Assembly: GCF_013205025.1 (NCBI RefSeq)
Contig: NZ_JABMLE010000001.1
Span: 1,116,001-1,180,000 of the forward strand
DNA length: 64,000 bases
Reading direction: 5' to 3'
Source of the DNA: Rathayibacter sp. VKM Ac-2857
GTDB taxonomy: Bacteria; Actinomycetota; Actinomycetes; Actinomycetales; Microbacteriaceae
Positions 1 to 64,000 of the stretch are shown piece by piece (position 1 is the stretch's first letter; each line of letters begins with the position of its first letter). The notes beneath the pieces are model-generated. The model had not been told where the DNA came from, searched no databases, and saw only the letters and a program-made list of their open reading frames with translations. Both the position numbers and the translations under genes were made by a program.

Positions 1-134
1 AGCATCGCCGTCGACCGCACCAGCTCGTCGATCCCGGCCCGGAACTGCTGGAGCTTGTCGAAGAAGCTGACGACGCGCAGCGCGTCCGCGCCGCTCTCGC
101 CACCCTCGGACAACCGCCGGAGAAGACCCTCCAT
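1..134 (-). CDS. N-terminus of an unidentified protein, possibly a PucR-type regulator (partial)
   Basis: The gene reads leftward out of the window. The ATG at 134 lies 11 nt after the permease stop, so it is probably the last gene of the importer operon. Only about 44 residues are present (MEGLLRRLSEGG..., then ALRVVSFFDKLQQF and ELVRSTAML). The pattern of a short head followed by FDxLxxFRAGxDELVR resembles the start of PucR/CdaR-type actinobacterial regulators as I remember them. No diagnostic domain is visible, so the identification is inference. The 3' end is missing. Confidence 0.45.
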   Translation of the reverse strand, partial: MEGLLRRLSEGGESGADALRVVSFFDKLQQFRAGIDELVRSTAM

Positions 135-145
135 GCGCCACAGCC

Positions 146-1144
146 TCACTCGTCATCGCGTGCTCGCAGCCGATCGATCGCCAGCGCGAGGACCAGCACG
201 GTCCCGGTCGCGATGCCCTGCCAGTAGGACGATACATTCAGGATCACGAGGCCGTTGCTCAGCGTCGCCAGGAAGACGATGCCCAGGGCCGTGCGCGGAA
301 TGCTCCCGCGACCGCCGAAGAGCGAGGTCCCGCCGAGCACGACGGCGGCGAAGATGTCGAACTCCGCTCCCTGCCCGTTGTTCGCGGAGCCGGAGCCGAG
401 CCGCCCCGCGAGGAGCACGCCGGCCACCGCCGAGAGCGCCCCGGCGACCACGAACACCTGCATCGCGTGCAGGTTCACCCGCAGCCCCGCGACTCTCGAT
501 GCCCGCCCGGAGGAGCCGATGGCGTACGAGCGCAGCCCCCAGGTGGTCGTGCGCATCACGAGCCACGCGACGACGTAGAGGCCGGTCACCAGCACGACGG
601 CGACCGGGAGCGGGCCGATCGAGCCGGTGCCGACCCACAGGAGGAGATCGAAGCCCTCGACGACCGGCGCCGCGATCGACTGGCCGCTGGTCCAGACCTG
701 CGCGGCGCCGCGGACGACCAGCGCCACGGCGAGCGTGGAGATGAAGCCCGGGATCCGGAGGGTCTCGGTCAGCACGCCGTTGACGAGACCCAGCAGCGCC
801 CCGAGCGCGATCGCGCCGACGACCGCGAGGACCGGCGGCAGGCCGGCCTGCAGGAGCGAGACGCAGGTGATTCCGGACGCCGCGATCAGCGCGCCCTGGC
901 TGATGTCGAGCCGACCGGCGATCAGGATGATCGTCGCGCCGATCGCCGCGACGCCGAGCACCGCCGACTGCCGCAGCACGACGAACAGGTTGTCGAGGGT
1001 GAAGAAGGTCGTCGAGCTGAGGGCGAAGACGACGATCATCACGGCCAGCGCCACCGGCAGCACGATCGTGGCGATGCGCTCCTGGTCGAGCCCGCGCCGC
1101 GGCGGGCGGGCCACGTCGGGTTCGAGAGTGTCGAGGCGGGTCAT
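146..1144 (-). CDS. Ribose-type ABC transporter permease
   Basis: This 332-residue integral membrane protein of the RbsC/BPD_transp_2 family forms the inner-membrane channel of a carbohydrate importer. A cytoplasmic N-terminus of about 25 residues is followed by 8-10 hydrophobic segments. The family signature is present in the second half (GGTSLFGGRGS...RTALG, the typical GG.S..GG.G...G loop that contacts the ATPase). It starts at an ATG that overlaps the ATPase stop by 4 nt (ATGA), so the two are translationally coupled. The substrate cannot be read from the permease; ribose, xylose or another sugar is possible. Confidence 0.9.
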   Translation of the reverse strand: MTRLDTLEPDVARPPRRGLDQERIATIVLPVALAVMIVVFALSSTTFFTLDNLFVVLRQSAVLGVAAIGATIILIAGRLDISQGALIAASGITCVSLLQAGLPPVLAVVGAIALGALLGLVNGVLTETLRIPGFISTLAVALVVRGAAQVWTSGQSIAAPVVEGFDLLLWVGTGSIGPLPVAVVLVTGLYVVAWLVMRTTTWGLRSYAIGSSGRASRVAGLRVNLHAMQVFVVAGALSAVAGVLLAGRLGSGSANNGQGAEFDIFAAVVLGGTSLFGGRGSIPRTALGIVFLATLSNGLVILNVSSYWQGIATGTVLVLALAIDRLRARDDE

Positions 1145-2646
1145 GACGCTCCTCCTGTGGCTGCGGACATGAGTTCTCCTTCGGTGGCGGTGGTCGCCGG
1201 GAGCTCCCGGACGACGGCGCCGTTGCGGACGACGAGGATCCGGTCGCAGGCGGCGCGCAGCTCGGCGATCTCCGAGCTGATGAGCAGGACGGCGACGCCG
1301 TGTGCGGTGAGGTCCCAGACGGTGTCGATGAGATCGGCCTTGGCCCGCACGTCGATGCCGTGGGTGGGCTCGTCGAGGACGAGCAGGGTGAGGTCCTCGG
1401 CGAGGAGGCGCCCGACGAGGACCTTCTGCTGATTGCCTCCGGAGAGCGAGCGGATGTCGAGGGCGTCGCTCGCCGCCTTGATCCGCAGGCGGGACGTCAT
1501 CTCGCGGACCAGGGCGGTCACCGCCCGCCGGTCGAAGACGCCCCCTCGGGCGACGTCCCTCGGTGCCCGGACGATCATGTTCCGGCGGACGCTGAGGTGC
1601 GGCAGGATCCCCTCGGTGCGGCGGTCCTCGGAGAGGTACGCGACGCCCCGGGCGAAGCCGGCGGCGGCGGAGCGCGGGCGGTAGGGCCGGCCGGCCAGCT
1701 GCATCGAGCCGGACTGCAGGGCCTCGAGCCCGGCGATCGATCGGCCGATCGACGACTTCCCGGCGCCGACGAGGCCGAAGACGCCGAGCACCTCGCCGCG
1801 CCGGATCGCGAGGTCGACGGGCGGGCGGCCCTTGATCACCAGCGCGCCGCCGACGAAGGCGGGCTCGCCGAGCGAGGGAACCCGATCGCCTCGGACGACG
1901 GCGGCGGAGCCGGGCACCATGGCGTCGACCACCTGCGGCAGCACCTCCGTCGTGGCGGCGAACTCGCCCGCGACCCGGCCGTCCCGCAGCACGACGATGC
2001 TGTCGCAGAGCTGCACGACCTCGTCGAGCCGGTGCGAGATGAACACCACTCCGACGCCCTCGTCGCTGAGCGAGCGCATCACGCGGAAGAGGCGGGCCGC
2101 CTCGAAGGGAGTGAGCGAGGATGTCGGCTCGTCGAGCAGCAGCACGGACCCGGCGCTGCGCAGGGCGCGCGCCGCCGCGACCAGCTGCCGGTCGCCGATC
2201 GACACGTCGCGCACCAGCGTGTCGACGTCGTTCTCCAGACCCATCCGGCGCAGCAGAGCACGGGCGGCCTCCCGCATCCGCCGCCGATCGAGCTGCAGCG
2301 CGCGCTGGAACGGACGCTCGTCGCCGAGCAACAGGTTCTCGGCGATGGTCAGATCGGGGACGAGATCGAGCTCCTGGCGCACGACGCCGATCCCGTGACG
2401 CTGCGCCTCGCGCGGGCTCGAGAAGGAGACGGGCTCGCCGTCCACCCGCAGCTCGCCGGAGTCGGGCGGCAGCTGACCGGTGAGGATGTTGATGAGGGTG
2501 GACTTGCCGGCCCCGTTCGCACCGGCGAGGCCGAGGATCCGTCCCGCGTGCACCGAGAGGTCGACGTCGGTGAGGGCCGCGACCCCGCCGAAGGACCTGC
2601 TCACGCCGCGGACGGTGAGGATGGGAGTGCCGAGCGACGCCGTCAT
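1141..2646 (-). CDS. Sugar ABC transporter ATP-binding protein (two fused ATPase domains)
   Basis: This 501-residue RbsA/MglA-type ATPase has two nucleotide-binding domains. The first half has Walker A GANGAGKS near residue 38 and Walker B LLLDEPTSSL. The second half has the degenerate P-loop GLVGAGKS, the signature LSGGNQQK and Walker B LVLDEPTHGID. This matches the usual asymmetric arrangement of carbohydrate importers. The ATG overlaps the stop of the binding-protein gene by 4 nt, and its own stop overlaps the permease start. The length is normal for the family. It powers the importer encoded by its two neighbours. Confidence 0.93.
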   Translation of the reverse strand: MTASLGTPILTVRGVSRSFGGVAALTDVDLSVHAGRILGLAGANGAGKSTLINILTGQLPPDSGELRVDGEPVSFSSPREAQRHGIGVVRQELDLVPDLTIAENLLLGDERPFQRALQLDRRRMREAARALLRRMGLENDVDTLVRDVSIGDRQLVAAARALRSAGSVLLLDEPTSSLTPFEAARLFRVMRSLSDEGVGVVFISHRLDEVVQLCDSIVVLRDGRVAGEFAATTEVLPQVVDAMVPGSAAVVRGDRVPSLGEPAFVGGALVIKGRPPVDLAIRRGEVLGVFGLVGAGKSSIGRSIAGLEALQSGSMQLAGRPYRPRSAAAGFARGVAYLSEDRRTEGILPHLSVRRNMIVRAPRDVARGGVFDRRAVTALVREMTSRLRIKAASDALDIRSLSGGNQQKVLVGRLLAEDLTLLVLDEPTHGIDVRAKADLIDTVWDLTAHGVAVLLISSEIAELRAACDRILVVRNGAVVRELPATTATEGELMSAATGGAS

Positions 2647-3662
2647 TCGAGCGAGTCCAGGATCGCCTGGGCGTTCTCCGCCGTCACCAGCTCGGCGGGG
2701 ACGATCTGCTCGCGCTCGACCTCCGTGCCGGAGGCGAGCTCGAGCACCGTCCGCGCGATGATCTCGCCCTGCTGGACCGGGAAGAGGCCGACAGTGGAGA
2801 CGACCTCGCCGGAGAGGACGCCCCGGAGGATGCGCGCGTCCTCGCCGCCGGTGACGATCGCCACGTCCTCGCCGGGGGTGCGCCCGGAGGCCTTGACCGC
2901 CGAGATCGCGCCCAGAGCGCTGGAGTCGTTGAGCCCCACGATCAGGTCGAGATCGGGGTGCGCCTGCAGCACGGTGGCGGTCTGCGCATTGCCGGTGTCC
3001 TCCTGGTACGCCTCGACCTCGCTGACGAGCGTCCACTCCCCCTCGCCGAGCGCCGCGTCGAGCCCCGCGATGACGCCCTCGTGCCGGGCGATCAGCGGTT
3101 CGCCGCCCGAGTCCTGGTGCAGGATCGCGACCGTGGGCTTCTCGTCCACGCGGTTCGCCGCGAGCCAGCCGCCGGCGCTCTCACCCTCGAGCTCGCCGAA
3201 GGCGCGGTCGTCGAGGTTGAAGACGACATCCGCCTCGGGGATGTCGGTCGCGAGGCCGATCACGAGGACGTCCTGAGCGGTGAGCCGGCGCGCCACCGGG
3301 GAGATCGCCTTGGGATCGGTCGGGCAGACGATCACGGCCTTCGCTCCGGCGGCGACCAGGTTCTCGATGCCCGAGACCTGCTCGCCGGACTCGCCGTCGG
3401 GGTCGGAGGTGACGACGTCGATGCCGCAGTCGGACAGGACGCCCTCCAGCCCCTTCTCGACCAGCGGGAAGTAGCCGCCCGTGTTGGAGTAGGGCGAGTA
3501 GCCGACGCGCGTCAGGCCGACGCCGTCGCACTCGGCGGGCCGCTCGCCCGCCGGCGTCGACGCTGCGCTCTGACAGCCGCTCAGCGGGAGCAGCACGACC
3601 GCGGCAGCGGCCAGTGCGACGGCCGTGCGGCGAAGTCTGGTGGTGGGTCCGTGGACATGCAT
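2643..3662 (-). CDS. Sugar-binding lipoprotein of the ribose-type ABC importer
   Basis: This 339-residue periplasmic-binding protein of the Peripla_BP_4 type is the first gene of the importer operon. The ATG at 3662 was chosen because a strong GAAGGAGA (3667-3674 on the reverse strand) sits 4 nt upstream. The N-terminus is a lipoprotein signal: arginines, a hydrophobic run, then the lipobox LSGC at about residue 28. A sugar-binding fold follows (VGYSPYSNTGGYFP, then ...AVIVCPTDPKAISP and VGLNDSSALG). The gene is divergent from the RiPP precursor gene, with 295 nt between them. The ligand is unknown; nothing here links it to peptide export. Confidence 0.9.
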   Translation of the reverse strand: MHVHGPTTRLRRTAVALAAAAVVLLPLSGCQSAASTPAGERPAECDGVGLTRVGYSPYSNTGGYFPLVEKGLEGVLSDCGIDVVTSDPDGESGEQVSGIENLVAAGAKAVIVCPTDPKAISPVARRLTAQDVLVIGLATDIPEADVVFNLDDRAFGELEGESAGGWLAANRVDEKPTVAILHQDSGGEPLIARHEGVIAGLDAALGEGEWTLVSEVEAYQEDTGNAQTATVLQAHPDLDLIVGLNDSSALGAISAVKASGRTPGEDVAIVTGGEDARILRGVLSGEVVSTVGLFPVQQGEIIARTVLELASGTEVEREQIVPAELVTAENAQAILDSLE

Positions 3663-3957
3663 CGTGTCTCCTTCGACAGGACGTGCGGGTGGGGCGACGT
3701 CCCGGGAAGGGGCCGGCGCCACCGGTCACTCTGCCGATGCGCCGGGCCGGAGTCATCCGGTCACCGACGCACGTCCTCCCGCCATCTGGCGGATGGCAGC
3801 GCCATCACGTCGCGATCGGTCGGGACGGATGACCGAGCGCGGATCCTGGTCACCCGTTCATCGGAGGGTGGAATGCGCCGGTGACCGGCGCAGAGTCGGG
3901 TCATCGCCTCGGGGGTCGTCCCGGGCGAGACGCGCACAGAGCGAAGGAGAAGAGACC
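3663..3957. promoter_or_regulatory. Shared divergent promoter region with repeated GGTSACC motifs
   Basis: This 295-nt region separates the importer operon from the RiPP precursor. It holds three 7-nt GGTSACC motifs (3759-3765, 3848-3854, 3880-3886), related half-forms near 3724, 3827 and 3898, and a short GCCATC/GATGGC hairpin at 3781-3797. The spacing is irregular. They could be operators for the TetR protein encoded nearby, but no direct evidence links them. No convincing -10/-35 pair was found by eye. Confidence 0.3.
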
Positions 3958-4122
3958 ATGAACGAGAAGCACCTGATGGACGTCCGGGACCTGCCGATGA
4001 CCGTGTTCGAGGTGGCGGACCAGGGCGGGATCGTCGAGTCGCTCACCGCCGGTCACGGCATGAACGAGCTCGCCGCCTCCAACTGCATCTGCTACATCTG
4101 CTGCGGCGGCCCCGACGACTGA
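3958..4122 (+). CDS. Thiopeptide-like azole RiPP precursor peptide
   Basis: This 54-residue peptide starts at an ATG preceded by GAAGGAGA (3943-3950). Residues 1-40 form a leader with the thiopeptide pattern: DLPM at 11-14, FEVAD at 17-21, ESLTAGHGM at 27-35 and ELAAS at 37-41. The C-terminal core reads NCICYICCGGPDD, with cysteines at 43, 45, 48 and 49. From memory, the thiomuracin precursor TbtA has a nearly identical ESLTAGHGM leader and a core SCNCFCYICCSCSSN, so NCxCYICC is shared. The Ser-rich tail is replaced by GGPDD. The likely product is a peptide with up to four thiazoles (including one bis-thiazole), made by the enzymes at 5001-9495. Cleavage near A40/S41 is inferred. Confidence 0.88.
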   Translation: MNEKHLMDVRDLPMTVFEVADQGGIVESLTAGHGMNELAASNCICYICCGGPDD

Positions 4123-4196
4123 ACGACGTCGCAGAGCGCGCGCCGGTCGATCCCTCGGCCCGGTCCGCGAGCACGCGTCCCTCCGCGTGCCGACTC

Positions 4197-4231
4197 AGGC
4201 TCCCGTCCCGCGTCAGGCAGGACGGGAGCCT
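4197..4231. terminator. Bidirectional terminator hairpin between precursor and TetR gene
   Basis: A perfect 12-bp stem (4197-4208 with 4220-4231, AGGCTCCCGTCC and its complement) has an 11-nt loop. It lies 75 nt after the precursor stop and overlaps the last codons of the convergent TetR gene. There is no long T-run, which is common in high-GC actinobacteria. It probably ends transcription from both sides. Confidence 0.7.
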
Positions 4232-5004
4232 TCTGCCGTCCCCGGCTGCGTCGGAACGATCCACCGACCCTCGGGCGAGACCGTCTCGGCGACCGCCGCC
4301 TCGTACTCGTCGTGCCGGTCGTGGACCGGCTGGCCGAACGACCGCTGCAGGACCGTGCCGAGGAGCCGGGCGCAGTCACCGGCCCGACCGACGTCGCCGG
4401 CCCCCTCCGGCCGCAGGACGAAGCCGCCGACGACCGCTCCGACGGCCAGCCGACCCGATTCCGATCGCGCATCGCCGATCACGAGGTGGTGCCTGCTGAG
4501 CGCACCGAGGTAGCGCGGGTCGGCGAGGCGGGAGACGAGGGAGAGACCGAGTCGGTCCGGGGTCCCGGGCCGGGCACCTCGGGAGCCGAGGACCGCGGTG
4601 TCACCGCGGTTGTAGGCGCCCAGCAGCGGCACCGACATGGTCCCGTGATAGAGCATCGCCGCCGTGGTGCCGAACGCGACCAGCTCCGGCCGGCGCAGCA
4701 GCGCCGCCCCCAGCTCGGCGTCGATCCGGCCCGCGTCGCGGACGAGGACCGCGTCGAGGAGCTCGTCCTTGCTGCTCCAGTGCAGGTAGAGCGTGCCCTT
4801 GCCCACGTGGGCGGCGTCGGCCACGTCCTGCATGCAGACCTTGCGGTAGCCCCAGCGGAGGACGAGATCGCGCATCGCGTCGAGGATGTGCTCACGACGG
4901 CGCGGGTCGGCGCGCTCGGGTCGGCGCGGATGAGCGACCTCCGAGCCTCTGCCGAGAGCCCGGTCGGACCGCGTGCCTCCTCCGTTCGCGGGCGAGGAGG
5001 TCAC
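4213..5004 (-). CDS. TetR-family transcriptional regulator
   Basis: This 263-residue protein is the last gene of the RiPP modification operon. The GTG at 5004 overlaps the cyclodehydratase stop by 4 nt (GTGA). The DNA-binding domain lies at about residues 38-90: helix-turn-helix with VADAAHVGKGTLYLHW, followed by SSKDELLDAVL, the usual TetR pattern. The C-terminal ligand/dimer domain (about 95-240) is not recognised. The first 35 residues are a basic, probably disordered extension. Its place in the operon suggests that it controls the RiPP locus, possibly sensing the product. The target sites are not established. Confidence 0.87.
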   Translation of the reverse strand: MTSSPANGGGTRSDRALGRGSEVAHPRRPERADPRRREHILDAMRDLVLRWGYRKVCMQDVADAAHVGKGTLYLHWSSKDELLDAVLVRDAGRIDAELGAALLRRPELVAFGTTAAMLYHGTMSVPLLGAYNRGDTAVLGSRGARPGTPDRLGLSLVSRLADPRYLGALSRHHLVIGDARSESGRLAVGAVVGGFVLRPEGAGDVGRAGDCARLLGTVLQRSFGQPVHDRHDEYEAAVAETVSPEGRWIVPTQPGTAEGSRPA

Positions 5005-6896
5005 GGGAACGGGTGCGGGTCGGGGTTCAGCTCGTCCGGCCGCAGGTCGCGGTCGAGCCGGCCGAGCCGCCGCGGCAGTTCGAGGAGCCGGGGAAGCCCG
5101 TCGATCCTGCGGTTGCGATGGCCGAACGTCATCGGCACGGCGCCCGGCACGAGCACCTTCACGCAGGCGAATCCTCCCGCGCGGTGCTCCGGAGTCGTCT
5201 GGTCGACGACGAGCACCTCGCCGATCCGCTCGACCACGGCGCGGAGGTCGACCGCGAGGTCGGCGGCGTCCGGGCGCACGCGGTCCGCTCCGCCGACGTC
5301 GTCGATGCCGATCGTCGGACCGCCGCGCAGGAACTCGAGGCGGTGGCGGGCGTCCGGATGCGCGTACAGCGCGGAGTGGTCGAGCATCGTCCGCACGGCG
5401 AACGGATCGCGGACCATCTCCGCGGCGTGCGCCTCCTCGCCCGGATACCGCCGGAGGAGGTCCGCCAGGATCGGGCCGAGCTCGTTCAAGGCGCTCAGCA
5501 GGGCGCGCTCGGGGTCGAGGCCCGCCCCGGCGGTGCAGAGGGCGGCCGGCCCGGAGTCGCCCTGTCGCGTCGCCAGCAGCCAGACCGCCGGGACGCCCCA
5601 GTCCGTCGTGACGTCGAAGGCGACCACCTCGTAGCCGGTCGCGGCGGTGATCGCCGCCGCCTGAGCGGGGACGAGCGGATCGCGGCAGCTGCTCAGGTCG
5701 ATGCCGGCGGGCGCGCTGCGGGTGCACCAGGTGCAGAGGAACGCGTCGCGCTCGACCGTCTCCAGCAGGCCGTGCAGGGCGGCCTCCTCCCAGGAGGAGC
5801 CCAGCGCGCAGCCGTTCGAGACCTCGTAGTACGAGACCGGGTCGTCCCCGCGCAGTCGCTGCGAGAAGTAGTACGCGAGCGCCTCCGGCACGAGCCGCGC
5901 GCGGCCCTCGGCGAAGGAGTGCGCCCAGACCCACTGGATCGGGACGTCCTCGTCGAACCGCCGGTACCGGAAGGCCGGATCGTCGTAGGACTCGTCCGGA
6001 TGCCGCCCGAAGACGTCGGGATGCACGGCGTCGGCGGCGAGCTCGCGGAAGCTCCCCCGCACCGCGGACCGGCGACCGCCCGGGGCGACTCCCCCGTAGC
6101 GCTCGAGCGCCTCCAGCACCGCGGTGACCTCGGCGGAGCGGTAGTCGCGGCCGCGCCCGTAGCCCGGCTCGACCAGACCGTCCAGGCGCATCGGCATCGG
6201 CGCGGCAGCCATGACCAGACCGCCCTCGTCACCGCGGCTCGTGGCGGCGATCGTGCCGCAGAACGGATCGATGTAGAGCGAGCGGAGGCCGTCTGAGTCG
6301 CGCACGACGTCGCGGATCCGCGCGCCGAACGGGACGATCTTGGGCTGCGGCGTGAGGACGTGCTGGGCAGCCGCGGCGGTGTCCTCCGGGAGGTCGCCGC
6401 AGAGCTCGCAGAGGGGCTCGGGGAGGAAGGCGTGCGACTCCACCTCCAGCGTGTCGAGGCGGACCACCGCGACCCGGCGCTGGGCGCCCGCGTCCCCACT
6501 CTCCCGGGCCAGGAGGCGCTCGAGCGCGATCGCCGCGACCTCGGCCGCCAGCTCGTCGAGCGCCTCGGGGCGCCGGCCCTCGAGCCGCTCCGCGTACTCC
6601 TCCCGCAGCCGCAGCCGCCAGGGTTCGGCGCCACTCAAGCGCTCCCGCCGGAGCGCCAGGCACCGCGGGCAGCCCGGGATTCCGGGACGCACGAGGGGCC
6701 CGATCACGATGCGGTTCACCTCGACGTGCGCGGGGAGCCACGGTACGTCCGCCGCGGGAGGGCCGGGGATCCGCCAGGTGTCGGACGCGCGGACGGTGAT
6801 GCCGCTCGCCGCGCCGACGCCGCCCAGGGCTCGCTGGAGCAGTCCGTCCTCCGGGCCGGCGTCCGCGGTCTCGTTCGTGGTCCCGCTCCCGGTCAC
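5001..6896 (-). CDS. Fused C-domain/YcaO azoline-forming cyclodehydratase
   Basis: This 631-residue enzyme is predicted to convert core cysteines to thiazolines using ATP. The N-terminal third is the ThiF-like C domain, with two CxxC pairs (C76/C79 in CPRC and C163/C166 in CELC) that probably bind zinc. From about residue 225 it is a YcaO domain: S254-A-E...E262...E265-R266, then H375-G-L-L-E379-T-V-E382-R383-D384, then FDVTTDWGVP and GAGLDPERALLSALNE. The C-terminus is proline-rich (NPDPHPFP), the PxPxP-like tail typical of azoline-forming YcaO enzymes. The GTG start overlaps the upstream stop (GTGA). The architecture matches the D proteins of F-protein-dependent systems such as thiopeptides. 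Confidence 0.92.
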   Translation of the reverse strand: MTGSGTTNETADAGPEDGLLQRALGGVGAASGITVRASDTWRIPGPPAADVPWLPAHVEVNRIVIGPLVRPGIPGCPRCLALRRERLSGAEPWRLRLREEYAERLEGRRPEALDELAAEVAAIALERLLARESGDAGAQRRVAVVRLDTLEVESHAFLPEPLCELCGDLPEDTAAAAQHVLTPQPKIVPFGARIRDVVRDSDGLRSLYIDPFCGTIAATSRGDEGGLVMAAAPMPMRLDGLVEPGYGRGRDYRSAEVTAVLEALERYGGVAPGGRRSAVRGSFRELAADAVHPDVFGRHPDESYDDPAFRYRRFDEDVPIQWVWAHSFAEGRARLVPEALAYYFSQRLRGDDPVSYYEVSNGCALGSSWEEAALHGLLETVERDAFLCTWCTRSAPAGIDLSSCRDPLVPAQAAAITAATGYEVVAFDVTTDWGVPAVWLLATRQGDSGPAALCTAGAGLDPERALLSALNELGPILADLLRRYPGEEAHAAEMVRDPFAVRTMLDHSALYAHPDARHRLEFLRGGPTIGIDDVGGADRVRPDAADLAVDLRAVVERIGEVLVVDQTTPEHRAGGFACVKVLVPGAVPMTFGHRNRRIDGLPRLLELPRRLGRLDRDLRPDELNPDPHPFP

Positions 6897-8158
6897 GGCA
6901 GGATCACCACCTTGCGGACGACGAGCCCGAGTCTCGCGACGACGGGGTCGTGGTCCAGATCGACGACGACGGCCCGGGGATCGGAGGCGGGAGCCGTCGC
7001 CTGGGCGAGCTTCAGCGCCTCCTCCGCCGTCTCGGCGACTCCGAGGCCGCCGGTGGTCGGTGCGGTGTCCGAGCAGCGGAAGACGAGGGAGACCGGCACC
7101 CGGACACTCGAGCCGTCGGTGAGGCGGCGGCCCGGGACGGTGAACGCGGCGGGCTCGGCGATCACGCGGCGGACGGCCTCGCGCAGCTCCTCGAGGGTCG
7201 CGGTCGGCGCGGCGAGCGCTCGGCCGGCACTGTCGAGCACCCGGCGCGGATCGAGGACCGACTCCGCGCGGACCGCGAGCGCCCGGCGGACGGCGTCGGC
7301 CCGCGCCGCTGCGAAATCCGCACCCTCGCCGACGACCTCGGCGTCGCGCCTCGCGACGACGGCGTCGCAGGCGACCAGCGCTCGGGAGTGGTGGCGCGGC
7401 ACCTGCGGCAGGTCCGCCTCCTCGATCAGGCGGAGGACCCCGAAGTCGGGGTCGACGACGGTCATCGCGCGCTCCTCGAACGGACCGGTCACCTCCGGCT
7501 GCCCGGCCTGCCACGGGTGCGGGCTGATCCGGGTGAGCACCGATCCCACCGCGGTCACCGTCCTCGCCCGCCACGGATCCGTGCGACCGGACGCAGCCCG
7601 GCGGACCAGCTGGGCGACGGCGAGCCGCACGACGTCCTTGTCGGGCTCGCCCGCCTCGACGACGCGCTCCGCCACGGCCACCAGCACCGGGAGCAGCTCC
7701 GACCCGGTGGTCGGGCCGACGACGAGCGCCGCACCCTCGCGCAGCAGCACCGCCCCGCAGGTCCTCTCCGGATGCTCGCGGACCTCGTCGATCAGCCACC
7801 GCCCCGCTGTCGGGCCGACGGCGAGCCAGGATTCCGGGAGCTCGCGGCCGCTCAGCGCCACTGCCCGCTCCAGCAGTTCCGTCTCGCCGAGGAAGCGGAC
7901 GCGACCGGCGACGGGCACCTCGCGGAGCAGGCCGAGGGAGAGCATCGCGCTCCGCACGAGCCGGAGCTGATCCGCCCGGGCGGGATCGAGCGACCGCGCG
8001 CGCTCCTCGACGTCGTCCCCGGCGAGGATCCAGGCCGTGATCACGCGCATCCAGCCCGCGATCTCGCCGGTGAGGACGATGTCGCCGGCGGCGGTCATGC
8101 CGTAGGTGCGGCCCTCGTGGTCGATCACGCAGGCGCTGGTGTCCACGGTGAGGGTCAT
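6893..8158 (-). CDS. Leader-binding F protein (ocin-ThiF-like) of the cyclodehydratase
   Basis: This 421-residue protein has no strong catalytic motif. Residues 1-80 look like a RiPP recognition element: a short beta hairpin (YGMTAAGDIVLTG) followed by helices (WMRVITAWILAG, LRLVRSAMLSLGLL) in the PqqD-like winged-helix order. The rest is weakly conserved. A stretch EVVGEGADFAAARADAVRRAL resembles a degenerate YcaO helix region. Its length, content and position between the dehydrogenase and the C/YcaO protein match the ocin-ThiF-like F proteins of thiopeptide clusters, which deliver the leader to the cyclodehydratase. Both ends overlap neighbours by 4 nt. The function is inferred mainly from order and the RRE-like start. 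Confidence 0.78.
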   Translation of the reverse strand: MTLTVDTSACVIDHEGRTYGMTAAGDIVLTGEIAGWMRVITAWILAGDDVEERARSLDPARADQLRLVRSAMLSLGLLREVPVAGRVRFLGETELLERAVALSGRELPESWLAVGPTAGRWLIDEVREHPERTCGAVLLREGAALVVGPTTGSELLPVLVAVAERVVEAGEPDKDVVRLAVAQLVRRAASGRTDPWRARTVTAVGSVLTRISPHPWQAGQPEVTGPFEERAMTVVDPDFGVLRLIEEADLPQVPRHHSRALVACDAVVARRDAEVVGEGADFAAARADAVRRALAVRAESVLDPRRVLDSAGRALAAPTATLEELREAVRRVIAEPAAFTVPGRRLTDGSSVRVPVSLVFRCSDTAPTTGGLGVAETAEEALKLAQATAPASDPRAVVVDLDHDPVVARLGLVVRKVVILP

Positions 8159-9495
8159 TCCGCCACCGCCGGGGTGCTGCGGAGCCTCGAGCCGACGAGG
8201 AACTGGCCCACGCTGCACTCGAGGAGGGGGTCGCGGCCGGTCGCCTCGGCGAAGGCGACGGGGTCGTCGGTGCCGAGCGGGCATCCTGCGAGCTCCATCG
8301 CGCTGCACGCCCCGGCGAGAGCCTGATGGAGGACACCGGTGTCCTTCATCACGAGCTCGAACGCCATCTGCTCGTACTTCCACAGCACGCGGCCGACCCG
8401 GGCCGAGACGACGATCAGGACCTGCGGGGCGGCGTCGATCGCGGCGGCCCGGCTCGCGACGCGGAGCATCCGGCGCACCGCGGGACGGCCGATGCCGCAG
8501 ACCTCCTCGAGCTCGTGGCGGTGCGCGTCGTAGTGGTAGAAGGACGGATCGAGCCCGGCGCAGCGCGAGACGGCCAGGTACAGCTCGAGCTCGGAGAGCG
8601 AGCCGCCGGACGGCCGCGGCGAGCTGACCACCTCCGTCCCGTGGTCGACGCGGGTCCCGCGGACCCGGGCCGTCCGGAACAGGAGCTCCCCGAGCTCGGC
8701 GACGTCGATCGGCGCGTCGTCGTCGTGCTCGCGCAGGGACGTCCGGCGCTCGACGACCTCGGCGTACGGCGGGTCGCTCGCGCGCAGGGCGGCGATGTCG
8801 ACCGGCGGGAGCGCGACCCGGTGCCCGCCGAAGGGGGCGGGGACGGCGCCCTCCGGAGCGAACCCCGCCTTCCCGCCCCACCAGGTGCCGCCGAAGTCTC
8901 CCTCCGCTCCGCGGTAGCCCGGCCTGCTGCGATCCCAGAAGAGCAGCTCGTGGGGCGCCCACTGCCGGAAGCGGAACTCCGCGTCCTCCCGGCCGCCGGG
9001 CTCCGCGAGGAAGCCGTGCCGGTGGAGCTCTCGGTGCAGGGCCGCGGCGAGCCCGCCGACACCCGAGAGCGCCTCGGCGAGGAGCGACCGACGGTGCAGC
9101 ACGATCTCGGCACTGGCGAGCGGCGACTCGACGAGCAGGTCCGGGCCGTCCCGGCGGACCACCGCGAACCTCGAGAGGTCGAGGTCGAGGTCGGTGACGG
9201 ACACGGAAGAGGGTTCCACCGCGGCCCGCAGCGGACGGACGTCGAAGCCGGGACCGTCGTCGTCGCCGAACTCCTGGACGAGCCAGCCGTCCTCGCGCAG
9301 TCGCACCGTGACCGGATCGTCGGCGCCGCCCCGGCAGCCGTCGACGAGCTGCCGGAGTCGCTCGTCGACCGCCGCGCCGCCCCCGAGCGTCAAGGACCTG
9401 GGCCACGCCAGCACGGTGGTGCCGCTGTCGTCCCGCGTCGCGTACACGCCCGGTCGCAGGCGCTCGGCACGGGGCCCGGGGACGTTCTCGCGCAT
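8155..9495 (-). CDS. SagB-type FMN-dependent azoline dehydrogenase
   Basis: This 446-residue enzyme is the first gene of the modification operon, with RBS GGAGAAGGAG just upstream of the ATG. It should oxidise thiazolines to thiazoles with FMN. The C-terminal nitroreductase fold carries ERRTSLREHDD (about 249-259), RPSGGSLSELELYLAV (about 294-309), WKYEQMAFEL with the K373-Y374 pair expected for azoline oxidation, and VGQFLVGSR near the end. The N-terminal 230 residues form the extra domain seen in thiopeptide dehydrogenases. It ends in a 4-nt overlap with the F-protein gene. The upstream region 9496-9640 has no clear promoter. Confidence 0.9.
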   Translation of the reverse strand: MRENVPGPRAERLRPGVYATRDDSGTTVLAWPRSLTLGGGAAVDERLRQLVDGCRGGADDPVTVRLREDGWLVQEFGDDDGPGFDVRPLRAAVEPSSVSVTDLDLDLSRFAVVRRDGPDLLVESPLASAEIVLHRRSLLAEALSGVGGLAAALHRELHRHGFLAEPGGREDAEFRFRQWAPHELLFWDRSRPGYRGAEGDFGGTWWGGKAGFAPEGAVPAPFGGHRVALPPVDIAALRASDPPYAEVVERRTSLREHDDDAPIDVAELGELLFRTARVRGTRVDHGTEVVSSPRPSGGSLSELELYLAVSRCAGLDPSFYHYDAHRHELEEVCGIGRPAVRRMLRVASRAAAIDAAPQVLIVVSARVGRVLWKYEQMAFELVMKDTGVLHQALAGACSAMELAGCPLGTDDPVAFAEATGRDPLLECSVGQFLVGSRLRSTPAVAE

Positions 9496-9646
9496 GACGG
9501 CTCCTTCTCCATCGAGAGGCGGGCGGCCCGAAGCTCGGAGATCCGTCTCGGCGGAGTCGACCCGGCTCGATCATCGACAGAACGTCACTTTAGGGTCGGG
9601 TCCGACGGCGAGGTCGCTGCGCGCCAGCGACATGCAGCAGGCCCTC

Positions 9647-10090
9647 CATGCTGATCGAGTAGCCCGCGTAGCGGGCGTATCGAGCGGAGGGGGCGCCTCC
9701 GGCGCCAGCGCGGGGCGGGGAAGAGACCGACGTCCTTGGGGTGGTGGGTCTCGATACGCCCCTTCGGGGCTACTCGACCAGCATGAGTGCGGGCGTCTCT
9801 TCCAAGTAGATCCACCGACGTCAGGAGGACGAGTCTGCAGACCCACCCTGCTGATGACGGTGGGTCTCGATACGCCCCTGCGGGGCTACTCGACCAGCAT
9901 GAGGGAACGCCGCCGCGTCCTCCCATCGGAAAGATCACCGTGACGGCGTGAGGACGACCCCATGCTGATCGAGTAGCCCGCGTAGCGGGCGTATCGAGAT
10001 CCACCCATGCCAGAAGGACGAGTCTGCAGACCCACCCTGCTGATGACGGTGGGTCTCGATACGCCCCTGCGGGGCTACTCGACCAGCATG
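9647..10090. repeat. Array of REP-like palindromic repeats
   Basis: Five copies of a ~38-nt imperfect palindrome lie at 9647-9684 (inverted), 9747-9785, 9863-9901, 9961-9998 (inverted) and 10052-10090. Each has the form GTCTCGATACGCC, a short GC hairpin, GGCTACTCGACCAGCATG. The spacers are also repeated: GTCTGCAGAC palindromes at 9833-9842 and 10022-10031, each about 30 nt before a copy. No gene is supported here; long open frames across the array are translation artefacts of the repeats. Related clusters occur at 16063, 50717 and 59175. Confidence 0.9.
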
Positions 10091-10180
10091 CACATCCCTG
10101 CCGGCTAGTCGACCAGCATGCACATCCCTGCCGGCTGGTCGACCAGCATGCGCATCCCTGCGGGCTCCTCAGCCGGCATG
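10091..10180 (+). repeat. Three tandem 30-bp repeats
   Basis: Three direct units (10091-10120, 10121-10150, 10151-10180) each combine CAYATCCCTGCCGGCT with the tail GTCGACCAGCATG of the adjacent palindromic element. The third unit has diverged. The array looks like a local amplification of the repeat tail. Confidence 0.85.
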
Positions 10181-10239
10181 ACGGCAGGATCGCGTGCTCG
10201 TCCTCGTCACCAGGGGGCGGCTTCGCCGCTCGATCGCAG

Positions 10240-10327
10240 TGGCGGAGGGCTAGGGATTCGAACCCTAGAGACATCTCTGCCCACCAGTTTTCAAGACTGG
10301 CTCCATCGGCCGCTCGGACAGCCCTCC
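10240..10327 (-). tRNA. tRNA-Ser (UGA anticodon)
   Basis: On the reverse strand a class II tRNA runs from GGAGGGC (10327) to the matching GCCCTCC, discriminator G (10243) and an encoded CCA (10242-10240). The anticodon arm reads CCAGTCTTGAAAACTGG, giving anticodon TGA. A long variable arm (GGGCAGAGATGTCTC) and a T arm with GGTTCGAATCC are present. It lies downstream of serS on the same strand. Confidence 0.96.
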
Positions 10328-10404
10328 CTGTCTCGCCCCGCGGGGAGAGACAGTCGATGGTAACCGACGGCCGCGCGAGGGCGCGCGGCGACCGCCGCGT
10401 CGGG

Positions 10405-11214
10405 TCAGCGCAGGTCGGCGAGGGCGACGGCGACGCCGTCCTCGTGCACGCCGGGGAGGATCGCGGACGCTACTGCGAGTACCTCCGCGGGCGCCTGACC
10501 CATCGCCAGGCCGGCGCCGTGCTCGGCGGCCCAGGTGAGCATCTCGATGTCGTTGCGGCCGTCGCCGAGCGCGACCACGTCGCTCCGCTCGATGCCGAGG
10601 CGGTCGCGGACCAGCTCGAGCGCGGTCGACTTGTTGACGCCATGGGGGGCGATGTCCAGCCAGGCGGTCCAGCCGATCGCGTAGCTGACCTGGTGCAGGC
10701 CCATCCGCTCGACGAGCTCGGTGAACTCCTCGATGCCGGTGCCGGGTGAGATGACGACGACGCGGGTGGACTGCTTGCCCAGCAGCTCCTCGAAAGGCAC
10801 GTGCACCGTCTCGGCGCCCATCACCGCTCCGCCGGGGAAGGCCTCGGTGTAGGAGAAGGCGCCGTCGGCGTCCTCGACGGCGTAGTGCGCGTCGGGCAGG
10901 TGGCGACGGATGGTCTCCAGGACCTCGGTGGGGTCGAAGGTCTCGACGACGTCGGGGCGGTAGCCGCCCTCGGCCTCGGCGTCGCGGCGCAGGGTGACGG
11001 CGCCGTTGCAGCAGATGACGAACTCCGGAGCGATGCCCAGGCGCGCCACGACGGGCAGCGTGGTCGACGGCGAGCGGCCGGTGGCGAGCATGACCTCGTC
11101 GCCCTGGGCGACCACTCGCGTGATCGCCTCGACGACCGCGTCGGTGATGGTGCCGTCCTCGTGCATGACGGTGCCGTCGATGTCGAGGGCGATGAGGCGG
11201 CGACCCGCGCTCAT
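10405..11214 (-). CDS. Cof-type HAD-superfamily hydrolase
   Basis: This 269-residue predicted cytosolic phosphatase has motif [13 protein letters not shown] near residue 10 (Asp nucleophile and Asp acid), motif II LATGRS, and motif [12 protein letters not shown] near residue 215. The central region is a C2-type cap, typical of Cof/YidA phosphatases. The ATG overlaps the serS stop by 4 nt, so it is co-translated with seryl-tRNA synthetase, an arrangement common in Microbacteriaceae. The substrate (sugar phosphate or another phospho-metabolite) cannot be predicted. Confidence 0.9.
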
Positions 11215-12482
11215 GCGGTGCGGACCGGCTCGAGGACCTCGAGGCCGCCCAGGTGCGGGCGCAGCGCCTCGGGGACGAGCACCGAGCCGTCGGCCTGCTG
11301 GTGCGTCTCGAGCAGGGCGACGATCCAGCGGGTCGTCGCCAGCGTGCCGTTCAGGGTCGCGACGGGCGCCGTCTTGCCGGACTCGGTGCGGTAGCGGGTG
11401 TCGAGGCGGCGGGCCTGGAACGTGGTGCAGTTCGAGGTCGACGTCAGCTCGCGGTAGGCGTCCTGAGTGGGCACCCAGGCCTCGACGTCGAACTTGCGCG
11501 CGGCGCTCTGGCCGAGGTCGCCCGCGGCGACGTCGATGACGCGGTAGTGCAGGCCGAGGCTCTGCAGCACGCCCTCCTGGTGGGCGAGCAGGCGCGCGTG
11601 CTCCGCCTCCGCGTCCTCGGGCAGCGTGTAGACGAACATCTCGAGCTTGTTGAACTGGTGCACCCGGATGATGCCGCGGGTGTCGCGCCCGCCCGAGCCG
11701 GCCTCGCGGCGGTAGCAGGTACTCCAGCCGGCGTAGCGCATGGGGCCGCCCGCGAGATCCAGGATCTCGTCGGCGTGGTAGCCGGCGAGCGCCACCTCGC
11801 TGGTGCCGGTGAGGTAGAGGTCGTCGTCGCGGAGGCGGTACACCTCGTCGTCGTGCTCGCCGAGGAAGCCGGTGCCGTCCATGATCTCGGGGCGCACGAG
11901 CGTCGGGGTGATCAGCGGGGTGAAGCCGGCCTCGAGGGCGCGCTCCAGCCCGAGGTTCATCAGCGCGATCTCGAGGCGGGCGACGAGGCCCTTGAGGAAG
12001 TAGAAGCGCGCGCCGCTGACCTTCGCGCCGCGCTGCATGTCGATGCCGTCGAGCAGCTCGGCGATCTCGAGGTGGTCGCGGGGCGCGAAGTCGAAGACCG
12101 GGCGCTCGCCGACCGTGCGCACGAGCTCGAACTTGTCCTCGCCGCCGGCGGGCACGCCGTCGATGATCGGGTTGGCCAGCCGCTTCACGAGCGAGCCGAA
12201 GCGCTCGTCGGCCTCGGCGGCCTCCTGCTGCGCCTGCTTGGCGGCGGCGGCGAGGCGCTGCGCCTCGGCGACCAGGGCCGCCTTCTCGTCCTTCGGCGCC
12301 TTCGCGACGGTCTTGCCGAACGCGTTCTGCTCGGCGCGGAGGCGCTCGGCCTCGGTGATCGCCGCCCGGCGGACGCGGTCGGACTCGAGGGCCTCGTCGA
12401 CGAGCTCGACGGAGTCGCCGCGCGCCTCCTGCGACCGCTTGAGGACGTCCGGGTGCTCGCGCAGAAGTACGGGATCAATCAC
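11211..12482 (-). CDS. serS: Seryl-tRNA synthetase
   Basis: This 423-residue class II synthetase charges tRNA-Ser. An N-terminal tRNA-binding coiled coil occupies about residues 25-110 (rich in Arg, Glu and Ala). The catalytic core shows [12 protein letters not shown], motif 2 [24 protein letters not shown] (two arginines) and motif 3 near the end ([14 protein letters not shown]). The length is normal. It begins the serS-HAD operon; a tRNA-Ser(UGA) gene lies 84 nt beyond the HAD gene on the same strand. It is divergent from the crotonase gene at 12663, with about 180 nt between them. Confidence 0.97.
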
Positions 12483-12662
12483 CCGAGCAGTTTAGACGGG
12501 ATGCGAAGCGTGCCTGAGGATCAGCCGAGCAGACCGATCCGAGGAGACCGAGGGCTGCGAATGTCATTCTGCGCCAACGACCCGACGTGCGGCGCCGCGG
12601 CACCTCTGCACCCGAAGGCGAGGTCCGCGACTCCTCCGACCTCGCCCCTGAGAGGCCTCGCC

Positions 12663-13463
12663 ATGCCCACCCGCCCCCAGACCGTGCGCCTCGAGCGCAC
12701 CGGACCCGTCGCGCGCCTGGTGCTCGACCGCCCCGACGCACTCAACGCCCTCGATCTCGACACCGCCCTGCAGCTCGTCCGCGCCCTGATCCAGCTGAAC
12801 GCCGATCCCGACTGCTCCGTCATCGTCGTCGAGGCCGCCGGTCGAGCCTTCTGCACGGGCGGCGACGTCTCGGCGATCATGGGCGCGGACCGGCCCGAGC
12901 ACTACCTCCGCGACCTGGCCACGACCGCGGGCGAGGCCTTCCGCCTCCTCGGCGAGAGCCGCGCCGTCGTCGTCTGCGCGATCGACGGCGTCACCGCCGG
13001 GGCCGGGATCGCCTTCGCGCTCGCGGCCGACATCGTCGTCGCGACCCCGGCCGCCACCTTCGTCAGCGCCTACGGCGACGTCGGGCTCGTCCCGGACTGC
13101 GGAGTGACGGCGACCCTGCCCGCGACGATCGGCCGTCGTCGCGCGCTCGACTTCGTCCTCTCGGGCCGCGCCGTCCGGGCCGCCGAGGCGCTCGAGTGGC
13201 AGCTCGTCACCGAGGTCGTCCCGCGCGCCGAGCTCGCGAGCCGCGTCGAGGAGCGCGTCCAGGCGCTCGCCGCGCGCCCGCCGCTCGTGTCCGCCGCGGC
13301 CAAGCGCCTCCTGAACAGCGAGCCGCTGGACCTGCGCGAGCGGATCGAGGAGGAGACCGACGCCCTCGTCGAGCTCCTCGCGACCGAGCGCACCCGCGCG
13401 CTGCTCGACGCGGAGCACGAGCGGCAGGAGCGCCGCCGGAACCGCGGCAGGATCGCGGCGTGA
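12663..13463 (+). CDS. Enoyl-CoA hydratase/isomerase family protein
   Basis: This 266-residue crotonase-fold protein starts at the ATG at 12663. The first oxyanion-hole segment is AFCTGGDVSAI (about residues 63-73) and the second is DGVTAGAGIAFALAADI. The catalytic region reads YGDVGLVPDCGVT. The usual first Glu of hydratases is absent and Asp is found near the second position, a pattern nearer to PaaG-like isomerases (GLVPDSGGT) than to classical hydratases. It could act on an enoyl-CoA in fatty acid or aromatic degradation. No pathway neighbours are present. Confidence 0.87.
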   Translation: MPTRPQTVRLERTGPVARLVLDRPDALNALDLDTALQLVRALIQLNADPDCSVIVVEAAGRAFCTGGDVSAIMGADRPEHYLRDLATTAGEAFRLLGESRAVVVCAIDGVTAGAGIAFALAADIVVATPAATFVSAYGDVGLVPDCGVTATLPATIGRRRALDFVLSGRAVRAAEALEWQLVTEVVPRAELASRVEERVQALAARPPLVSAAAKRLLNSEPLDLRERIEEETDALVELLATERTRALLDAEHERQERRRNRGRIAA

Positions 13464-13506
13464 TCGCCGCCTGACCGCGGACGGCGCCCCGACCGGGCCG
13501 GCGGCG

Positions 13507-14562
13507 TCAGGATCGGGCCACGAGGCCGGCCAGATCGCGGATCGACGCCGCGCCCGACTGCCGCAGCAGGACCCGGAACTCGGCGTCGAGCACGCCGAGC
13601 AGCGCGGCGACCTCGTCGGCACCGCCGACGGCGAGCGCCCACATCAGCGGCCGCCCGACGAAGACCGCGCGCGCACCCAGCGCGAGCGCGGCGAGCACGT
13701 GCCGACCCGAGCGCACTCCGCTGTCGACGTAGACCTCGGCGTCGGTGCCGACGGCGGCGACCACCTCGGCGAGCGCCCCGACCGCGGTGATCGAGCCGTC
13801 CATCCGCCGGCCGCCGTGGGTCGAGACGACGACACCGGAGGCGCCCGCGTCGACCGCCCGGCGCGCGTCCTCGCCGCGCAGCACGCCCTTCACCAGCACC
13901 GGCAGGCCGGTCCGCGAGCGGAGGCGGCCGATGTCGTCGAGCCCGGGATTCGGCACGGGTCGGCCGAGGACGAGCGAGCGCTCCTGCTCCGTCAGGTTGC
14001 CCAGCCGCGCCTTGCCGGGGATCTCCGGCCAGCTCAGCGGCTCGATGCCGGGTCGCTCGCCGCGCAGCACCGGCATCTCGACCGTGAGCATCAGCGCGCG
14101 GGCGCCGTTCGCCGCGGCCCGCTCGACGAGGGCGTGGGTCACGTCCCGGTCCGCGAGCAGGTAGACCTGGAACCACCACGGCGCACCCGCGGCGGCGATG
14201 CTCGCGAAGGGCAGGGCCGTGTTCGTCGAGACGCCCAGGAGGGTGCCCGCGCGCGCGGCCGCCTCCGCCATCGCGATCTCGCCCCGCGGATCCGCGGCGT
14301 TCTGCTGCGCCATCGGCGCGACCAGCACCGGGCCGCGGACCGGCGTGCCGAGGACCGTGGTCGTGGTGTCCTCGTCGAGCTCGCCGTTCAGGGCCGCCGG
14401 CCGGAAGCGCACGGCGTCCCACGCGGCGAGGTCGGCGTCGCGCTCGGCCCGCCCGCCCGCGACGGCGCCGTAGTAGTCGGCGACGAACCAGGGCAGCGCC
14501 TCGCGCGCGCGCTCCTCCAGCTCGGCGACGAGTCGGCTGGTCGGTGCGCTGTCGCCGGACAT
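13507..14562 (-). CDS. FMN-dependent alpha-hydroxyacid oxidizing protein
   Basis: This 351-residue TIM-barrel flavoprotein belongs to the lactate oxidase/lactate 2-monooxygenase family. It shows PVLVAPMAQQNAADPRGE (flavin phosphate side), PWWFQVYLLADRDV, LPVLVKGV with the flavin-contacting Lys, and STHGGRRMD with the catalytic His and substrate Arg. GVRSGRHVLAALALGARAVFVGRP closes the phosphate site. It is slightly shorter than lactate 2-monooxygenases (about 390). It is convergent with the crotonase gene and may oxidise L-lactate or another 2-hydroxyacid. Confidence 0.88.
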   Translation of the reverse strand: MSGDSAPTSRLVAELEERAREALPWFVADYYGAVAGGRAERDADLAAWDAVRFRPAALNGELDEDTTTTVLGTPVRGPVLVAPMAQQNAADPRGEIAMAEAAARAGTLLGVSTNTALPFASIAAAGAPWWFQVYLLADRDVTHALVERAAANGARALMLTVEMPVLRGERPGIEPLSWPEIPGKARLGNLTEQERSLVLGRPVPNPGLDDIGRLRSRTGLPVLVKGVLRGEDARRAVDAGASGVVVSTHGGRRMDGSITAVGALAEVVAAVGTDAEVYVDSGVRSGRHVLAALALGARAVFVGRPLMWALAVGGADEVAALLGVLDAEFRVLLRQSGAASIRDLAGLVARS

Positions 14563-14708
14563 GGGCGGCCTCCACTTCGAGGGGCGCCGGGGCAGCGCGG
14601 GGACGGGCCGGGGAGGCTCCGCCGCGGCTCGACCCTACCCGGGGTGATCGCCCCTCGCGCCGCGATCACCGGGGCGCTCGGGCGCCGCGTCGGCTACGGT
14701 GTTCTCTG

Positions 14709-14856
14709 CGAAGGGGAGTAGTTCCCACCGTCCGCCGAGCGGACGACGAGGCGCGTCGACATGCTGGTCCGGAGAGTCCCGGACCCGGCGCGCCACCCGG
14801 ATCCTCGCGGAACCGGGCGAACGAGACCTTCGGTCAGTCGACACGTGTCCTGACCG
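14709..14856 (+). ncRNA. yybP-ykoY manganese riboswitch
   Basis: The segment begins with GAAGGGGAGTAG (14710-14721) and ends with ACGAGACCTTC (14821-14831), the two hallmark strings of the yybP-ykoY aptamer. P1 pairs 14709-14714 with 14827-14832. Inner hairpins are CGTCCGC/GCGGACG (14729-14735, 14739-14745), GGTCCGG/CCGGACC (14766-14772, 14779-14785) and CCCGG/CCGGG (14796-14800, 14813-14817). The conserved CGTCGACATGCTGG loop lies at 14754-14767. A following hairpin CGGTCAG/CTGACCG (14831-14837, 14850-14856) overlaps the 3' side of P1 and may be the switch. It precedes a VIT/CCC1 metal transporter, which fits Mn-induced export. Confidence 0.9.
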
Positions 14857-14901
14857 GTCCTCTCGCGCGGGTCGGCCGGGGTGCCGAACCCAGGAGATCC
14901 C

Positions 14902-16020
14902 ATGGCGACCACCGCCCGAGACACCCCTTCCTCCCCCACTCCCGTGCAGATCCGGCGCTGGCGGCGCTACCTCGCCGACGAGCTGGCCGAGGCCGCGAGC
15001 TACCGCGATCTCGCCGAGCGCCGCACCGGCGAGGAGCGCGAGATCCTGCTCGCCCTGGCCGCCGCCGAGGGCCGGCACGAGGAGCACTGGCGTGAGCTGC
15101 TGGGGCCGGCCGCCGAGCCGCAGCCCCGGCCCGACCTGCGCACGCGCCTCCTCGGCTTCCTGACCCGGCAGTTCGGCTCGGTCTTCGTCCTCGCGCTGAT
15201 CCAGCGCGCCGAGGCCCGCTCGCCCTACGCCGACGACGACGACGCGACGGAGGCGATGGCCGCCGACGAGCGGATCCACGGCGAGGTCGTCCGCGGGCTC
15301 GCCGAGCGCGGCCGCAACCGGCTCTCGGGCACCTTCCGCGCCGCGGTGTTCGGCGCGAACGACGGCCTGGTGTCGAACCTGGCCCTCGTCCTCGGCGTCG
15401 GCGCGAGCGGCGTCGGCACCGGGGTCGTCCTCTTCACCGGCATCGCCGGACTGCTCGCGGGCGCGCTCTCGATGGGTGCCGGCGAGTTCGTCTCGGTGCG
15501 CTCGCAGCGCGAGCTGCTCTCCGCCTCCTCCCCCGACCTCGACACCAACCACGTCGTGCCCGACCTCGACGTCGACGCCAACGAGCTCTCGCTCGTCTAC
15601 CGCGCTCGCGGGCTCTCGCAGGAGGACGCGGACGCCCGCGCCGCCCGGGTCTTCGCGGGACTGCGGGGTGGCGCGGCACCGACCTCGCCGATCACCATCG
15701 GCGGAGTGAAGGCCGACCCGTCGGTCGACGAGTACGAGTCGATCGGCACCGGCATGGGCGCGGCGCTGTCGAGCTTCTGCTTCTTCGCCTCGGGCGCGAT
15801 CATTCCGGTGCTGCCCTACCTGCTCGGGATGTCGGGGCCGGCCGCGGTGGTCCTCGCGTCCGTCCTCGTCGGCCTGGCCCTGCTGGCCACCGGCGCGATC
15901 GTCGGACTGCTCTCGGGCGCGCCGCCCCTCGCGCGCGCCCTGCGCCAGCTCGGCATCGGCTACGGAGCGGCGCTCCTCACCTACCTGCTCGGGCTGCTGT
16001 TCGGCGCGTCGGGGGTGTAG
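14902..16020 (+). CDS. VIT1/CCC1-family manganese/iron transporter with ferritin-like domain
   Basis: This 372-residue protein starts at the ATG at 14902, which has AGGAGAT 4 nt upstream; an in-frame GTG at 14881 is less likely. Residues 1-130 form a rubrerythrin/ferritin-like helical domain rich in Glu (EEREILLALAAAEGRHEEHW). Residues 135-372 are the membrane CCC1 domain with VFGANDGLVSNLALVLGV, LSMGAGEFVSVRSQ and about five hydrophobic helices. The family exports or sequesters Fe2+/Mn2+. The upstream Mn riboswitch points to manganese efflux at the cell membrane. Confidence 0.92.
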   Translation: MATTARDTPSSPTPVQIRRWRRYLADELAEAASYRDLAERRTGEEREILLALAAAEGRHEEHWRELLGPAAEPQPRPDLRTRLLGFLTRQFGSVFVLALIQRAEARSPYADDDDATEAMAADERIHGEVVRGLAERGRNRLSGTFRAAVFGANDGLVSNLALVLGVGASGVGTGVVLFTGIAGLLAGALSMGAGEFVSVRSQRELLSASSPDLDTNHVVPDLDVDANELSLVYRARGLSQEDADARAARVFAGLRGGAAPTSPITIGGVKADPSVDEYESIGTGMGAALSSFCFFASGAIIPVLPYLLGMSGPAAVVLASVLVGLALLATGAIVGLLSGAPPLARALRQLGIGYGAALLTYLLGLLFGASGV

Positions 16021-16062
16021 CGGGGTCTGCGCCCGCTTCCGTCGGAAGTGCTGACGACAGCG

Positions 16063-16161
16063 GGTCTCGATACGCCCCTGCAGGGCTACTCGACCAGCAT
16101 GACGGCGCGCGACGGACTCGGTTCATGCTGATCGAGTAGCGCGCGCAGCGCGCGTATCGAG
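16063..16161. repeat. Inverted pair of REP-like palindromes
   Basis: One copy of the GTCTCGATACGCC...CTACTCGACCAGCATG element is at 16063-16101 and an inverted copy at 16124-16161, facing each other. Together they form a larger potential cruciform between the convergent transporter and membrane-protein genes. The pair may double as a terminator. Confidence 0.88.
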
Positions 16162-16187
16162 ATCCACCTCCGCCGGAGGTCTCGCCG

Positions 16188-16850
16188 TCAGAGGGTCGTC
16201 GCCTCGGCCTCGGTCTCGACGTCGTCGGAGGGCGCCTGCTTGGAGGGCCGGGCCCGCCAGCGCAGCGCCGCGACGCCCATGGCGAGCAGCAGCGCGAACG
16301 GCAGGCTGCCCAGCAGCGGGATCGAGGCGTAGTAGGTGATCTGACGCTGGATCCACTCCGGTGACGGGGTGTCGGAGTCGCCGTAGTAAGACGCGGGCGG
16401 CGAGGAGTAGCCGCTGTAGAGCAGCGCGACGCCCAGCACGCTGCCGGCGAGCCCCGCGAGCAGCAGGGCGAGCAGCCAGGGGTTCCGCCAGAGCGGCGCC
16501 GAGGGCTCGACGGCGGCCTCGACGCGGCGGGCGGGCGCCTCCTCCCGGGCGGAGGACGGCTCCGCGACGGGGGCCGCATCGAAGTCGGCATCGGAGGGCA
16601 GCCGCGCGGACCGCCCGGCGGGCGCGACGACCTCGGCCGCCCTCCGCGAGCGCCGGCTGTCCGCCGCGGTCGCGACCTCGGCGAGCGCCGGCGGCCGCCT
16701 GCGGGCGATCCCCTCCGGCGCCGCTCCGGGGCGGGCGAAGACGCGCTCGTCGCCGCGCACCCGGTCCACTCCCCCGGCGAAACCCCGCTGGAAGGCGGGG
16801 TCGTACCGCGGATCGACGCGCTCGCGCTCGGCTCCGCCTCGTTCAGTCAT
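16188..16850 (-). CDS. Two-TM membrane protein of unknown function
   Basis: This 220-residue protein is not a recognised family. Residues 1-110 are charged and probably disordered (DPRYDPAFQRGF, then Arg/Ala/Glu-rich). Two hydrophobic segments follow: PWLLALLLAGLAGSVLGVAL (about 120-140) and IPLLGSLPFALLLAMGVAAL (about 180-200). A short loop rich in Ser, Tyr and Pro (YSSPPASYYGDSDTP) joins them. The tail is acidic. The ATG at 16850 overlaps the pheA stop by 8 nt, so the two are co-translated, but there is no clear link to phenylalanine synthesis. Confidence 0.8.
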   Translation of the reverse strand: MTERGGAERERVDPRYDPAFQRGFAGGVDRVRGDERVFARPGAAPEGIARRRPPALAEVATAADSRRSRRAAEVVAPAGRSARLPSDADFDAAPVAEPSSAREEAPARRVEAAVEPSAPLWRNPWLLALLLAGLAGSVLGVALLYSGYSSPPASYYGDSDTPSPEWIQRQITYYASIPLLGSLPFALLLAMGVAALRWRARPSKQAPSDDVETEAEATTL

Positions 16851-17826
16851 CGTCGACCTCCGGTTCGCTGCCGAGGATCCCGCGCAGCCAGTCGCGGGCC
16901 TCGATGAACACCTCGTCGTCGTAGCGTCGCACGTACGAGACCGGACGGCGATCCGCACGCGGATACGAGCCGAGGAAGATCACCCGCGGACTGAAGCGAC
17001 GAAGGCCCAGCAGGGCGTCGGCGACCCGCTCGTCGTGCACGTGGCCGTCGAGGTCGATGACGAAGCGGTAGCGGCCGAGGGCGTCGCCGATCGGCCGCGA
17101 CTGGATCATGCTCAGGTTCACTCCGCGGGTCGCGAACTGCTCGAGCATGTCGAGCAGCGCGCCGGGGGCGTCGGAGGGCAGCTCGACGATCAGGCTGGTC
17201 TTGTCGGCGCCCGTCGGCTCGGGCAGCACCCGCGAGCGCGAGACGTGCACGAAGCGGGTCACCGCGTTCGGGTTGTCGCCGATCCGCTCCGCGAGCACCT
17301 CGACGCCGTGGTGGCGGACGATCCCCGGCGGCGCGATGGCGGCCTGCGCGGGCGAGCCGGCGAGCAGGTCGATCGTGGCCTGCACGTTGCTCGACGCGGG
17401 CAGGTGCTCGTGGCTCGGGATCGTGCGGTCGAGCCACTCGCGGCACTGGCCGTAGGCGACCGGGTGGGCGGCGACGATCCGCACGTCCTCGAGCCGCGCG
17501 CCCGGGCGGCCGACCAGGATGAACGACACCGGCACGAGGTACTCGCCGACGATCCGCACGCCCGGGATCTTGGCCAGCGCGTCCTGCGCGGCGGTCACCC
17601 CGCCCTCGACCGAGTTCTCGATCGCGATCACCGCGCCGTCGCTGCGCCCCGAGACGAGGTCGTCGAGCGCCTCGCCGACGTTGCCGACGCTCCGCCAGAC
17701 GTGCCCGCGCGCCTCGGGCACCTGCGCGAGCGCCGCCTCCGTGAACGTGCCGGAGGGCCCGAGATAGCTGTACGTGCGGGGGGCGGAGTCGGTGTCGGGG
17801 ACACCGTCGGAGGCGCGGTCGGGCAT
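16843..17826 (-). CDS. pheA: Prephenate dehydratase
   Basis: This 327-residue cytosolic enzyme converts prephenate to phenylpyruvate in phenylalanine synthesis. It opens with YSYLGPSGTFTEAAL (about residues 18-32). It contains AVIAIENSVEGGV, HPVAYGQCREWL and AVTRFVHVSR, the TRF motif needed for catalysis and feedback. A C-terminal ACT domain follows (about 210-285, TSLIVELPSDAPGALLDML and the SRP of IQSRPIG), which binds phenylalanine. There is no chorismate mutase domain, as usual in actinobacteria. It is divergent from pgm, with 60 nt between their starts. Confidence 0.95.
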   Translation of the reverse strand: MPDRASDGVPDTDSAPRTYSYLGPSGTFTEAALAQVPEARGHVWRSVGNVGEALDDLVSGRSDGAVIAIENSVEGGVTAAQDALAKIPGVRIVGEYLVPVSFILVGRPGARLEDVRIVAAHPVAYGQCREWLDRTIPSHEHLPASSNVQATIDLLAGSPAQAAIAPPGIVRHHGVEVLAERIGDNPNAVTRFVHVSRSRVLPEPTGADKTSLIVELPSDAPGALLDMLEQFATRGVNLSMIQSRPIGDALGRYRFVIDLDGHVHDERVADALLGLRRFSPRVIFLGSYPRADRRPVSYVRRYDDEVFIEARDWLRGILGSEPEVDDD

Positions 17827-17886
17827 GGCGGACAGCCTAGCCAGCGCCTGTCCAGCCGGTATCGCGGCCCCGGCGCGACTGCCACT

Positions 17887-19518
<1,632 letters not shown>

Positions 19519-19532
19519 CCCGCACCGCCGCC

Positions 19533-19588
19533 GAGTCGCCCGAGAAGGCTCGTTCTCCACCCCGGGAACGAGCCTTCTCGGGCGACTC
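19533..19588. terminator. Long hairpin downstream of pgm (copy A of a pair)
   Basis: A perfect 23-bp stem joins 19533-19555 and 19566-19588 (core CGCCCGAGAAGGCTCGTTC) with a 10-nt loop, 14 nt after the pgm stop. There is no T-run. Almost the same stem recurs at 20517-20572 on the other side of the next gene. Confidence 0.8.
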
Positions 19589-19645
19589 AGTGGGGCCTGT
19601 GGACAACTCCGCTCACGGGAGGGCCAGAGGCGCCACCATGGCGCG

Positions 19646-20518
19646 GTGAGTGGCGACGAGCCGGACGGCGTCTTCAGGGTGGCGGAGGGGAGCGCCGCGG
19701 GGCTGTCGCGGGCGCGGATGCGGTCGGCGGAGTACTCGTCGCCGGCCTACGGAATCAGATCGACGGCTCCGGCCGTCACGCTCGCGGATCGCTGCGCGGC
19801 GGTGCTGCACCGGCTCGGCGACCACGTCTTCGTCTGCGGGCCGACCGCGGCGCTGCTCTGGGGTGCGCCGCTCGACCGGCGCTGGGAGCAGCGGGTCGTC
19901 CTGGACGTCGCCGTCGTCGCACCGGCTCGGGCGCCACATGCGCGTGGTCTCGCGGGTCGCAGTCTCACCGTCGATCGCGAGGTCGATGTCGTGACCGGGA
20001 GGAGGGGTGCTCTCACTACTCCGGGCCGCACCTGGTGCGACCTCGGCGCCGTCCTCGAGCTCGCGGACCTCGTGGCTGTCGGCGACGACCTCCTCCACCG
20101 ACGTCTCCTCACCGAGGAGTCTCTGCGTGCCGCGCTCGACCGGTATCCGGGTCGACGCGGGATCGCGCGTCTGCGTCGAGCCCTCGTGCTGCTCGATGGG
20201 CGGGCCGAGTCCCGACCCGAGTCGCAGGTGCGCGTGGCACTGGTGCTCGCGGGCATCACGGGTCTGGAGGCGAACGTCGAGATCCGTGACGAGGCCGGCG
20301 CCTTCCTCGGCCGGGTCGACCTCTGCCTCGCTCGGGCCCGTGTGGTCATCGAGTACCACGGCGACTACCACCGCTCCGAGCCCGGCCAGTGGCGGAGAGA
20401 CGTCGCCCGCGCCCGCCGCCTCCGCGCGGCCGGTTGGACCGTGATCGAGCTCACCGGCGACGACCTCGCCGACCTCGCCTCCGTCGTCGCCCAGGTGCGC
20501 GCGGCGCTGCATCACTGA
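19646..20518 (+). CDS. DUF559-type endonuclease-domain protein
   Basis: This 290-residue protein has a Vsr/DUF559-like nuclease fold at the C-terminus. NVEIRDEAGAFLGRVDLCLARARVVIEYHGDYHR (about 212-245) gives the D...E-Y-H-G-D pattern of a PD-(D/E)XK-like core, followed by a basic helix (WRRDVARARRLRAAGW). The N-terminal half resembles AbiEi-like regions often fused to DUF559 in actinobacteria. The GTG at 19646 has a weak RBS. Matched long hairpins flank both ends, and the second overlaps the stop codon. No partner toxin or antitoxin gene is seen. The biological role is unknown; a second relative is at 37208. Confidence 0.78.
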   Translation: MSGDEPDGVFRVAEGSAAGLSRARMRSAEYSSPAYGIRSTAPAVTLADRCAAVLHRLGDHVFVCGPTAALLWGAPLDRRWEQRVVLDVAVVAPARAPHARGLAGRSLTVDREVDVVTGRRGALTTPGRTWCDLGAVLELADLVAVGDDLLHRRLLTEESLRAALDRYPGRRGIARLRRALVLLDGRAESRPESQVRVALVLAGITGLEANVEIRDEAGAFLGRVDLCLARARVVIEYHGDYHRSEPGQWRRDVARARRLRAAGWTVIELTGDDLADLASVVAQVRAALHH

Positions 20519-20572
20519 CTCGCCCGAGAAGGCTCGTTCTCGGAGTGAAGAACGAGCCTTCTCGGGCGAGTC
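20517..20572. terminator. Long hairpin between DUF559 gene and aldo/keto reductase (copy B)
   Basis: A perfect 24-bp stem joins 20517-20540 and 20549-20572 with an 8-nt loop. It shares CGCCCGAGAAGGCTCGTTCT with the hairpin at 19533-19588. It overlaps the stop of the DUF559 gene and precedes the end of the convergent reductase gene, so it can act as a bidirectional terminator. Confidence 0.82.
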
Positions 20573-20584
20573 GGCGGGTGTCGG

Positions 20585-21571
20585 CTACCAGCGGGGGTGG
20601 ACCGTGGGGCGGAAGTGGGTGTCGTAGAGGGCGTTGACGGCCTCCATGAAGGCGGGGCCGAGGGGGGCGGCGTCCGCGGCGGTGGCGTTCGCCTTCGCCT
20701 GCTCGACGGAGCGGGCGCCGGGGATGACGGCGGTGACGCCGTCCTGCTGGATGATCCAGGCCAGCGCGGCGGCGGCGGGGGCGAGGCCGTGGTCGGCGGC
20801 CAGGCGGGAGAACTCCTGCGCGGCCTCGACGCCGGTGGCGAAGTCGACGCCCGAGAAGGTCTCGCCGACGTCGAAGGCGGAGCCGTCACGGTTGTAGTTG
20901 CGGTGGTCGTCGGGCGCGAAGGTCGTCTCGGTCGTGTACCGGCCGCTGAGCAGGCCGGACGCGAGCGGGACGCGCGCCAGGATCCCGACGCCGGCCTCGC
21001 GGGCCGCCGGCAGCACCGCGTCGAGCGGCTTGAGGCGGAACGCGTTCAGGATGATCTGCACGCTCGCGACGTTCGGCCGCGCGATGGCGGTGAGCGCCTC
21101 CTCCGTGCGCTCGACCGAGACGCCGTAGTGCGCGATCGCGCCCTCGTCGACCAGGGTGTCCAGCGCGTCGAAGACGGCGTCGTCGGAGTAGACGGAGGTC
21201 GGCGGGCAGTGCAGCTGCACGAGGTCGAGGGTGTCGACGCCGAGGTTCGAGCGTGAGCGGTCGGTCCAGGCGCGGAAGTTGTCCAGCACGTAGTTCGCGG
21301 GGATCTGCTCCACGCGGCGGCCCATCTTCGTGGCGACGAAGACCTGGGCGTCGGGGTGGGCGGCGCGCCAGGCGCCGATCGTCCGCTCGCTGCGGCCGTC
21401 GCCGTAGACGTCGGCGGTGTCGAAGAGGGTGACGCCCGCCTCCGCCGCGGCGTCGAGGATGGCGAGGGCGTCGCTCTCCGCGACGTCCCCCCAGTCGGCA
21501 CCGAGCTGCCAGGTTCCGAGGCCGACGACGGAGACGGGCGCACCGGTGCGGCCGAAGATTCGAGTTTCCAT
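20585..21571 (-). CDS. Aldo/keto reductase
   Basis: This 328-residue NADPH-dependent TIM-barrel oxidoreductase carries the catalytic tetrad in the expected order: Asp and Tyr in FDTADVYGDGRSE (about 50-62), Lys in VATKMGRR, and His in VQLHCPP. The C-terminal VIPGARSVEQAKAN binds the NADP phosphate. It resembles the YhdN/Tas-type subgroup. The substrate is unknown. It is divergent from the PfkB kinase gene with only 64 nt between them. Confidence 0.92.
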   Translation of the reverse strand: METRIFGRTGAPVSVVGLGTWQLGADWGDVAESDALAILDAAAEAGVTLFDTADVYGDGRSERTIGAWRAAHPDAQVFVATKMGRRVEQIPANYVLDNFRAWTDRSRSNLGVDTLDLVQLHCPPTSVYSDDAVFDALDTLVDEGAIAHYGVSVERTEEALTAIARPNVASVQIILNAFRLKPLDAVLPAAREAGVGILARVPLASGLLSGRYTTETTFAPDDHRNYNRDGSAFDVGETFSGVDFATGVEAAQEFSRLAADHGLAPAAAALAWIIQQDGVTAVIPGARSVEQAKANATAADAAPLGPAFMEAVNALYDTHFRPTVHPRW

Positions 21572-21635
21572 GGCTCCACCGTAGGTGCGGCCGGAGGATG
21601 CCAGGAGCCCCTTGCGCGTGCCCTACCGTCGGAGC

Positions 21636-22568
21636 ATGAGCCTCGTCGTCCTCGGAAGCGCCAACCTCGATCACGTCCACCGGGTCGCCCGCATCCCCGC
21701 GCCCGGCGAGACGGTCCTCGCCCTCGACTCCCGCACCTTCCCGGGCGGCAAGGGGCTCAACCAGGCGGTCGCCGCCGCCCGCACGGTCGCGGGCAGCGCC
21801 TTCGTCACGAGCCTCGGCCGCGACGCCGCGGGCGACGAGCTCGCGGGGCTGCTGGCGGAGGAGCCGCTCGAACTGCACGCCCGCCGAGGCGACGAGCGCA
21901 CCGGCACCGCGCAGATCACGGTGGACGACGCGGGCGAGAACGCGATCGTCGTCGACTCCGGGGCGAACGCCGCCTTCACCGACCTCACCGGGGAGGAGGA
22001 GGCGCTGATCGCCGGCGCCTCGGCGCTCCTGCTGCAGCTCGAGATCCCCGTCCCGACCGTGCTGGCGGCGGCGCGGGCCGGCCGCGCGGCGGGGACGACC
22101 ACGATCCTCAACGCGGCGCCGATCGGCCCGCTCCCCGAGGAGCTGCTCGCCGAGCTGGACGTGCTGATCGTCAACGAGCACGAGGCGCGCGAGCTCGGCG
22201 CCGAGCGCGGCATCGCGGCCGAGGACGACACGGCCCTCGCCGTCGCCCTGACCGCGCTCGTCCCGCTCGTGCTGGTCACCCTCGGCTCCGACGGCGTCGT
22301 GGTGGCCGTCCGCGACCGCGAGCCGGTGCGCGCGCCGGCGTTCCGCGTCCCCGTGGTCGACACGACCGGCGCCGGCGACACCTTCTGCGGGGTCTTCGCG
22401 GCCCGGCTCGCGAGTGGCGGACAGCGGCTGGACGACCCGGCGGCACTCGTCGAGCTCGTCCGCTGGGCGACCGCCGCCGCGGCGATCTCGGTCACCCGGG
22501 CCGGTGCGGCGGTCTCGACGCCGACGGCGGCCGAGACGGAGTCGTTCCTCGCCGAGCACGACGCTTAG
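21636..22568 (+). CDS. PfkB-family sugar kinase (ribokinase-like)
   Basis: This 310-residue kinase starts at the ATG at 21636. It has the N-terminal PfkB signature (GGKGLNQAVAAAR, about residues 36-48), the substrate NxxE motif VNEHEARELG and the C-terminal signature VVDTTGAGDTFCGVF with the catalytic Asp. The short N-terminus MSLVVLGSANLDHVHRV is ribokinase-like. It probably phosphorylates ribose or a related sugar. A TACCGT box 9 nt before the ATG and the weak RBS suggest a leaderless transcript. Confidence 0.9.
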   Translation: MSLVVLGSANLDHVHRVARIPAPGETVLALDSRTFPGGKGLNQAVAAARTVAGSAFVTSLGRDAAGDELAGLLAEEPLELHARRGDERTGTAQITVDDAGENAIVVDSGANAAFTDLTGEEEALIAGASALLLQLEIPVPTVLAAARAGRAAGTTTILNAAPIGPLPEELLAELDVLIVNEHEARELGAERGIAAEDDTALAVALTALVPLVLVTLGSDGVVVAVRDREPVRAPAFRVPVVDTTGAGDTFCGVFAARLASGGQRLDDPAALVELVRWATAAAAISVTRAGAAVSTPTAAETESFLAEHDA

Positions 22569-22617
22569 GGCGCACGGCGCTGAGGGGCGGCGAGCTGAGG
22601 GGCGGCGCGCCCCCGCG

Positions 22618-23049
22618 TCAGTCGACGGAGGCGATCCGGATCGCGACGCGCGCGCGACGACCGGGGTGCTCGCGCCGGCACCACTCGCGCACCGCGGAGC
22701 CGACCGCGCGGGCGACGTCGGGCGCCGAGGACTCCGCGGCGACGCAGACCTCCGCGGACACCGACACCTCGTCACCGAGGACGCGCACGAGCACCGGCTC
22801 GGCGAAGGTGCCGCCGGAGACCGCGCCGAGCGGTCCGTCCGCGGCGTCGACCGTGGAGGGCGTCAGCGCGCCCGCGGCGTGCGCGAGGACGTCGCGCACC
22901 TGGCCGCGCGCCGGGACGAGCATCGCCACTCCGGCGAGGGCGCGGATCTCAGCGGTGAGCACCGCCGCCGCGCCGGGCGCGGGCTCGCCGGGAGCGACCG
23001 CGGGCACCAGCACGATCGGGGCGGAGGGACGCGACTCGGACTCGCTCAC
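22618..23049 (-). CDS. Hypothetical protein of the Asp23/Gls24 stress cluster
   Basis: This 143-residue protein is of unknown function. The GTG start overlaps the upstream stop (GTGA). Its second half (VLVRVLGDEVSVSAEVCVAAES, then VGSAVREWCRREHP and ARVAIRIASVD) follows the beta-strand and helix pattern of Asp23/Gls24 domains without the typical conserved residues. It is the last gene of the left arm of the stress cluster, so a role in the same envelope response is inferred. Confidence 0.7.
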   Translation of the reverse strand: MSESESRPSAPIVLVPAVAPGEPAPGAAAVLTAEIRALAGVAMLVPARGQVRDVLAHAAGALTPSTVDAADGPLGAVSGGTFAEPVLVRVLGDEVSVSAEVCVAAESSAPDVARAVGSAVREWCRREHPGRRARVAIRIASVD

Positions 23050-23732
23050 GACTCCTCCCCTCCCGGCACGTAGACGTCCTCGACGCGCACGTCGATCGTC
23101 GAGACGCGCAGCTCGGTCTGGGTGAGCAGCCGGGAGTGGATCCGCTCGCGCACCTGCTGCGCCGCGTCGGCGATCGGGACGCCCCAGAACACCGAGATCG
23201 TCACCTCGACCGCGATGTCGGCGCCGGGATCGGCCACGTCGCCCTGCAGCCGGCAGCGGCCGACGAGGACTCCGGAGACGCTGTCGCCGGCCTCGCGGAC
23301 GATCCCGCGGACCGCGCCCTCGGTGATGGTCAACTCGACGTCGGGGTCGGTGCTCGCGAGCGGGATGTCGCGGCCGGCGCGGGCCTCGCGCCGCACCTGG
23401 GTGAGGATCGAGCCGAACCAGTTCTCGGTGGGCGCGGGGAGGTGCGCGGCGTCGTCGTCGATCAGCGCGCCGGAGAGGGCGCGGACGCGCTCGAGGGCGC
23501 GCAGCGTGCGGCGGTGCTCCGGCGACTCCTCGATCGCGGGGTCGTAGGGCAGGCGGTCGCGGTCGAGGTAGTCGCTGAGCTCGTCGATGCCGATCGCGTC
23601 GCCGGAGTCGGGATCGGAGTCGCGGTCCGAGTCCGAGTCGGCCTCGGCGGCGGGATCGACCAGTGGCACGCTCAGGGGCAGCACGGAGTCCTCACCGGAC
23701 TCCGGACGACCGGGCGTCTCGTCCGGGGTCAT
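23046..23732 (-). CDS. Asp23/Gls24-domain envelope stress protein
   Basis: This 228-residue protein has a long acidic, low-complexity N-terminus (DSDSDRDSDPDSGD), a conserved central part (LSDYLDRDRLPYDPAIEESPEHRRTLRALERVRALS, NWFGSILTQVRREARAG) and an Asp23/Gls24 domain at the C-terminus (TITEGAVRGIVREAGDSVSGV...IAVEVTISVFWGVPI). It lies between the sigma factor and the small hypothetical gene, all on the - strand. It could act like an anti-sigma partner because of its position, but it has no known anti-sigma domain. Confidence 0.8.
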   Translation of the reverse strand: MTPDETPGRPESGEDSVLPLSVPLVDPAAEADSDSDRDSDPDSGDAIGIDELSDYLDRDRLPYDPAIEESPEHRRTLRALERVRALSGALIDDDAAHLPAPTENWFGSILTQVRREARAGRDIPLASTDPDVELTITEGAVRGIVREAGDSVSGVLVGRCRLQGDVADPGADIAVEVTISVFWGVPIADAAQQVRERIHSRLLTQTELRVSTIDVRVEDVYVPGGEES

Positions 23733-23775
23733 CGCGCCGGCTCCGTCATCGCGCCGACTCCTTCATCGCAGGCCC

Positions 23776-24324
23776 TCATCGCCAGTCCTCCATCGCCACG
23801 ACCAGCGACTCCCGTGCTCGAGCGAGCTTGCCGCGGACGGCGGTGGCGGTGATGCCGAGGTGCTCGGCGATCTCACTGTACGACTCGCCGCCGACCTCGC
23901 GGAGCAGCCAGCACTGCCGCTGGGTCTCGGGCAGATCGGCCAGCGCCTGGGCGAGGGCGCGCATCGCGTCGCTCTGCTCGACGGACTCGAACGGACCGGG
24001 CTCGCGCGCCGGCGGGTGCTCGACGGCGTCGACGTCGTCGACCGGCTTGCGCTGGCGGAGGAGGTCGACGCTGGACCGGCTGACGATCCTCATCATCCAG
24101 CTCCGGACGCTCGCGGGCTCCTTCAGCTGCGGGAGCTGCGCCCAGACCGTGATCAGCGCGTTCTGCACCGCGTCGGAGGCGTCGGCCTGCGAGCCGGTCA
24201 GCCGCCAGGCGTAGGCGCGGAGGATCGACTGGTGCCGCTTGACGAGCACCTCGAACGCCCGGACGTCGCCCTCGGCGGAGCGCTCGGCGAGCAGTGCATC
24301 GCTCGCCGTCTCCAGACCGGGCAT
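23776..24324 (-). CDS. ECF-type RNA polymerase sigma factor
   Basis: This 182-residue protein has region 2 (FEVLVKRHQSILRAYAWRLTGSQADASDAVQNALITVW, about 25-62) and region 4 (ALADLPETQRQCWLLREVGGESYSEIAEHLGITATAVRGKLARAR, about 130-175), joined by a short acidic linker. It is divergent from the Asp23 gene at 24520. The two arms of the cluster therefore share a 195-nt promoter region, and this factor probably drives one or both. GGAAAA near 24380 could be part of an ECF -35 box; this is uncertain. Confidence 0.92.
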   Translation of the reverse strand: MPGLETASDALLAERSAEGDVRAFEVLVKRHQSILRAYAWRLTGSQADASDAVQNALITVWAQLPQLKEPASVRSWMMRIVSRSSVDLLRQRKPVDDVDAVEHPPAREPGPFESVEQSDAMRALAQALADLPETQRQCWLLREVGGESYSEIAEHLGITATAVRGKLARARESLVVAMEDWR

Positions 24325-24519
24325 GACGCTCCTCAGCGCTCACCGGCGGGAGCCGGATGGACCATCAGGTGACTGTCAGGAAAAACTCCGAACCGCACCG
24401 TGACGAACGCCCCTCGGGCTCCGTCTCACTCATGAAAGCACAGCCCGACGGGAAACCCGCCGGACTCCCCGACCCCGGCCGCGCACCACGAGCGGCCGAC
24501 GACACGCACAGGAGTCACC

Positions 24520-25005
24520 ATGAGCGACAGCACGCGCACCCCCGCCACCCCCACCGCCCCCCGCGTCGACAAGACGTCGGTCGACACCGTCACCAGCCTC
24601 GGCGGCAGCACGGTCTCCGGCACGGCCCAGGGCCGCACCGTCATCGACGACGCAGTGATCGCCAAGGTCGCCGGCATCGCCGCGCGCCAGGTGCCCGGCG
24701 TCTTCGCCCTCGGCAACAACGCCGCCCGTGCCTTCGGCGCGATCCGGTCCGCCGTCGGCGGCAACGACCACGCCCAGGGCGTCAGCGTCGAGGTCGGCGA
24801 GACCCAGGTCGCCGCCGACGTCACCCTCGTCGTCGAGTACCCGGTGCCGATGCAGTCGGTCGCCGACCAGGTCCGCGCCGCGGTCTCCGAGGCCATCACC
24901 GAGCTCGTCGGCATGTCGGTCGCCGAGATCAACGTCGCGATCGTCGACGTGCACATCCCCGGCGAGGACAAGGGCGACACCGAGACCGAGAGCCGCGTCC
25001 GATGA
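24520..25005 (+). CDS. Asp23/Gls24 family envelope stress response protein
   Basis: This 161-residue protein is the first gene of the right arm, with RBS AGGAG at 24510. It holds a complete Asp23/Gls24 domain: VIDDAVIAKVAGIAARQVPGVFAL (about 47-70), VAADVTLVVEYPVPMQSVADQVRAAVSEAITELVGMSVAEINVAIVDVHIP. In Staphylococcus and Listeria relatives, Asp23 proteins are tethered under the membrane by AmaP-type anchors. The genes that follow encode such membrane partners. Confidence 0.93.
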   Translation: MSDSTRTPATPTAPRVDKTSVDTVTSLGGSTVSGTAQGRTVIDDAVIAKVAGIAARQVPGVFALGNNAARAFGAIRSAVGGNDHAQGVSVEVGETQVAADVTLVVEYPVPMQSVADQVRAAVSEAITELVGMSVAEINVAIVDVHIPGEDKGDTETESRVR

Positions 25006-25229
25006 GCGACCCTCGCACCCCTGCTCCCGCCTCGACGGGCCGCAGCACCACGCTCGGCCTCGTCGTCGGCGCGATCCTCGCCTTCGCCGCCCTGCTCTTC
25101 GGCTTCTGGGGCTTCGTCCTCACCGCCGTCTTCATGGCGCTCGGCGTCCTGATCGCGCGGATGCTCGACGGCTCGCTCGACGTGCGCAGCCTCGTGGACG
25201 TGTTCCGCGGCCGCACCACCTCGCGCTAG
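25002..25229 (+). CDS. DUF2273-like small membrane protein
   Basis: This 75-residue protein has two hydrophobic segments in tandem (LGLVVGAILAFAALLFGFW and LTAVFMALGVLIARMLDG) and a basic tail. The size, the GFWG loop and the placement directly after an Asp23 gene fit DUF2273 (AmaP/Asp23-associated) proteins. The ATG overlaps the Asp23 stop by 4 nt. Confidence 0.78.
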   Translation: MSDPRTPAPASTGRSTTLGLVVGAILAFAALLFGFWGFVLTAVFMALGVLIARMLDGSLDVRSLVDVFRGRTTSR

Positions 25230-25237
25230 GAGTCGCC

Positions 25238-25603
25238 ATGACCGCACTCGACCAGCGTCCCGCCGAGCGGACCGCTCCGGCGGAGCCGGGGACCGTCACG
25301 ATCTCCGTCCGCTCCCTCGAGCGGATGGCGGTCGCGATCGTCCACGAGGAGCTGGGCGTCGAGGTCTCCGCGATCCGCGTCCGGCTGTCGGACGACAGCG
25401 GCGGCCTCGCGCTCGCCGTCACCGCCCCCGTCGTGACGGACGGCCTCGGCGCGGCGGAGGGCAGCCTGCTCGACCGCCTCCACCGCGACCGGGCGACCAT
25501 CGCCTCCCGCATGGGGGCGCTCACCGGCCGCACCGTCAGCCGCGTGGACATCCGCGTGACCGGCACCCGCACCCCGAACCGAACCCCGAGGAGAGTCGCA
25601 TGA
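25238..25603 (+). CDS. Asp23-like cluster protein of unknown function
   Basis: This 121-residue protein, started by the ATG at 25238 (RBS AGGAG 25228-25232), contains ISVRSLERMAVAIVHEELGVEVSAIRVRLSDDSGGLALAVTAPVV. The helix-then-strand pattern resembles a short, divergent Asp23/Gls24 fold. It is soluble with no TM segment. It overlaps the next gene by 4 nt. Confidence 0.7.
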   Translation: MTALDQRPAERTAPAEPGTVTISVRSLERMAVAIVHEELGVEVSAIRVRLSDDSGGLALAVTAPVVTDGLGAAEGSLLDRLHRDRATIASRMGALTGRTVSRVDIRVTGTRTPNRTPRRVA

Positions 25604-26199
25604 GCCCCGCAGCCACGCCGCGCGATGCGGCCCCGGATGCGCGCTACCGCCGCTACCTGCGGCGCGAGACGCACAGCTCGCGCTCGGCCGCGCAGATCGT
25701 CGTGCTCGTGCTGATCGCCCTGATCGCCGCGTACGTCGGAACGGAGGCGGTGCTCGCGATCGTCGGCGCCGCTCCGCTGCTGCTCGCGCCGTCCGCACTC
25801 CTCGGAGCAATCGTCGGCGTGACCGACCTCGCCTCCGGAGCGATCATCGGCATCGCCGTCGGCACCGCGGTGCTCGCGCTGATCCTGCTGGTCCTCGCCC
25901 TCGCCCCGGGAGCCCGCGCTCGCCACACCGTGGCGGACGACCGGCTCGCCGTGGTCCTCGACGACGGCGTGATCGCCTCCTCCCTCGCCCGCTCGGCCCG
26001 CGCGGCCGCCCGCTCGCGACGCGAGGACACCCGCGCCTCGATCGGCCGCCGCACCGCCGTGATCGAGGTGACCCCCTCCTCGGGGATCACCGTCGACCGC
26101 GACTCCGTGCAGTCCGCCGTCGACGACGAGCTGAGCCGCATCGCGGCGACGCCCGCCACCCGCGCCACCGTCCGCATCTCCGAGTCCGGGAGGATCTGA
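25600..26199 (+). CDS. DUF6286-like membrane protein of the stress cluster
   Basis: This 199-residue protein has two TM segments (about 30-50 and 78-103, AQIVVLVLIALIAAYVG and IIGIAVGTAVLALILLVLAL) followed by a cytosolic domain (VADDRLAVVLDDGVIASSLARSAR, then a strand/helix repeat). This architecture is typical of DUF6286 proteins in actinobacterial Asp23 operons. Its precise role is unknown. Confidence 0.75.
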   Translation: MSPAATPRDAAPDARYRRYLRRETHSSRSAAQIVVLVLIALIAAYVGTEAVLAIVGAAPLLLAPSALLGAIVGVTDLASGAIIGIAVGTAVLALILLVLALAPGARARHTVADDRLAVVLDDGVIASSLARSARAAARSRREDTRASIGRRTAVIEVTPSSGITVDRDSVQSAVDDELSRIAATPATRATVRISESGRI

Positions 26200-26822
26200 T
26201 GACCACGAGCAACCGGTTCGTGAACCGCCTGATCCTCTTCCTGGTCGGCCTCGTCCTCGCCGCCGTCACCGCCGGCCTGGTCCTGATCGCCGTCTCGCAG
26301 CCGGTCCGCGATGCGGTCGCCGACTTCGCGGACGGCCAGGGCGCGGCCCTCGTCTCCCGGATCTCCCCGGAGGACGGCACCGCCTGGAGCGACGCCGCCG
26401 TGCTGTGGCCGCTCTACGCGATCGTCGGGATCTGCGTCCTGGGCATCGTCCTCGCGCTCGTCCTGATCCTCGCCCACGGCCGCGGCCGCACGAGCACCGT
26501 CCTCACGGACTCGGGCTCGTCGAGCGGCATCGCCGGAGAGGTCGAGATCGCCACCGGCTTCGCCGAGGACGTTCTCGAGAACGCGCTGGCCGGTCGCACC
26601 GACCTGCTGGACGTCACCGTCGCGGCCTACCGCCACGGCTCGTCCACGGCGCTCAAGGTCCGGGTCCTGCCCCGCGGCGGGGTCTCGCCCCGCACCGTGG
26701 TGGATGCGGTGCACCAGGAGGTCCTCGCCCTCGATCAGCTGCTCGGCGCGCGACTCCCCGTCGTGCTCGAGGTCGCCTCGAGTGCCCGGGCCGGGTTCTC
26801 CAAGGAGGACCGGGTCGCCTGA
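26199..26822 (+). CDS. AmaP-like membrane anchor protein
   Basis: This 207-residue protein has two TM helices (about 8-32, LILFLVGLVLAAVTAGLVLI, and 70-95, LYAIVGICVLGIVLALVLIL) with an extracellular loop between them. A cytosolic C-terminal part (VEIATGFAEDVLENALAG...LDVTVAAYRHGSSTALKVRV) resembles the Asp23-interacting part of AmaP-type proteins. The ATG shares one base with the upstream stop. It closes the membrane part of the operon. Confidence 0.75.
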   Translation: MTTSNRFVNRLILFLVGLVLAAVTAGLVLIAVSQPVRDAVADFADGQGAALVSRISPEDGTAWSDAAVLWPLYAIVGICVLGIVLALVLILAHGRGRTSTVLTDSGSSSGIAGEVEIATGFAEDVLENALAGRTDLLDVTVAAYRHGSSTALKVRVLPRGGVSPRTVVDAVHQEVLALDQLLGARLPVVLEVASSARAGFSKEDRVA

Positions 26823-26905
26823 CCCGCGAGCGCCCGCGCTCTCCCACCACTTCCTCCGGCGGCCGTCGCCGGAGGACGAACCGAATCGAACGGAAGGAGC
26901 CCCTC

Positions 26906-27079
26906 ATGGGTGCTGACGACAAGATCCGCAACGCTGCCGAGAACCTGCTCGGCAAGGCGAAGGAAGCGGCCGGCAAGCTGACCGACAACGAGAAGCTCGA
27001 GGCCGAGGGCCAGGCCGACCAGGCCAAGGCCCAGACCAAGAAGGTCGGCGAGGACGTCAAGGACGTCTTCAAGAACTGA
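26906..27079 (+). CDS. CsbD-family stress protein
   Basis: This 57-residue hydrophilic helical protein is preceded by a strong GGAAGGAG (26892-26899). The sequence KIRNAAENLLGKAKEAAGKLTDNEKLEAEGQADQAK follows the CsbD pattern of repeated GKxKExxGKxTDN. CsbD proteins are abundant in stress responses of Bacillus and actinobacteria, with no known enzymatic role. Its position after the Asp23 operon suggests shared control, perhaps by the divergent sigma factor. Confidence 0.9.
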   Translation: MGADDKIRNAAENLLGKAKEAAGKLTDNEKLEAEGQADQAKAQTKKVGEDVKDVFKN

Positions 27080-27096
27080 CGCTTCTCCCGAACGAC

Positions 27097-27135
27097 GAAG
27101 AGGCCGCCTGTCGCTGATGCGACGGCGGCCTCTTC
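27097..27135. terminator. Terminator after csbD-like gene
   Basis: A perfect 12-bp stem (27097-27108 GAAGAGGCCGCC with 27124-27135) lies 18 nt after the CsbD stop and before the end of the convergent amidase gene. Confidence 0.82.
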
Positions 27136-27175
27136 TGCGTGTGCCGGGCCTGCTTCGGGGCTTCCGGGCTCCGGG

Positions 27176-28771
27176 TCAGACGCTCCAGAACATGATGCGC
27201 GCGGCCGAGGCCGAGTCGATGCTCTGGTCGAGGTTGTCGGCGGTGTGCGAGGAGTAGAGGATCGTGTCGCCCTTCACGCTCGTGACGACGCCGGTGTGGT
27301 CCCAGTCGCCCGAGCCGTCCCAGTCGAACTGCACGACGTCGCCCGGCTTGACCTCCGAGCGCTGCGCGTTCGTGAGGGGCGTCGCCCGCTCCGGGTGCGC
27401 CGCCAGGTAGGAGTTGAACGCGGTCGAGGAGGCCCAGGCCGAGCTGTAGCCGCCGGTCCGCGAGTAGCTCCACTCGCCGTCCATCTCCCAGCCGCGCGCG
27501 ATCAGCGACTGCGAGGTGAAGTTGACGCAGTCGTTGCCGCCGATGACGCCGTACTGCGCGGAGTTGTAGTCGGACCAGTAGGTCTGCAGGTAGTCGAGCT
27601 GCGAGGCGAGGCGGCTGGCCTCGAGCGCGGCGGCGGCCTTCGCGGCCTCGATCGCCGGGTCGGGCGTGTAGGCGAAGGTGATCGCGGAGGCGACGACCTT
27701 GGTGGTCGCGAGCACGCCGGTCGCGGCCGGGCTGGGCGAGGCGGTCGCGGCGGGGGCGACGAGCTCGGCAGGCTGCGCGTCGGCCGCGGTGGCGGTCGGT
27801 GTCGCGGTCGGAGTGGCGGCGGTCGCGTCGGTGCTCGCGTCCGTGCTCGCGTCCGTGCTCGCGTCCGTGGTCGCGGTCAGCGGCTCCCCGGCCGGAGTCG
27901 TGGTGTCCACGGCGGGCTGCACCGTCTCGACCGGGGTGCCGTCGACGGTCGCGGCGGCGACCGAGTCGGTGACGGCGTCGAAGGTGATCGGCGCTCCTCC
28001 GGCGTCGAAGAAGGCGACGGGGACGACGCCCTCGGTCTCGCCGTCCGCGGGCGGCGCGGTCACGGTGATCTGGTCGGGGTTGTCCACGGTGACGCTTCCC
28101 TCGGCGTCGCCGAAGCGGACCGTCGCGACCGAGTCGAGGTTCGAGCCGGCGATGGTGACGCTCGTGCCGCCGGCGACGGTGCCGGAGGTGGTCGAGACGC
28201 TGCTGAGCACCACGCGGGCGTCGGCGGTGGTCGCGGGCAGGACGGTGACGGGCGCGGCCGTCGCGGTCGGCACGGCGCTGGCGGCGGTCGCCGACTCGGC
28301 GTCGGCCGAGGCGCCGACGGTGAGGCTCACCCCGGTCGCGGCGGCGACGAGGACGAGCCCGCCCGACATCGCCAGCACGAGGTGCCGGCGCGAGGGGCGG
28401 AAGAAGGAGGAGCCGCGACGGGCGGGCTCGGTGCGCTGGCGGTGCCCCTCGGCGGCGCGACGGTCGCGGCGGGACGGGAAGCCGTCGCCGCCTGCGGGGT
28501 GCAGCGGGGCGGCGGCGGAGAGGCGGATGCCCTCGGCGGCCGGCGCGAGCACGGCGGGGGCGAGGACCACGGGGGCCGGGGCAGCGGGGGCGGGGAGCTC
28601 GACGGCGGCAGCGGCCGGCGTGACGACGGGCGGGGTCGCGCGGACGCGGCCCTCGCGCTCGCGCGCCTCTCGGCGGGTCAGCGGCGGTGCGAGCGGAGCG
28701 TCGGCGGGGGCGACCTCAGCGGCGGCGGGCACGGTGGAACGGGTGGAACTGTGGGGCACAGGGGAACTCAC
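27176..28771 (-). CDS. Membrane-anchored amidase-like cell wall protein with IPT/TIG domain
   Basis: This 531-residue protein has a long disordered Ala/Pro-rich N-terminus, one TM segment near residues 130-152 (HLVLAMSGGLVLVAAATGVSL), an IPT/TIG domain (SVSTTSGTVAGGTSVTIAGSNLDSVATVRFG, about 190-265) and a Thr/Ala/Ser linker with TDAS repeats. The C-terminal amidase_6-type domain (about 380-531) reads GNDCVNFTSQSLIARGW, then KPGDVVQFDWDGSGDWDHTGVVTSV. The Cys and the His in DWDHTG probably form a catalytic pair. It likely acts outside the membrane on peptidoglycan or another amide; this is inferred from the domain type. Confidence 0.85.
   Translation of the reverse strand: MSSPVPHSSTRSTVPAAAEVAPADAPLAPPLTRREAREREGRVRATPPVVTPAAAAVELPAPAAPAPVVLAPAVLAPAAEGIRLSAAAPLHPAGGDGFPSRRDRRAAEGHRQRTEPARRGSSFFRPSRRHLVLAMSGGLVLVAAATGVSLTVGASADAESATAASAVPTATAAPVTVLPATTADARVVLSSVSTTSGTVAGGTSVTIAGSNLDSVATVRFGDAEGSVTVDNPDQITVTAPPADGETEGVVPVAFFDAGGAPITFDAVTDSVAAATVDGTPVETVQPAVDTTTPAGEPLTATTDASTDASTDASTDATAATPTATPTATAADAQPAELVAPAATASPSPAATGVLATTKVVASAITFAYTPDPAIEAAKAAAALEASRLASQLDYLQTYWSDYNSAQYGVIGGNDCVNFTSQSLIARGWEMDGEWSYSRTGGYSSAWASSTAFNSYLAAHPERATPLTNAQRSEVKPGDVVQFDWDGSGDWDHTGVVTSVKGDTILYSSHTADNLDQSIDSASAARIMFWSV
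27831..27866 (-). repeat. Three 12-bp tandem repeats inside the amidase gene
   Basis: Three perfect units of GTGCTCGCGTCC (27831-27842, 27843-27854, 27855-27866) encode the TDAS repeats of the linker between the TIG and amidase domains. The repeat is in frame and could vary in length between strains. Confidence 0.9.
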
Positions 28772-28992
28772 GGGTCGGTGCGCACGGGGGCGGGGGCGTG
28801 CGGAAGATCAGGGGGAAGCGGCCATGTCACCACGCGGGAGTCGGAGACCCATTGGGGTGACCTCCGAAAGCACTCCGAGTAACGGTACGGTAACAACGCC
28901 CGTCTGTCACGTCCGCTTCTGATCGCGGCCGTCTCCGCAAGCCCTTGTGCACCGGATTCCGGACACATTCGGATTTTTGAACGGACACGCCT

Positions 28993-29556
28993 TCAGCCGT
29001 CGAGCCGCTCGATCCTCCGAACGGCCGCACACCGCCGATTGTGCAACCACCCCCAGCTGGAGAAGTTCCGGGCGTAGAAGATCCAGATTCCCGGGATGGT
29101 CGGCAGACCCTCCTCCGCCAGGCGCGCGTTGATCCGCTGCCCGTCCTTCCCACTGCCGTCGCTCTCGGCGAAGACCGACTGGAGGCGAACGAGCACGTCG
29201 GAGGAGAACGGATGTCCGGCGATCGCGGCGTCGATCACCTCCAGCTCGCGCTGCAGCTTCTCCCGCGTGCGAAGGACCCGTCCCCGATGCCGCTCGATCC
29301 CGAGCCGGGCGGCACGCCGCCGGTTGTGCAGCCACCACCAGCTCGGCCAGCTCCGCAGGTAGAACAGCCCGAGCCTGTGCAGCTCGGGCAGCCCCTCCTC
29401 CGCGAGGCGGGCGCTGACCCGCTCCTCGTCACCTGCGCCTTCGCGGGTGATCGCCTCGATGCGCTTGTACCAGTCCGACGAGAGCACATGCGCTGCGATG
29501 GCGGCCTCGGCCGCGTCGAGCCGCCGCTGAAGCCTGTCTTCGGTCGCGCGACGCAC
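28993..29556 (-). CDS. Uncharacterised protein with two internal repeats
   Basis: This 187-residue protein is of no recognised family. The GTG at 29556 is preferred because AGGAGGAC lies about 6 nt upstream; an ATG at 29664 has no RBS. The protein is two copies of an ~80-residue unit. The first contains AAIAAHVLSSDW...RVSARLAEEGLPELHRLGLFYLRSWPSWWWLHNRRRAA and the second AAIAGHPFSSDV...RINARLAEEGLPTIPGIWIFYARNFSSWGWLHNRRCAA. Each unit has aromatic residues before WLHNRR. The protein is basic, with no signal peptide or clear TM segment. Its function is unknown. Confidence 0.75.
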   Translation of the reverse strand: MRRATEDRLQRRLDAAEAAIAAHVLSSDWYKRIEAITREGAGDEERVSARLAEEGLPELHRLGLFYLRSWPSWWWLHNRRRAARLGIERHRGRVLRTREKLQRELEVIDAAIAGHPFSSDVLVRLQSVFAESDGSGKDGQRINARLAEEGLPTIPGIWIFYARNFSSWGWLHNRRCAAVRRIERLDG

Positions 29557-29721
29557 CTGGGAGTCCTCCTCTCGATCGAAAGCGAGCAGGGCTCGCTTTC
29601 TGTTCGAGCGTAGGCACGCAGGACGGAACCGGAAAGGCGTGGCGCCGGACGCCCGACAGGGCACGCCAGAGGGCGCGAAGGGGTGCTCGCAAGCACGCCG
29701 AGCAGCCGTCTGGAGACGCCG

Positions 29722-30609
29722 CTACGAGACCGTGCCCGGCGCGTAGTCGGGCGCGTCCGGCAGCCCGAACAGGCGCTCGAGCGTGGGGATGCCGGCGTCG
29801 TGCAGGTGCTGCGCGAGCTCCACTCCGATGTAGCGGAGGTGGTACGGCTCCGACTCGTAGCCGGTGATCGGCGTGGTGTCCGGCTTGTAGCGGACGAGGA
29901 AGCCGAAGCGATGCGCGTTCGCGCCGACCCACTGGCCCTCGGGGGTGTCGCCCCAGCAGATCTCGAGGGCGCAGGTCCCCGAGGAGCCGACGACGTCTAC
30001 GGCCCAGCCGGTCTGGTGCTCGCTGTGCCCCGGGCGGGCGCTGGTCGCGTCGGCTCCGGCCTGGCCGCGCGAGGACACCCAGCCGGCGTAGACGCTGACC
30101 TGGGTGTCGTAGGAGCGGTACGCGCTCTGCACCGCGAGCGTCAGGCCGGCCTCGCTCGATGCCGCTGCGAACATCGGCACCAGCGCGTCCGCGGTCGCCT
30201 GGCGCATCGGCTGGCGGTTGACGTACGGGACGTCCGGGTAGACCAGGTCGGCCGGGACGTAGTCCACCGGGTTCAGGGTGCGGAGCTTGTTGACGACCAC
30301 CCAGATGCTGGCCGGGTCGTCGTTCGAGTGCGCCGAGAGGTCGATCCCGGGCGTCGCGGTCGGCGTCGGCGTGGGCGTCTCGGGCGGAGTCTCGACCGGC
30401 ACGGCACTTGCGGTGGCCGATGCACTCGGGGTGGCGCTCGGGCCGGCACTCGGAGTCCCGGACGCGGCCGGAGCGTTCGCGCGGCCGGCGCCGAGCGCCA
30501 CGTTCACGCCGACGGCCGCCACTCCGGCGGCCACGGCGACTCCGCCGATCACCAGTGCTCGGCGCCGGAGGGGGCGCCCCTCCGGGGTCGGGTTCTCGTC
30601 CGAGGTCAT
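29722..30609 (-). CDS. VanY-type D-alanyl-D-alanine carboxypeptidase
   Basis: This 295-residue exported zinc peptidase has an N-terminal TM/signal region (about 16-42, preceded by RRR), a Pro/Ser/Ala/Thr linker (about 45-85) and a VanY domain (about 100-295). The metal and catalytic residues are in SARPGHSEHQTGWAVDVV (His and Asp) and EPYHLRYIG (Glu, His). These enzymes trim the terminal D-Ala from peptidoglycan stem peptides. It lies near another cell-wall enzyme gene and a Mur ligase. Confidence 0.92.
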   Translation of the reverse strand: MTSDENPTPEGRPLRRRALVIGGVAVAAGVAAVGVNVALGAGRANAPAASGTPSAGPSATPSASATASAVPVETPPETPTPTPTATPGIDLSAHSNDDPASIWVVVNKLRTLNPVDYVPADLVYPDVPYVNRQPMRQATADALVPMFAAASSEAGLTLAVQSAYRSYDTQVSVYAGWVSSRGQAGADATSARPGHSEHQTGWAVDVVGSSGTCALEICWGDTPEGQWVGANAHRFGFLVRYKPDTTPITGYESEPYHLRYIGVELAQHLHDAGIPTLERLFGLPDAPDYAPGTVS

Positions 30610-30824
30610 GCTCCGAGCCTACGCGGGAGCCCGATCTCGCCCCCCTCGAGGGATGTCAAGCACTGAGGGGTGTATCCGTTCAGCAGTGCTCCTCCATGCG
30701 GGTGTCGAATATCCTCAAAGGATTCACATAAGCAGACCCCCTAGCTTGAGTGACAGCCTCGGCGACCGCGCGCATCCGCCCCCTCGGATGAGCCGCCCAC
30801 CGGTCCCGATGACGAGAGGACCCC

Positions 30825-32369
30825 ATGCTGCGCCCCCTGCACGTCCGAGCAGTCCCCCTCCCCGCTCTCGCTCGCGCGATCGAGCTGCCCGACGACGACC
30901 TCCCGTCCGCCGAGGTGAGCGGGATCACCCTGACCGCCTCCGACGTCGAGCCGGGCGATCTCTTCGTCGCCCTCGCCGGCGTCAACCGCCACGGCTCCGA
31001 CTTCGTCGCGGAGGCCGCCGAGCGCGGTGCCGTCGGCGTCCTCACCGATCCGGCCGGCGAGTCCGCCTCGCGCGCGACCGGCCTGCCCGTGCTCGTCGTC
31101 GACGACCCGCGCGCCCGCCTCGGCGCCGTCGCCGCCGCCGTCTACGCGACGACCGAGCGCGCTCCCCTGCTGCTCGGCGTCACCGGCACCAACGGCAAGA
31201 CCTCGACGGTGCACATGCTCGAGGGGATGCTCCGCCAGCTCGGCGTCGTGCCCGGCCTCAGCTCCACCGCCGAGCGCCACATCGGCGACACCTCCGTGAC
31301 GAGCGGGCTCACCACTCCCGAGGCCACCGAGCTGCACGCCCTCATCGCGCGCATGCAGGAGGCGGGGGTCGGCGCCGCCGCGATCGAGGTCAGCGCGCAG
31401 GCGCTCACCCGGCACCGCGTCGACGGCGTCGTGTTCGACGTCGCCGCGTTCACGAACCTCAGCCACGACCACCTCGACGACTACGGCGACATGGACACCT
31501 ACTTCGCCGAGAAGGCGCAGCTGTTCCAGCCGGACCGGTCGCGCCGCGCGGTCGTCTCGCTCGACTCTCCCGCCGGGCTCCGCCTGGTGAACGAGGCGGG
31601 CGTCCCCGTCACGACGATCACCTCTCTCCCCGACGTCGACGCCGACTGGCGGGTGAGCATCCTCGAGCAGGAGTTCGGCCGCACCCACTTCCGCGTGCAG
31701 AACCGGGAGAACCGCGCGATCACCACCTCCGTCCCGATCATCGGCGCGCACATGGCGGCCAACGCCGCCCTCGCGATCGTGATGCTGATCGAGGCGGGCC
31801 GGCCGATCGGCGAGATCCGCGCGGCCCTGCACCGCGACGGAGGGCTCGACGTCTCCCTCCCCGGCCGCACCGAGCGCGTCTCGGGCGAGCACGGCCCCAC
31901 GGTCTACGTCGACTTCGGCCACAGCGCCGACGCCTTCACCCGCACGCTCGAGGCGGTGCGCGAGGTCACCTCGGGCCGCGTGATCATGGTCTTCGGCGCC
32001 GACGGCGACCGCGACGCCCTCAAGCGGCCCGCGATGGCCGAGGCGGCGGTCTCGGGCAGCGACGTGCTCGTGATCACCGACCACCACCCGCGCTTCGAGG
32101 ATCCGGCGTCCATCCGCAGCACGCTGATGGCGGCGGCGCGCGCGGCGCGGCCGGACGGCGAGATCCACGAGGTGGACGACCCCAAGCGCGCGATCCGCGT
32201 CGCGGTGTCCCTGGCGCAGGAGGGCGACTCGATCCTCTGGGCCGGGCCCGGGCACCAGAACTACCGCGACATCGAGGGCGTGCGGACGCCGTACTCGGCG
32301 CGGGCCGAGGCGCGGGCGGCGCTGCGCGAGGCCGGCTGGGCCGAGGCGACCGTCCCGGCGCACAGCTGA
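30825..32369 (+). CDS. MurE-like Mur ligase
   Basis: This 514-residue ATP-dependent amide ligase has the P-loop GVTGTNGKTSTVHMLEGML (about 122-140), the central domain with the Lys in FAEKAQLF, and a C-terminal domain with FGADGDRDALKRPAMAE. The position that holds DNPR in mDAP-adding MurE here reads DHHPRFEDP. This fits Microbacteriaceae, whose wall type B peptidoglycan lacks mDAP, but the amino acid added cannot be deduced. It is alone, outside a dcw cluster, and may be a paralogue of the main murE. Confidence 0.88.
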   Translation: MLRPLHVRAVPLPALARAIELPDDDLPSAEVSGITLTASDVEPGDLFVALAGVNRHGSDFVAEAAERGAVGVLTDPAGESASRATGLPVLVVDDPRARLGAVAAAVYATTERAPLLLGVTGTNGKTSTVHMLEGMLRQLGVVPGLSSTAERHIGDTSVTSGLTTPEATELHALIARMQEAGVGAAAIEVSAQALTRHRVDGVVFDVAAFTNLSHDHLDDYGDMDTYFAEKAQLFQPDRSRRAVVSLDSPAGLRLVNEAGVPVTTITSLPDVDADWRVSILEQEFGRTHFRVQNRENRAITTSVPIIGAHMAANAALAIVMLIEAGRPIGEIRAALHRDGGLDVSLPGRTERVSGEHGPTVYVDFGHSADAFTRTLEAVREVTSGRVIMVFGADGDRDALKRPAMAEAAVSGSDVLVITDHHPRFEDPASIRSTLMAAARAARPDGEIHEVDDPKRAIRVAVSLAQEGDSILWAGPGHQNYRDIEGVRTPYSARAEARAALREAGWAEATVPAHS

Positions 32370-32555
32370 GCAGGGGCCGCTCCGGACCCGGATCGACGGT
32401 CCAGAACCGCGGATCCGGCGGCCCCCTCTGAGATCCTCCACAGGCTCGCCCGAACCGCTGGAGGAGACTCCGCACGCGGTGTAACTTTGCGCAGCACGCA
32501 ACGTTTGCGGCGGTCCGCCGTGCCCTGGCAGCGCCCGCCAGACAAGGGGACCACC

Positions 32556-34388
32556 GTGACCGATTCCGCCCGCCCACCCGCGACCGCCGCCAGCCCGTCG
32601 GGCGCGATCATGACGCACCGCCAGATCCTCTTCGTGATCTTCGGCCTGATGGCGGGCATGTTCCTGTCGTCGCTCGACCAGACCATCGTCGGCACCTCGA
32701 TGCGCACGATCGCCGACGACCTCGACGGCCTCTCGCAGCAGGCCTGGGTCACCACCGCGTACCTGATCGTCTCGACGATCGCGACGCCGATCTACGGCAA
32801 GCTCTCCGACATCTTCGGCCGCCGCCCGCTCTACCTGATCGCGATCGTCCTGTTCCTGATCGGCTCGCTCCTGGCCGGCTTCGCGACCTCGATGCTCGGC
32901 CTCGCCGGCTTCCGCGCGGTGCAGGGCCTCGGCGCCGGCGGACTGATGTCGCTCGCGCTCACCGTGATGGGCGACATCCTGCCGCCGCGCGAGCGCGCCA
33001 AGTACCAGGGCTACTTCCTCGCCGTCTTCGGCATCTCCAGCGTCGTCGGCCCGCTGATCGGCGGCCTCCTCGCAGGCACCCCCGAGATCCTCTTCATCAC
33101 CGGCTGGCGCTGGGTCTTCCTGATCAACCTGCCGATCGGCGCCGTGGCGCTGTTCATCGTGGTGCGTTTCCTGCACCTGCCCAAGCCCGCCGCCCGCCGC
33201 TCCGTCCGGATCGACTGGTGGGGCGCCGCGCTCGTCATCGTCGCCGCCGTCCCGCTCCTGCTCGTCGCCGAGCAGGGCCGCGAGTGGGGCTGGGGCTCGC
33301 CGATCGCCTGGGTCTGCTACGTCGTCGGCGTGCTCGGCATCGTCGGCTTCATCGCGGCCGAGCGGATGATGGGCGACGACGCGCTGATCCCGCTCAAGCT
33401 CTTCCGCTCGCCGACCTTCTCGATGGCGACCGTGCTGGGCGTGCTCGTCGGCTTCGGCATGTTCGGCGGCATGATGGCGCTCCCGCTCTACCTGCAGCTC
33501 GTCAACGGCGCCACGCCGACCGAGTCCGGCTTCCTGATGCTGCCGATGATCCTCGGCCTGATGATCGCCTCGATCGTCTCGGGCCAGATCATCTCGCGCA
33601 CCGGCCGCTACCGCGCGTTCCCCATCCTCGGCACCTTCCTGATGTCGGCCGCGTTCTTCTACCTGTCCTTCGTCTCGATCGACAAGCCGGTGATCTTCGT
33701 GATGGGCGGCATGCTGCTGCTCGGCCTGGGCCTGGGCCAGATGATGCAGACGCTGACCCTCGCCTCGCAGAACTCGGTCGACACGGCGAACATGGGCGTC
33801 GCGACCAGCGCCTCGACGTTCTTCCGCCAGATCGGCGGCACGCTGGGCACCGCGGTCATCTTCTCGGTGCTGTTCAGCCGCATCCCGGAGACGATCGCCG
33901 CGGCGTTCAAGAACCCGACGATCGCCGCGAACCTGCAGGCCGCCGCCTCGGACCCGACGATCGCGGCCGACCCGGCCAACGCGGGCATCCTCAAGCTGCT
34001 GCAGTCGCAGGACACCGCGGCGATCGGCTCCGCGCTCGACGGCGACACCTCGTTCCTGAACACGGCGAACGACGCGCTCTCGGCGCCGTTCCTCACCGGC
34101 TTCAACGACGCGACGGTCACGGTCTTCCAGGTCGCGCTCGGCGTGGTGCTGCTCGCCTTCGTGCTCTCCTGGTTCCTGAAGACCCCGCCGCTGCGGGCGA
34201 AGTCGGCGATGCAGGAGGCGCACGACCTCGCGAACGAGGACGCCGCGGCCGAGCTGCGCCGCACCGACCCGCAGATGGCCGCCCGCGCCGGCGCCGACCT
34301 CGCCGCCGGGAGCATCGAGCCCGACGTGCGGACCGACTCCGTCGCCACGGCGCCCCGGCGCGCGGAGGACGGCGACCGGCGCGGCTGA
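32556..34388 (+). CDS. DHA2-type MFS drug transporter (14 TM)
   Basis: This 610-residue proton-driven exporter starts at the GTG at 32556. It has MFS motif A (GKLSDIFGRRPLY, about 70-82), motif C-like GISSVVGPLIGGLL, and SLDQTIVGTSMRTIA in TM1, the motif typical of DHA2 exporters. About 14 hydrophobic helices span residues 28-560. The last 60 residues are a charged cytosolic tail. It is a likely multidrug or toxic-compound exporter. No regulator is adjacent. Confidence 0.93.
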   Translation: MTDSARPPATAASPSGAIMTHRQILFVIFGLMAGMFLSSLDQTIVGTSMRTIADDLDGLSQQAWVTTAYLIVSTIATPIYGKLSDIFGRRPLYLIAIVLFLIGSLLAGFATSMLGLAGFRAVQGLGAGGLMSLALTVMGDILPPRERAKYQGYFLAVFGISSVVGPLIGGLLAGTPEILFITGWRWVFLINLPIGAVALFIVVRFLHLPKPAARRSVRIDWWGAALVIVAAVPLLLVAEQGREWGWGSPIAWVCYVVGVLGIVGFIAAERMMGDDALIPLKLFRSPTFSMATVLGVLVGFGMFGGMMALPLYLQLVNGATPTESGFLMLPMILGLMIASIVSGQIISRTGRYRAFPILGTFLMSAAFFYLSFVSIDKPVIFVMGGMLLLGLGLGQMMQTLTLASQNSVDTANMGVATSASTFFRQIGGTLGTAVIFSVLFSRIPETIAAAFKNPTIAANLQAAASDPTIAADPANAGILKLLQSQDTAAIGSALDGDTSFLNTANDALSAPFLTGFNDATVTVFQVALGVVLLAFVLSWFLKTPPLRAKSAMQEAHDLANEDAAAELRRTDPQMAARAGADLAAGSIEPDVRTDSVATAPRRAEDGDRRG

Positions 34389-34533
34389 GCGCGCACTCCG
34401 GTCGGCTCCTTCCGACCCCTGACGGCCCGGACGCCTCGGCGTGCCGGGCCGTCGGCGTTCCCGGGGGCGCCCCTCCGCCTCGAGCGCCGTCGAGCCCGCC
34501 GACCGCCCTGCCGCCCACCCCGCCAGCGCGGTG

Positions 34534-34564
34534 AGAGAGCGCTCCACCGGGATGGTCGTAGGAT
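34534..34564 (+). promoter_or_regulatory. Candidate LacI operator and promoter of the beta-glucosidase gene
   Basis: AGAGAGCGCTCCAC (34534-34547) closely matches the LacI-family consensus TGGGAGCGCTCCCA, centred on the palindrome GAGCGCTC (34537-34544). A -10 box TAGGAT lies at 34559-34564, so the operator covers the -35 region. The regulator is probably the LacI protein at 36063. This was read by eye and has not been tested. Confidence 0.55.
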
Positions 34565-34592
34565 GACGGGACAGCCGCCGAAGGAGTCCGCA

Positions 34593-36059
34593 GTGACCGT
34601 TCCCCCCTCCCCCGCCTCGACCCTGCCGGAGCAGATCGCCCGGGCCGAGCGCCTCGCCGCGCGCGACTGGCCCGCCGGATTCCTCTGGGGCTCCGCCACC
34701 GCCGCCGCGCAGATCGAGGGCGCCGGCCACGAGGGCGGCAAGGAGGACAGCATCTGGGACGCCTTCTCGCGCGTCCCCGGTGCCGTCGCGAACGGCGACA
34801 CCCCCGAGGTCGCCGTCGACCACTACCACCGCATGCCCGCCGACGTGCAGCTGATGAAGCGCCTCGGCCTCGACTCCTACCGCTTCTCGGTCAGCTGGTC
34901 GCGGGTGAAGCCCGGCGACCGCGCCGTCAACACCGAGGGGCTCGACTTCTACTCCCGCCTCGTCGACGAGCTGCTCGGCGCGGGCGTCCTGCCCTGGCTG
35001 ACGCTCTACCACTGGGACCTCCCGCAGGCCCTGGAGGAGACGGGCGGCTGGACGAACCGCGACACCGCCGAGCGCTTCCGGGACTACGCGGAGGCCGTGC
35101 ACGCGCGCCTGGGCGACCGGGTGGCGCACTGGACCACCTTCAACGAGCCGTTCTGCTCGACGCTGCTCTCCTACGGCGCCGGGATCCACGCGCCGGGCGT
35201 GATCTCGCAGCAGGCCGCGCTGGCCTCCGTGCACCACACCCACCTCGCGCACGGCCTCGCCGTCTCGGCCCTGCGCGACCTCGGCGCACAGAACCTCGGC
35301 ATCACGCTCAACCTCTCCAACGCCGTCCCCGACGACCCGGAGGACGAAGTCGACCTCGATGCCGCGCGCCGCTTCGACGCACTGCAGAACCGCATCTTCC
35401 TCGACCCGCTGCTGCTCGGCGAGTATCCCGAGGACCTCCTCGAGGACGTCGCGGGCCTGGGCCTGGACGAGCTGATCCAGGACGGCGACCTGGCGACGAT
35501 CGCGCAGCCGCTCGACTTCCTCGGTGTGAACCACTACCACGACGACAACGTCTCCGGTCATCCTCTGCCGGCCGACGCCGAGGACTTCGCCCAGGCGACC
35601 GAGCGCGAGGTCGGCTCGCCGTGGGTCGGCTCGGAGTCGATCACCTTCCCCTCCCGCGGGCTCCCGCGCACCGCCATGGACTGGGAGGTGCACCCCGACG
35701 GGCTGCGCTACCTGCTCACCCGGCTGGGCCTGGAGTACGAGAACCTGCCGCCGCTCTACGTCACCGAGAACGGCGCCGCGTACGACGACGTCGTCGAGGA
35801 CGGCCGCGTGCACGACGTCGACCGCACGCAGTACGTGCTCGACCACGCCGAGAAGGTCGCCGACGCGATCGACCAGGGCGCCGACGTCCGCGGCTACTTC
35901 GTCTGGTCGCTGCTCGACAACTACGAGTGGGCCTGGGGCTACGAGAAGCGCTTCGGCATCGTCCGGGTCGACTACTCCAGCCAGGAGCGGCTGATCAAGG
36001 ACTCGGGACTCGTCTACTCGCGGCTCCTCGGCGGCGCCGCGGCCGAGGCGCTGGACTAG
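34593..36059 (+). CDS. GH1 family beta-glucosidase
   Basis: This 488-residue retaining glycosidase starts at the GTG at 34593, chosen for GAAGGAG at 34579-34585. The N-terminal signature is FLWGSATAAAQIEGA (about 31-45). The acid/base Glu is in TTFNEPF and the nucleophile is in YVTENGAAYDD. VHDVDRTQYVLDH and YFVWSLLDNYEWAWGY follow, both standard in GH1. There is no signal peptide, so it is cytosolic and acts on imported disaccharides such as cellobiose. The next gene encodes its probable LacI repressor. Confidence 0.94.
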   Translation: MTVPPSPASTLPEQIARAERLAARDWPAGFLWGSATAAAQIEGAGHEGGKEDSIWDAFSRVPGAVANGDTPEVAVDHYHRMPADVQLMKRLGLDSYRFSVSWSRVKPGDRAVNTEGLDFYSRLVDELLGAGVLPWLTLYHWDLPQALEETGGWTNRDTAERFRDYAEAVHARLGDRVAHWTTFNEPFCSTLLSYGAGIHAPGVISQQAALASVHHTHLAHGLAVSALRDLGAQNLGITLNLSNAVPDDPEDEVDLDAARRFDALQNRIFLDPLLLGEYPEDLLEDVAGLGLDELIQDGDLATIAQPLDFLGVNHYHDDNVSGHPLPADAEDFAQATEREVGSPWVGSESITFPSRGLPRTAMDWEVHPDGLRYLLTRLGLEYENLPPLYVTENGAAYDDVVEDGRVHDVDRTQYVLDHAEKVADAIDQGADVRGYFVWSLLDNYEWAWGYEKRFGIVRVDYSSQERLIKDSGLVYSRLLGGAAAEALD

Positions 36060-36062
36060 ACC

Positions 36063-37085
36063 GTGTCCGAGGGCATCAGGGGAGGCGGGCGCTCGCCGAC
36101 GCTCGAGGCAGTCGCCGCGCGGGCCGGCGTCTCGCGCGCCACCGTCTCGCGGGTGGTCAACAACGCGCCGCAGGTGGCCGCCGAGATCGTCACCGCCGTG
36201 CAGAAGGCCATCGCCGAGCTCGACTACGTGCCCAATCGGGCCGCGCGGATGCTCGCCTCCCGCCGCACCCAGTCGATCGCGCTGATCGTGCCGGAGTCGA
36301 CCGCGCGCGTCTTCGCCGACCCGTTCTTCGCCGCCATCGTGCAGGGCGCCGCGATGCGCCTCGCCGACACCGACTACACGCTCTCGATGCTGATCGCCTC
36401 GGAGACCAGCGGCGAGAAGACCCGTCGCTACCTGCTCGGCGGCAACGTCGACGGCGCCCTGGTCGTCTCGCACCACTCCGGCGACCACTCCTACGCAGCG
36501 CTCTCGAACTCGCTGCCGATCGTCTTCGGCGGCCGGCCGCTCTCGCCGGACGAGCGCGACTCCTACTTCGTCGACGTCGACAACGCCGACGGGGCCGCCG
36601 TCGCGACCGCGCACCTGATCGCGGGCGGCCGCCGCCGCATCGCGACCATCGCCGGCCCGGCCGACATGCCGCCGGGCGTCGACCGCCTGATCGGCTGGCG
36701 CAGCGCCCTGACCGACGCGGGGCTCGACGACTCGCTCGTCGAGTGGGGCGACTTCTCGCCCGAGAGCGGGACGGAGGCGATGCGCCGCCTCCTCGAGCGC
36801 GACCCCGTGATCGACGGCCTCTTCGCCGCGAATGACCAGATGGCCGTCGGCGCCTACGCCGCGCTGCGCGAGGCCGGCCGCCGCGTCCCCGAAGACGTCG
36901 CCGTCGTCGGCTTCGACGACGACATCTTCGCCCGCTCCGCCGTCCCCGCACTGAGCACCGTCCGCCAGGTCCCCGTCGAGCTCGGCGCCCGCATGGCCGA
37001 GCTCCTGACCGCCCGCATCGAGGGCGCCGACGTCGAGCACCGCACCCTGATGCCCACCGAGCTGATCGTCCGCGCGAGCTCCTGA
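36063..37085 (+). CDS. LacI-family transcriptional regulator
   Basis: This 340-residue regulator starts at the GTG at 36063, 3 nt after the glucosidase stop. The HTH spans about 13-58 (LEAVAARAGVSRATVSRVVNN, then YVPNRAARMLASRRTQ, the hinge). The sugar-binding domain follows (ALIVPE..., VGFDDDIFARSAVPALSTVRQVP). It most likely represses the glucosidase operon by binding the GAGCGCTC site upstream, with a glucoside as inducer. Confidence 0.92.
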   Translation: MSEGIRGGGRSPTLEAVAARAGVSRATVSRVVNNAPQVAAEIVTAVQKAIAELDYVPNRAARMLASRRTQSIALIVPESTARVFADPFFAAIVQGAAMRLADTDYTLSMLIASETSGEKTRRYLLGGNVDGALVVSHHSGDHSYAALSNSLPIVFGGRPLSPDERDSYFVDVDNADGAAVATAHLIAGGRRRIATIAGPADMPPGVDRLIGWRSALTDAGLDDSLVEWGDFSPESGTEAMRRLLERDPVIDGLFAANDQMAVGAYAALREAGRRVPEDVAVVGFDDDIFARSAVPALSTVRQVPVELGARMAELLTARIEGADVEHRTLMPTELIVRASS

Positions 37086-37124
37086 CCTCGGGCCCTCCCC
37101 TCCCCTCCCCTTCGCCACTCTCCA

Positions 37125-37161
37125 AAAGTTGTCGTACTCGATAGCCGAGTACGACAACTTT
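37125..37161. terminator. Hairpin of the AGTTGTCGTACTCG family (copy 1)
   Basis: A perfect 16-bp stem AAAGTTGTCGTACTCG (37125-37140 with 37146-37161) has a 5-nt loop. It ends in a T-rich base pair side and lies between the convergent LacI and DUF559 genes. Two relatives of the same stem occur at 38228 and 38307. Confidence 0.82.
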
Positions 37162-37207
37162 CGAGGACCCGGCGGAGTGAGTGAGCTCTCGGTGAAGGCA
37201 GGGCGGG

Positions 37208-38116
37208 TCACGGCCGCCAGCCGTGCGCCATCAGGGCGGCCCGGATCTCGAAGATCGTGCGGGCTCGCTCTCGGCCGAGCCCATCCGCGCGGACCACGAC
37301 CTGGATCCAACCCGCCAGCTGGAGCGCCAGGGAGCGCTCGCGATCGCGCGCGTACTGCGCATCGCTCGTCTGGTGCTGGCGGCCGTCGTACTCCGCGAGC
37401 ACCTTCCACCGGCGGAAGACGAGGTCGCCGATCGCGATGAGCCGGCCGCCGACCGTGATCTCGGCGTTGACCTCCGGGGCGGGGAGTCCTGCCTCGCGAA
37501 CCAGCGATCGGAGTGCCGTCTCCCTGCAGGAGGCGGCCGCGGTCGAGACGAGCCGCAGCACGCTCTCGAGCCGTCTTCGTCCGGGCCCGTGGTACCCGTT
37601 CACTCGATCCTGCAGGTCGGAGAGTCCCGCGTACGGACGCGGATCGACCTCGTCCGGGTAGCGAGGCACGAGGAGGAGGTGATCGGCGGCCGCCAGGAGG
37701 TCGCGGTCGGGAAGGAGCATCGCGAGCGAGACCCACGTCGACGCCGCATCGGCGACCGGCAGTCCGAGCCTCTTGGACACGGCGACGTTCTGCGGCAGAA
37801 GGACGTGCCCGACGACGCCCCGAGTCCGCGGCGGTCGCCGCGGGGAGAACGTTGCGACGTGGATCGGATCGTCCTCCGGCCGCCGGAAGGGAAGCGGCAC
37901 CGACCAGAGCTCGGCCGCCGTCAGATGCGAGAAGAACTGCCCCGGACGCAGCCGTGGCCGGTAGGCCAGAGCACGTTCGACGTGCGTCACCGGCATGACG
38001 CGTGTCCTCACTCCGTGGAACGGGCTGGCCAGTCGCGGCGACCGCAGCTCGCCGTCCGTCGCGCCTTCGCGCAGGGCTGCACGGCGGGTGAACGCTCCGA
38101 GATCGATGTCCGTCAT
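37208..38116 (-). CDS. Second DUF559-type endonuclease-domain protein
   Basis: This 302-residue protein is organised like the one at 19646. Its N-terminal part (FSHLTAAELWSVPLP, then VGHVLLPQNVAVSKRLGLPVADAASTWVSLAMLLP) resembles an AbiEi-like region. The C-terminal DUF559/Vsr-like domain reads ITVGGRLIAIGDLVFRRWKVLAEYDGRQHQTSDAQYARDRER: Asp of GDLVF, EYDG and a basic helix. The start is an ATG at 38116, and there is little RBS. Hairpins of one family lie on both sides. Its role is unknown; no toxin partner is seen. Confidence 0.78.
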   Translation of the reverse strand: MTDIDLGAFTRRAALREGATDGELRSPRLASPFHGVRTRVMPVTHVERALAYRPRLRPGQFFSHLTAAELWSVPLPFRRPEDDPIHVATFSPRRPPRTRGVVGHVLLPQNVAVSKRLGLPVADAASTWVSLAMLLPDRDLLAAADHLLLVPRYPDEVDPRPYAGLSDLQDRVNGYHGPGRRRLESVLRLVSTAAASCRETALRSLVREAGLPAPEVNAEITVGGRLIAIGDLVFRRWKVLAEYDGRQHQTSDAQYARDRERSLALQLAGWIQVVVRADGLGRERARTIFEIRAALMAHGWRP

Positions 38117-38227
38117 GCGCCGATCGTGCTGCACCCGAGCCGACGCCGTGGCTCCGTTCCCTCCGACCGACGGACAACTCCCTCCGACCGTCCCTGTGGA
38201 GGACTACCGCCCCCGGCCTCTCCTCAA

Positions 38228-38262
38228 AAGTTGTCGTACTCGGCGCTCCTCTACGACAACTT
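38228..38262. terminator. Hairpin of the AGTTGTCGTACTCG family (copy 2)
   Basis: An 11-bp stem AAGTTGTCGTA (38228-38238 with 38252-38262) has a 13-nt loop and lies upstream of the DUF559 gene start. It does not end any gene directly, unlike the other copies. Confidence 0.72.
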
Positions 38263-38306
38263 CTGGAGAGCGGATCCGCACGCCGACGAGGTGGCCATCA
38301 CGTCCG

Positions 38307-38347
38307 CAGAAGTTGTCGTCGCGGGTGCGCGAGTACGACAACTTCTG
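38307..38347. terminator. Hairpin of the AGTTGTCGTACTCG family (copy 3)
   Basis: A perfect 13-bp stem CAGAAGTTGTCGT (38307-38319 with 38335-38347) has a 15-nt loop, 26 nt from the end of the - strand methyltransferase gene. It is probably that gene's terminator. Confidence 0.75.
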
Positions 38348-38372
38348 GAGAGGGGGCGGCGGGGGCGGGGCG

Positions 38373-39245
38373 TCAGAGGTACAGCGGCTCCGGGTCGTGG
38401 GCCGCGAAGCGTCGGCGCATCACGGCGATGGCGTCGGCGTGCTCGTCGACGAGGACGAAGCGGCGGCCGAGGGCGTGGGCGACGGCGCCGGTGGTGCCGG
38501 AGCCGGCGAAGAAGTCGAGGACGGCGTCGCCCTCGCGACTGGAGGCCTGGACGATGCGACGGAGCACGCCCTCGGGCTTCTGGGTGGGGTAGCCGGTCTT
38601 CTCGCGGCCGGTGGGCGAGACGATGGTGTGCCACCAGACGTCGGTGGGGCGCTTGCCGCGCTCGGCCTTCTCGGGGGTGACGAGGCCGGGCGCCATGTAC
38701 GGCTCGCGGTCGACGGCGGCGGAGTCGAAGTGGTAGCCGCGCGGGTCCTTGACGTAGACGAGGATCGTGTCGTGCTTGGTCGGCCAGCGCTTGGTGGCCT
38801 TGGCGCCGTAGTCGTAGGCCCAGATGATCTCGTTGAGGAAGCACTCGCGGCCGAACAGAGCGTCCAGCAGCACCTTGGCGTAGTGCGCCTCGCGGTAGTC
38901 GAGGTGCAGGTAGAGGGTGCCGTCGTCGGCGAGCAGGCGCCAGGCCTCGGCGAGGCGCGGCTCGAGGAAGGACCAGTAGTCGTCGAACCGGTCGTCGTAG
39001 CGGAGGAGGTCGCCGCGGATCCGCTCGTAGCTGCGGCCCTTGAAGCCGGAGATGGTGCCGGTCGCCGAGCGGACGGAGGTGGTCGAGGTCCGCACCTGCG
39101 CGCGGCCGGTGTTGAACGGCGGATCGAGGTACACGACCGTGAAGGACCCGTCCGCGAGCAGCGGCAGGACCTCGAGGTTCTCGGCATGGATCACCGCGCT
39201 CCGGGTCTCCGGGACGCCGTCCGCGATCTGGATCGTCCTGGGCAC
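38373..39245 (-). CDS. Beta-class DNA methyltransferase (solitary)
   Basis: This 290-residue N4-cytosine or N6-adenine methyltransferase has the catalytic motif IV DPPFNTG at residues 41-47, before the AdoMet motif I FFAGSGTTGAVA near residue 246. That order defines the beta class (HinfI/CcrM-like). The region between (TGYPTQKPEGVLRRIV) is also typical. No restriction gene or specificity subunit is adjacent, so it appears to be an orphan enzyme. The recognition sequence cannot be predicted. An internal region at about 50-70 (RTSTTSVRSATG) is longer than in CcrM. Confidence 0.88.
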   Translation of the reverse strand: MPRTIQIADGVPETRSAVIHAENLEVLPLLADGSFTVVYLDPPFNTGRAQVRTSTTSVRSATGTISGFKGRSYERIRGDLLRYDDRFDDYWSFLEPRLAEAWRLLADDGTLYLHLDYREAHYAKVLLDALFGRECFLNEIIWAYDYGAKATKRWPTKHDTILVYVKDPRGYHFDSAAVDREPYMAPGLVTPEKAERGKRPTDVWWHTIVSPTGREKTGYPTQKPEGVLRRIVQASSREGDAVLDFFAGSGTTGAVAHALGRRFVLVDEHADAIAVMRRRFAAHDPEPLYL

Positions 39246-39357
39246 TCCGCAATGGTGTCACGGGGGCGCCGACCCCTCCGACACGGCGTCGACCCCTCCG
39301 ACACGCCCCGGGGAGCGCGTGCCCGGGCCGCCGCGGGCCCCGGCGTAGAGTGACGCG

Positions 39358-39639
39358 ATGATCTCCGAGGTGCGCCACGACGAGGACCGGTCCCAGTACA
39401 CGCTGTGGGTCGACGGCGAGAACGTCGGCCTCGCCGACTACGCGGTCCGCGGCGCGGACGTGGTCTTCCTGCACACCGAGATCGCGCCGGAGCACCGGCA
39501 CGAGGGCCTCGGCGACCGTCTGGTCGAGGCGGCCCTCGACGACGCGCACGACCGCGGTGCGCACGTCGTCCCGCTCTGCCCGCTCGTCGCCGACTTCATC
39601 GCCGAGCACCCGGACTACCAGGAGCTCCTCGCGAGCTGA
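39358..39639 (+). CDS. Small GNAT-like N-acetyltransferase
   Basis: This 93-residue protein is of the short Gcn5-like (YidJ/DUF1863-like, COG2388) type. HTEIAPEHRHEGLGDRLVEAALDDAHDRG (about 39-67) is the acetyl-CoA binding loop, followed by VVPLCPLVADFIAEHPDY, where Cys and the end motif FIxxHPDY are hallmarks. The substrate is unknown. Confidence 0.88.
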   Translation: MISEVRHDEDRSQYTLWVDGENVGLADYAVRGADVVFLHTEIAPEHRHEGLGDRLVEAALDDAHDRGAHVVPLCPLVADFIAEHPDYQELLAS

Positions 39640-39681
39640 GCGGAGCGGAGCCGGCGCCGGCGTCCCGGAGGGCGCCCCGCC

Positions 39682-40731
39682 TCACGGCACCCGGCGCAGC
39701 CACTCCGGCGTCGAGTACTTCGACGCCACGAGCTCCTCGGCCTCCGCGTACTCCTCGGCCGTCAGGTCGCCCGGAGTGCCGCCGTGCAGCTGGACGAACG
39801 TCGCCTTCATCCGCTCGATGATCTCGGCGCGGCTGAGCCCGGTCTGGCTGCGCAGCGGATCGACGCGCTTGACCGCGGACGCGATGCCCTTGTCGGAGAG
39901 CTTCTCGCGCCCGATCCGCAGCACCTGCACCATCTTCTCGGCGTCGATGTCGTAGCTCATGGTCACGTGGTGCAGGACGGCGCCGGAGCCGAGCCGCTTC
40001 TGCGCCGCTCCGCCGATCTTGCCGGAGGGCGAGGTGATGTCGTTGAGCGGCTGGTAGACCGCGTCGATGCCGAGCGACTGCAGCGCGCTGACGGCCCACT
40101 CGTCGAGGAAGGCGTAGGAGTCGGCGAAGGTGAGGCCCTGCACGAGGTCGCCGGGGACGTAGAGCGAGTAGGTGACGACGCTGCCCGCCTCCATGAACAT
40201 CGCGCCGCCGCCGGAGATGCGGCGGACGACCTCGACGCCGTACTTCGCCGCGTTGTCGAGGTCGACCTCGTTGCGCAGCGACTGGAAGCTGCCGATCACC
40301 ACGGCGGGCTGGTCCCACTCCCAGATCCGCAGCGTCGGCTCGCGGCGCCCCTCGCCCACGGCGGCGGTCAGCACCTCGTCGAGCGCGAGGTGCATCGACG
40401 GCGAGACGGCCTTCGCGTGCACGATCCGCCAGTCGTAGTCGCGCCAGCTGGTCGCCTTCTGCAGCGAGCGCCGGATCGCGACCGCGACGGCCTCGGGCGT
40501 GAAGCCGAGCAGCACCGCGTCGGCCGGCAGCGCCTGCCGGATCGCCGCGGCGATCGTCTTCGCGTCGGTCTCGGCCGGCAGCCCGACCACCGCGCGGTCG
40601 ATGTCGTCGAGCGCCGTGTCGGGCTCGAGGAAGAAGTCGCCCGCGAGCCGGAAGTCGGCGAACCTCCCGTCGACGACGTCGAGGTCGACGACCACGAGCT
40701 TTCCACCGGGGACCTTGTACTCGCCATGCAT
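39682..40731 (-). CDS. Lipoate-protein ligase A with an N-terminal accessory domain
   Basis: This 349-residue protein activates and attaches lipoate to dehydrogenase E2 subunits. The catalytic core starts near residue 98: WRIVHAKAVSPSMHLALDEVL, then IWEWDQPAVVIGSFQ, RRISGGGAMFMEAGSVVTYSLY and the Lys of SGKIGGAAQKR. The first 95 residues (GGKLVVVDLDVVDGRFADFRLAGDFFLEP) look like the LplB/accessory domain that in many species is C-terminal or separate, so this is a domain-swapped fusion. Its start is close to that of the convergent lipase gene. Confidence 0.88.
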   Translation of the reverse strand: MHGEYKVPGGKLVVVDLDVVDGRFADFRLAGDFFLEPDTALDDIDRAVVGLPAETDAKTIAAAIRQALPADAVLLGFTPEAVAVAIRRSLQKATSWRDYDWRIVHAKAVSPSMHLALDEVLTAAVGEGRREPTLRIWEWDQPAVVIGSFQSLRNEVDLDNAAKYGVEVVRRISGGGAMFMEAGSVVTYSLYVPGDLVQGLTFADSYAFLDEWAVSALQSLGIDAVYQPLNDITSPSGKIGGAAQKRLGSGAVLHHVTMSYDIDAEKMVQVLRIGREKLSDKGIASAVKRVDPLRSQTGLSRAEIIERMKATFVQLHGGTPGDLTAEEYAEAEELVASKYSTPEWLRRVP

Positions 40732-40740
40732 GACGTCAGC

Positions 40741-41628
40741 CTAGGCCGGAGGAGCGACGTCCTCCCCGGCGGCGACGAACCGCTGGTCGAGCCAGTCGAC
40801 CAGGTCGGCCGTGACCTCGACGCGGTTGAGCTCCTGGAACAGCTCGTGCCGCGCCTCCGGGTACACCCGCACGCTGACGTCGGTGTAGCCCGCGCGACGC
40901 CGGTACGCCTGCGCCAGCGCCCGCACCGAGCGCTCGCCGCCGAGCGTGTCGTCGGCGCCGACCACGAGCAGCAGCGGCAGCGGGTGCTCGGGCCGTCGGG
41001 CGGGCCGGCCGATCAGCCGGAGTGTCTCGCGCAGCCCGATCCGCTTCGCGAGCGGAGTGGTGAAGGTCAGCGGGTCGTCGTGGAAGAGCTGCCAGACCTC
41101 CGGGTCGCGCGAGAGCCACTCGAGCCCGAGCCCGCCCGCCACCCGGTGCCGGCGCGCCAGGTCGCCCGCGTTCATGTAGCCGGGCAGCCGGTAGGCCGTG
41201 CCGCTGAGGATCAGGGCCGCGTAGTCGGCGGACCGGTGGTCGACGATCCGCTGCGCCATCAGCGAGCCCCAGGAGTGGCCGAGCAGGACGATCGGGACGC
41301 CGCAGTTCTCCCCCGCGAGCTCGCGGGTGAGCCGGTTGATCGCCTCCTCCGCCGCGCGCAGGCCGCCCGGGCCGAGCCGGCCGAGCTCGGCGACGTCGCC
41401 GCCGTGCTGCTCGAGGCCGGTGCGCCCGTGCCCGCGGTGGTCGTCGGCGGCGACCGCGTAGCCCGCCGCGACCAGCGCCTCGGCGAGCTCGACGTAGCGG
41501 CCGGAGTGCTCGCCGACGCCGTGCGCGATCTGCACCACCGCCTTCGGACGGGGATGCGCCCACCAGCGCCAGTGGATCGTCACGCCGTAGGCGTCCTGGA
41601 AGGTCCTGTCGACCGCGGTGCCGGGCAT
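40741..41628 (-). CDS. Alpha/beta hydrolase (monoacylglycerol lipase-like)
   Basis: This 295-residue serine hydrolase has the nucleophile elbow GHSWGS (about residue 117), the oxyanion region HGVGEHSGRY, the acid Asp in VGADDTLGG and the His in ARHELFQE. The pattern RGHGRTG before the nucleophile fits the monoglyceride lipase/lysophospholipase group. There is no signal peptide, so it is probably cytosolic. The exact lipid substrate is unknown. Confidence 0.9.
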   Translation of the reverse strand: MPGTAVDRTFQDAYGVTIHWRWWAHPRPKAVVQIAHGVGEHSGRYVELAEALVAAGYAVAADDHRGHGRTGLEQHGGDVAELGRLGPGGLRAAEEAINRLTRELAGENCGVPIVLLGHSWGSLMAQRIVDHRSADYAALILSGTAYRLPGYMNAGDLARRHRVAGGLGLEWLSRDPEVWQLFHDDPLTFTTPLAKRIGLRETLRLIGRPARRPEHPLPLLLVVGADDTLGGERSVRALAQAYRRRAGYTDVSVRVYPEARHELFQELNRVEVTADLVDWLDQRFVAAGEDVAPPA

Positions 41629-41803
41629 GAGACCAGTGTGGCCCTCGGGCCGCGGAGCGCGAAGAAGCGCGCGCGAACTGAGAAGATACTCACGATCCGT
41701 CGGACAGCGGTCCCGCCCCCCCGCGGGATCGCTAGCGTTCTAGCGCCGTGCGGAGCCCCCACGTCCGTCCCCATCCCCCATCTCGAGCGAGGCCAGCCCC
41801 CAC

Positions 41804-42832
41804 ATGACCGTGTCGCCCCTGATCTGGACCCTGACGATCGTCTTCATCGTCCTGCTCCTGCTCTTCGACTTCTTCTTCCACGTGCGCAAGGCGCACGAGC
41901 CGACCCTCAAGGAGTCGGCGCTCTGGTCGGCCCTCTACGTCGGCATCGCCGTGCTCTTCGGCGTCGGCGTCCTCGTCTTCGGCGGACCGACCCCCGGCTC
42001 CGAGTACTTCGCCGGCTACATCACCGAGAAGGCGCTGTCGGTCGACAACCTCTTCGTCTTCCTCATCATCATGGCGAGCTTCAAGGTGCCGCGCGCCGAC
42101 CAGCAGAAGGTGCTGCTCTTCGGCATCGTCTTCGCGCTGATCGCCCGCACCGGCTTCATCTTCCTCGGCGCCGCGCTGATCAACTCCTTCGCCTGGATCT
42201 TCTACCTCTTCGGCCTGATCCTGCTGCTGACCGCGTTCAACCTGGTCAAGCCGGGCGACGAGCACGCGGGCGACAACGTGATGGTCCGCCTCGCCAAGCG
42301 CGTCTTCAAGACGAGCGACCAGTACGACGGCGACAAGTTCTACACGCACATCGACGGCAAGAAGGTCCTCACGCCGATGATCCTGGTGATGGCGGCGATC
42401 GGCGGCACCGACATCCTGTTCGCCCTCGACAGCGTCCCCGCGATCTTCGGCCTCACCAGCGACGTCTTCCTGGTCTTCACCGCCACGGCGTTCTCGCTGC
42501 TGGGCCTGCGCCAGCTGTACTTCCTCATCGACGGCCTGCTCGACCGCCTCGTCTACCTCAGCTACGGCCTCGCCGCGATCCTCGCCTTCATCGGCGTGAA
42601 GCTGATCCTGCACGCGCTGCACGAGAACAACCTGCCGTTCATCAACGGCGGCGAGCACGTCGAGGTCTTCGAGATCGGCACCGGCCTCTCGCTCACCGTG
42701 ATCATCGGAGTGCTGGCCGTCACGGTCATCGCCTCGCTGCTCAGCCCGAAGGGCCGCCGCATGGCCGCCGAGGCCGCGGAGCGCAAGCGCGTGGCCGCGA
42801 AGGCCGGGGCGGACGTCGAAACGGGGCACTGA
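41804..42832 (+). CDS. TerC/Alx-family membrane protein
   Basis: This 342-residue protein has about nine TM helices. Its signature is EYFAGYITEKALSVDNLFVFLIIM (about 67-90), with the conserved Glu and Asp residues. It also shows FALDSVPAIFGLT in the second half, and a charged loop (FKTSDQYDGDKFYTH) between the two halves. Relatives export Mn2+ or act in tellurite resistance and metal loading during secretion. It has no yybP-ykoY riboswitch, unlike the VIT gene at 14902. The name TerC is a family label, not proof of tellurite resistance. Confidence 0.92.
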   Translation: MTVSPLIWTLTIVFIVLLLLFDFFFHVRKAHEPTLKESALWSALYVGIAVLFGVGVLVFGGPTPGSEYFAGYITEKALSVDNLFVFLIIMASFKVPRADQQKVLLFGIVFALIARTGFIFLGAALINSFAWIFYLFGLILLLTAFNLVKPGDEHAGDNVMVRLAKRVFKTSDQYDGDKFYTHIDGKKVLTPMILVMAAIGGTDILFALDSVPAIFGLTSDVFLVFTATAFSLLGLRQLYFLIDGLLDRLVYLSYGLAAILAFIGVKLILHALHENNLPFINGGEHVEVFEIGTGLSLTVIIGVLAVTVIASLLSPKGRRMAAEAAERKRVAAKAGADVETGH

Positions 42833-42836
42833 CCCG

Positions 42837-42904
42837 CACAACGAAGGCTGGGACGCCGATCCGGCGAGGAATCACCCGGATCGTGCGTCCCAGCCTTCGT
42901 TGTG
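42837..42904. terminator. Two-level bidirectional terminator after TerC gene
   Basis: A perfect 19-bp outer stem (42837-42855 with 42886-42904, CACAACGAAGGCTGGGACG) encloses an inner stem (42857-42864 with 42876-42883, CGATCCGG). It lies between the convergent TerC and response-regulator genes. Confidence 0.85.
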
Positions 42905-42907
42905 CCG

Positions 42908-43576
42908 CTACTTCGCTCGGTACCTGTGCTCCGGGCGGCCGGTGGTGCCGTAGCTCAGGGTCATCTCCACCAGGCCGCGGCCGGCGAGGCCCGAGAGGTA
43001 GCGCTGCGCCGTCGCACGCGAGATGCCCGCCCGCTCCGAGACCTCGAGGGCCGAGAGCTCGGCGCCCGACTCGGACAGCCGCGCCAGCACGAGCTGCTCC
43101 GTCGCCGAGCGCGACGGCTGCGTGGCCGCCGCGTCGCCCGAATGCAGGATGCGCAGCGCCCGCTCCACCGCCTCCTGATCGGCGACCCGGTCCTCGCGCA
43201 GCACGTTGCGGAAGCGCACGTACGCGTCGAGGCGCTCACCGAGCAGCCGCGCGTCGAACGGCTTGATCAGGTAGCCGAGAGCCCCGGCATGCAGGGCCTT
43301 CCGCACCGTCGCGCCGTCCGAGGCGGCGCTCACCACGAACGCGTCCGTCTCCAGCTCGCGCAGCAGCGCGATCCCGCTCTGGTCCGGCAGGTGCACGTCG
43401 AGCAGCAGCAGGTCCGGCGCGTGCTCGAGCACCGCCGCCCGCGCCGCCCGGGCGGTGTGCACCGGCGGCAGCGCCCGCAGGCCCTGGCGGGTGTCGACCA
43501 GGTCGGCGTGCAGCTGCGCCACCCGGAAGTCGTCGTCGACGACGAGCACGGTGCGCTCCTGCTGATCCGGGGTCAT
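42908..43576 (-). CDS. CitB/DcuR-type response regulator
   Basis: This 222-residue regulator has a receiver domain with acidic D14-D15-D16, phosphoacceptor D60 (LLLLDVHLPD) and K105 in YLIKPFDA. The C-terminal domain (about 155-215) is a winged HTH: SALEVSERAGISRATAQRYLSGLAGRGLVEM. The ATG overlaps the kinase stop by 4 nt. It probably activates the citrate transporter gene at 45470 when a carboxylate is sensed; that target is inferred. Confidence 0.92.
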   Translation of the reverse strand: MTPDQQERTVLVVDDDFRVAQLHADLVDTRQGLRALPPVHTARAARAAVLEHAPDLLLLDVHLPDQSGIALLRELETDAFVVSAASDGATVRKALHAGALGYLIKPFDARLLGERLDAYVRFRNVLREDRVADQEAVERALRILHSGDAAATQPSRSATEQLVLARLSESGAELSALEVSERAGISRATAQRYLSGLAGRGLVEMTLSYGTTGRPEHRYRAK

Positions 43577-45276
43577 CGGTCCTCCTCCTCGAGCGGCGAC
43601 TCGTCAGGCAGCTCGTCCTCCGGCGGCAGCACCGCGCCCGGCAGCCGCGCGCAGAGCACCGCCCCGGAGGACTCGCCACCGGCGTCCGCCAGCCACACCT
43701 CGCCGCCGCGCCGCGCCGCGACCTCGCGGCAGAGCGGCAGCCCGAAGCCGCGGCCGTGCACGCGATCGTCGTCCTCGTCCACGGCGCCCGGTCCGCGCGC
43801 GAAGAGCGACTCCGGATCCGCGACGCCGTCCCCCGAGTCGGCCACGGTCACGAACAGCGTGCCGCCGTCGTCGAGCAGCTCGACCTCGACGAACCGCACG
43901 TCCCGGCTCCCCTCGACGGCCGCGCGCACCGCGTTGTCGACGAGATTGCCGACCACCGTCGCGACGTCCTCCGGCTCGATCACCGTCCCGCGCACCAGCG
44001 TCTCCTCGCCGAGGGTCAGCAGCACGCCGCGCTCGGCCGCCTCGATCCCCTTCGCACCGACCAGCGCCTGGAGATAGGGCTCCTGCAGCCGGTCGGCGTG
44101 CTGCACCGGGTACTTCAGCGGCCCGCGGGTCAGCACCTCGTCGAGGTACTCGCGCGCCGACCCCGTCCGGCCCGCGTCGAGCAGCCCGGCCACCACGTGC
44201 AGCCGGTTGGCAAACTCGTGCCGCTGCACCCGCAGCGCGTTGGTCATCGCGCCGACCGCGTCGAGGCGCCGGCTGAGCGCGGCGAGCGCCGTCCGGTCGC
44301 GCAGCACCACCACGACGCCGAGATCGCGGTCGCCGCGGGTGACCCGGCGGATGTCGACGTAGACGATGCGCGAGCGCACGACGAAGCCCTCCTCGCCGGC
44401 GCTTCGGGCGGGCTCGCTCGAGGCGAGGGCCGCCGAGATCGCGTCGGCGAGCGGCTGCGGCAGCCCGAGGTCGGCGAGCGCTCGGCCGTGCAGCGCGCGC
44501 CCGGTGGGATCCTCCGAGCCGAGGATCGCGGCGGCGCGCGCGTTGCAGACGCCGACCCTCCCGTCGCGGTCCAGGGCGAGCACCCCCTCGTCGACCCCGT
44601 CGAGCACGGCGGCCTGGTCCTGCACCAGCGCGGTGAGCTCCTCCGGGGCGAGCCCGAGGGTGAGCCGCAGCAGCCGGCGCCGGATGAAGACCGAGGCGAC
44701 GGCCGCGAGCACCAGCCCGGCGAGCGCCGCCGCGAGCACCCCCAGCAGCGCGGTCGGCAGATCGTCGAAGACGCTGGAGCGGGCGAAGCCGATGCTCACC
44801 TCGCCCACCACGCGCGCGCCGTCCGGCCCGTAGACCGGTACCTTCGCCCGCGCGGACTCCCCGAGCGTGCCGGTGCCCCAGGACACCGACTCCCGGCCGG
44901 CGAGCGCCTCCTCCGCACTCGTCGAGACCACCTCGCCGAGCCGCTCGGGGTCGGGGTGGGCCAGCCGGATCCCGCGGTCGTCGGTGATCACCACGAAGAG
45001 CGCGCCGGTGCGCTCCTCCACGGCCTCGGCGGCGGTCTCCAGCGTCCCGCCCTCCAGCTCGGCGCGCGACGGCACGGCCGGGTCGGCGGAGGACGCGGCG
45101 ACGGCGTCGCGCACGTCGGCGTCCTCGGCGACGGTGCGGGCGATGGCGAGCGCCGTCTCCTCGGCCTCGCCCTGCAGCTGCTGCACGCTGAGCGCGGTGA
45201 CGAGGCCCGCGCAGACCAGGACGGCCGCGGTGACGGTCGCGAGCTGCAGCACGAGCACATGGGTCGCGAAGCGCAT
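43573..45276 (-). CDS. CitA/DcuS-type sensor histidine kinase
   Basis: This 567-residue kinase starts at the ATG at 45276 (GAGGAGG RBS just upstream). TM1 (about 6-30), an extracytoplasmic PAS-like sensor (about 35-165, LAHPDPERLGEVVSTSAEEAL), TM2 (about 172-195), a cytosolic PAS, then the kinase core follow. The phosphoacceptor His is in RVQRHEFANRLHVVAG, the CitA/DcuS form of the H box. The N box is GNLVDNAVRAAVEG and the G box DSGDGVADPESLF and GRGFGLPLCREVA. It most likely senses citrate or a C4-dicarboxylate outside the cell. Confidence 0.93.
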   Translation of the reverse strand: MRFATHVLVLQLATVTAAVLVCAGLVTALSVQQLQGEAEETALAIARTVAEDADVRDAVAASSADPAVPSRAELEGGTLETAAEAVEERTGALFVVITDDRGIRLAHPDPERLGEVVSTSAEEALAGRESVSWGTGTLGESARAKVPVYGPDGARVVGEVSIGFARSSVFDDLPTALLGVLAAALAGLVLAAVASVFIRRRLLRLTLGLAPEELTALVQDQAAVLDGVDEGVLALDRDGRVGVCNARAAAILGSEDPTGRALHGRALADLGLPQPLADAISAALASSEPARSAGEEGFVVRSRIVYVDIRRVTRGDRDLGVVVVLRDRTALAALSRRLDAVGAMTNALRVQRHEFANRLHVVAGLLDAGRTGSAREYLDEVLTRGPLKYPVQHADRLQEPYLQALVGAKGIEAAERGVLLTLGEETLVRGTVIEPEDVATVVGNLVDNAVRAAVEGSRDVRFVEVELLDDGGTLFVTVADSGDGVADPESLFARGPGAVDEDDDRVHGRGFGLPLCREVAARRGGEVWLADAGGESSGAVLCARLPGAVLPPEDELPDESPLEEEDR

Positions 45277-45469
45277 CGGGCCTCCTCGCCGGGTGCTGAT
45301 CGAGTCGACCGGACCGGTCGCGCTGCGCAGAATGCGCAGAACCCACACTATGCGCAGATCGCGCGCTAATGAGCGATACCCGGGCCGGGCGGCCGGGGCT
45401 GCCTAGTGTGTCCACGACCTGGAGAGCCCGCCGCGGGATCCCGGACGCACGACGACGAAGGAGTCAGCA

Positions 45470-46960
45470 GTGTTGGTAGTACTCGGATTCACGATGATCC
45501 TGGCCTTCATGGCCCTGATCATGACCAAGCGGCTCACGCCCATGGTCGCCCTGATCGTCGTCCCGACGATCTTCGGGCTCTTCGCCGGCGCCGGTCTCGG
45601 CATCGGCGACATGGTGCTCGAGGCGATCGGCAGCCTCGCCCCCACCGCCGCCCTGCTGATGTTCGCGATCATGTACTTCGGCATCATGATCGACGTCGGC
45701 CTCTTCGACCCGCTGATCCGCTTCATCGTCCGCGCGCTCGGCGACGACCCGGCCAAGGTCGTCCTCGGCACCGCGCTGCTGGCCGGCGCGGTCTCGCTCG
45801 ACGGCGACGGCTCGACCACCTTCATCGTGACCACGGCCGCGATGCTGCCGATCTACCTCCGCCTCGGGATGAACCCGGTCGTCCTCACCTGCGTCGCCGG
45901 CCTCGCCAACGGCACGCTCAACATCGTCCCCTGGGGCGGCCCCACGGTGCGCGCCGCCGCGGCGCTGCAGGTCTCGCCGAGCGAGATCTTCGTGCCGATG
46001 CTGCCCTCGCTCGCGGTCGGCCTCGCCGTCACGCTCGTCTTCGCCTGGTTCCTCGGGCTCGGCGAGCGCCGCCGCCTCGGCTCGCTCGCCCTGGCCGAGC
46101 CGATGCTCGAGCAGGAGCTCGTCAACGCCGGCCGCGGCTCGTCGGCCCGCTCCGGAGCCCGCACCGGCGGCCTCGCCGCCCTCACCGGCGGCATCCGCAC
46201 CGTCGCCCGCGAGCGCTTCTCCTTCCTCCGCGGCCCGGAGTCGCTGCGCGGCGCCCAGGTCGCCGTCGCCGCCCGCGTCCAGGCCGACGACGCCGACACC
46301 GCGATGGCCGACACGATGCTCGACCCCGAGCGCGAGACGCTCCGCCCGAAGCTGATCTGGGTCAACCTCGTGCTCACCCTCGCCGTGATGACCCTCCTCG
46401 TCGCCGACATCCTGCCGCTGCCCTACGTCTTCATGGTCGGCTCCGCGGTCGCGCTGCTGATCAACTTCCCGAAGATGAAGGACCAGGCGTCCGAGATCGT
46501 CAAGCACGCGCCGAGCATCGTCGGCGTCGTCTCGATGGTCCTCGCGGCCGGCGTGCTGATCGGCGTCCTCAACGGCACCGGCATGGTCGACGCGATGGCC
46601 GAGTGGGTCGTCGACGTGATCCCGCCCGCGCTCGGCCCGTTCCTCGCCGTGATCACGGGCGTGCTGAGCATCCCGATGACGTTCTTCATGTCGAACGACG
46701 CGTTCTACTACGGCATCCTCCCGGTGCTCTCCGAGAGCGCCGCGCAGTACGGCATCGACCCGGTCGAGATGGCCCGCGCGTCGATCACCGGCCAGCCCGT
46801 CCACCTGCAGAGCCCGCTGGTGCCGGCGATCCTGCTGCTGGTCTCGCTCGCCGCGGTCAACCTCGGCGACCACCACCGCAAGGTCCTCTGGCGCGCGGTG
46901 ATCGTGTCGCTGGTGATGCTCGCGGTCGGCGTGCTGGTCGGCGCGATCCCGTTCGGCTGA
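45470..46960 (+). CDS. CitMHS-family citrate/metal symporter
   Basis: This 496-residue transporter starts with a GTG after GAAGGAG (45458-45464). About 12 TM helices are present. The motifs SLDGDGSTTFIVTTAAMLPIY and NIVPWGGPTVRAAAAL are typical of CitMHS carriers, which take up citrate complexed with Mg, Ca or other divalent metals. It is divergent from the kinase/regulator pair, an arrangement typical of a two-component-controlled citrate uptake system. Confidence 0.93.
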   Translation: MLVVLGFTMILAFMALIMTKRLTPMVALIVVPTIFGLFAGAGLGIGDMVLEAIGSLAPTAALLMFAIMYFGIMIDVGLFDPLIRFIVRALGDDPAKVVLGTALLAGAVSLDGDGSTTFIVTTAAMLPIYLRLGMNPVVLTCVAGLANGTLNIVPWGGPTVRAAAALQVSPSEIFVPMLPSLAVGLAVTLVFAWFLGLGERRRLGSLALAEPMLEQELVNAGRGSSARSGARTGGLAALTGGIRTVARERFSFLRGPESLRGAQVAVAARVQADDADTAMADTMLDPERETLRPKLIWVNLVLTLAVMTLLVADILPLPYVFMVGSAVALLINFPKMKDQASEIVKHAPSIVGVVSMVLAAGVLIGVLNGTGMVDAMAEWVVDVIPPALGPFLAVITGVLSIPMTFFMSNDAFYYGILPVLSESAAQYGIDPVEMARASITGQPVHLQSPLVPAILLLVSLAAVNLGDHHRKVLWRAVIVSLVMLAVGVLVGAIPFG

Positions 46961-46975
46961 TCCGGGGACCTGGCG

Positions 46976-47782
46976 TCAGCCCAGCAGCGGCGCCAGGTTC
47001 TCCGTCCACACGTCGAAGCCGAGCTTCACGATCAGCGCCCCGACCACCACGAGGAACGCGATCCGGATGAACCGGCTGCCCTTCGCGACCGCCATCCTCG
47101 AGCCGAGGTAGGCGCCCGCCACGTTCGCGAGCCCCATGAACAGCCCGAGCACCCAGATCACGTGGCCGCCCGGCACGAAGTACAGCAGCGCACCGAGATT
47201 CGTCGCGACGTTGACGATCTTCGCCTTCGCGCTCGCGAGCAGGAAGTCGTAGCCCAGCGCCGTGATCAGCGCGATGATCAGGAACGTCCCCGTCCCCGGC
47301 CCGATCAGCCCGTCGTAGAAGCCGATGACGAGCCCGAGCACCCCCGCGGTCACCAGGTGCCGCCGCCCGGCGTGCTTGAGCGCGGTGACGCTGCCCATGG
47401 CCGGCCGCGCGATCGTCACCACGGCCACGACGATCAGCGCGACGACGATGATCGGCTTGAACACCGAGGCGGGCAGCAGCCCCGCGAGATTCGCTCCCCC
47501 GTAGCTGCCGGCCAGCGCCACCGCCGCCATCGGCAGCGCCGTCCGCAGGTCCGGCCTCGCCCGCCGGTAGAAGGTGATCGCGCTCGTCGTCGTCCCGAAG
47601 ATCGAGGCGAGCTTGTTGGTCGCGAGCGCCTGCACGGGCGAGATGCCCGGCACGAGCAGCAGGGCGGGGAGTTGGAGCAGGCCGCCGCCGCCCACCACCG
47701 CGTCGATCCAGCCCGCGGCGAACGCGGCCAGGATCATCAGCAGGATGACCGGGAGGGCGAGGTCCTCGGTGAACGTCAGCAT
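46976..47782 (-). CDS. TSUP-family permease (sulfite exporter TauE/SafE-like)
   Basis: This 268-residue membrane protein has about 8 TM helices, starting at the ATG at 47782. The motifs AGWIDAVVGGGGLLQLPALL (near residues 20-40) and GFYDGLIGPGTGTFLIIAL are the family hallmarks in each half. TSUP proteins move sulfite, sulfoacetate or other small anions. The substrate is unknown. The gene ends 15 nt from the citrate transporter stop (convergent). Confidence 0.9.
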   Translation of the reverse strand: MLTFTEDLALPVILLMILAAFAAGWIDAVVGGGGLLQLPALLLVPGISPVQALATNKLASIFGTTTSAITFYRRARPDLRTALPMAAVALAGSYGGANLAGLLPASVFKPIIVVALIVVAVVTIARPAMGSVTALKHAGRRHLVTAGVLGLVIGFYDGLIGPGTGTFLIIALITALGYDFLLASAKAKIVNVATNLGALLYFVPGGHVIWVLGLFMGLANVAGAYLGSRMAVAKGSRFIRIAFLVVVGALIVKLGFDVWTENLAPLLG

Positions 47783-47851
47783 CGGTCGGAAGCGTACGCG
47801 GCCGCCGCCACCCCCTCGACCCGGGCGGCGCGCCACCCTAGGGTCGGCGGC

Positions 47852-48844
47852 ATGCGATTCGGACTCTTCATCCCCCAGGGCTGGCGCCACGACCTCGTCG
47901 GCATCGATCCCGCCGACCAGTGGCGCACCATGCGCGACCTCGCCCAGCACGCCGACGCCGGCCCGTGGGAGTCGGTGTGGGTCTACGACCACTTCCACAC
48001 CGTCCCGGTGGTGACGGAGGAGGCGACCCACGAGGCCTGGACGCTGATGGCCGCGTTCGCCGCCGCCACGTCGCGGGTGCGGCTCGGCCAGATGTGCACC
48101 TGCATGAGCTACCGCAACCCCGCGCACCTCGCCAAGATCGCCACCACCGTCGACATCGTCTCCGGCGGCCGCGTCGAGATGGGCATCGGCGGCGGCTGGT
48201 ACGAGCACGAGTGGCGCGCCTACGGCTACGGCTTCCCGCCGATCGCCGAGCGCCTCGGCCGCCTCGACGAGGGCGTCCAGATCATGCGGCAGGCCTGGAC
48301 CGAGGGCGTCTCGACCCTCGACGGCCGGTACTACCAGGTGGACGGCGCGGTGAACCGCCCGCTCCCCCTGCAGGACGGCGGGATCCCGCTGTGGGTGGCC
48401 GGCGGCGGCGAGAAGGTGACGCTGCGCATCGCGGCGCAGTACGCGCAGTACACCAACTTCGCGGGCGCTCCCGAGGCGTTCGAGCACAAGAGCGCGGTCC
48501 TCCGCGGCCACTGCGAGCGGCTCGGCACCGACTACTCCGCGATCACCCGGAGCTCCAACTACAACGTGATGATCGCCGAGACCGAGGCGGAGGTCGAGAA
48601 GGGCCTCCAGCGCCTGGAGCAGCGCGTCACCCCCGCCCTCGGCGCCGAGGCGGCGGCGGCGTTCGTCGCCGAGTACCGCAGCCCCGACGCGCTCGCGGTC
48701 GGCACCCCCGCGCAGATCGTCGACCGCCTCGGCGACATGCGCGAGCGCGGCATGGACTACGCGATCACGTACTTCCCCGACGCCGCCTACGACCGCTCCG
48801 GCCTCGAGCTCTTCGAGCGCGACGTCGTCCCGCACCTGTCCTGA
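47852..48844 (+). CDS. LLM class F420-dependent oxidoreductase
   Basis: This 330-residue luciferase-like TIM-barrel flavoprotein starts at the ATG at 47852. MRFGLFIPQG, WVYDHFHTVP, LGQMCTCMSYRNPAHLAKIATTVDIVSGGRVEMGIGGGWYEHEW and VGTPAQIVDRLGDMRERG are typical of F420-dependent reductases. The start follows CCCTAGGGTCGGCGGC, so the mRNA may be leaderless with TAGGGT as -10. The substrate is unknown. Confidence 0.92.
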   Translation: MRFGLFIPQGWRHDLVGIDPADQWRTMRDLAQHADAGPWESVWVYDHFHTVPVVTEEATHEAWTLMAAFAAATSRVRLGQMCTCMSYRNPAHLAKIATTVDIVSGGRVEMGIGGGWYEHEWRAYGYGFPPIAERLGRLDEGVQIMRQAWTEGVSTLDGRYYQVDGAVNRPLPLQDGGIPLWVAGGGEKVTLRIAAQYAQYTNFAGAPEAFEHKSAVLRGHCERLGTDYSAITRSSNYNVMIAETEAEVEKGLQRLEQRVTPALGAEAAAAFVAEYRSPDALAVGTPAQIVDRLGDMRERGMDYAITYFPDAAYDRSGLELFERDVVPHLS

Positions 48845-48848
48845 GGCA

Positions 48849-48913
48849 CTGTCGATCCGTCGCGAACGGCTCCCTCCCTGCGGGTGAGACGACCGTTCCC
48901 GACGGATCGGCAG
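48849..48913. terminator. Hairpin after the oxidoreductase gene
   Basis: Two 21-nt arms (48849-48869, 48893-48913) pair with two mismatches (core GATCCGTCG/CGACGGATC). It begins five nt after the stop codon of the + strand gene. Confidence 0.7.
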
Positions 48914-48984
48914 CGCGCCTACGCCTCGCCCGCGCGGTCCGCAAGTCCCTGCGTCAGGGCGGGCCGCCCGCCTACGGTCGAGGC

Positions 48985-49221
48985 ATGGACGCACAGGACA
49001 TCCGCTGGAACGACGAAGCCCGCGACAAGATCCTCGAGGACTCGGACAGGGTCCTCCGGGAGGCGGTGCTCGACCTCGCGAAGACCAAGGAGGGTGAGCC
49101 CTGGGAGGACGTCTTCGCAGAGCTGAACGCACGGCTGAAAGATCAGTTCATCGACTTCGAGCCCGGCCCGGACCTCCGCAAGTACGCCGAGGCCGTCTCC
49201 GCGGGGGAGATCGAGTCGTGA
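48985..49221 (+). CDS. Hypothetical protein, 78 residues
   Basis: A small acidic, helical, soluble protein (RWNDEARDKILEDSDRVLREAVLDLAKTKEG, then DVFAELNARLKDQFIDFEPG). No family is recognised. It starts at an ATG preceded by TACGGT, a possible -10 for a leaderless mRNA. It overlaps the next small gene by 4 nt (GTGA), so the two form a bicistronic unit of short acidic proteins. Confidence 0.75.
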   Translation: MDAQDIRWNDEARDKILEDSDRVLREAVLDLAKTKEGEPWEDVFAELNARLKDQFIDFEPGPDLRKYAEAVSAGEIES

Positions 49222-49406
49222 GCACCGACGACGACACGGCCGGCCGCACCGAGGACCCGGCGCTCGCCGACGACCTCGCCTCGATCCGCGCCGTCGGCGA
49301 GGGCCGCCGCGGCGACGCCGCCGACGAGTCGGACGTCGACCACGGCGACCCGCAGGCCGTCGAGCAGGTCGAGCAGGAGCTCAAGGGCGGCCTCGACCTC
49401 GACTGA
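49218..49406 (+). CDS. Hypothetical acidic protein, 62 residues
   Basis: A very acidic short protein (Asp, Glu and Ala-rich, with DESDVDHGDPQAVEQVEQEL). It begins at the GTG that overlaps the stop of the previous gene. No family is recognised. It is followed by a clear terminator. Confidence 0.7.
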   Translation: MSTDDDTAGRTEDPALADDLASIRAVGEGRRGDAADESDVDHGDPQAVEQVEQELKGGLDLD

Positions 49407-49421
49407 CCGGTCGCAGAACGC

Positions 49422-49458
49422 AGAAGGCCCGCTCCCCCGTTGAGGGAGCGGGCCTTCT
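49422..49458. terminator. Strong terminator
   Basis: A perfect 15-bp stem AGAAGGCCCGCTCCC (49422-49436 with 49444-49458) has a 7-nt loop, followed by TTGCG. It ends the two-gene unit before the convergent OYE gene. Confidence 0.88.
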
Positions 49459-49473
49459 TGCGTTTGCGGGCGA

Positions 49474-50550
49474 CTACGCCGAGAGGCGCTCGTAGTCGGT
49501 GTAGCCCTCGGCGCCGCCGCCGTAGACGGTCTCCTGGACGAGCTCGTTCTCGGGGTGCCCGCCCTGCCAGCGCTCGACGAGGTCGGGGTTGGCCATGACG
49601 GGGCGGCCCACCGCGACGGCGTCGGCGTGGCCCTCGGTGATCAGTGCGGTCGCCTCCTCGCGGGAGGTCGGGCTGCCGAAGCCGCTGTTGGCGACGAAGA
49701 CGCCGCCGAAGCGGGTGCGCAGGTCCTGGACCAGCTCGCCGGCGGGCTCGGCGTGCAGGACGCTGAGGTAGGCGAGGCCCAGCGGCGCGAGGCCGTCGAC
49801 GACCGCCTCGTAGGTGGCGCGCACGTCGGCCTCGTCGGTCTCGACGACGTCCTGGATGTTGTGCGCGGGCGAGAGGCGGATGCCGACGCGGCCGGCGCCG
49901 ATCTCCTCGGCGACCGCCCGGGTCACCTCGATCACGAACGCGGCGCGGGCGGCGGGGCTTCCGCCGTAGGCGTCGGTGCGGACGTTCGAGACCGGCGAGA
50001 GGAACTCGTGCAGCAGGTAGCCGTTGGCTCCGTGCACCTCGACCCCGTCGAAGCCGGCGTCGACGGCGCGGCGGGCACCGGCGACGAACTCGTCGCGGAC
50101 CGTGGCGAGCTCCTCGGTGGTCAGCGCGTGCGGCACCGGGAACGGCTTCTTCTCGCCGCTCGGGACGCGGACCTCGCCGTCGATGGCGACGGCGCTCGGC
50201 GCGACGATGCGGTCGGTGCCGGTGACGTCGGTGTGCGTCACGCGTCCGCCGTTCATGACCTGCATGACGATGCGGCCTCCGGCGGCGTGCACGGCGTCGG
50301 CGACGCCCTTCCAGCCCTCGGCCTGCTCGGCGGTGACGATGCCGGGCTGGCCCGGGTACGCCTTCGACTCGGCGCTGGGGAAGACGCCCTCGCTGATGAT
50401 CAGGCCGAGCGAGGCGCGCTGGGCGTAGTGCTCGGCGATGAGGGCGCCGGGGACGCCCTGCTCGTCGGCCCGCAGGCGCGTCATCGGCGCCATGACGAGG
50501 CGGTTCGGCAGGTCGAGGTCGCCGGCGGTGAGGGGGGAGAAGGGATCCAC
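49474..50550 (-). CDS. Old-yellow-enzyme type alkene reductase
   Basis: This 358-residue FMN enzyme starts at the GTG at 50550 (RBS GAAAGG upstream). Features: RLVMAPMTRLRADEQGVP, IMQVMNGGRV (residues near the flavin), HGANGYLLHEFLSPVSNVRTDAYGGS with the His and Asn pair of OYEs, and VANSGFGSPTSREEATALI near the C-terminus. It reduces activated C=C bonds with NAD(P)H and may detoxify alpha,beta-unsaturated compounds. Confidence 0.93.
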   Translation of the reverse strand: MDPFSPLTAGDLDLPNRLVMAPMTRLRADEQGVPGALIAEHYAQRASLGLIISEGVFPSAESKAYPGQPGIVTAEQAEGWKGVADAVHAAGGRIVMQVMNGGRVTHTDVTGTDRIVAPSAVAIDGEVRVPSGEKKPFPVPHALTTEELATVRDEFVAGARRAVDAGFDGVEVHGANGYLLHEFLSPVSNVRTDAYGGSPAARAAFVIEVTRAVAEEIGAGRVGIRLSPAHNIQDVVETDEADVRATYEAVVDGLAPLGLAYLSVLHAEPAGELVQDLRTRFGGVFVANSGFGSPTSREEATALITEGHADAVAVGRPVMANPDLVERWQGGHPENELVQETVYGGGAEGYTDYERLSA

Positions 50551-50716
50551 GGATCGCCTTTCGATCGGAGAGCGGGGGGAGGGCGCGTCACCGTTCCCGG
50601 GACGCACCCCGGAGGCAACGGCGCCCGCGCCGCGCGCATTCCGCCTCCCGGCGTTCTCCCACCCGCGATGCGCCGGGCGGCCACCGCCCTCAGGTCGAGA
50701 GGAGCGTCGCGCGGAA

Positions 50717-51085
50717 CATGCTGGTCGAGTAGCCGCGGAGCGGCGTATCGAGACCCGCCGTCACCGACAGGGCGGTCTGCAGACTCGCCCTCTGACGCTG
50801 GTGGATCTACTTGGAAGAGACGCCCGCAGCATGCTGGTCGAGTAGCCCCGCAGGGGCGTATCGAGACCCTCCGTCACCAGCAAGGGCGGGTCTGCAGACT
50901 CGTCTGCGGACGACGGTGGATCTACTTGGAAGAGACGCCCGCAGAACATGCTGGTCGAGTAGCCCCGAAGGGGCGTATCGAGACCCACCCACCCCAAGGA
51001 CGTCGGTCTCTTCCCCGCCCCGCGGTGGCGCCGGAGGCGCCCCCTCCGCTCGATACGCCCGCGGAGCGGGCTACTCGATCAGCAG
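50717..51085. repeat. Second array of palindromic repeats with ~115-bp composite units
   Basis: Copies of the palindrome lie at 50717-50755, 50830-50868, 50947-50985 (all inverted relative to the consensus orientation) and 51048-51085 (facing). Spacing is about 113, 117 and 101 bp, and the spacers contain GTCTGCAGAC (50775-50784 and 50890-50899) and TGGATCTACTTGGAAGAGACG. The whole segment is close to the reverse complement of 9651-9901. No gene is present between 50551 and 51190. Confidence 0.88.
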
Positions 51086-51190
51086 GTGGACCCCGTTCCG
51101 CGACCATCGTCTTTCCCCTCGAGGACAGCCCTCGCTCGGGTGACACCCGGGCTGTCTACACTCGGGAGGCGAACGACGAGGGAGTGCGCG

Positions 51191-53281
51191 ATGCCGAACG
51201 AATCATCCCCGACGAGGGCCGCGGTCCGCCGGGGCGCCCGCCGATCGCCGATCGCAGCGCTCCTCGCCGTGCTCGCCGCCGCCGCTCTCGCGCTCGTGCC
51301 GGCCGCCACCGCAGCCGCCGAGCCTCCCGCGACGCTCGGCTCCTCCGTCGTCCTCGACTCGGCCGGAGTCCTCAGCTCCGCGGAGATCGGCGACATCGAG
51401 GCCGCCTCCGCCCGGCTCTACCAGGACCACAGCGTCCAGCTCTTCGTCGCCTACGTCGACACCTTCACCGGGACCACCGGCGACGAGCGCTGGTCGGACG
51501 CGACCGCGGAGCTCAACGGACTCGGCACGAACGACGTCCTCCTCGCCGTGGCGGTCGAGTCCCGGCAGTACCAGGTGTCCGTCGACAACGGCTTCGCCCT
51601 CGACGCCGGGCAGGTCTCCGCGCTGGAGACCGACGACATCGAGCCGCAGCTGGTCGACGGCGACTGGGCGGGCGCCGCGGTCGCCGCCGCCCAGGGCATC
51701 GGCACCCGCCTCGACGCGCCGAGCGCGGGCCAGGCGCTCGGCTCCGGCCTCCTGGTCGTCCTCGCCGTGCTGGCAGCGCTGGTCGTCGTCGGCGTGATCG
51801 TCTGGCTCCTCGTCCGCCGCGCGCGCCGCCGAAAGGCCGCCGAGGCGGTCGAGGCGTCGATCGACGAGCTCGCCACCCGCGCCGGCTCCGCCCTCGTCCA
51901 CGCCGACGACGCCGTCCGCACCAGCGAGCAGGAGGTCGGCTTCGCGGAGGCGCAGTTCGGCTCGGACGCGACCGGCCCGTTCCGCGAGGCGCTCATGACC
52001 GCCAAGCGCCTCCTCGGCGAGGCGTTCGCCCTGCAGCAGCGACTCGACGACGCGGAGCCGGAGACCGACCAGGAGCGCCGCGACGGCTACGGCCGGATCC
52101 TCCAGCTCTGCGCCGACGCCGAGCAGGTGCTCGACGAGAAGGCGGAGGCCTTCGAGGAGCTCCGCGCCCTGGAGAAGAACGCTCCGGAGGTGGCCGCCCG
52201 CCTGACCGCGCGCACCGCGGAGGTCCGGGCCCGCCTCTCCCCCACCCGGGCCCTGCTCGCCGATCTGTCCACCCGCTACGCCCCCACGGCGATCGACGAC
52301 GTGGAGGACGACGCCGACCAGGCGGAGGACCGCCTCCGCTTCGCGGCCGACCAGGTGACCGAGGCGCAGGCGGCCCTCACCGCCGGCGACTCGGGCCGCG
52401 CCGCCGTGCTCCTGCGCGCCGGCCAGCAGGCGGCCGAGCAGGCCTCGGGCCTCCTCGACGCCGTCGCCACCCGCTCCACCGATCTGCAGGAGGCGGAGCG
52501 CACCCTCGCGGGGCGCGTCGCCGAGATCCGCGCCGACGTCGCCCAGGGCCGCGCGATCGTGGCGGCGGGCGACTCCGCCGACGCCGCGAGCGCCCCCCTC
52601 GTCGCCAACGTGCAGTCCGCGGTGTCCACGACGGAAGCCGCCCTCGACACCGTCGAGCGGGACGCCACCGCGAGCCCCCGCGACCCGCTCGCGCTCCTGG
52701 AGCGATTGACCGCGGCCGACGCCACCATCGACGCCGCGGTCGGCGGCTACCGCGACGCCCAGGCCCAGCGCGAGCGCCAGCGCGCCGCCGTCTCCGCCGA
52801 GATCGGCGCCGCTCGCAGCCGTGTCTCCGCCGCCGAGGACTTCATCGCCGCCCGGCGCGGAGCCGTGGGCTCCCAGGCGCGCACCCGCGTCGCCGAGGCC
52901 GCCCGCTCGGCGGAGTACGCCGCGCAGATCGCGGCCACCGACCCGGCCGAGGCGCTCGCCTCCGCGCAGCGCGCCTCCGCCCTCGCGCAGCAGGCACTGC
53001 AGGCCGCCCGCTCCGACGCGAGCGCCTACTCGGCCCCCGGGATCGGCGGAGGCGGCGGCTACGGCGGCAACACGACCGGCGCCTTCCTCGGCGGCATCCT
53101 CGTCGAGTCGCTCCTCGGCGGCGGCGGAGGACGACGCTCCGGCTACCGCTCCGGCGGATTCGGAGGCGGCGGATTCGGGGGCGGAGGCGGCTTCGGCGGC
53201 GGCGGCTCCCGTCGCTCCTCCGGCGGCGGTTTCGGCGGCGGTGGCGGCGGCGGCCGACGCGGCGGCGGCGGACGCTTCTGA
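51191..53281 (+). CDS. TPM-domain membrane protein with Gly-rich tail
   Basis: This 696-residue protein has a signal sequence (about 12-45, ending AEPPA), a TPM domain outside the membrane (about 50-180: SVVLDSAGVLSSAEIGDIEAASARLYQDHSVQLFVAYVDTF...VAVESRQYQVSVDNGF), a TM segment at about 195-215 (LLVVLAVLAALVVVGVIVWLL) and a long cytosolic coiled-coil region (about 220-600). A Gly-rich tail with repeated FGGGG and a basic end closes the protein. TPM proteins are linked to membrane stress and photosystem assembly. The next gene is pspA, which supports an envelope-stress role. Confidence 0.88.
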   Translation: MPNESSPTRAAVRRGARRSPIAALLAVLAAAALALVPAATAAAEPPATLGSSVVLDSAGVLSSAEIGDIEAASARLYQDHSVQLFVAYVDTFTGTTGDERWSDATAELNGLGTNDVLLAVAVESRQYQVSVDNGFALDAGQVSALETDDIEPQLVDGDWAGAAVAAAQGIGTRLDAPSAGQALGSGLLVVLAVLAALVVVGVIVWLLVRRARRRKAAEAVEASIDELATRAGSALVHADDAVRTSEQEVGFAEAQFGSDATGPFREALMTAKRLLGEAFALQQRLDDAEPETDQERRDGYGRILQLCADAEQVLDEKAEAFEELRALEKNAPEVAARLTARTAEVRARLSPTRALLADLSTRYAPTAIDDVEDDADQAEDRLRFAADQVTEAQAALTAGDSGRAAVLLRAGQQAAEQASGLLDAVATRSTDLQEAERTLAGRVAEIRADVAQGRAIVAAGDSADAASAPLVANVQSAVSTTEAALDTVERDATASPRDPLALLERLTAADATIDAAVGGYRDAQAQRERQRAAVSAEIGAARSRVSAAEDFIAARRGAVGSQARTRVAEAARSAEYAAQIAATDPAEALASAQRASALAQQALQAARSDASAYSAPGIGGGGGYGGNTTGAFLGGILVESLLGGGGGRRSGYRSGGFGGGGFGGGGGFGGGGSRRSSGGGFGGGGGGGRRGGGGRF

Positions 53282-53384
53282 CCATCTCCGCACCACCCGC
53301 ACGATCCGAAGACCCCGACCACAGACCCCGGGCCCGCATCCGCTCGGCCCCCGCCCGCAAGCACCTCACCCAAGGAGAGACAGC

Positions 53385-54122
53385 ATGGCCCAGAAACAGT
53401 CGATCTTCGGCCGCATCGCGCAGCTCGCGAAGGCCAACATCAACGCGCTCCTCGATCAGGCCGAGGACCCGCAGAAGATGCTCGACCAGATGGTGCGCGA
53501 CTACACCGACAGCATCCGCGACGCCGAGGCCGCCATCGCGCAGACCATCGGCAACCTGCGCCTGCTCGAGGACGACTACCGCGAGGACGTCCAGAACGCC
53601 GACGAGTGGGGCGGCAAGGCGCTCGCCGCGAGCCGCAAGGCCGACGAGCTCCGCACCTCCGGCAACGTCGGCGACGCCGACAAGTTCGACGCGCTCGCCA
53701 AGGTCGCCCTGACCCGCCAGATCCAGTCAGAGAAGGAGGCGAAGGACGCCGAGCCGACCATCGCCTCGCAGACCGAGGTCGTCGACAAGCTGAAGTCGGG
53801 CCTCAACCAGATGCGCGAGAAGCTCAACCAGCTCTCGTCCAAGCGCGACGAGCTGATCGCGCGCTCGAAGACCGTCGAGGCGCAGTCGCAGGTCCAGGAC
53901 GCGATCAAGAGCATCGACATCATGGACCCGACCAGCGAGGTCAGCCGCTTCGAGCAGAAGATCCGTCGCGAGGAGGCGCGCGTGCGCGGCGCCGAGGAAC
54001 TCGCCTCCTCGAGCCTGGACGCGCAGTTCGAATCGCTCGAGGACCTCGGCGAGATGACCGAGGTCGAGGCGCGCCTGGCCGCGCTCAAGTCGGGCCGCCC
54101 GCAGGACTCGATCGGCTCCTGA
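53385..54122 (+). CDS. pspA: PspA/IM30 family phage-shock protein
   Basis: This 245-residue coiled-coil protein coats damaged membranes. The start is set by AAGGAGAG before the ATG. Residues 1-25 are the amphipathic membrane helix (SIFGRIAQLAKANINALLDQ), followed by AEDPQKMLDQMVRDYTDSIRDAEAAIAQTI and several long helices. It lacks the extended IM30 C-terminus. It follows the TPM gene by about 100 nt on the same strand, so the two may be co-expressed. Confidence 0.94.
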   Translation: MAQKQSIFGRIAQLAKANINALLDQAEDPQKMLDQMVRDYTDSIRDAEAAIAQTIGNLRLLEDDYREDVQNADEWGGKALAASRKADELRTSGNVGDADKFDALAKVALTRQIQSEKEAKDAEPTIASQTEVVDKLKSGLNQMREKLNQLSSKRDELIARSKTVEAQSQVQDAIKSIDIMDPTSEVSRFEQKIRREEARVRGAEELASSSLDAQFESLEDLGEMTEVEARLAALKSGRPQDSIGS

Positions 54123-54134
54123 CCGCGCGGGGAG

Positions 54135-54167
54135 CTCCGGGCCGATGATCCCCTGGTCGGCCCGGAG
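54135..54167. terminator. Terminator after pspA
   Basis: A perfect 11-bp stem CTCCGGGCCGA (54135-54145 with 54157-54167) lies 13 nt after the pspA stop. Confidence 0.78.
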
Positions 54168-54401
54168 ATCTCCTCATCGCATGCCCCTGTCGGCATGCCT
54201 CTCGAAGACTGGCAATCGCCCTGATGCGGGGCCGCGCGGCACCCCATAGTGTTGACCTCGGTCGCCCCGGAACCCGGTTGGCCGCAGCCTCGTCCGGCCC
54301 CTACCGACGCGGTGAACACCATGAGCGGACCCGGACCTCCCGGGGATCGCTCACCGAGCGGCCGTCGACGAGGACGGCCACCCCGAACGAGCGAGGCGCC
54401 G

Positions 54402-55559
54402 ATGAGCACCCCCACCGCACTGTCCGACGGAAACACCCCCTCCGCCCCCCGGGTCGAGGCCACCCCCCGGGTCCAGGCCTCCCCCCGCGTGATCCGCACC
54501 CGCCCCCGCGGCGAGGGCAACACCAACCCCACGACGGAGTACTCCGGTCTCCTGAGCACCGTGCGCGACGCCGGGCTCCTCCGCCGCCGCCGCGGCTTCT
54601 ACTACATCCTCTTCTCCGTGCTGACGCTCGCCCTCGGCGGCATCGTCACCGGCTTCGTCCTGCTGGGCGACTCCTGGTTCCAGCTGCTGCTCGCGGCGGC
54701 CCTGGGCATCGTGCTCACCCAGTTCGCCTTCCTCGCCCACGAGGCCTCGCACCGTCAGGTGTTCGAGTCCGGCAAGGCCAACGACGTCGCCGGGCGCACG
54801 CTCGCGAACCTCGTCGTCGGCATCAGCTACTCCTGGTGGATGAACAAGCACAGCCGCCACCACGCCAACCCGAACGTGCTCGGCAAGGACCCGGACATCG
54901 TCCGCGACGTCGTGTCGTTCACCCCGGAGGACGCGGCCCGCTCGCGCGGCGCCTACGCCTGGCTCACCCGCCGCCAGGGCTACGCCTTCTTCCCGCTCCT
55001 GCTGCTCGAGGGCATCAACCTGCACCTGCACGGCTTCCGCACCGTGTTCGGCAAGGGCAAGGTCGACAAGCGCTGGGTCGAGATCTCGATGCTCGTCGCC
55101 CGCGTCGGCCTCTACCTCGCCGTCGTCTTCTGGGCGCTGCCGCTCGGGATGGCCTTCGCCTTCGTCGGCGTGCAGATGGGCGTCTTCGGCCTCTACATGG
55201 GCGCCTCGTTCGCCCCGAACCACAAGGGCATGCCGATCCTGCCGAAGGAGGCGCGCGTCGACTTCCTGCGCCGCCAGGTCCTCACCTCGCGCAGCATCCG
55301 CGGCAACTGGTTCAACGACTACTTCATGGGCGGCCTGAACTACCAGGTCGAGCACCACCTCTTCCCGAACATGCCCCGCCCCGCCCTGCGCGAGGCCCAG
55401 GTCATCGCCAAGGAGTACTGCGCGACCCACCAGATCCCCTACACCGAGACCTCGCTCCTCGAGTCGTACGGCATCGTCGTCCGCTATCTCAACCGCGTGG
55501 GCCTCTCGGCCGGCGGCGACCCGTTCGACTGCCCCGCCGCCGGCGCCTACGGGCGCTGA
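54402..55559 (+). CDS. Membrane fatty acid desaturase
   Basis: This 385-residue di-iron desaturase starts at the ATG at 54402. Its three His boxes are HEASHR (about 108-113), HSRHHANPN (about 147-155) and QVEHHLFP (about 316-323). About four to five TM helices are present (YYILFSVLTLALGGIVTGFVL and LLLAAALGIVLTQFAFLA). The HxxHH spacing fits acyl-lipid Delta9-type or front-end-like desaturases. It probably adjusts membrane fluidity. The region 54168-54401 upstream holds no other gene. Confidence 0.93.
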   Translation: MSTPTALSDGNTPSAPRVEATPRVQASPRVIRTRPRGEGNTNPTTEYSGLLSTVRDAGLLRRRRGFYYILFSVLTLALGGIVTGFVLLGDSWFQLLLAAALGIVLTQFAFLAHEASHRQVFESGKANDVAGRTLANLVVGISYSWWMNKHSRHHANPNVLGKDPDIVRDVVSFTPEDAARSRGAYAWLTRRQGYAFFPLLLLEGINLHLHGFRTVFGKGKVDKRWVEISMLVARVGLYLAVVFWALPLGMAFAFVGVQMGVFGLYMGASFAPNHKGMPILPKEARVDFLRRQVLTSRSIRGNWFNDYFMGGLNYQVEHHLFPNMPRPALREAQVIAKEYCATHQIPYTETSLLESYGIVVRYLNRVGLSAGGDPFDCPAAGAYGR

Positions 55560-55590
55560 GCCCCAGAGGGCACGCCCCGAGCCCCGGGGC

Positions 55591-55638
55591 ACGACGAAGG
55601 CCCTCCCCTCCGATCCGGAGCGGGAGGGCCTTCGTCGT
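55591..55638. terminator. Terminator after the desaturase gene
   Basis: A perfect 17-bp stem ACGACGAAGGCCCTCCC (55591-55607 with 55622-55638) has a 14-nt loop. It also ends the convergent secreted-protein gene. Confidence 0.88.
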
Positions 55639-55646
55639 TCAGCGGG

Positions 55647-56162
55647 TCAGTTCGCGGAGCAGAGGATGAGCGTGCTCGACACGTTCGCCGCGGTCTTCGA
55701 GCCGGTGCCCGTGTAGCCGGCGGGCAGGGTCGAGACGGCGTTGAGCCCGAACGCGACCGAGATCGAGAGCGTCGTGCGGAACGTGATGGTCGCCCCGGCC
55801 GGCAGAGCCGCCGTCAGGGTGATCTGCCGAGACGTGCTGCTCAGCACGGCGACGTCCGCCGTTCCCCCCGAGACCGAGAAGACGCCGATGTTCGCGACGC
55901 CGGAGCCGACGACGGTGACGATCGTGCCGATCGGAAGCGGCTCCGTCGGTCCGGCGGTCAGCGTGAAGCCGGGGCCGATGACGCCCAGGACGCCGCAGGT
56001 GCCCCGGAGGACGTAGGCGCCGAGGTCGACGTTCGACGCCGCGGCGGACGGGGTGGCGACGGCCACGGCGACGACCGGCACGGTCCACGCGGCGGCGGCG
56101 GTGACGGAGCGGCGGGTGACCATGCGGTCGGAGTCGGAGCGGGGCGAGGAGTGGTGGGTCAC
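55647..56162 (-). CDS. Secreted protein of unknown function
   Basis: This 171-residue protein has a GTG start at 56162 (RBS GGAAGG upstream); the ATG at 56123 is an alternative. The N-terminus MVTRRSVTAAAAWTVPVV, followed by AVAVATPSAAAS, looks like a Tat-type signal (arginine pair before a hydrophobic run, then AxA). The mature part is beta-rich, with alternating Val/Thr and Gly (IGTIVTVVGSGVANIGVF, TLTAALPAGATITFRTTLSI), and two Cys. No family is recognised. Its place before the convergent terminator sets the 3' end. Confidence 0.72.
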   Translation of the reverse strand: MTHHSSPRSDSDRMVTRRSVTAAAAWTVPVVAVAVATPSAAASNVDLGAYVLRGTCGVLGVIGPGFTLTAGPTEPLPIGTIVTVVGSGVANIGVFSVSGGTADVAVLSSTSRQITLTAALPAGATITFRTTLSISVAFGLNAVSTLPAGYTGTGSKTAANVSSTLILCSAN

Positions 56163-56348
56163 GGGCGTGGCCTTCCGGTCGAGGAGCGCGGGATGCGGCG
56201 CCACACCGGCGACGGTGACGGGTGGTCCGGCTCGATCGTCGCGAGACGCCCGGTCGGGCGCCAGCGCGCGGAGCCTGTCCCCCGTCAGTGGGAGGGAGCC
56301 CGAACGCAAGGGGTTCCCGGCGGGTCGGCGGCGTCCTAGCGTTGCCCC

Positions 56349-56600
56349 ATGAGCAGCTCCGAGAACGACATCGAACAGACCTCCGTCGACCCCGCGGAGA
56401 CCTCCGGCACCGCCGGCACCGGCAACGCCGCAGGACTCGACGAGGTGGGCAGCCCGTCCCCCGACGGACCCGACGGCGTCGACGCCGCGGGCGAGGAGCA
56501 GAACCCGCCCCTGCCCGACTGGGGACCCACCGACGGCGTGCACGGCACCGACGCGGAGACCGCCGACGGCACCGACGCCTCCGGCACCGCCGGGCACTGA
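56349..56600 (+). CDS. Hypothetical acidic protein, 83 residues
   Basis: A low-complexity acidic protein (Asp, Gly, Thr-rich; PLPDWGPTDGVHGTDAET). It is probably disordered. The ATG follows CCTAGCGTTGCCCC, giving a TAGCGT -10 box within 8 nt, so a leaderless transcript is likely. No family is recognised. Confidence 0.65.
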   Translation: MSSSENDIEQTSVDPAETSGTAGTGNAAGLDEVGSPSPDGPDGVDAAGEEQNPPLPDWGPTDGVHGTDAETADGTDASGTAGH

Positions 56601-56734
56601 GCGCCACCCTTCCAGGGCCCTCGCGCCTCCCCTCCGGCACTGCGCCGGCCGGGAAGCGCGGGGGCCCTCCGCCGTCCCTCCGTGTTCGCCGGAACGTCGC
56701 CGGAGGCCCTGCTCGACGGCCCTACACTGGCGCA

Positions 56735-57433
56735 ATGCAGCCGAACGAACGCGCCCTCCGGGTGATCTCCTACAACCTCCGGGAGCACCGCGCGCACGGC
56801 GAGATCGCCCCCCTCGCCGCCCGTCACGACGTCGACGTCCTCTGCCTCCAGGAGTGCGACACCACGAAGCTCCCCCAGGAGCTCGGCGATCTGCGGCTCG
56901 CCTCGGTGACCGCGCGCAACCGCCTCGGCCTCGCCGTCTACTACTCGCACGCCCGCTTCGAGCTGCTCGGCAGCGCCGCCTTCGAGCTCAGCAAGTCGAT
57001 GCACGACCGCGTGATGTCCCCCGCTCATGAGCGGCTGCTCGCCGTCCGGCTCGAGGACCGCGAGGGCGGATCGATCGCCGTCTCCTCCTTCCACGCCGCC
57101 CCGCTCTCGGCCGGCAACGCGCTGCGCCGCAAGCAGATCGGCGAGGCGCTGGACCGTCTCCGCGAGTACGCCCCGGAGACCCCGTCGCTGATGGTCGGCG
57201 ACTACAACTACCCCTGGTTCTTCCGCGGGCTCGACCGCAGGATGACGCAGAACGGCTACCTGGTGTCGCGGAGCGATTCTCCGACCTACGCGCGCTACCG
57301 CTACTTCAGCGGCCACTTCGACTTCGCGATCAGCGACGCCGTCCGCATCGAGCGGGTCTCGACCCTGCCGCAGGGCGTCTCCGACCACCTCCCTGTGCTG
57401 GTCGACGCCCACTACGACGTGCGCGCGGCATGA
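56735..57433 (+). CDS. Endonuclease/exonuclease/phosphatase family protein
   Basis: This 232-residue protein has the EEP fold signatures: ISYNLREHR (start), LCLQECDTTKL (Glu), SSFHAAPLS, MVGDYNYPWF (Asp, Asn) and VSDHLPVLVD (Asp-His). Members cleave phosphodiesters (DNA, RNA, phosphoinositides). There is no signal peptide. The ATG follows TACACT at 56722-56727, a likely leaderless -10. The substrate is unknown. Confidence 0.9.
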   Translation: MQPNERALRVISYNLREHRAHGEIAPLAARHDVDVLCLQECDTTKLPQELGDLRLASVTARNRLGLAVYYSHARFELLGSAAFELSKSMHDRVMSPAHERLLAVRLEDREGGSIAVSSFHAAPLSAGNALRRKQIGEALDRLREYAPETPSLMVGDYNYPWFFRGLDRRMTQNGYLVSRSDSPTYARYRYFSGHFDFAISDAVRIERVSTLPQGVSDHLPVLVDAHYDVRAA

Positions 57434-57473
57434 CCGGTCGGGCTCCCCGGGGCTGCCTCGGTAAACTCGTCGA

Positions 57474-58100
57474 GTGACGACCCTGATCCTCGCCCGGCAC
57501 GGAGAGACCGTCTGGCACGCCGAGAACCGCTACGCGGGCTCCTCCGACATCGCGCTGACCCCGCTCGGCCAGGACCAGGCGGCGACGCTCGCCTCCTGGG
57601 CCGTCGACGCCGAGCTCGACGCGGTGTACTCCTCCACCCTCGTCCGCGCCGTGCGGACCGCGGTGCCCGCCGCCCGGGCCGCCCACCTCGAGGTGCAGCT
57701 CGACCCCGCGCTCGTCGAGGTCGACTTCGGCCAGGGCGAAGGGCTGACCAACGCCGAGATGGAGAAGCGCTTCCCCGACGAGTACCGCGCCTGGGTGGCC
57801 GCTCCCGCCATCCAGCCGATGCCCGGGGGCGAGTCGGGGCTCGACGCCGTCGCCCGCGCCAACACGGCGCTCGCCCGCATCCACCGCGAGCACCCCGACG
57901 GACGCGTGCTCGTCGTCGCGCACGGCACCCTCATCCGCCTGCTGCTCTGCGCCTACCTCGGCATAAACCCCGAGACCTACCGGCACACCTTCCCCTCGGT
58001 CGACAACGTCTCGCTGACGACCCTGCTCTGGGACGAGACCGGGGTCGGCCTGCTCGGCTACAACGTCCCGCCCGTGCAGAAGCAGCGGCGCTCGAGCTGA
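57474..58100 (+). CDS. Histidine phosphatase family protein (phosphoglycerate mutase-like)
   Basis: This 208-residue enzyme has the RHG motif LILARHGETVW near residue 8 with the catalytic His. It also has ALTPLGQDQA, STLVRAVRTA, MPGGESGLDAV and the second His in VVAHGTLIRLLLC. It acts on a small phosphate ester, perhaps alpha-ribazole phosphate or a sugar phosphate. The GTG follows TAAACT (57462), another leaderless-type start. It is close upstream of the EamA gene. Confidence 0.92.
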   Translation: MTTLILARHGETVWHAENRYAGSSDIALTPLGQDQAATLASWAVDAELDAVYSSTLVRAVRTAVPAARAAHLEVQLDPALVEVDFGQGEGLTNAEMEKRFPDEYRAWVAAPAIQPMPGGESGLDAVARANTALARIHREHPDGRVLVVAHGTLIRLLLCAYLGINPETYRHTFPSVDNVSLTTLLWDETGVGLLGYNVPPVQKQRRSS

Positions 58101-58120
58101 ACGCCGTTCCGCCCGCCCGG

Positions 58121-58954
58121 GTGAGCGCGGGGTCGATCGGACTCGTGCTCGGCTCGATCGCGAGCGTGCAGCTCGGCGCGTCCTTCGCCGTCCTGCTCTT
58201 CCCCGCCGCCGGCCCGATCGGCACGGTGACGCTGCGCCTGGTCTTCTCGGCGCTGGTGCTGCTGATCGTCTGCCGACCGCGGATCCGCGGCTACTCGCGC
58301 TCGGACTGGGCGACCGTCGGCGCGTACGGCCTCGCCCTCGGTGGGATGAACGCCTGCTACTACGAGGCGATCGCCCGGATCCCGCAGGGAGCGGCAGTGA
58401 CGCTCGAGGTGCTCGGTCCGCTGGTGCTGTCGGTGATCGCCGGGCGGAGTCTCGTCAGCCTGCTCTGGGCGGCCCTCGCCCTCGGCGGCGTCGTCGTGCT
58501 CTCGCAGGGCGGCTTCTCCTCGCTCGACCCCGTCGGCGTCGCGTTCGCGCTCGGCGCCGCCGCGCTGTGGGCCACCTACATCGTCTTCGCCGGGCGCACC
58601 GGCGGGCGCTTCCCGCGGCTGGACGGGCTGGCACTCGCACTGACCGCCGGAGCGATCGTCTCGCTGCCGTTCGGCATCGCCACGGCCGGGCCCGCGCTCG
58701 TGCTGCCGCCGGTGCTGCTGCTCGGGCTCGCGGTCGCCGTGCTGTCCTCGGCGCTGCCGTACGGGCTGGAGCTGCTCGCGCTGAGACGGCTGCGCTCGTC
58801 GACCTTCTCGATCCTGATGGCGCTGGCGCCCGGCGCCGCGGCGCTCTCGGGGTTCCTGGTGCTGGGCCAGCGGCTGACCGTCGTCGAGGCGCTCGGCATC
58901 GCCCTGGTCGTCGCGGCGAGCGTCGGCGCGGTGCGCACCGCCCGTCGGACCTGA
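58121..58954 (+). CDS. EamA-family (DMT) exporter
   Basis: This 277-residue protein has ten TM helices in two EamA repeats. The first is SIGLVLGSIASVQLGASFA, then GPIGTVTLRLVFSALVLLIV; the second is FALGAAALWATYIVFAG and SALPYGLELLALRRLRSSTFSIL (typical end of DMT repeat two). It resembles RhtA-type amino acid or metabolite exporters. The GTG at 58121 is 20 nt after the previous stop. Confidence 0.92.
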   Translation: MSAGSIGLVLGSIASVQLGASFAVLLFPAAGPIGTVTLRLVFSALVLLIVCRPRIRGYSRSDWATVGAYGLALGGMNACYYEAIARIPQGAAVTLEVLGPLVLSVIAGRSLVSLLWAALALGGVVVLSQGGFSSLDPVGVAFALGAAALWATYIVFAGRTGGRFPRLDGLALALTAGAIVSLPFGIATAGPALVLPPVLLLGLAVAVLSSALPYGLELLALRRLRSSTFSILMALAPGAAALSGFLVLGQRLTVVEALGIALVVAASVGAVRTARRT

Positions 58955-58962
58955 GGCGCCGG

Positions 58963-58983
58963 GTCCGTCGCGGAACGACGGAC
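58963..58983. terminator. Short hairpin after the EamA gene
   Basis: An 8-bp stem GTCCGTCG/CGACGGAC (58963-58970, 58976-58983) lies 9 nt after the stop. It is a weak candidate terminator. Confidence 0.6.
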
Positions 58984-59174
58984 GTCGGAGGCCAGGCCGG
59001 GGGCGCGGGAGCCGCCCTTTCGGGTCGGGCGGCCGATCGGACCAGGTCACCGTACGCGAGTTGTCCCCGGCCTGGTCTTCCTCCGACCGTACTGAGCGCC
59101 GCCCGGCCCGCCTAGCTGTCGCAGACGGCGCGGCCACAACGGGGGTCACTGCAGGTGCCGGCGCGCCGGCGCCG

Positions 59175-59365
59175 GGTCTCGATACGCCCGCTGCGCGGGC
59201 TGCTCGACCAGCACGATCCTTCATGGCTGCCCTCGAACATGCTGGTCGAGTAGCCCCGAAGGGGCGTATCGAGACCCACCGTCGCCAGCACGGCGGGTCT
59301 GCAGACTCGCGTTCTGACAGTGGTGGATCTCGATACGCCCGCTGCGCGGGCTACTCGATCAACAT
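59175..59365. repeat. Third cluster of palindromic repeats
   Basis: Three copies of the palindrome lie at 59175-59215, 59238-59276 (inverted) and 59327-59365, with GTCTGCAGAC at 59297-59306 in one spacer. The region 58984-59374 contains no gene that I can support. Confidence 0.87.
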
Positions 59366-59374
59366 GGATCTTTT

Positions 59375-59385
59375 GTTAGGCTAAC
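59375..59385 (+). promoter_or_regulatory. MarR operator-like palindrome before the MarR gene
   Basis: GTTAGGCTAAC (59375-59385) is a perfect 5-1-5 palindrome four bases before the GTG of the MarR gene. MarR proteins often bind such sites to repress themselves and the next gene. The T-rich sequence is unusual for this genome. Confidence 0.65.
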
Positions 59386-59388
59386 TAT

Positions 59389-59823
59389 GTGACTTCCGCC
59401 GACATCGATCTCCCCGCCCTCGCCGGCGAGACGCGCGTCGCGGTCGGCCGGCTCGGCCGCCGCCTGCGCCAGGAGAAGGCGGAGCACGAGCTGAGCGACG
59501 CGCAGTTCGGCGTCCTCGCCCTCCTGCACCGCGAGGGCCCGCGCACCCTCGGCGAGCTCGCCGAGGCGGAGCGCGTCCGGCCGCCGTCGATGACCCGCAC
59601 CGTCGGCTGCCTCGCCGACGACGGACTCGTGGAGCGCCTCCCCGACCCGACCGACGGCCGCGTCACCCGCATCCGCGCGACCGCGCGCGGCTCCGAGCTG
59701 GTCCTCGACGTCCGGCGCAGCCGTGACGCCTGGCTCATCGCCCGCCTCCGCGAGCTCGATCCCGCCCAGCGCCGGCTGCTGCACGACGCCGCCGCGCTCC
59801 TTCGCGAGGTGGCCGACCGATGA
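59389..59823 (+). CDS. MarR-family transcriptional regulator
   Basis: This 144-residue winged-HTH regulator begins at the GTG right after the palindrome. LSDAQFGVLALLHREGPRTLGELAEAERVRPPSMTRTVGCLADDGLVERLPDPTDGRVTRIRATARG (about 36-102) is the MarR DNA-binding unit. Its stop overlaps the start of the MFS gene, so the pair forms a regulator-exporter operon. Confidence 0.94.
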   Translation: MTSADIDLPALAGETRVAVGRLGRRLRQEKAEHELSDAQFGVLALLHREGPRTLGELAEAERVRPPSMTRTVGCLADDGLVERLPDPTDGRVTRIRATARGSELVLDVRRSRDAWLIARLRELDPAQRRLLHDAAALLREVADR

Positions 59824-61097
59824 GCGCGATGTTCCGCTCCCTCGCGGTCCCCAACTACCGGATCTGGTTCGCCGGTGCGATGGTCTCCAACATCGGCACC
59901 TGGATGCAGCGCACGGCCCAGGACTGGATCGTCATCAACGATCTGACCGACCACGACGCGACCGCGCTCGGCGTGACCATGGCGCTGCAGTTCGGTCCGC
60001 AGCTGCTGATGGTGCCCTTCTCCGGCTTCATCGCCGACCGCTTCGACCGCCGGAAGCTCCTGATGGCGACGCAGGCCGCGATGGCCGTCCTCGGCCTCGC
60101 GCTCGGCCTGATCGTCGTGACCGGGATCGTCCAGCTCTGGATGGTCTACGTCTTCGCGCTGCTCCTGGGCTTCGCCGCCGCGATCGACGCGCCGGTCCGC
60201 CAGACCTTCGTCTCGGCCCTCGTCGAGGAGCGCGACCTCTCCAACGCCGTTTCGCTCAACTCGGCCTCCTTCAACTCCGCGCGGATGATCGGCCCGGCCC
60301 TCGCGGGCGTGCTGATCGCGGCCGTCGGCTCCGGCTGGGTCTTCCTTCTCAACGCCGCGAGCTTCGTCGCCGTGCTCGTCTCGCTGCGCTTCCTGCACCG
60401 GGAGCAGCTGCGCTCCGCCCCCCGCGCGACCCGCGGACCGGGCGCCCTGCTCGAGGGCTTCCGCTACGTGTCGCGGCGGCCGGACATCCTCGTGGTGCTC
60501 TCGATCGTCTTCCTGATCGGCACCTTCGGCCTCAACTTCCCGATCTTCGCCTCGACGATGGCGACGGTCGAGTTCGACATGGGCGCGAGCGAGTTCGGCC
60601 TGCTCTCCTCCGCCATCGCCGTCGGCTCGGTCGTCGGCGCCCTGCTCTCCGCCCGGCGCGACCGCCCCCGGTTGCGCCTGATCGTGGGCGCGGCCGCGGC
60701 CTTCGGTATCGCCCTCGCCCTCGCCGGCCTCATGCCGACCGTCTGGGCCTTCGCGCTCCTGCTGCCCTTCGTCGGCATCGCCGCGCAGACGCTGATGACC
60801 TCGGCGAACGGCTACGTGCAGCTCTCCACCACCCCGGAGATGCGCGGTCGAGTGATGGCGCTCTACATGGCCATCTTCATGGGCGGCACCCCGATCGGCG
60901 CCCCGCTGATCGGCTGGGTCGCCAACGCCTACGGCCCGCGCTGGGCGATGCTGGTCGGCGCCGCCTCCGGCGCTCTGGCCGCCGGCGTCGGCCTCGGCTG
61001 GTACCTGCGCACCCGCCGCCGCGCCCGTGCCGGCGAGCCCGCCGCCCAGGAGGAGGTCGCCCTCGTGACGACCCCCGCCCTCACGCCTCGCGCGTGA
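59820..61097 (+). CDS. MFS exporter (DHA3-like, 12 TM)
   Basis: This 425-residue exporter starts with an ATG that overlaps the MarR stop (ATGA). LAVPNYRIWFAGAMVSNIGTWMQRTAQDW is the typical start of DHA3/TIGR00900 exporters; FIADRFDRRKLLMATQ is motif A. Twelve TM helices are predicted. Its stop codon (61095-61097) lies inside a 28-bp direct repeat that also covers the end of the transglutaminase gene at 62314. The last residues TTPALTPRA come from that repeat. Confidence 0.92.
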   Translation: MSAMFRSLAVPNYRIWFAGAMVSNIGTWMQRTAQDWIVINDLTDHDATALGVTMALQFGPQLLMVPFSGFIADRFDRRKLLMATQAAMAVLGLALGLIVVTGIVQLWMVYVFALLLGFAAAIDAPVRQTFVSALVEERDLSNAVSLNSASFNSARMIGPALAGVLIAAVGSGWVFLLNAASFVAVLVSLRFLHREQLRSAPRATRGPGALLEGFRYVSRRPDILVVLSIVFLIGTFGLNFPIFASTMATVEFDMGASEFGLLSSAIAVGSVVGALLSARRDRPRLRLIVGAAAAFGIALALAGLMPTVWAFALLLPFVGIAAQTLMTSANGYVQLSTTPEMRGRVMALYMAIFMGGTPIGAPLIGWVANAYGPRWAMLVGAASGALAAGVGLGWYLRTRRRARAGEPAAQEEVALVTTPALTPRA

Positions 61098-61102
61098 TCT
61101 CC
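61075..61102 (+). repeat. Left 28-bp direct repeat flanking the DUF3800 insertion
   Basis: This 28-bp sequence (starts CCGCCCTCACGCC, ends GCGTGATCTCC) is identical to 62314-62341. It covers the end of the MFS gene. The pair brackets 1.2 kb with the DUF3800 gene. Confidence 0.9.
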
Positions 61103-61134
61103 GAGCGACCCAGCTCCTCCACGGAGTGCGGATC
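61081..61134 (-). pseudogene. Displaced 3'-end fragment of a transglutaminase-like gene
   Basis: On the reverse strand 17 codons read PHSVEELGRSEITREA-stop. The intact transglutaminase gene ends PHSSKLFVRVEITREA-stop. PHS and EITREA are identical, with divergence between. The fragment therefore looks like a remnant of the gene end on the far side of the inserted DUF3800 gene. It ends in the left direct repeat. It could also be a chance extension of the repeat. Confidence 0.5.
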
Positions 61135-61138
61135 GCGC

Positions 61139-62059
61139 TTACGAACTCCTGCGCTGGGCGGCGCGCTCCGCCGCTTCCTTGATCAGCCGGTACTGCTCCG
61201 GCGAAACGGAGTCCCCTATCCGGCGAGCATTGTCCCTTCCAGCGAGCGGTCGTACGGCCGAGAACGCTGCCGCACCATGGATATCAAGGTGGGATCTGTT
61301 GTGAAGGTGAAGTTTCGACTCTCTGGTGAATGCGCGCCGGAGTGGTTGCGACAGGATTCTCGGAACCCACTCGTTCCGATCCACCTCCGTCACTAGTAGC
61401 TGGCGCTCGATACCACGAGTGACCGATGCCGCCACCCAGTCGGCGAATTGGATGTTCGCGCTGAGCAGACTGTCCACGTGCATCGGTGGCTCCACGATTC
61501 TTCTCATCTCCGCATGATCGCCGGCGCGCCCCAGTATGTGGCTGTACATGCGAGGAAGCCGCTTCGCTCGATCCTTCTCGTTGATCTGGTCGATCATCAC
61601 GAGGAGTTGCTCGTTCTTCCGCTCAGCGAAGGTGCAGAGGCGATTCAGTGCCTCCCTCATCGCAAGGGCCTCTCGCTCGTCCTTGTCGAGCCGGGTCTGC
61701 TTAGGAGTGCCGATCGGTTTCTCGTCGGCGTAGTAGAACAGCGTGCCGCCGAGCTTCTCCCGCAGAATCCGCACCAGACCGGCGAAGACGCGGATCTGAT
61801 CGGGGTAGTGCTGTGCGGTGAAGGAGTGGAAGATCACGGACCCCTTCTTCTCCCATCGCCCCGGATGCTCCGCGTCAGCGATCTCCGGCGCGAAGATGAT
61901 TCGCTTCTCCCGATCGAACAGCTGACCGAAGCGGCGGGCGTTCCGATCAGGCACGACGAAGCCGGCATATCCGAAGGCCGGACTCGTACGAAAACGCGCG
62001 TCTGCCTTCGACACGAACGCGCCGGTCTCGCCTATCTCATCGATGTACGCCAAAAGCAT
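61139..62059 (-). CDS. DUF3800 domain protein
   Basis: This 306-residue protein has LLAYIDEIGETGAF at the start with the Asp-Glu pair typical of DUF3800, and further acidic or conserved residues (MIDQINEKD, NIQFADWVAASVTRG). DUF3800 proteins are thought to be RNase H-like nucleases linked to mobile elements and phage defence; the role here is inferred. The stop is TAA and codon use is visibly less GC-rich than in its neighbours. It sits between 28-bp direct repeats, suggesting recent gain. No integrase or transposase is present. Confidence 0.88.
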   Translation of the reverse strand: MLLAYIDEIGETGAFVSKADARFRTSPAFGYAGFVVPDRNARRFGQLFDREKRIIFAPEIADAEHPGRWEKKGSVIFHSFTAQHYPDQIRVFAGLVRILREKLGGTLFYYADEKPIGTPKQTRLDKDEREALAMREALNRLCTFAERKNEQLLVMIDQINEKDRAKRLPRMYSHILGRAGDHAEMRRIVEPPMHVDSLLSANIQFADWVAASVTRGIERQLLVTEVDRNEWVPRILSQPLRRAFTRESKLHLHNRSHLDIHGAAAFSAVRPLAGRDNARRIGDSVSPEQYRLIKEAAERAAQRRSS

Positions 62060-62081
62060 GCGACCATCCTGGCGTTAACGC

Positions 62082-62110
62082 AGAAGCCCACGCACATGGC
62101 GTGGGCTTCT
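62082..62110. terminator. Hairpin upstream of the DUF3800 gene
   Basis: A perfect 12-bp stem AGAAGCCCACGC (62082-62093 with 62099-62110) has a 5-nt loop, 22 nt upstream of the DUF3800 start. It is placed to stop transcription entering from the transglutaminase side. It may be a remnant of the source locus. Confidence 0.75.
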
Positions 62111-62319
62111 CGAATTGGCGCTCCGAGGAACTCTTTCATCCCCTGCTACCGGCCGCAACGATACCACCCGTCTGTGACGTTTGCCATCACATCGCGCGAA
62201 CGTCAGTTCATGCAGGCCGTTCTGGCGCGAATCACGTCATCCGTGCACGCGGCACTCGTCGGAGGGCGAGCTGAGCCGAGTCGCGCCGCAGGCGATCACG
62301 ACGCAGAACATCGCCGCCC

Positions 62320-63168
62320 TCACGCCTCGCGCGTGATCTCCACCCGGACGAACAGCTTCGAGGAGTGCGGCCCGGCGTAGACGCCGCGGAGCGGGGCGAT
62401 GTCGTTGTAGTCGCGGCCGCGGCCGACGATCACGTGCCGGTCGCCGATGTCGATCAGGTTGGTCGGGTCGTAGCCGCGCCAGGCGCCGCCGCAGAACCAC
62501 TCGACCCAGGCGTGCGACTCGCCGACGACGGTCTCGCCGATCGCCGCGTTCGGCTTGGGGTGCAGGTAGCCGGAGACGTAGCGCGCCGGGATGCCGGTCG
62601 AGCGCAGCGCGCCCAGGACGATGTGGGTGATGTCCTGGCAGACGCCCTCGCGGGCGGTCCACGACTCGGTCGCCGTCGAGTGCACGCCGGTGACGCCCTG
62701 GCGGTAGGTCATCTCGCGGCCGATCGTCTCGGCGATCGACAGGGCCGCGTCGCACGGGCCCTCCGCCGCGTCGGCCAGCCGGCGGGCCAGCTCGACGAGG
62801 TCCTCGGGCGGAGCGGTGCGGTTGGTCTGCTTGAGCTGCTCCACGTACTCGGTGAGCGTCTCGACCTGGTCCGCGAGCTGCTCCCAGCCGACCGGGTGGT
62901 CGGGGTGCGCCTTCGGGCGGATCTCGACGAGCGAGGTCGCGGTGAGCGAGAGCTCCTGGTGCGGGTCGAGCACGTCGAAGGACGAGACCCGGGTGCCCCA
63001 GTAGTCGGTGTAGGTGTGCGCCGAGGTGACCGGGCGGATGACCAGGTTGGACGAGAGCACCAGCTGCCCGTCCGAGGACGCCGGGAGCATCCTCGCCTCG
63101 TTGTAGGACGCGACGACGTCGCCCCGGTAGGTGAACCCTGTCGTGTGCGTGATGCGCAGCCTGCTCAC
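62320..63168 (-). CDS. Transglutaminase-like cysteine protease family protein
   Basis: This 282-residue protein has the N-terminal beta domain (LRITHTTGFTYRGDVVASYNEARMLP) and the catalytic triad: Cys in REGVCQDITHIVLGALRSTGIPARYVSGYL, His in GESHAWVEWF and Asp in GYDPTN. The start is a GTG that overlaps the stop of the alpha-E gene. The two genes always occur together in actinobacteria and are thought to build or process a circularly permuted ATP-grasp product. The last codons lie in the 28-bp direct repeat. Confidence 0.92.
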   Translation of the reverse strand: MSRLRITHTTGFTYRGDVVASYNEARMLPASSDGQLVLSSNLVIRPVTSAHTYTDYWGTRVSSFDVLDPHQELSLTATSLVEIRPKAHPDHPVGWEQLADQVETLTEYVEQLKQTNRTAPPEDLVELARRLADAAEGPCDAALSIAETIGREMTYRQGVTGVHSTATESWTAREGVCQDITHIVLGALRSTGIPARYVSGYLHPKPNAAIGETVVGESHAWVEWFCGGAWRGYDPTNLIDIGDRHVIVGRGRDYNDIAPLRGVYAGPHSSKLFVRVEITREA

Positions 63169-64000
63169 AGCGCCTCCCCGATCCAGCTCGGCATGACGTT
63201 GGTGGGGAAGTAGCGCTGGCGGATCGCCTCGGAGGCCGACGAGGTCGCCTCCTGCACGCTGTCCATGTGCCGCGGGAGGTCCTCGAGGATCTCGGCGATC
63301 GGCCGGTACTCCAGCTCGCTGCGGATCTGGCCGAGCACCCGCTGGGCGTCGCCGGTGTGGCCGACGCGGCCGGTGCGCGGCTCGATGTCGCGCATGCACA
63401 TCTCGGCGCGCGAGACCGAGAAGAGGATCGAGCGCGGGAAGAGGCGGTCGAGCAGGAGGAACTCCGCCGCGTTGCGCGCGCTCGGCACGCCGCGGTAGGT
63501 GCGGAGGTACGCCTCGTACGCCCCGCAGGAGCGCAGGATCGTCGTCCAGGACGGGCCGCTCGCCTCGGTCAGCGACCGGGTCGCCAGCAGCCGGGCCGTC
63601 ATGTCGGCGCGCTCGATCGAGCGGCCGAGCGTGAAGAACTGCCAGGCCTCGTCGCGCGAGGTGGCCGACTCGATGATGCCGACGGCGAGCGCCGAGCGCT
63701 CGCGCACCCAGCCGAAGAACTCCGACACCCGCTCCCCCGTGACCCGGCGGGGCATCCGGGTGCGCGTGGTGTTGAGGCACTCCCACAGCTCGGTCGAGAC
63801 GATCTCCCGCGCGCGCCGGGCGTTCTCGCGGGCGGCGCCGAGCGAGTAGGCGATGGAGGCGGGGTTCGTGCGGTCGATCGCGAGGATGGTCAGCACATCG
63901 GCGCGGGTGACCTCCGCCATGTCGTCGGGGGCGGTGGAGCCCATCACCGACAGCAGGGAGCGGCAGGCGGTGTCCTCGTCGATCCACGGGTCCTCGAGCA
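63165..64000 (-). CDS. Alpha-E domain protein (5' part outside the window)
   Basis: At least 277 residues of an alpha-helical protein of the alpha-E (DUF403) family are present. Motifs: DRTNPASIAYSLGAARENARRARE, WQFFTLGRSIERADMTARLL and FPRSILFSVSRAEMCMRDIEP. The start is beyond 64000. It pairs with the transglutaminase gene (4-nt GTGA overlap). The upstream partner is probably a circularly permuted ATP-grasp gene, not seen here. Confidence 0.92.
   Translation of the reverse strand, partial: LEDPWIDEDTACRSLLSVMGSTAPDDMAEVTRADVLTILAIDRTNPASIAYSLGAARENARRAREIVSTELWECLNTTRTRMPRRVTGERVSEFFGWVRERSALAVGIIESATSRDEAWQFFTLGRSIERADMTARLLATRSLTEASGPSWTTILRSCGAYEAYLRTYRGVPSARNAAEFLLLDRLFPRSILFSVSRAEMCMRDIEPRTGRVGHTGDAQRVLGQIRSELEYRPIAEILEDLPRHMDSVQEATSSASEAIRQRYFPTNVMPSWIGEAL

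What the first reader, a model, noticed from the sequence alone, without database searches (positions are those of the whole stretch)
3958..9495. Compact RiPP locus: thiopeptide-type precursor with azole enzymes but no dehydratase or cycloaddition genes
The sequence shows a 54-residue precursor with a thiopeptide leader, a SagB dehydrogenase, an F protein and a fused C/YcaO cyclodehydratase. This is the azole-forming set of thiopeptide clusters (TbtE/F/G-like in thiomuracin, from established knowledge). The LanB-type glutamylation and elimination proteins (TbtB/C) and the pyridine synthase (TbtD) are absent from the locus and the rest of the window. The likely product is a linear polythiazole from a thiopeptide lineage that has lost, or never gained, macrocyclisation. 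I know of no described family with exactly this content.
Basis: partly seen in the sequence, partly recalled or inferred. Interest (0 to 1): 0.93.

Follow-up and report, generated by a model that had tools for sequence, protein, structure and literature searches.

The report
Thiopeptide locus reduced to linear thiazoles
A few Rathayibacter bacteria carry a cut-down version of an antibiotic-making gene cluster that kept the genes for making thiazole rings but lost both the ring-closing genes and the amino acids those genes act on, so it probably makes a new linear peptide whose role is unknown.

Summary
At 3958-9495 lie a 54-aa precursor (NCBIfam thiomuracin/GE37468 family, E=1.8e-18), a SagB dehydrogenase, an F protein and a fused C/YcaO cyclodehydratase. 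No dehydratase (B, C) or pyridine-synthase (D) homologue was found in this genome or in the two other Rathayibacter genomes with the locus; the same searches ring in control genomes. The nearest relatives are GE37468-type clusters with B, C and D in three Streptomyces. A YcaO tree makes the compact locus their sister, so loss is the best reading. The core changed to match: no Ser/Thr after Ser1 in 3 of 3 compact precursors, three or more in 17 of 17 other rows. Four Cys remain. Frames are intact in three species, and enzymes and TetR are under purifying selection. An inverted repeat upstream of the precursor is shared with Streptomyces clusters. Best explanation: a thiopeptide pathway reduced to a linear tetrathiazole peptide. 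It is not a thiopeptide by product. Chemistry, leader removal, export and role are untested.

The parts
3829..3853 (.). Inverted repeat ATGACC-N13-GGTCAC, candidate TetR operator, 129 bp upstream of the precursor start codon
   Evidence: Only match in the window (shuffles: mean 0.01); one place in each of the 3 compact genomes, always here; also upstream of the precursor in Streptomyces clusters. TetR binding is inferred.
3958..4122 (+). Precursor peptide, 54 aa; core S41-D54 SNCICYICCGGPDD with 4 Cys
   Evidence: NF033399 E=1.8e-18; leader in register with the Planobispora rosea precursor, L(-29) and F(-24) kept
4198..4230 (.). Inverted repeat (11-base arms) between the convergent precursor and operon ends; possible bidirectional terminator
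   Evidence: Seen by eye, arms identical in all three species; no T-run, and the terminator scan reported none. Inference.
4213..5004 (-). TetR-family regulator, last gene of the enzyme operon; GTG start overlaps the YcaO stop
   Evidence: PF00440 E=6.6e-13; 43-47% identity to the TetR of the Streptomyces clusters
5001..6896 (-). Fused C/YcaO cyclodehydratase (TbtG/GetG-like), 631 aa
   Evidence: TIGR03604, TIGR03882; 67-68% identity to the Streptomyces homologues; invariant E262/E265/R266 and C-terminal PHPFP in A1
6893..8158 (-). F protein (TbtF/GetF-like), 421 aa, shorter than the Streptomyces homologues (542-548 aa)
8155..9495 (-). SagB-type FMN dehydrogenase (TbtE/GetE-like), 446 aa
   Evidence: TIGR03605 E=1.2e-33; 57-59% identity to the Streptomyces homologues; Lys-Tyr pair K373-Y374 kept

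Best explanation
The locus is a GE37468/thiomuracin-type thiopeptide cluster that has been reduced to its azole-forming half. SHOWN: the precursor, E, F, G and the cluster TetR are present; B, C, D and the P450 that follows G in the relatives are not in the window, and B, C and D were not found in the genome; the core has no Ser/Thr except Ser1; the set is intact in three species and its enzymes and TetR are constrained. INFERRED: the genes were lost rather than never there; the F protein binds the leader; the C/YcaO enzyme cyclodehydrates four Cys; the SagB enzyme oxidises them, giving a linear SN-Thz-Ile-Thz-Tyr-Ile-Thz-Thz-GGPDD peptide (minus 80.1 Da). TetR controls the precursor promoter through the repeat at 3829-3853. 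Because thiopeptides release the leader in the [4+2] step, which is missing here, the leader must be cut by a protease encoded elsewhere, or it stays on.
For: Family matches. No Lant_dehydr_C, B-profile or D-profile match in the own genome, with positive controls ringing in the same calls. Closest relatives have precursor, B, C, D, E, F, G in that order. YcaO tree: compact 3 + GE37468-type 3 as one set at 100/100. Core: 0 Ser/Thr after +1 in 3 of 3 compact rows, 3-7 in 17 of 17 other rows. dN/dS 0.18-0.38 for YcaO, F, SagB and TetR, Fisher p from 1e-8 to 3e-23 in the four window-G009 tests made. Conserved motifs (their catalytic roles recalled). Leader F-binding motif in register. Shared operator-like repeat.
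Against: No product has been seen. No protease, exporter or immunity gene is in the locus (a sugar-type ABC transporter is next door). The F protein lacks about 120 residues that the Streptomyces F proteins have, and one of six leader residues reported to matter for TbtF binding differs (D-26 to T). The precursor itself shows no significant constraint in one of the two pairs tested (p=0.53; the other p=0.005; third pair not tested); its dN/dS is 0.21-0.68. The deep branches of the tree are weak, and a tree cannot by itself separate loss from gain.
Confidence: 0.85

Rival explanations
1. The locus is a decaying remnant of a thiopeptide cluster that no longer makes anything.
For: Many genes of the relatives' clusters are missing, F is shortened, and no exporter or protease is in the locus. 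Enzyme and TetR dN/dS (0.18-0.38) is at or above that of five neighbouring genes (0.04-0.18), and the precursor's is 0.21-0.68.
Against: All five reading frames are intact in three species at synonymous divergence of about 0.22-0.35 in enzymes and TetR; constraint on enzymes and TetR is highly significant; Cys, leader motif, enzyme motifs and operator-like repeat are kept; the same core remodelling is shared.
Confidence: 0.08
2. The locus is primitive: a linear azole cluster that never had B, C and D, from which thiopeptides grew.
For: Changes counted on a tree cannot tell gain from loss (treekit note), and the deep branches of the YcaO tree are weak.
Against: It is sister to one thiopeptide subgroup at 100/100; E-F-G order and TetR match that subgroup; the precursor belongs to a thiopeptide precursor family.
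Confidence: 0.04
3. Dehydratase and cycloaddition enzymes encoded elsewhere act on the precursor, giving a normal thiopeptide.
For: In most B. cereus heterocycloanthracin clusters the precursor gene is not near the cyclodehydratase gene (PMC4603692 passage), so split sets exist.
Against: No match in a genome rated 100% complete, and the core has no second Ser for the pyridine.
Confidence: 0.02

Closest known systems
GE37468 / thiomuracin / GE2270 thiopeptide clusters (closest held: S. griseocarneus L025, S. bungoensis L026, S. pyxinae L027)
   Same: Precursor leader, E, F, G and TetR are homologous (YcaO 67-68%, SagB 57-59%, F 42-44%, TetR 43-47%); same E-F-G order; shared repeat upstream of the precursor
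   Different: No B, C, D, P450, M20 peptidase, HEAT protein or ABC-2 permease match in the window; core lacks all Ser/Thr except Ser1; precursor gene now convergent to the enzyme operon
Heterocycloanthracin-type F-dependent linear azole peptides
   Same: F protein, fused cyclodehydratase and dehydrogenase are the only genes common to all those clusters (PMC4603692 passages)
   Different: Precursor here belongs to the GetA family and the enzymes are nearest, among what was searched, to thiopeptide enzymes; no direct comparison with heterocycloanthracin sequences was made
Pyritides (Micromonospora rosaria)
   Same: Also a minimal cluster of thiopeptide kinship that lacks part of the machinery (PMC9247985 passage)
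   Different: The mirror image: pyritides lack the azole genes and have dehydratase and pyridine synthase
Goadsporin and coryneazolisin
   Same: Azole-containing, no [4+2] enzyme (PMC4603692 passages)
   Different: Both have lanthipeptide-like dehydratases (same passages), not found here

Membership tests
Thiopeptide (by product) | Pyridine synthase gene (TbtD-like) | tested here: not met
   0 matches in G000 with PF14028 and a D profile; the D profile rang in G002 (used to build it) and G1097 (not used)
Thiopeptide (by product) | Split LanB-type dehydratase (B and C) | tested here: not met
   0 matches in G000 with a B profile (rang in G002, weakly in G003, and in G1097) and with PF14028, which hits both C and D of R. 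iranicus. PF04738 agrees but is insensitive: it misses the Streptomyces B protein
Thiopeptide (by product) | Second Ser in the core for the six-membered ring | tested here: not met
   No Ser/Thr after +1 in 3 of 3 compact precursors
NF033399 thiomuracin/GE37468 precursor family | Score above curated cut-off | tested here: met
   66.3 bits against 29
Linear azol(in)e-containing peptide | YcaO cyclodehydratase with an adjacent Cys-bearing precursor | tested here: met
Linear azol(in)e-containing peptide | Azoles in a linear mature product | not testable with these tools
   Needs mass spectrometry
F-protein-dependent cyclodehydratase | F protein with N-terminal leader-binding RRE | tested here: inconclusive
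Pyritide | Dehydratase and pyridine synthase without azole genes | tested here: not met
   Opposite content
Heterocycloanthracin | HCA-type precursor and D-protein group | not tested
   No HCA sequence or model was compared

The most novel reading that the evidence does not exclude
A thiopeptide antibiotic pathway has been converted by gene loss and matched core change into a new class of linear tetrathiazole peptide that no longer targets EF-Tu, possibly with the leader left on or cut by a housekeeping protease, and which acts as the ligand of its own TetR regulator, that is, as a signal rather than an antibiotic.
Probability: 0.12. Interest if true: 0.8.

Novelty: new variant of a known kind. 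Interest (0 to 1): 0.62.

Why it matters
It looks like a natural case of a macrocyclic antibiotic pathway losing its defining step while the precursor adapted to the loss. It complements pyritides, which have the ring-closing half without the azole half. It makes testable how thiopeptide and linear-azole families interconvert, whether thiopeptide azole enzymes work without the dehydratase in a natural setting, how the leader is removed when no [4+2] step releases it, and what a linear thiopeptide relative does. The shared operator-like repeat also gives a candidate DNA site for TetR regulators of this antibiotic family.

Tried and rejected
Trans-acting dehydratase: searched for and not found. 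The first two calls had no positive control that rang, so the search was repeated with genomes known to hold the genes. PF04738 proved insensitive (it misses the Streptomyces B protein, and scores R. iranicus below its cut-off), hence the home-made B and D profiles.

Other lineages: the order search (396 genomes) gave YcaO matches at E<=1e-30 in 13 genomes besides the own: two at 47% identity, which lie in clusters with B, C and D and a kocurin-type core, and eleven at 30-36%. Of those eleven I looked at the surroundings of three (L096, L097, L098), not of the other eight. The weak GetA hit in G237 had no cluster gene near it (no tblastn hit in L016). The phylum search (396 genomes) found two hits outside the window, both in one genome (G749), not followed up. 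In one search, G009, which does carry the precursor, is not among the listed matches; whether it was not drawn or was missed cannot be told. Plasmids: 10 of 72,556 records with a YcaO match at E<=1e-30, all under 60% identity. The genome-contig scan rests on two 8-residue patterns, so relatives without them would be missed.

Promoter and terminator scan found nothing. Papers: no Rathayibacter linear-azole cluster of this kind was seen in searches (listings; passages of PMC7143919 and PMC10628120 only), nor a thiopeptide relative of this content in searches (listings, some cut at 15 or 20 rows, plus passages of PMC4603692, PMC9247985, PMC12710340, PMC12325987, PMC3943966 and PMC3705389). Most subscription papers are not in the library, so this is weak evidence of novelty. 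PMC7143919 (passages) does report a thiopeptide cluster in one R. toxicus population; it was not compared.

Row counts: of 26 loci, 22 have a B-type tblastn match (E<=1e-2) in the DNA held. The four without are L024 (compact locus of G011), L038 (contig ends 347 bases after the YcaO match), L048 (YcaO match in several pieces) and L049 (Ruminococcaceae, C/D-like matches only). Nine of the 26 (L031, L036, L041, L042, L045-L049) gave no precursor by tblastn or, for eight of the nine, a motif scan, and are not in the count; there the cores were cut out by eye. The tree left out L024 and L044 (duplicates) and L048. Tree rows without a seen B gene are the three compact ones, L015, L038 and L049.

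Full report
THE OBSERVATION. A 54-aa ORF starts at 3958 on the + strand behind a good ribosome-binding site and matches the NCBIfam thiomuracin/GE37468 precursor family far above its cut-off. Facing it on the - strand is an operon: SagB dehydrogenase (8155-9495), F protein (6893-8158), fused C/YcaO cyclodehydratase (5001-6896) and TetR regulator (4213-5004), with 4-base overlaps between successive genes (coordinates). SagB and C/YcaO have clear family matches. The F protein has none and rests on homology to the gene at the same place in three Streptomyces clusters and on a C-terminal stretch (query residues about 217-351) that hits 13 further loci at E from 9e-9 to 0.011.

WHERE IT IS. The genus is Rathayibacter: one compact locus, G011, is the named record Rathayibacter sp. 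VKM Ac-2856, and G002 is R. iranicus. The abstract of PMC7143919 (seen in part) says that R. toxicus has the smallest genome of the genus, so this is very unlikely to be it. Close YcaO relatives (91%) occur in 2 of the other 14 genus genomes (G009, G011), at the same site. In the other 12 the SerRS-HAD-tRNA-Ser(TGA) block is kept, and no locus gene was seen beside it within the stretches held (tblastn E<=1e-5, matches under 35% identity not printed; the G014 stretch is only 6.8 kb). In G007 and G001, the two aligned to the window by blastn, homology ends at the 3' end of the tRNA (window 10240-10241). The locus therefore lies in a variable region beside a tRNA gene.

DEHYDRATASE AND CYCLOADDITION GENES NOT FOUND. 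PF14028 (hits C and D) gave no match in G000, G009 or G011 but rang in G002 and G003, of 8 genomes searched. A profile of B proteins gave none in G000, G009, G011, G007 or G001 and rang in G002, G003 (E=1.8e-6 only) and G1097 (9.6e-89), the last two not used to build it. A D profile gave none in those five nor in G003, and rang in G002 and G1097. PF04738 agrees but is insensitive, since it misses the Streptomyces B protein.

ANCESTRY. A scan of 84,980 species' genomes, by two peptide patterns from a YcaO alignment, gave 26 loci. After the Rathayibacter copy, the nearest are in S. griseocarneus, S. bungoensis and S. pyxinae (67-68% identity). All three have precursor, B, C, D, E, F, G in that order, then a P450, a 618-634 aa protein, TetR and an M20 peptidase (Pfam only for S. 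griseocarneus; of the S. bungoensis precursor only the last 31 residues are held). An ABC-2 permease gene lies before the precursor, or, in S. bungoensis, ABC genes lie between it and B. Their core STNCFCYICCSCSSN is, from recall, that of GE37468. In a 29-row YcaO tree the three compact rows (100/100) and the three Streptomyces rows (100/99) form one set at 100/100. The deeper branches are weak (83-89 bootstrap), and the join of the P. rosea row to this set (89/88) was flagged as a possible long-branch join; by its place after the TetR gene that row is probably the extra YcaO pbtG1, not pbtG (gene order from a PMC3943966 passage). Two genomes of another family of the order have 47% YcaO in clusters with B, C, D and a kocurin-type core (the kocurin label is recalled). 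Given that the sister clusters have the full set, loss in Rathayibacter is the simplest reading.

CORE AND ENZYMES CHANGED TOGETHER. Against STNCFCYICCSCSSN, the compact cores read SNCICYICCGGPDD (window) and SNCVCYICCGGPAA (G009, G011). Ser/Thr after position 1: 0 in 3 of 3 compact rows, 3 to 7 in 17 of 17 other rows. The second Ser needed for the six-membered ring is gone, so even a dehydratase from elsewhere could not make the macrocycle. Four Cys stay.

LIKELY CHEMISTRY. Published work places the TbtF contact at Leu(-29) and Phe(-24) of the leader (PMC12710340 passages) and lists L-32, D-30, L-29, M-27, D-26, F-24 as important (PMC12325987 passages). All three compact leaders have V, D, L, M, T, F in the same register: four identical, one conservative, one changed. 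The YcaO keeps the two Glu that align, by my count, with LynD E423/E426, and the C-terminal PHPFP (their catalytic role is recalled); SagB keeps its Lys-Tyr pair (role recalled). In PMC9247985 (passages) TbtEFG converted all Cys of a designed substrate to thiazole/thiazoline, and the dehydratase and pyridine enzymes then closed the ring, so I take it that the azole set can act alone. The predicted product is a linear peptide with four thiazoles. The same paper says that the [4+2] step also expels the leader; here it cannot, so leader removal is an open point.

SELECTION. Among the window, G009 and G011, dN/dS is 0.20-0.24 (YcaO), 0.33-0.38 (F), 0.30-0.33 (SagB), 0.18-0.23 (TetR, from an internal Met), against 0.04-0.18 for five neighbouring genes. 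For the window-G009 pair the excess of synonymous change is significant in all four (p from 1.4e-8 to 3e-23). The precursor has few changes, dN/dS 0.21-0.68: p=0.53 in one pair and 0.005 in another (third pair not tested). All frames are intact.

REGULATION. The inverted repeat RTGACC-N13-GGTCAY occurs once in the window, at 3829-3853 (0.01 expected), and at one place in each of the three compact genomes, always upstream of the precursor. It also lies upstream of the precursor in S. griseocarneus and S. pyxinae. In S. bungoensis a match lies about 200 bases beyond the end of L026 on the precursor side, if its contig 7 is the record of L026, as the coordinates suggest. Of the other genomes searched, G002 has one match and P. 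rosea six, G007 and G1097 none, and the three Streptomyces have 3 to 6 in all. The motif was found after looking, not predicted beforehand. A TetR-like gene, pbtR, is required for GE2270 production in a heterologous host (PMC3943966 passage). I infer that the cluster's TetR acts at this repeat.

VERDICT. A new variant of a known kind: thiopeptide ancestry, linear-azole content. It should not be filed as a thiopeptide, because three defining features were tested and not met. What the product does is unknown; an antibacterial role by the EF-Tu route is unlikely without the macrocycle (inference).

Noticed in passing
L013 8470-17467 (R. iranicus, G002 contig 5): A complete thiopeptide cluster in the same genus, with a short core SWPSCGCSCSSLP (lactazole-like, recalled) and B, C, D, E, F, G; it lies in a stretch that the window-trained gene caller largely failed to call.
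   Followed up: partly
L015 7974-11714 (R. iranicus, G002 contig 17): A second YcaO plus SagB locus in R. iranicus (YcaO 28-32% identity to the window's; no B match).
   Followed up: no
L078 5104-16111 (G003): Another Rathayibacter genome carries a divergent YcaO gene and LanB-type genes some kilobases apart.
   Followed up: no
L094, L095 (G1097, G1070): Two genomes of another family of the same order carry a kocurin-type cluster (core STNCFCYPCCSCSAPSSSA; label recalled).
   Followed up: partly
window 3724-3904: Six GGTCAC/GGTCAT-type boxes upstream of the precursor, the densest such 190-base stretch in the window; the N13 pair is the part seen in Streptomyces too.
   Followed up: partly
window 146-3722: The neighbouring sugar-type ABC transporter genes differ between G009 and G011 by dS of only 0.04-0.07, against 0.23-0.35 for enzymes and TetR next door, which hints at recombination at this site.
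   Followed up: no
window 9650-10180: Several copies of a GTCTCGATACGCCCC...CTACTCGACCAGCATG repeat in both orientations between the cluster and tRNA-Ser (by eye).
   Followed up: no
L111 (Clavibacter sp. [quoted passage not shown]
   Followed up: no
window 6893-8158, against L025-L027: The compact F protein lacks about 120 residues near the C-terminus that all three Streptomyces homologues have; whether this part serves the dehydratase or cycloaddition enzymes is unknown.
   Followed up: partly
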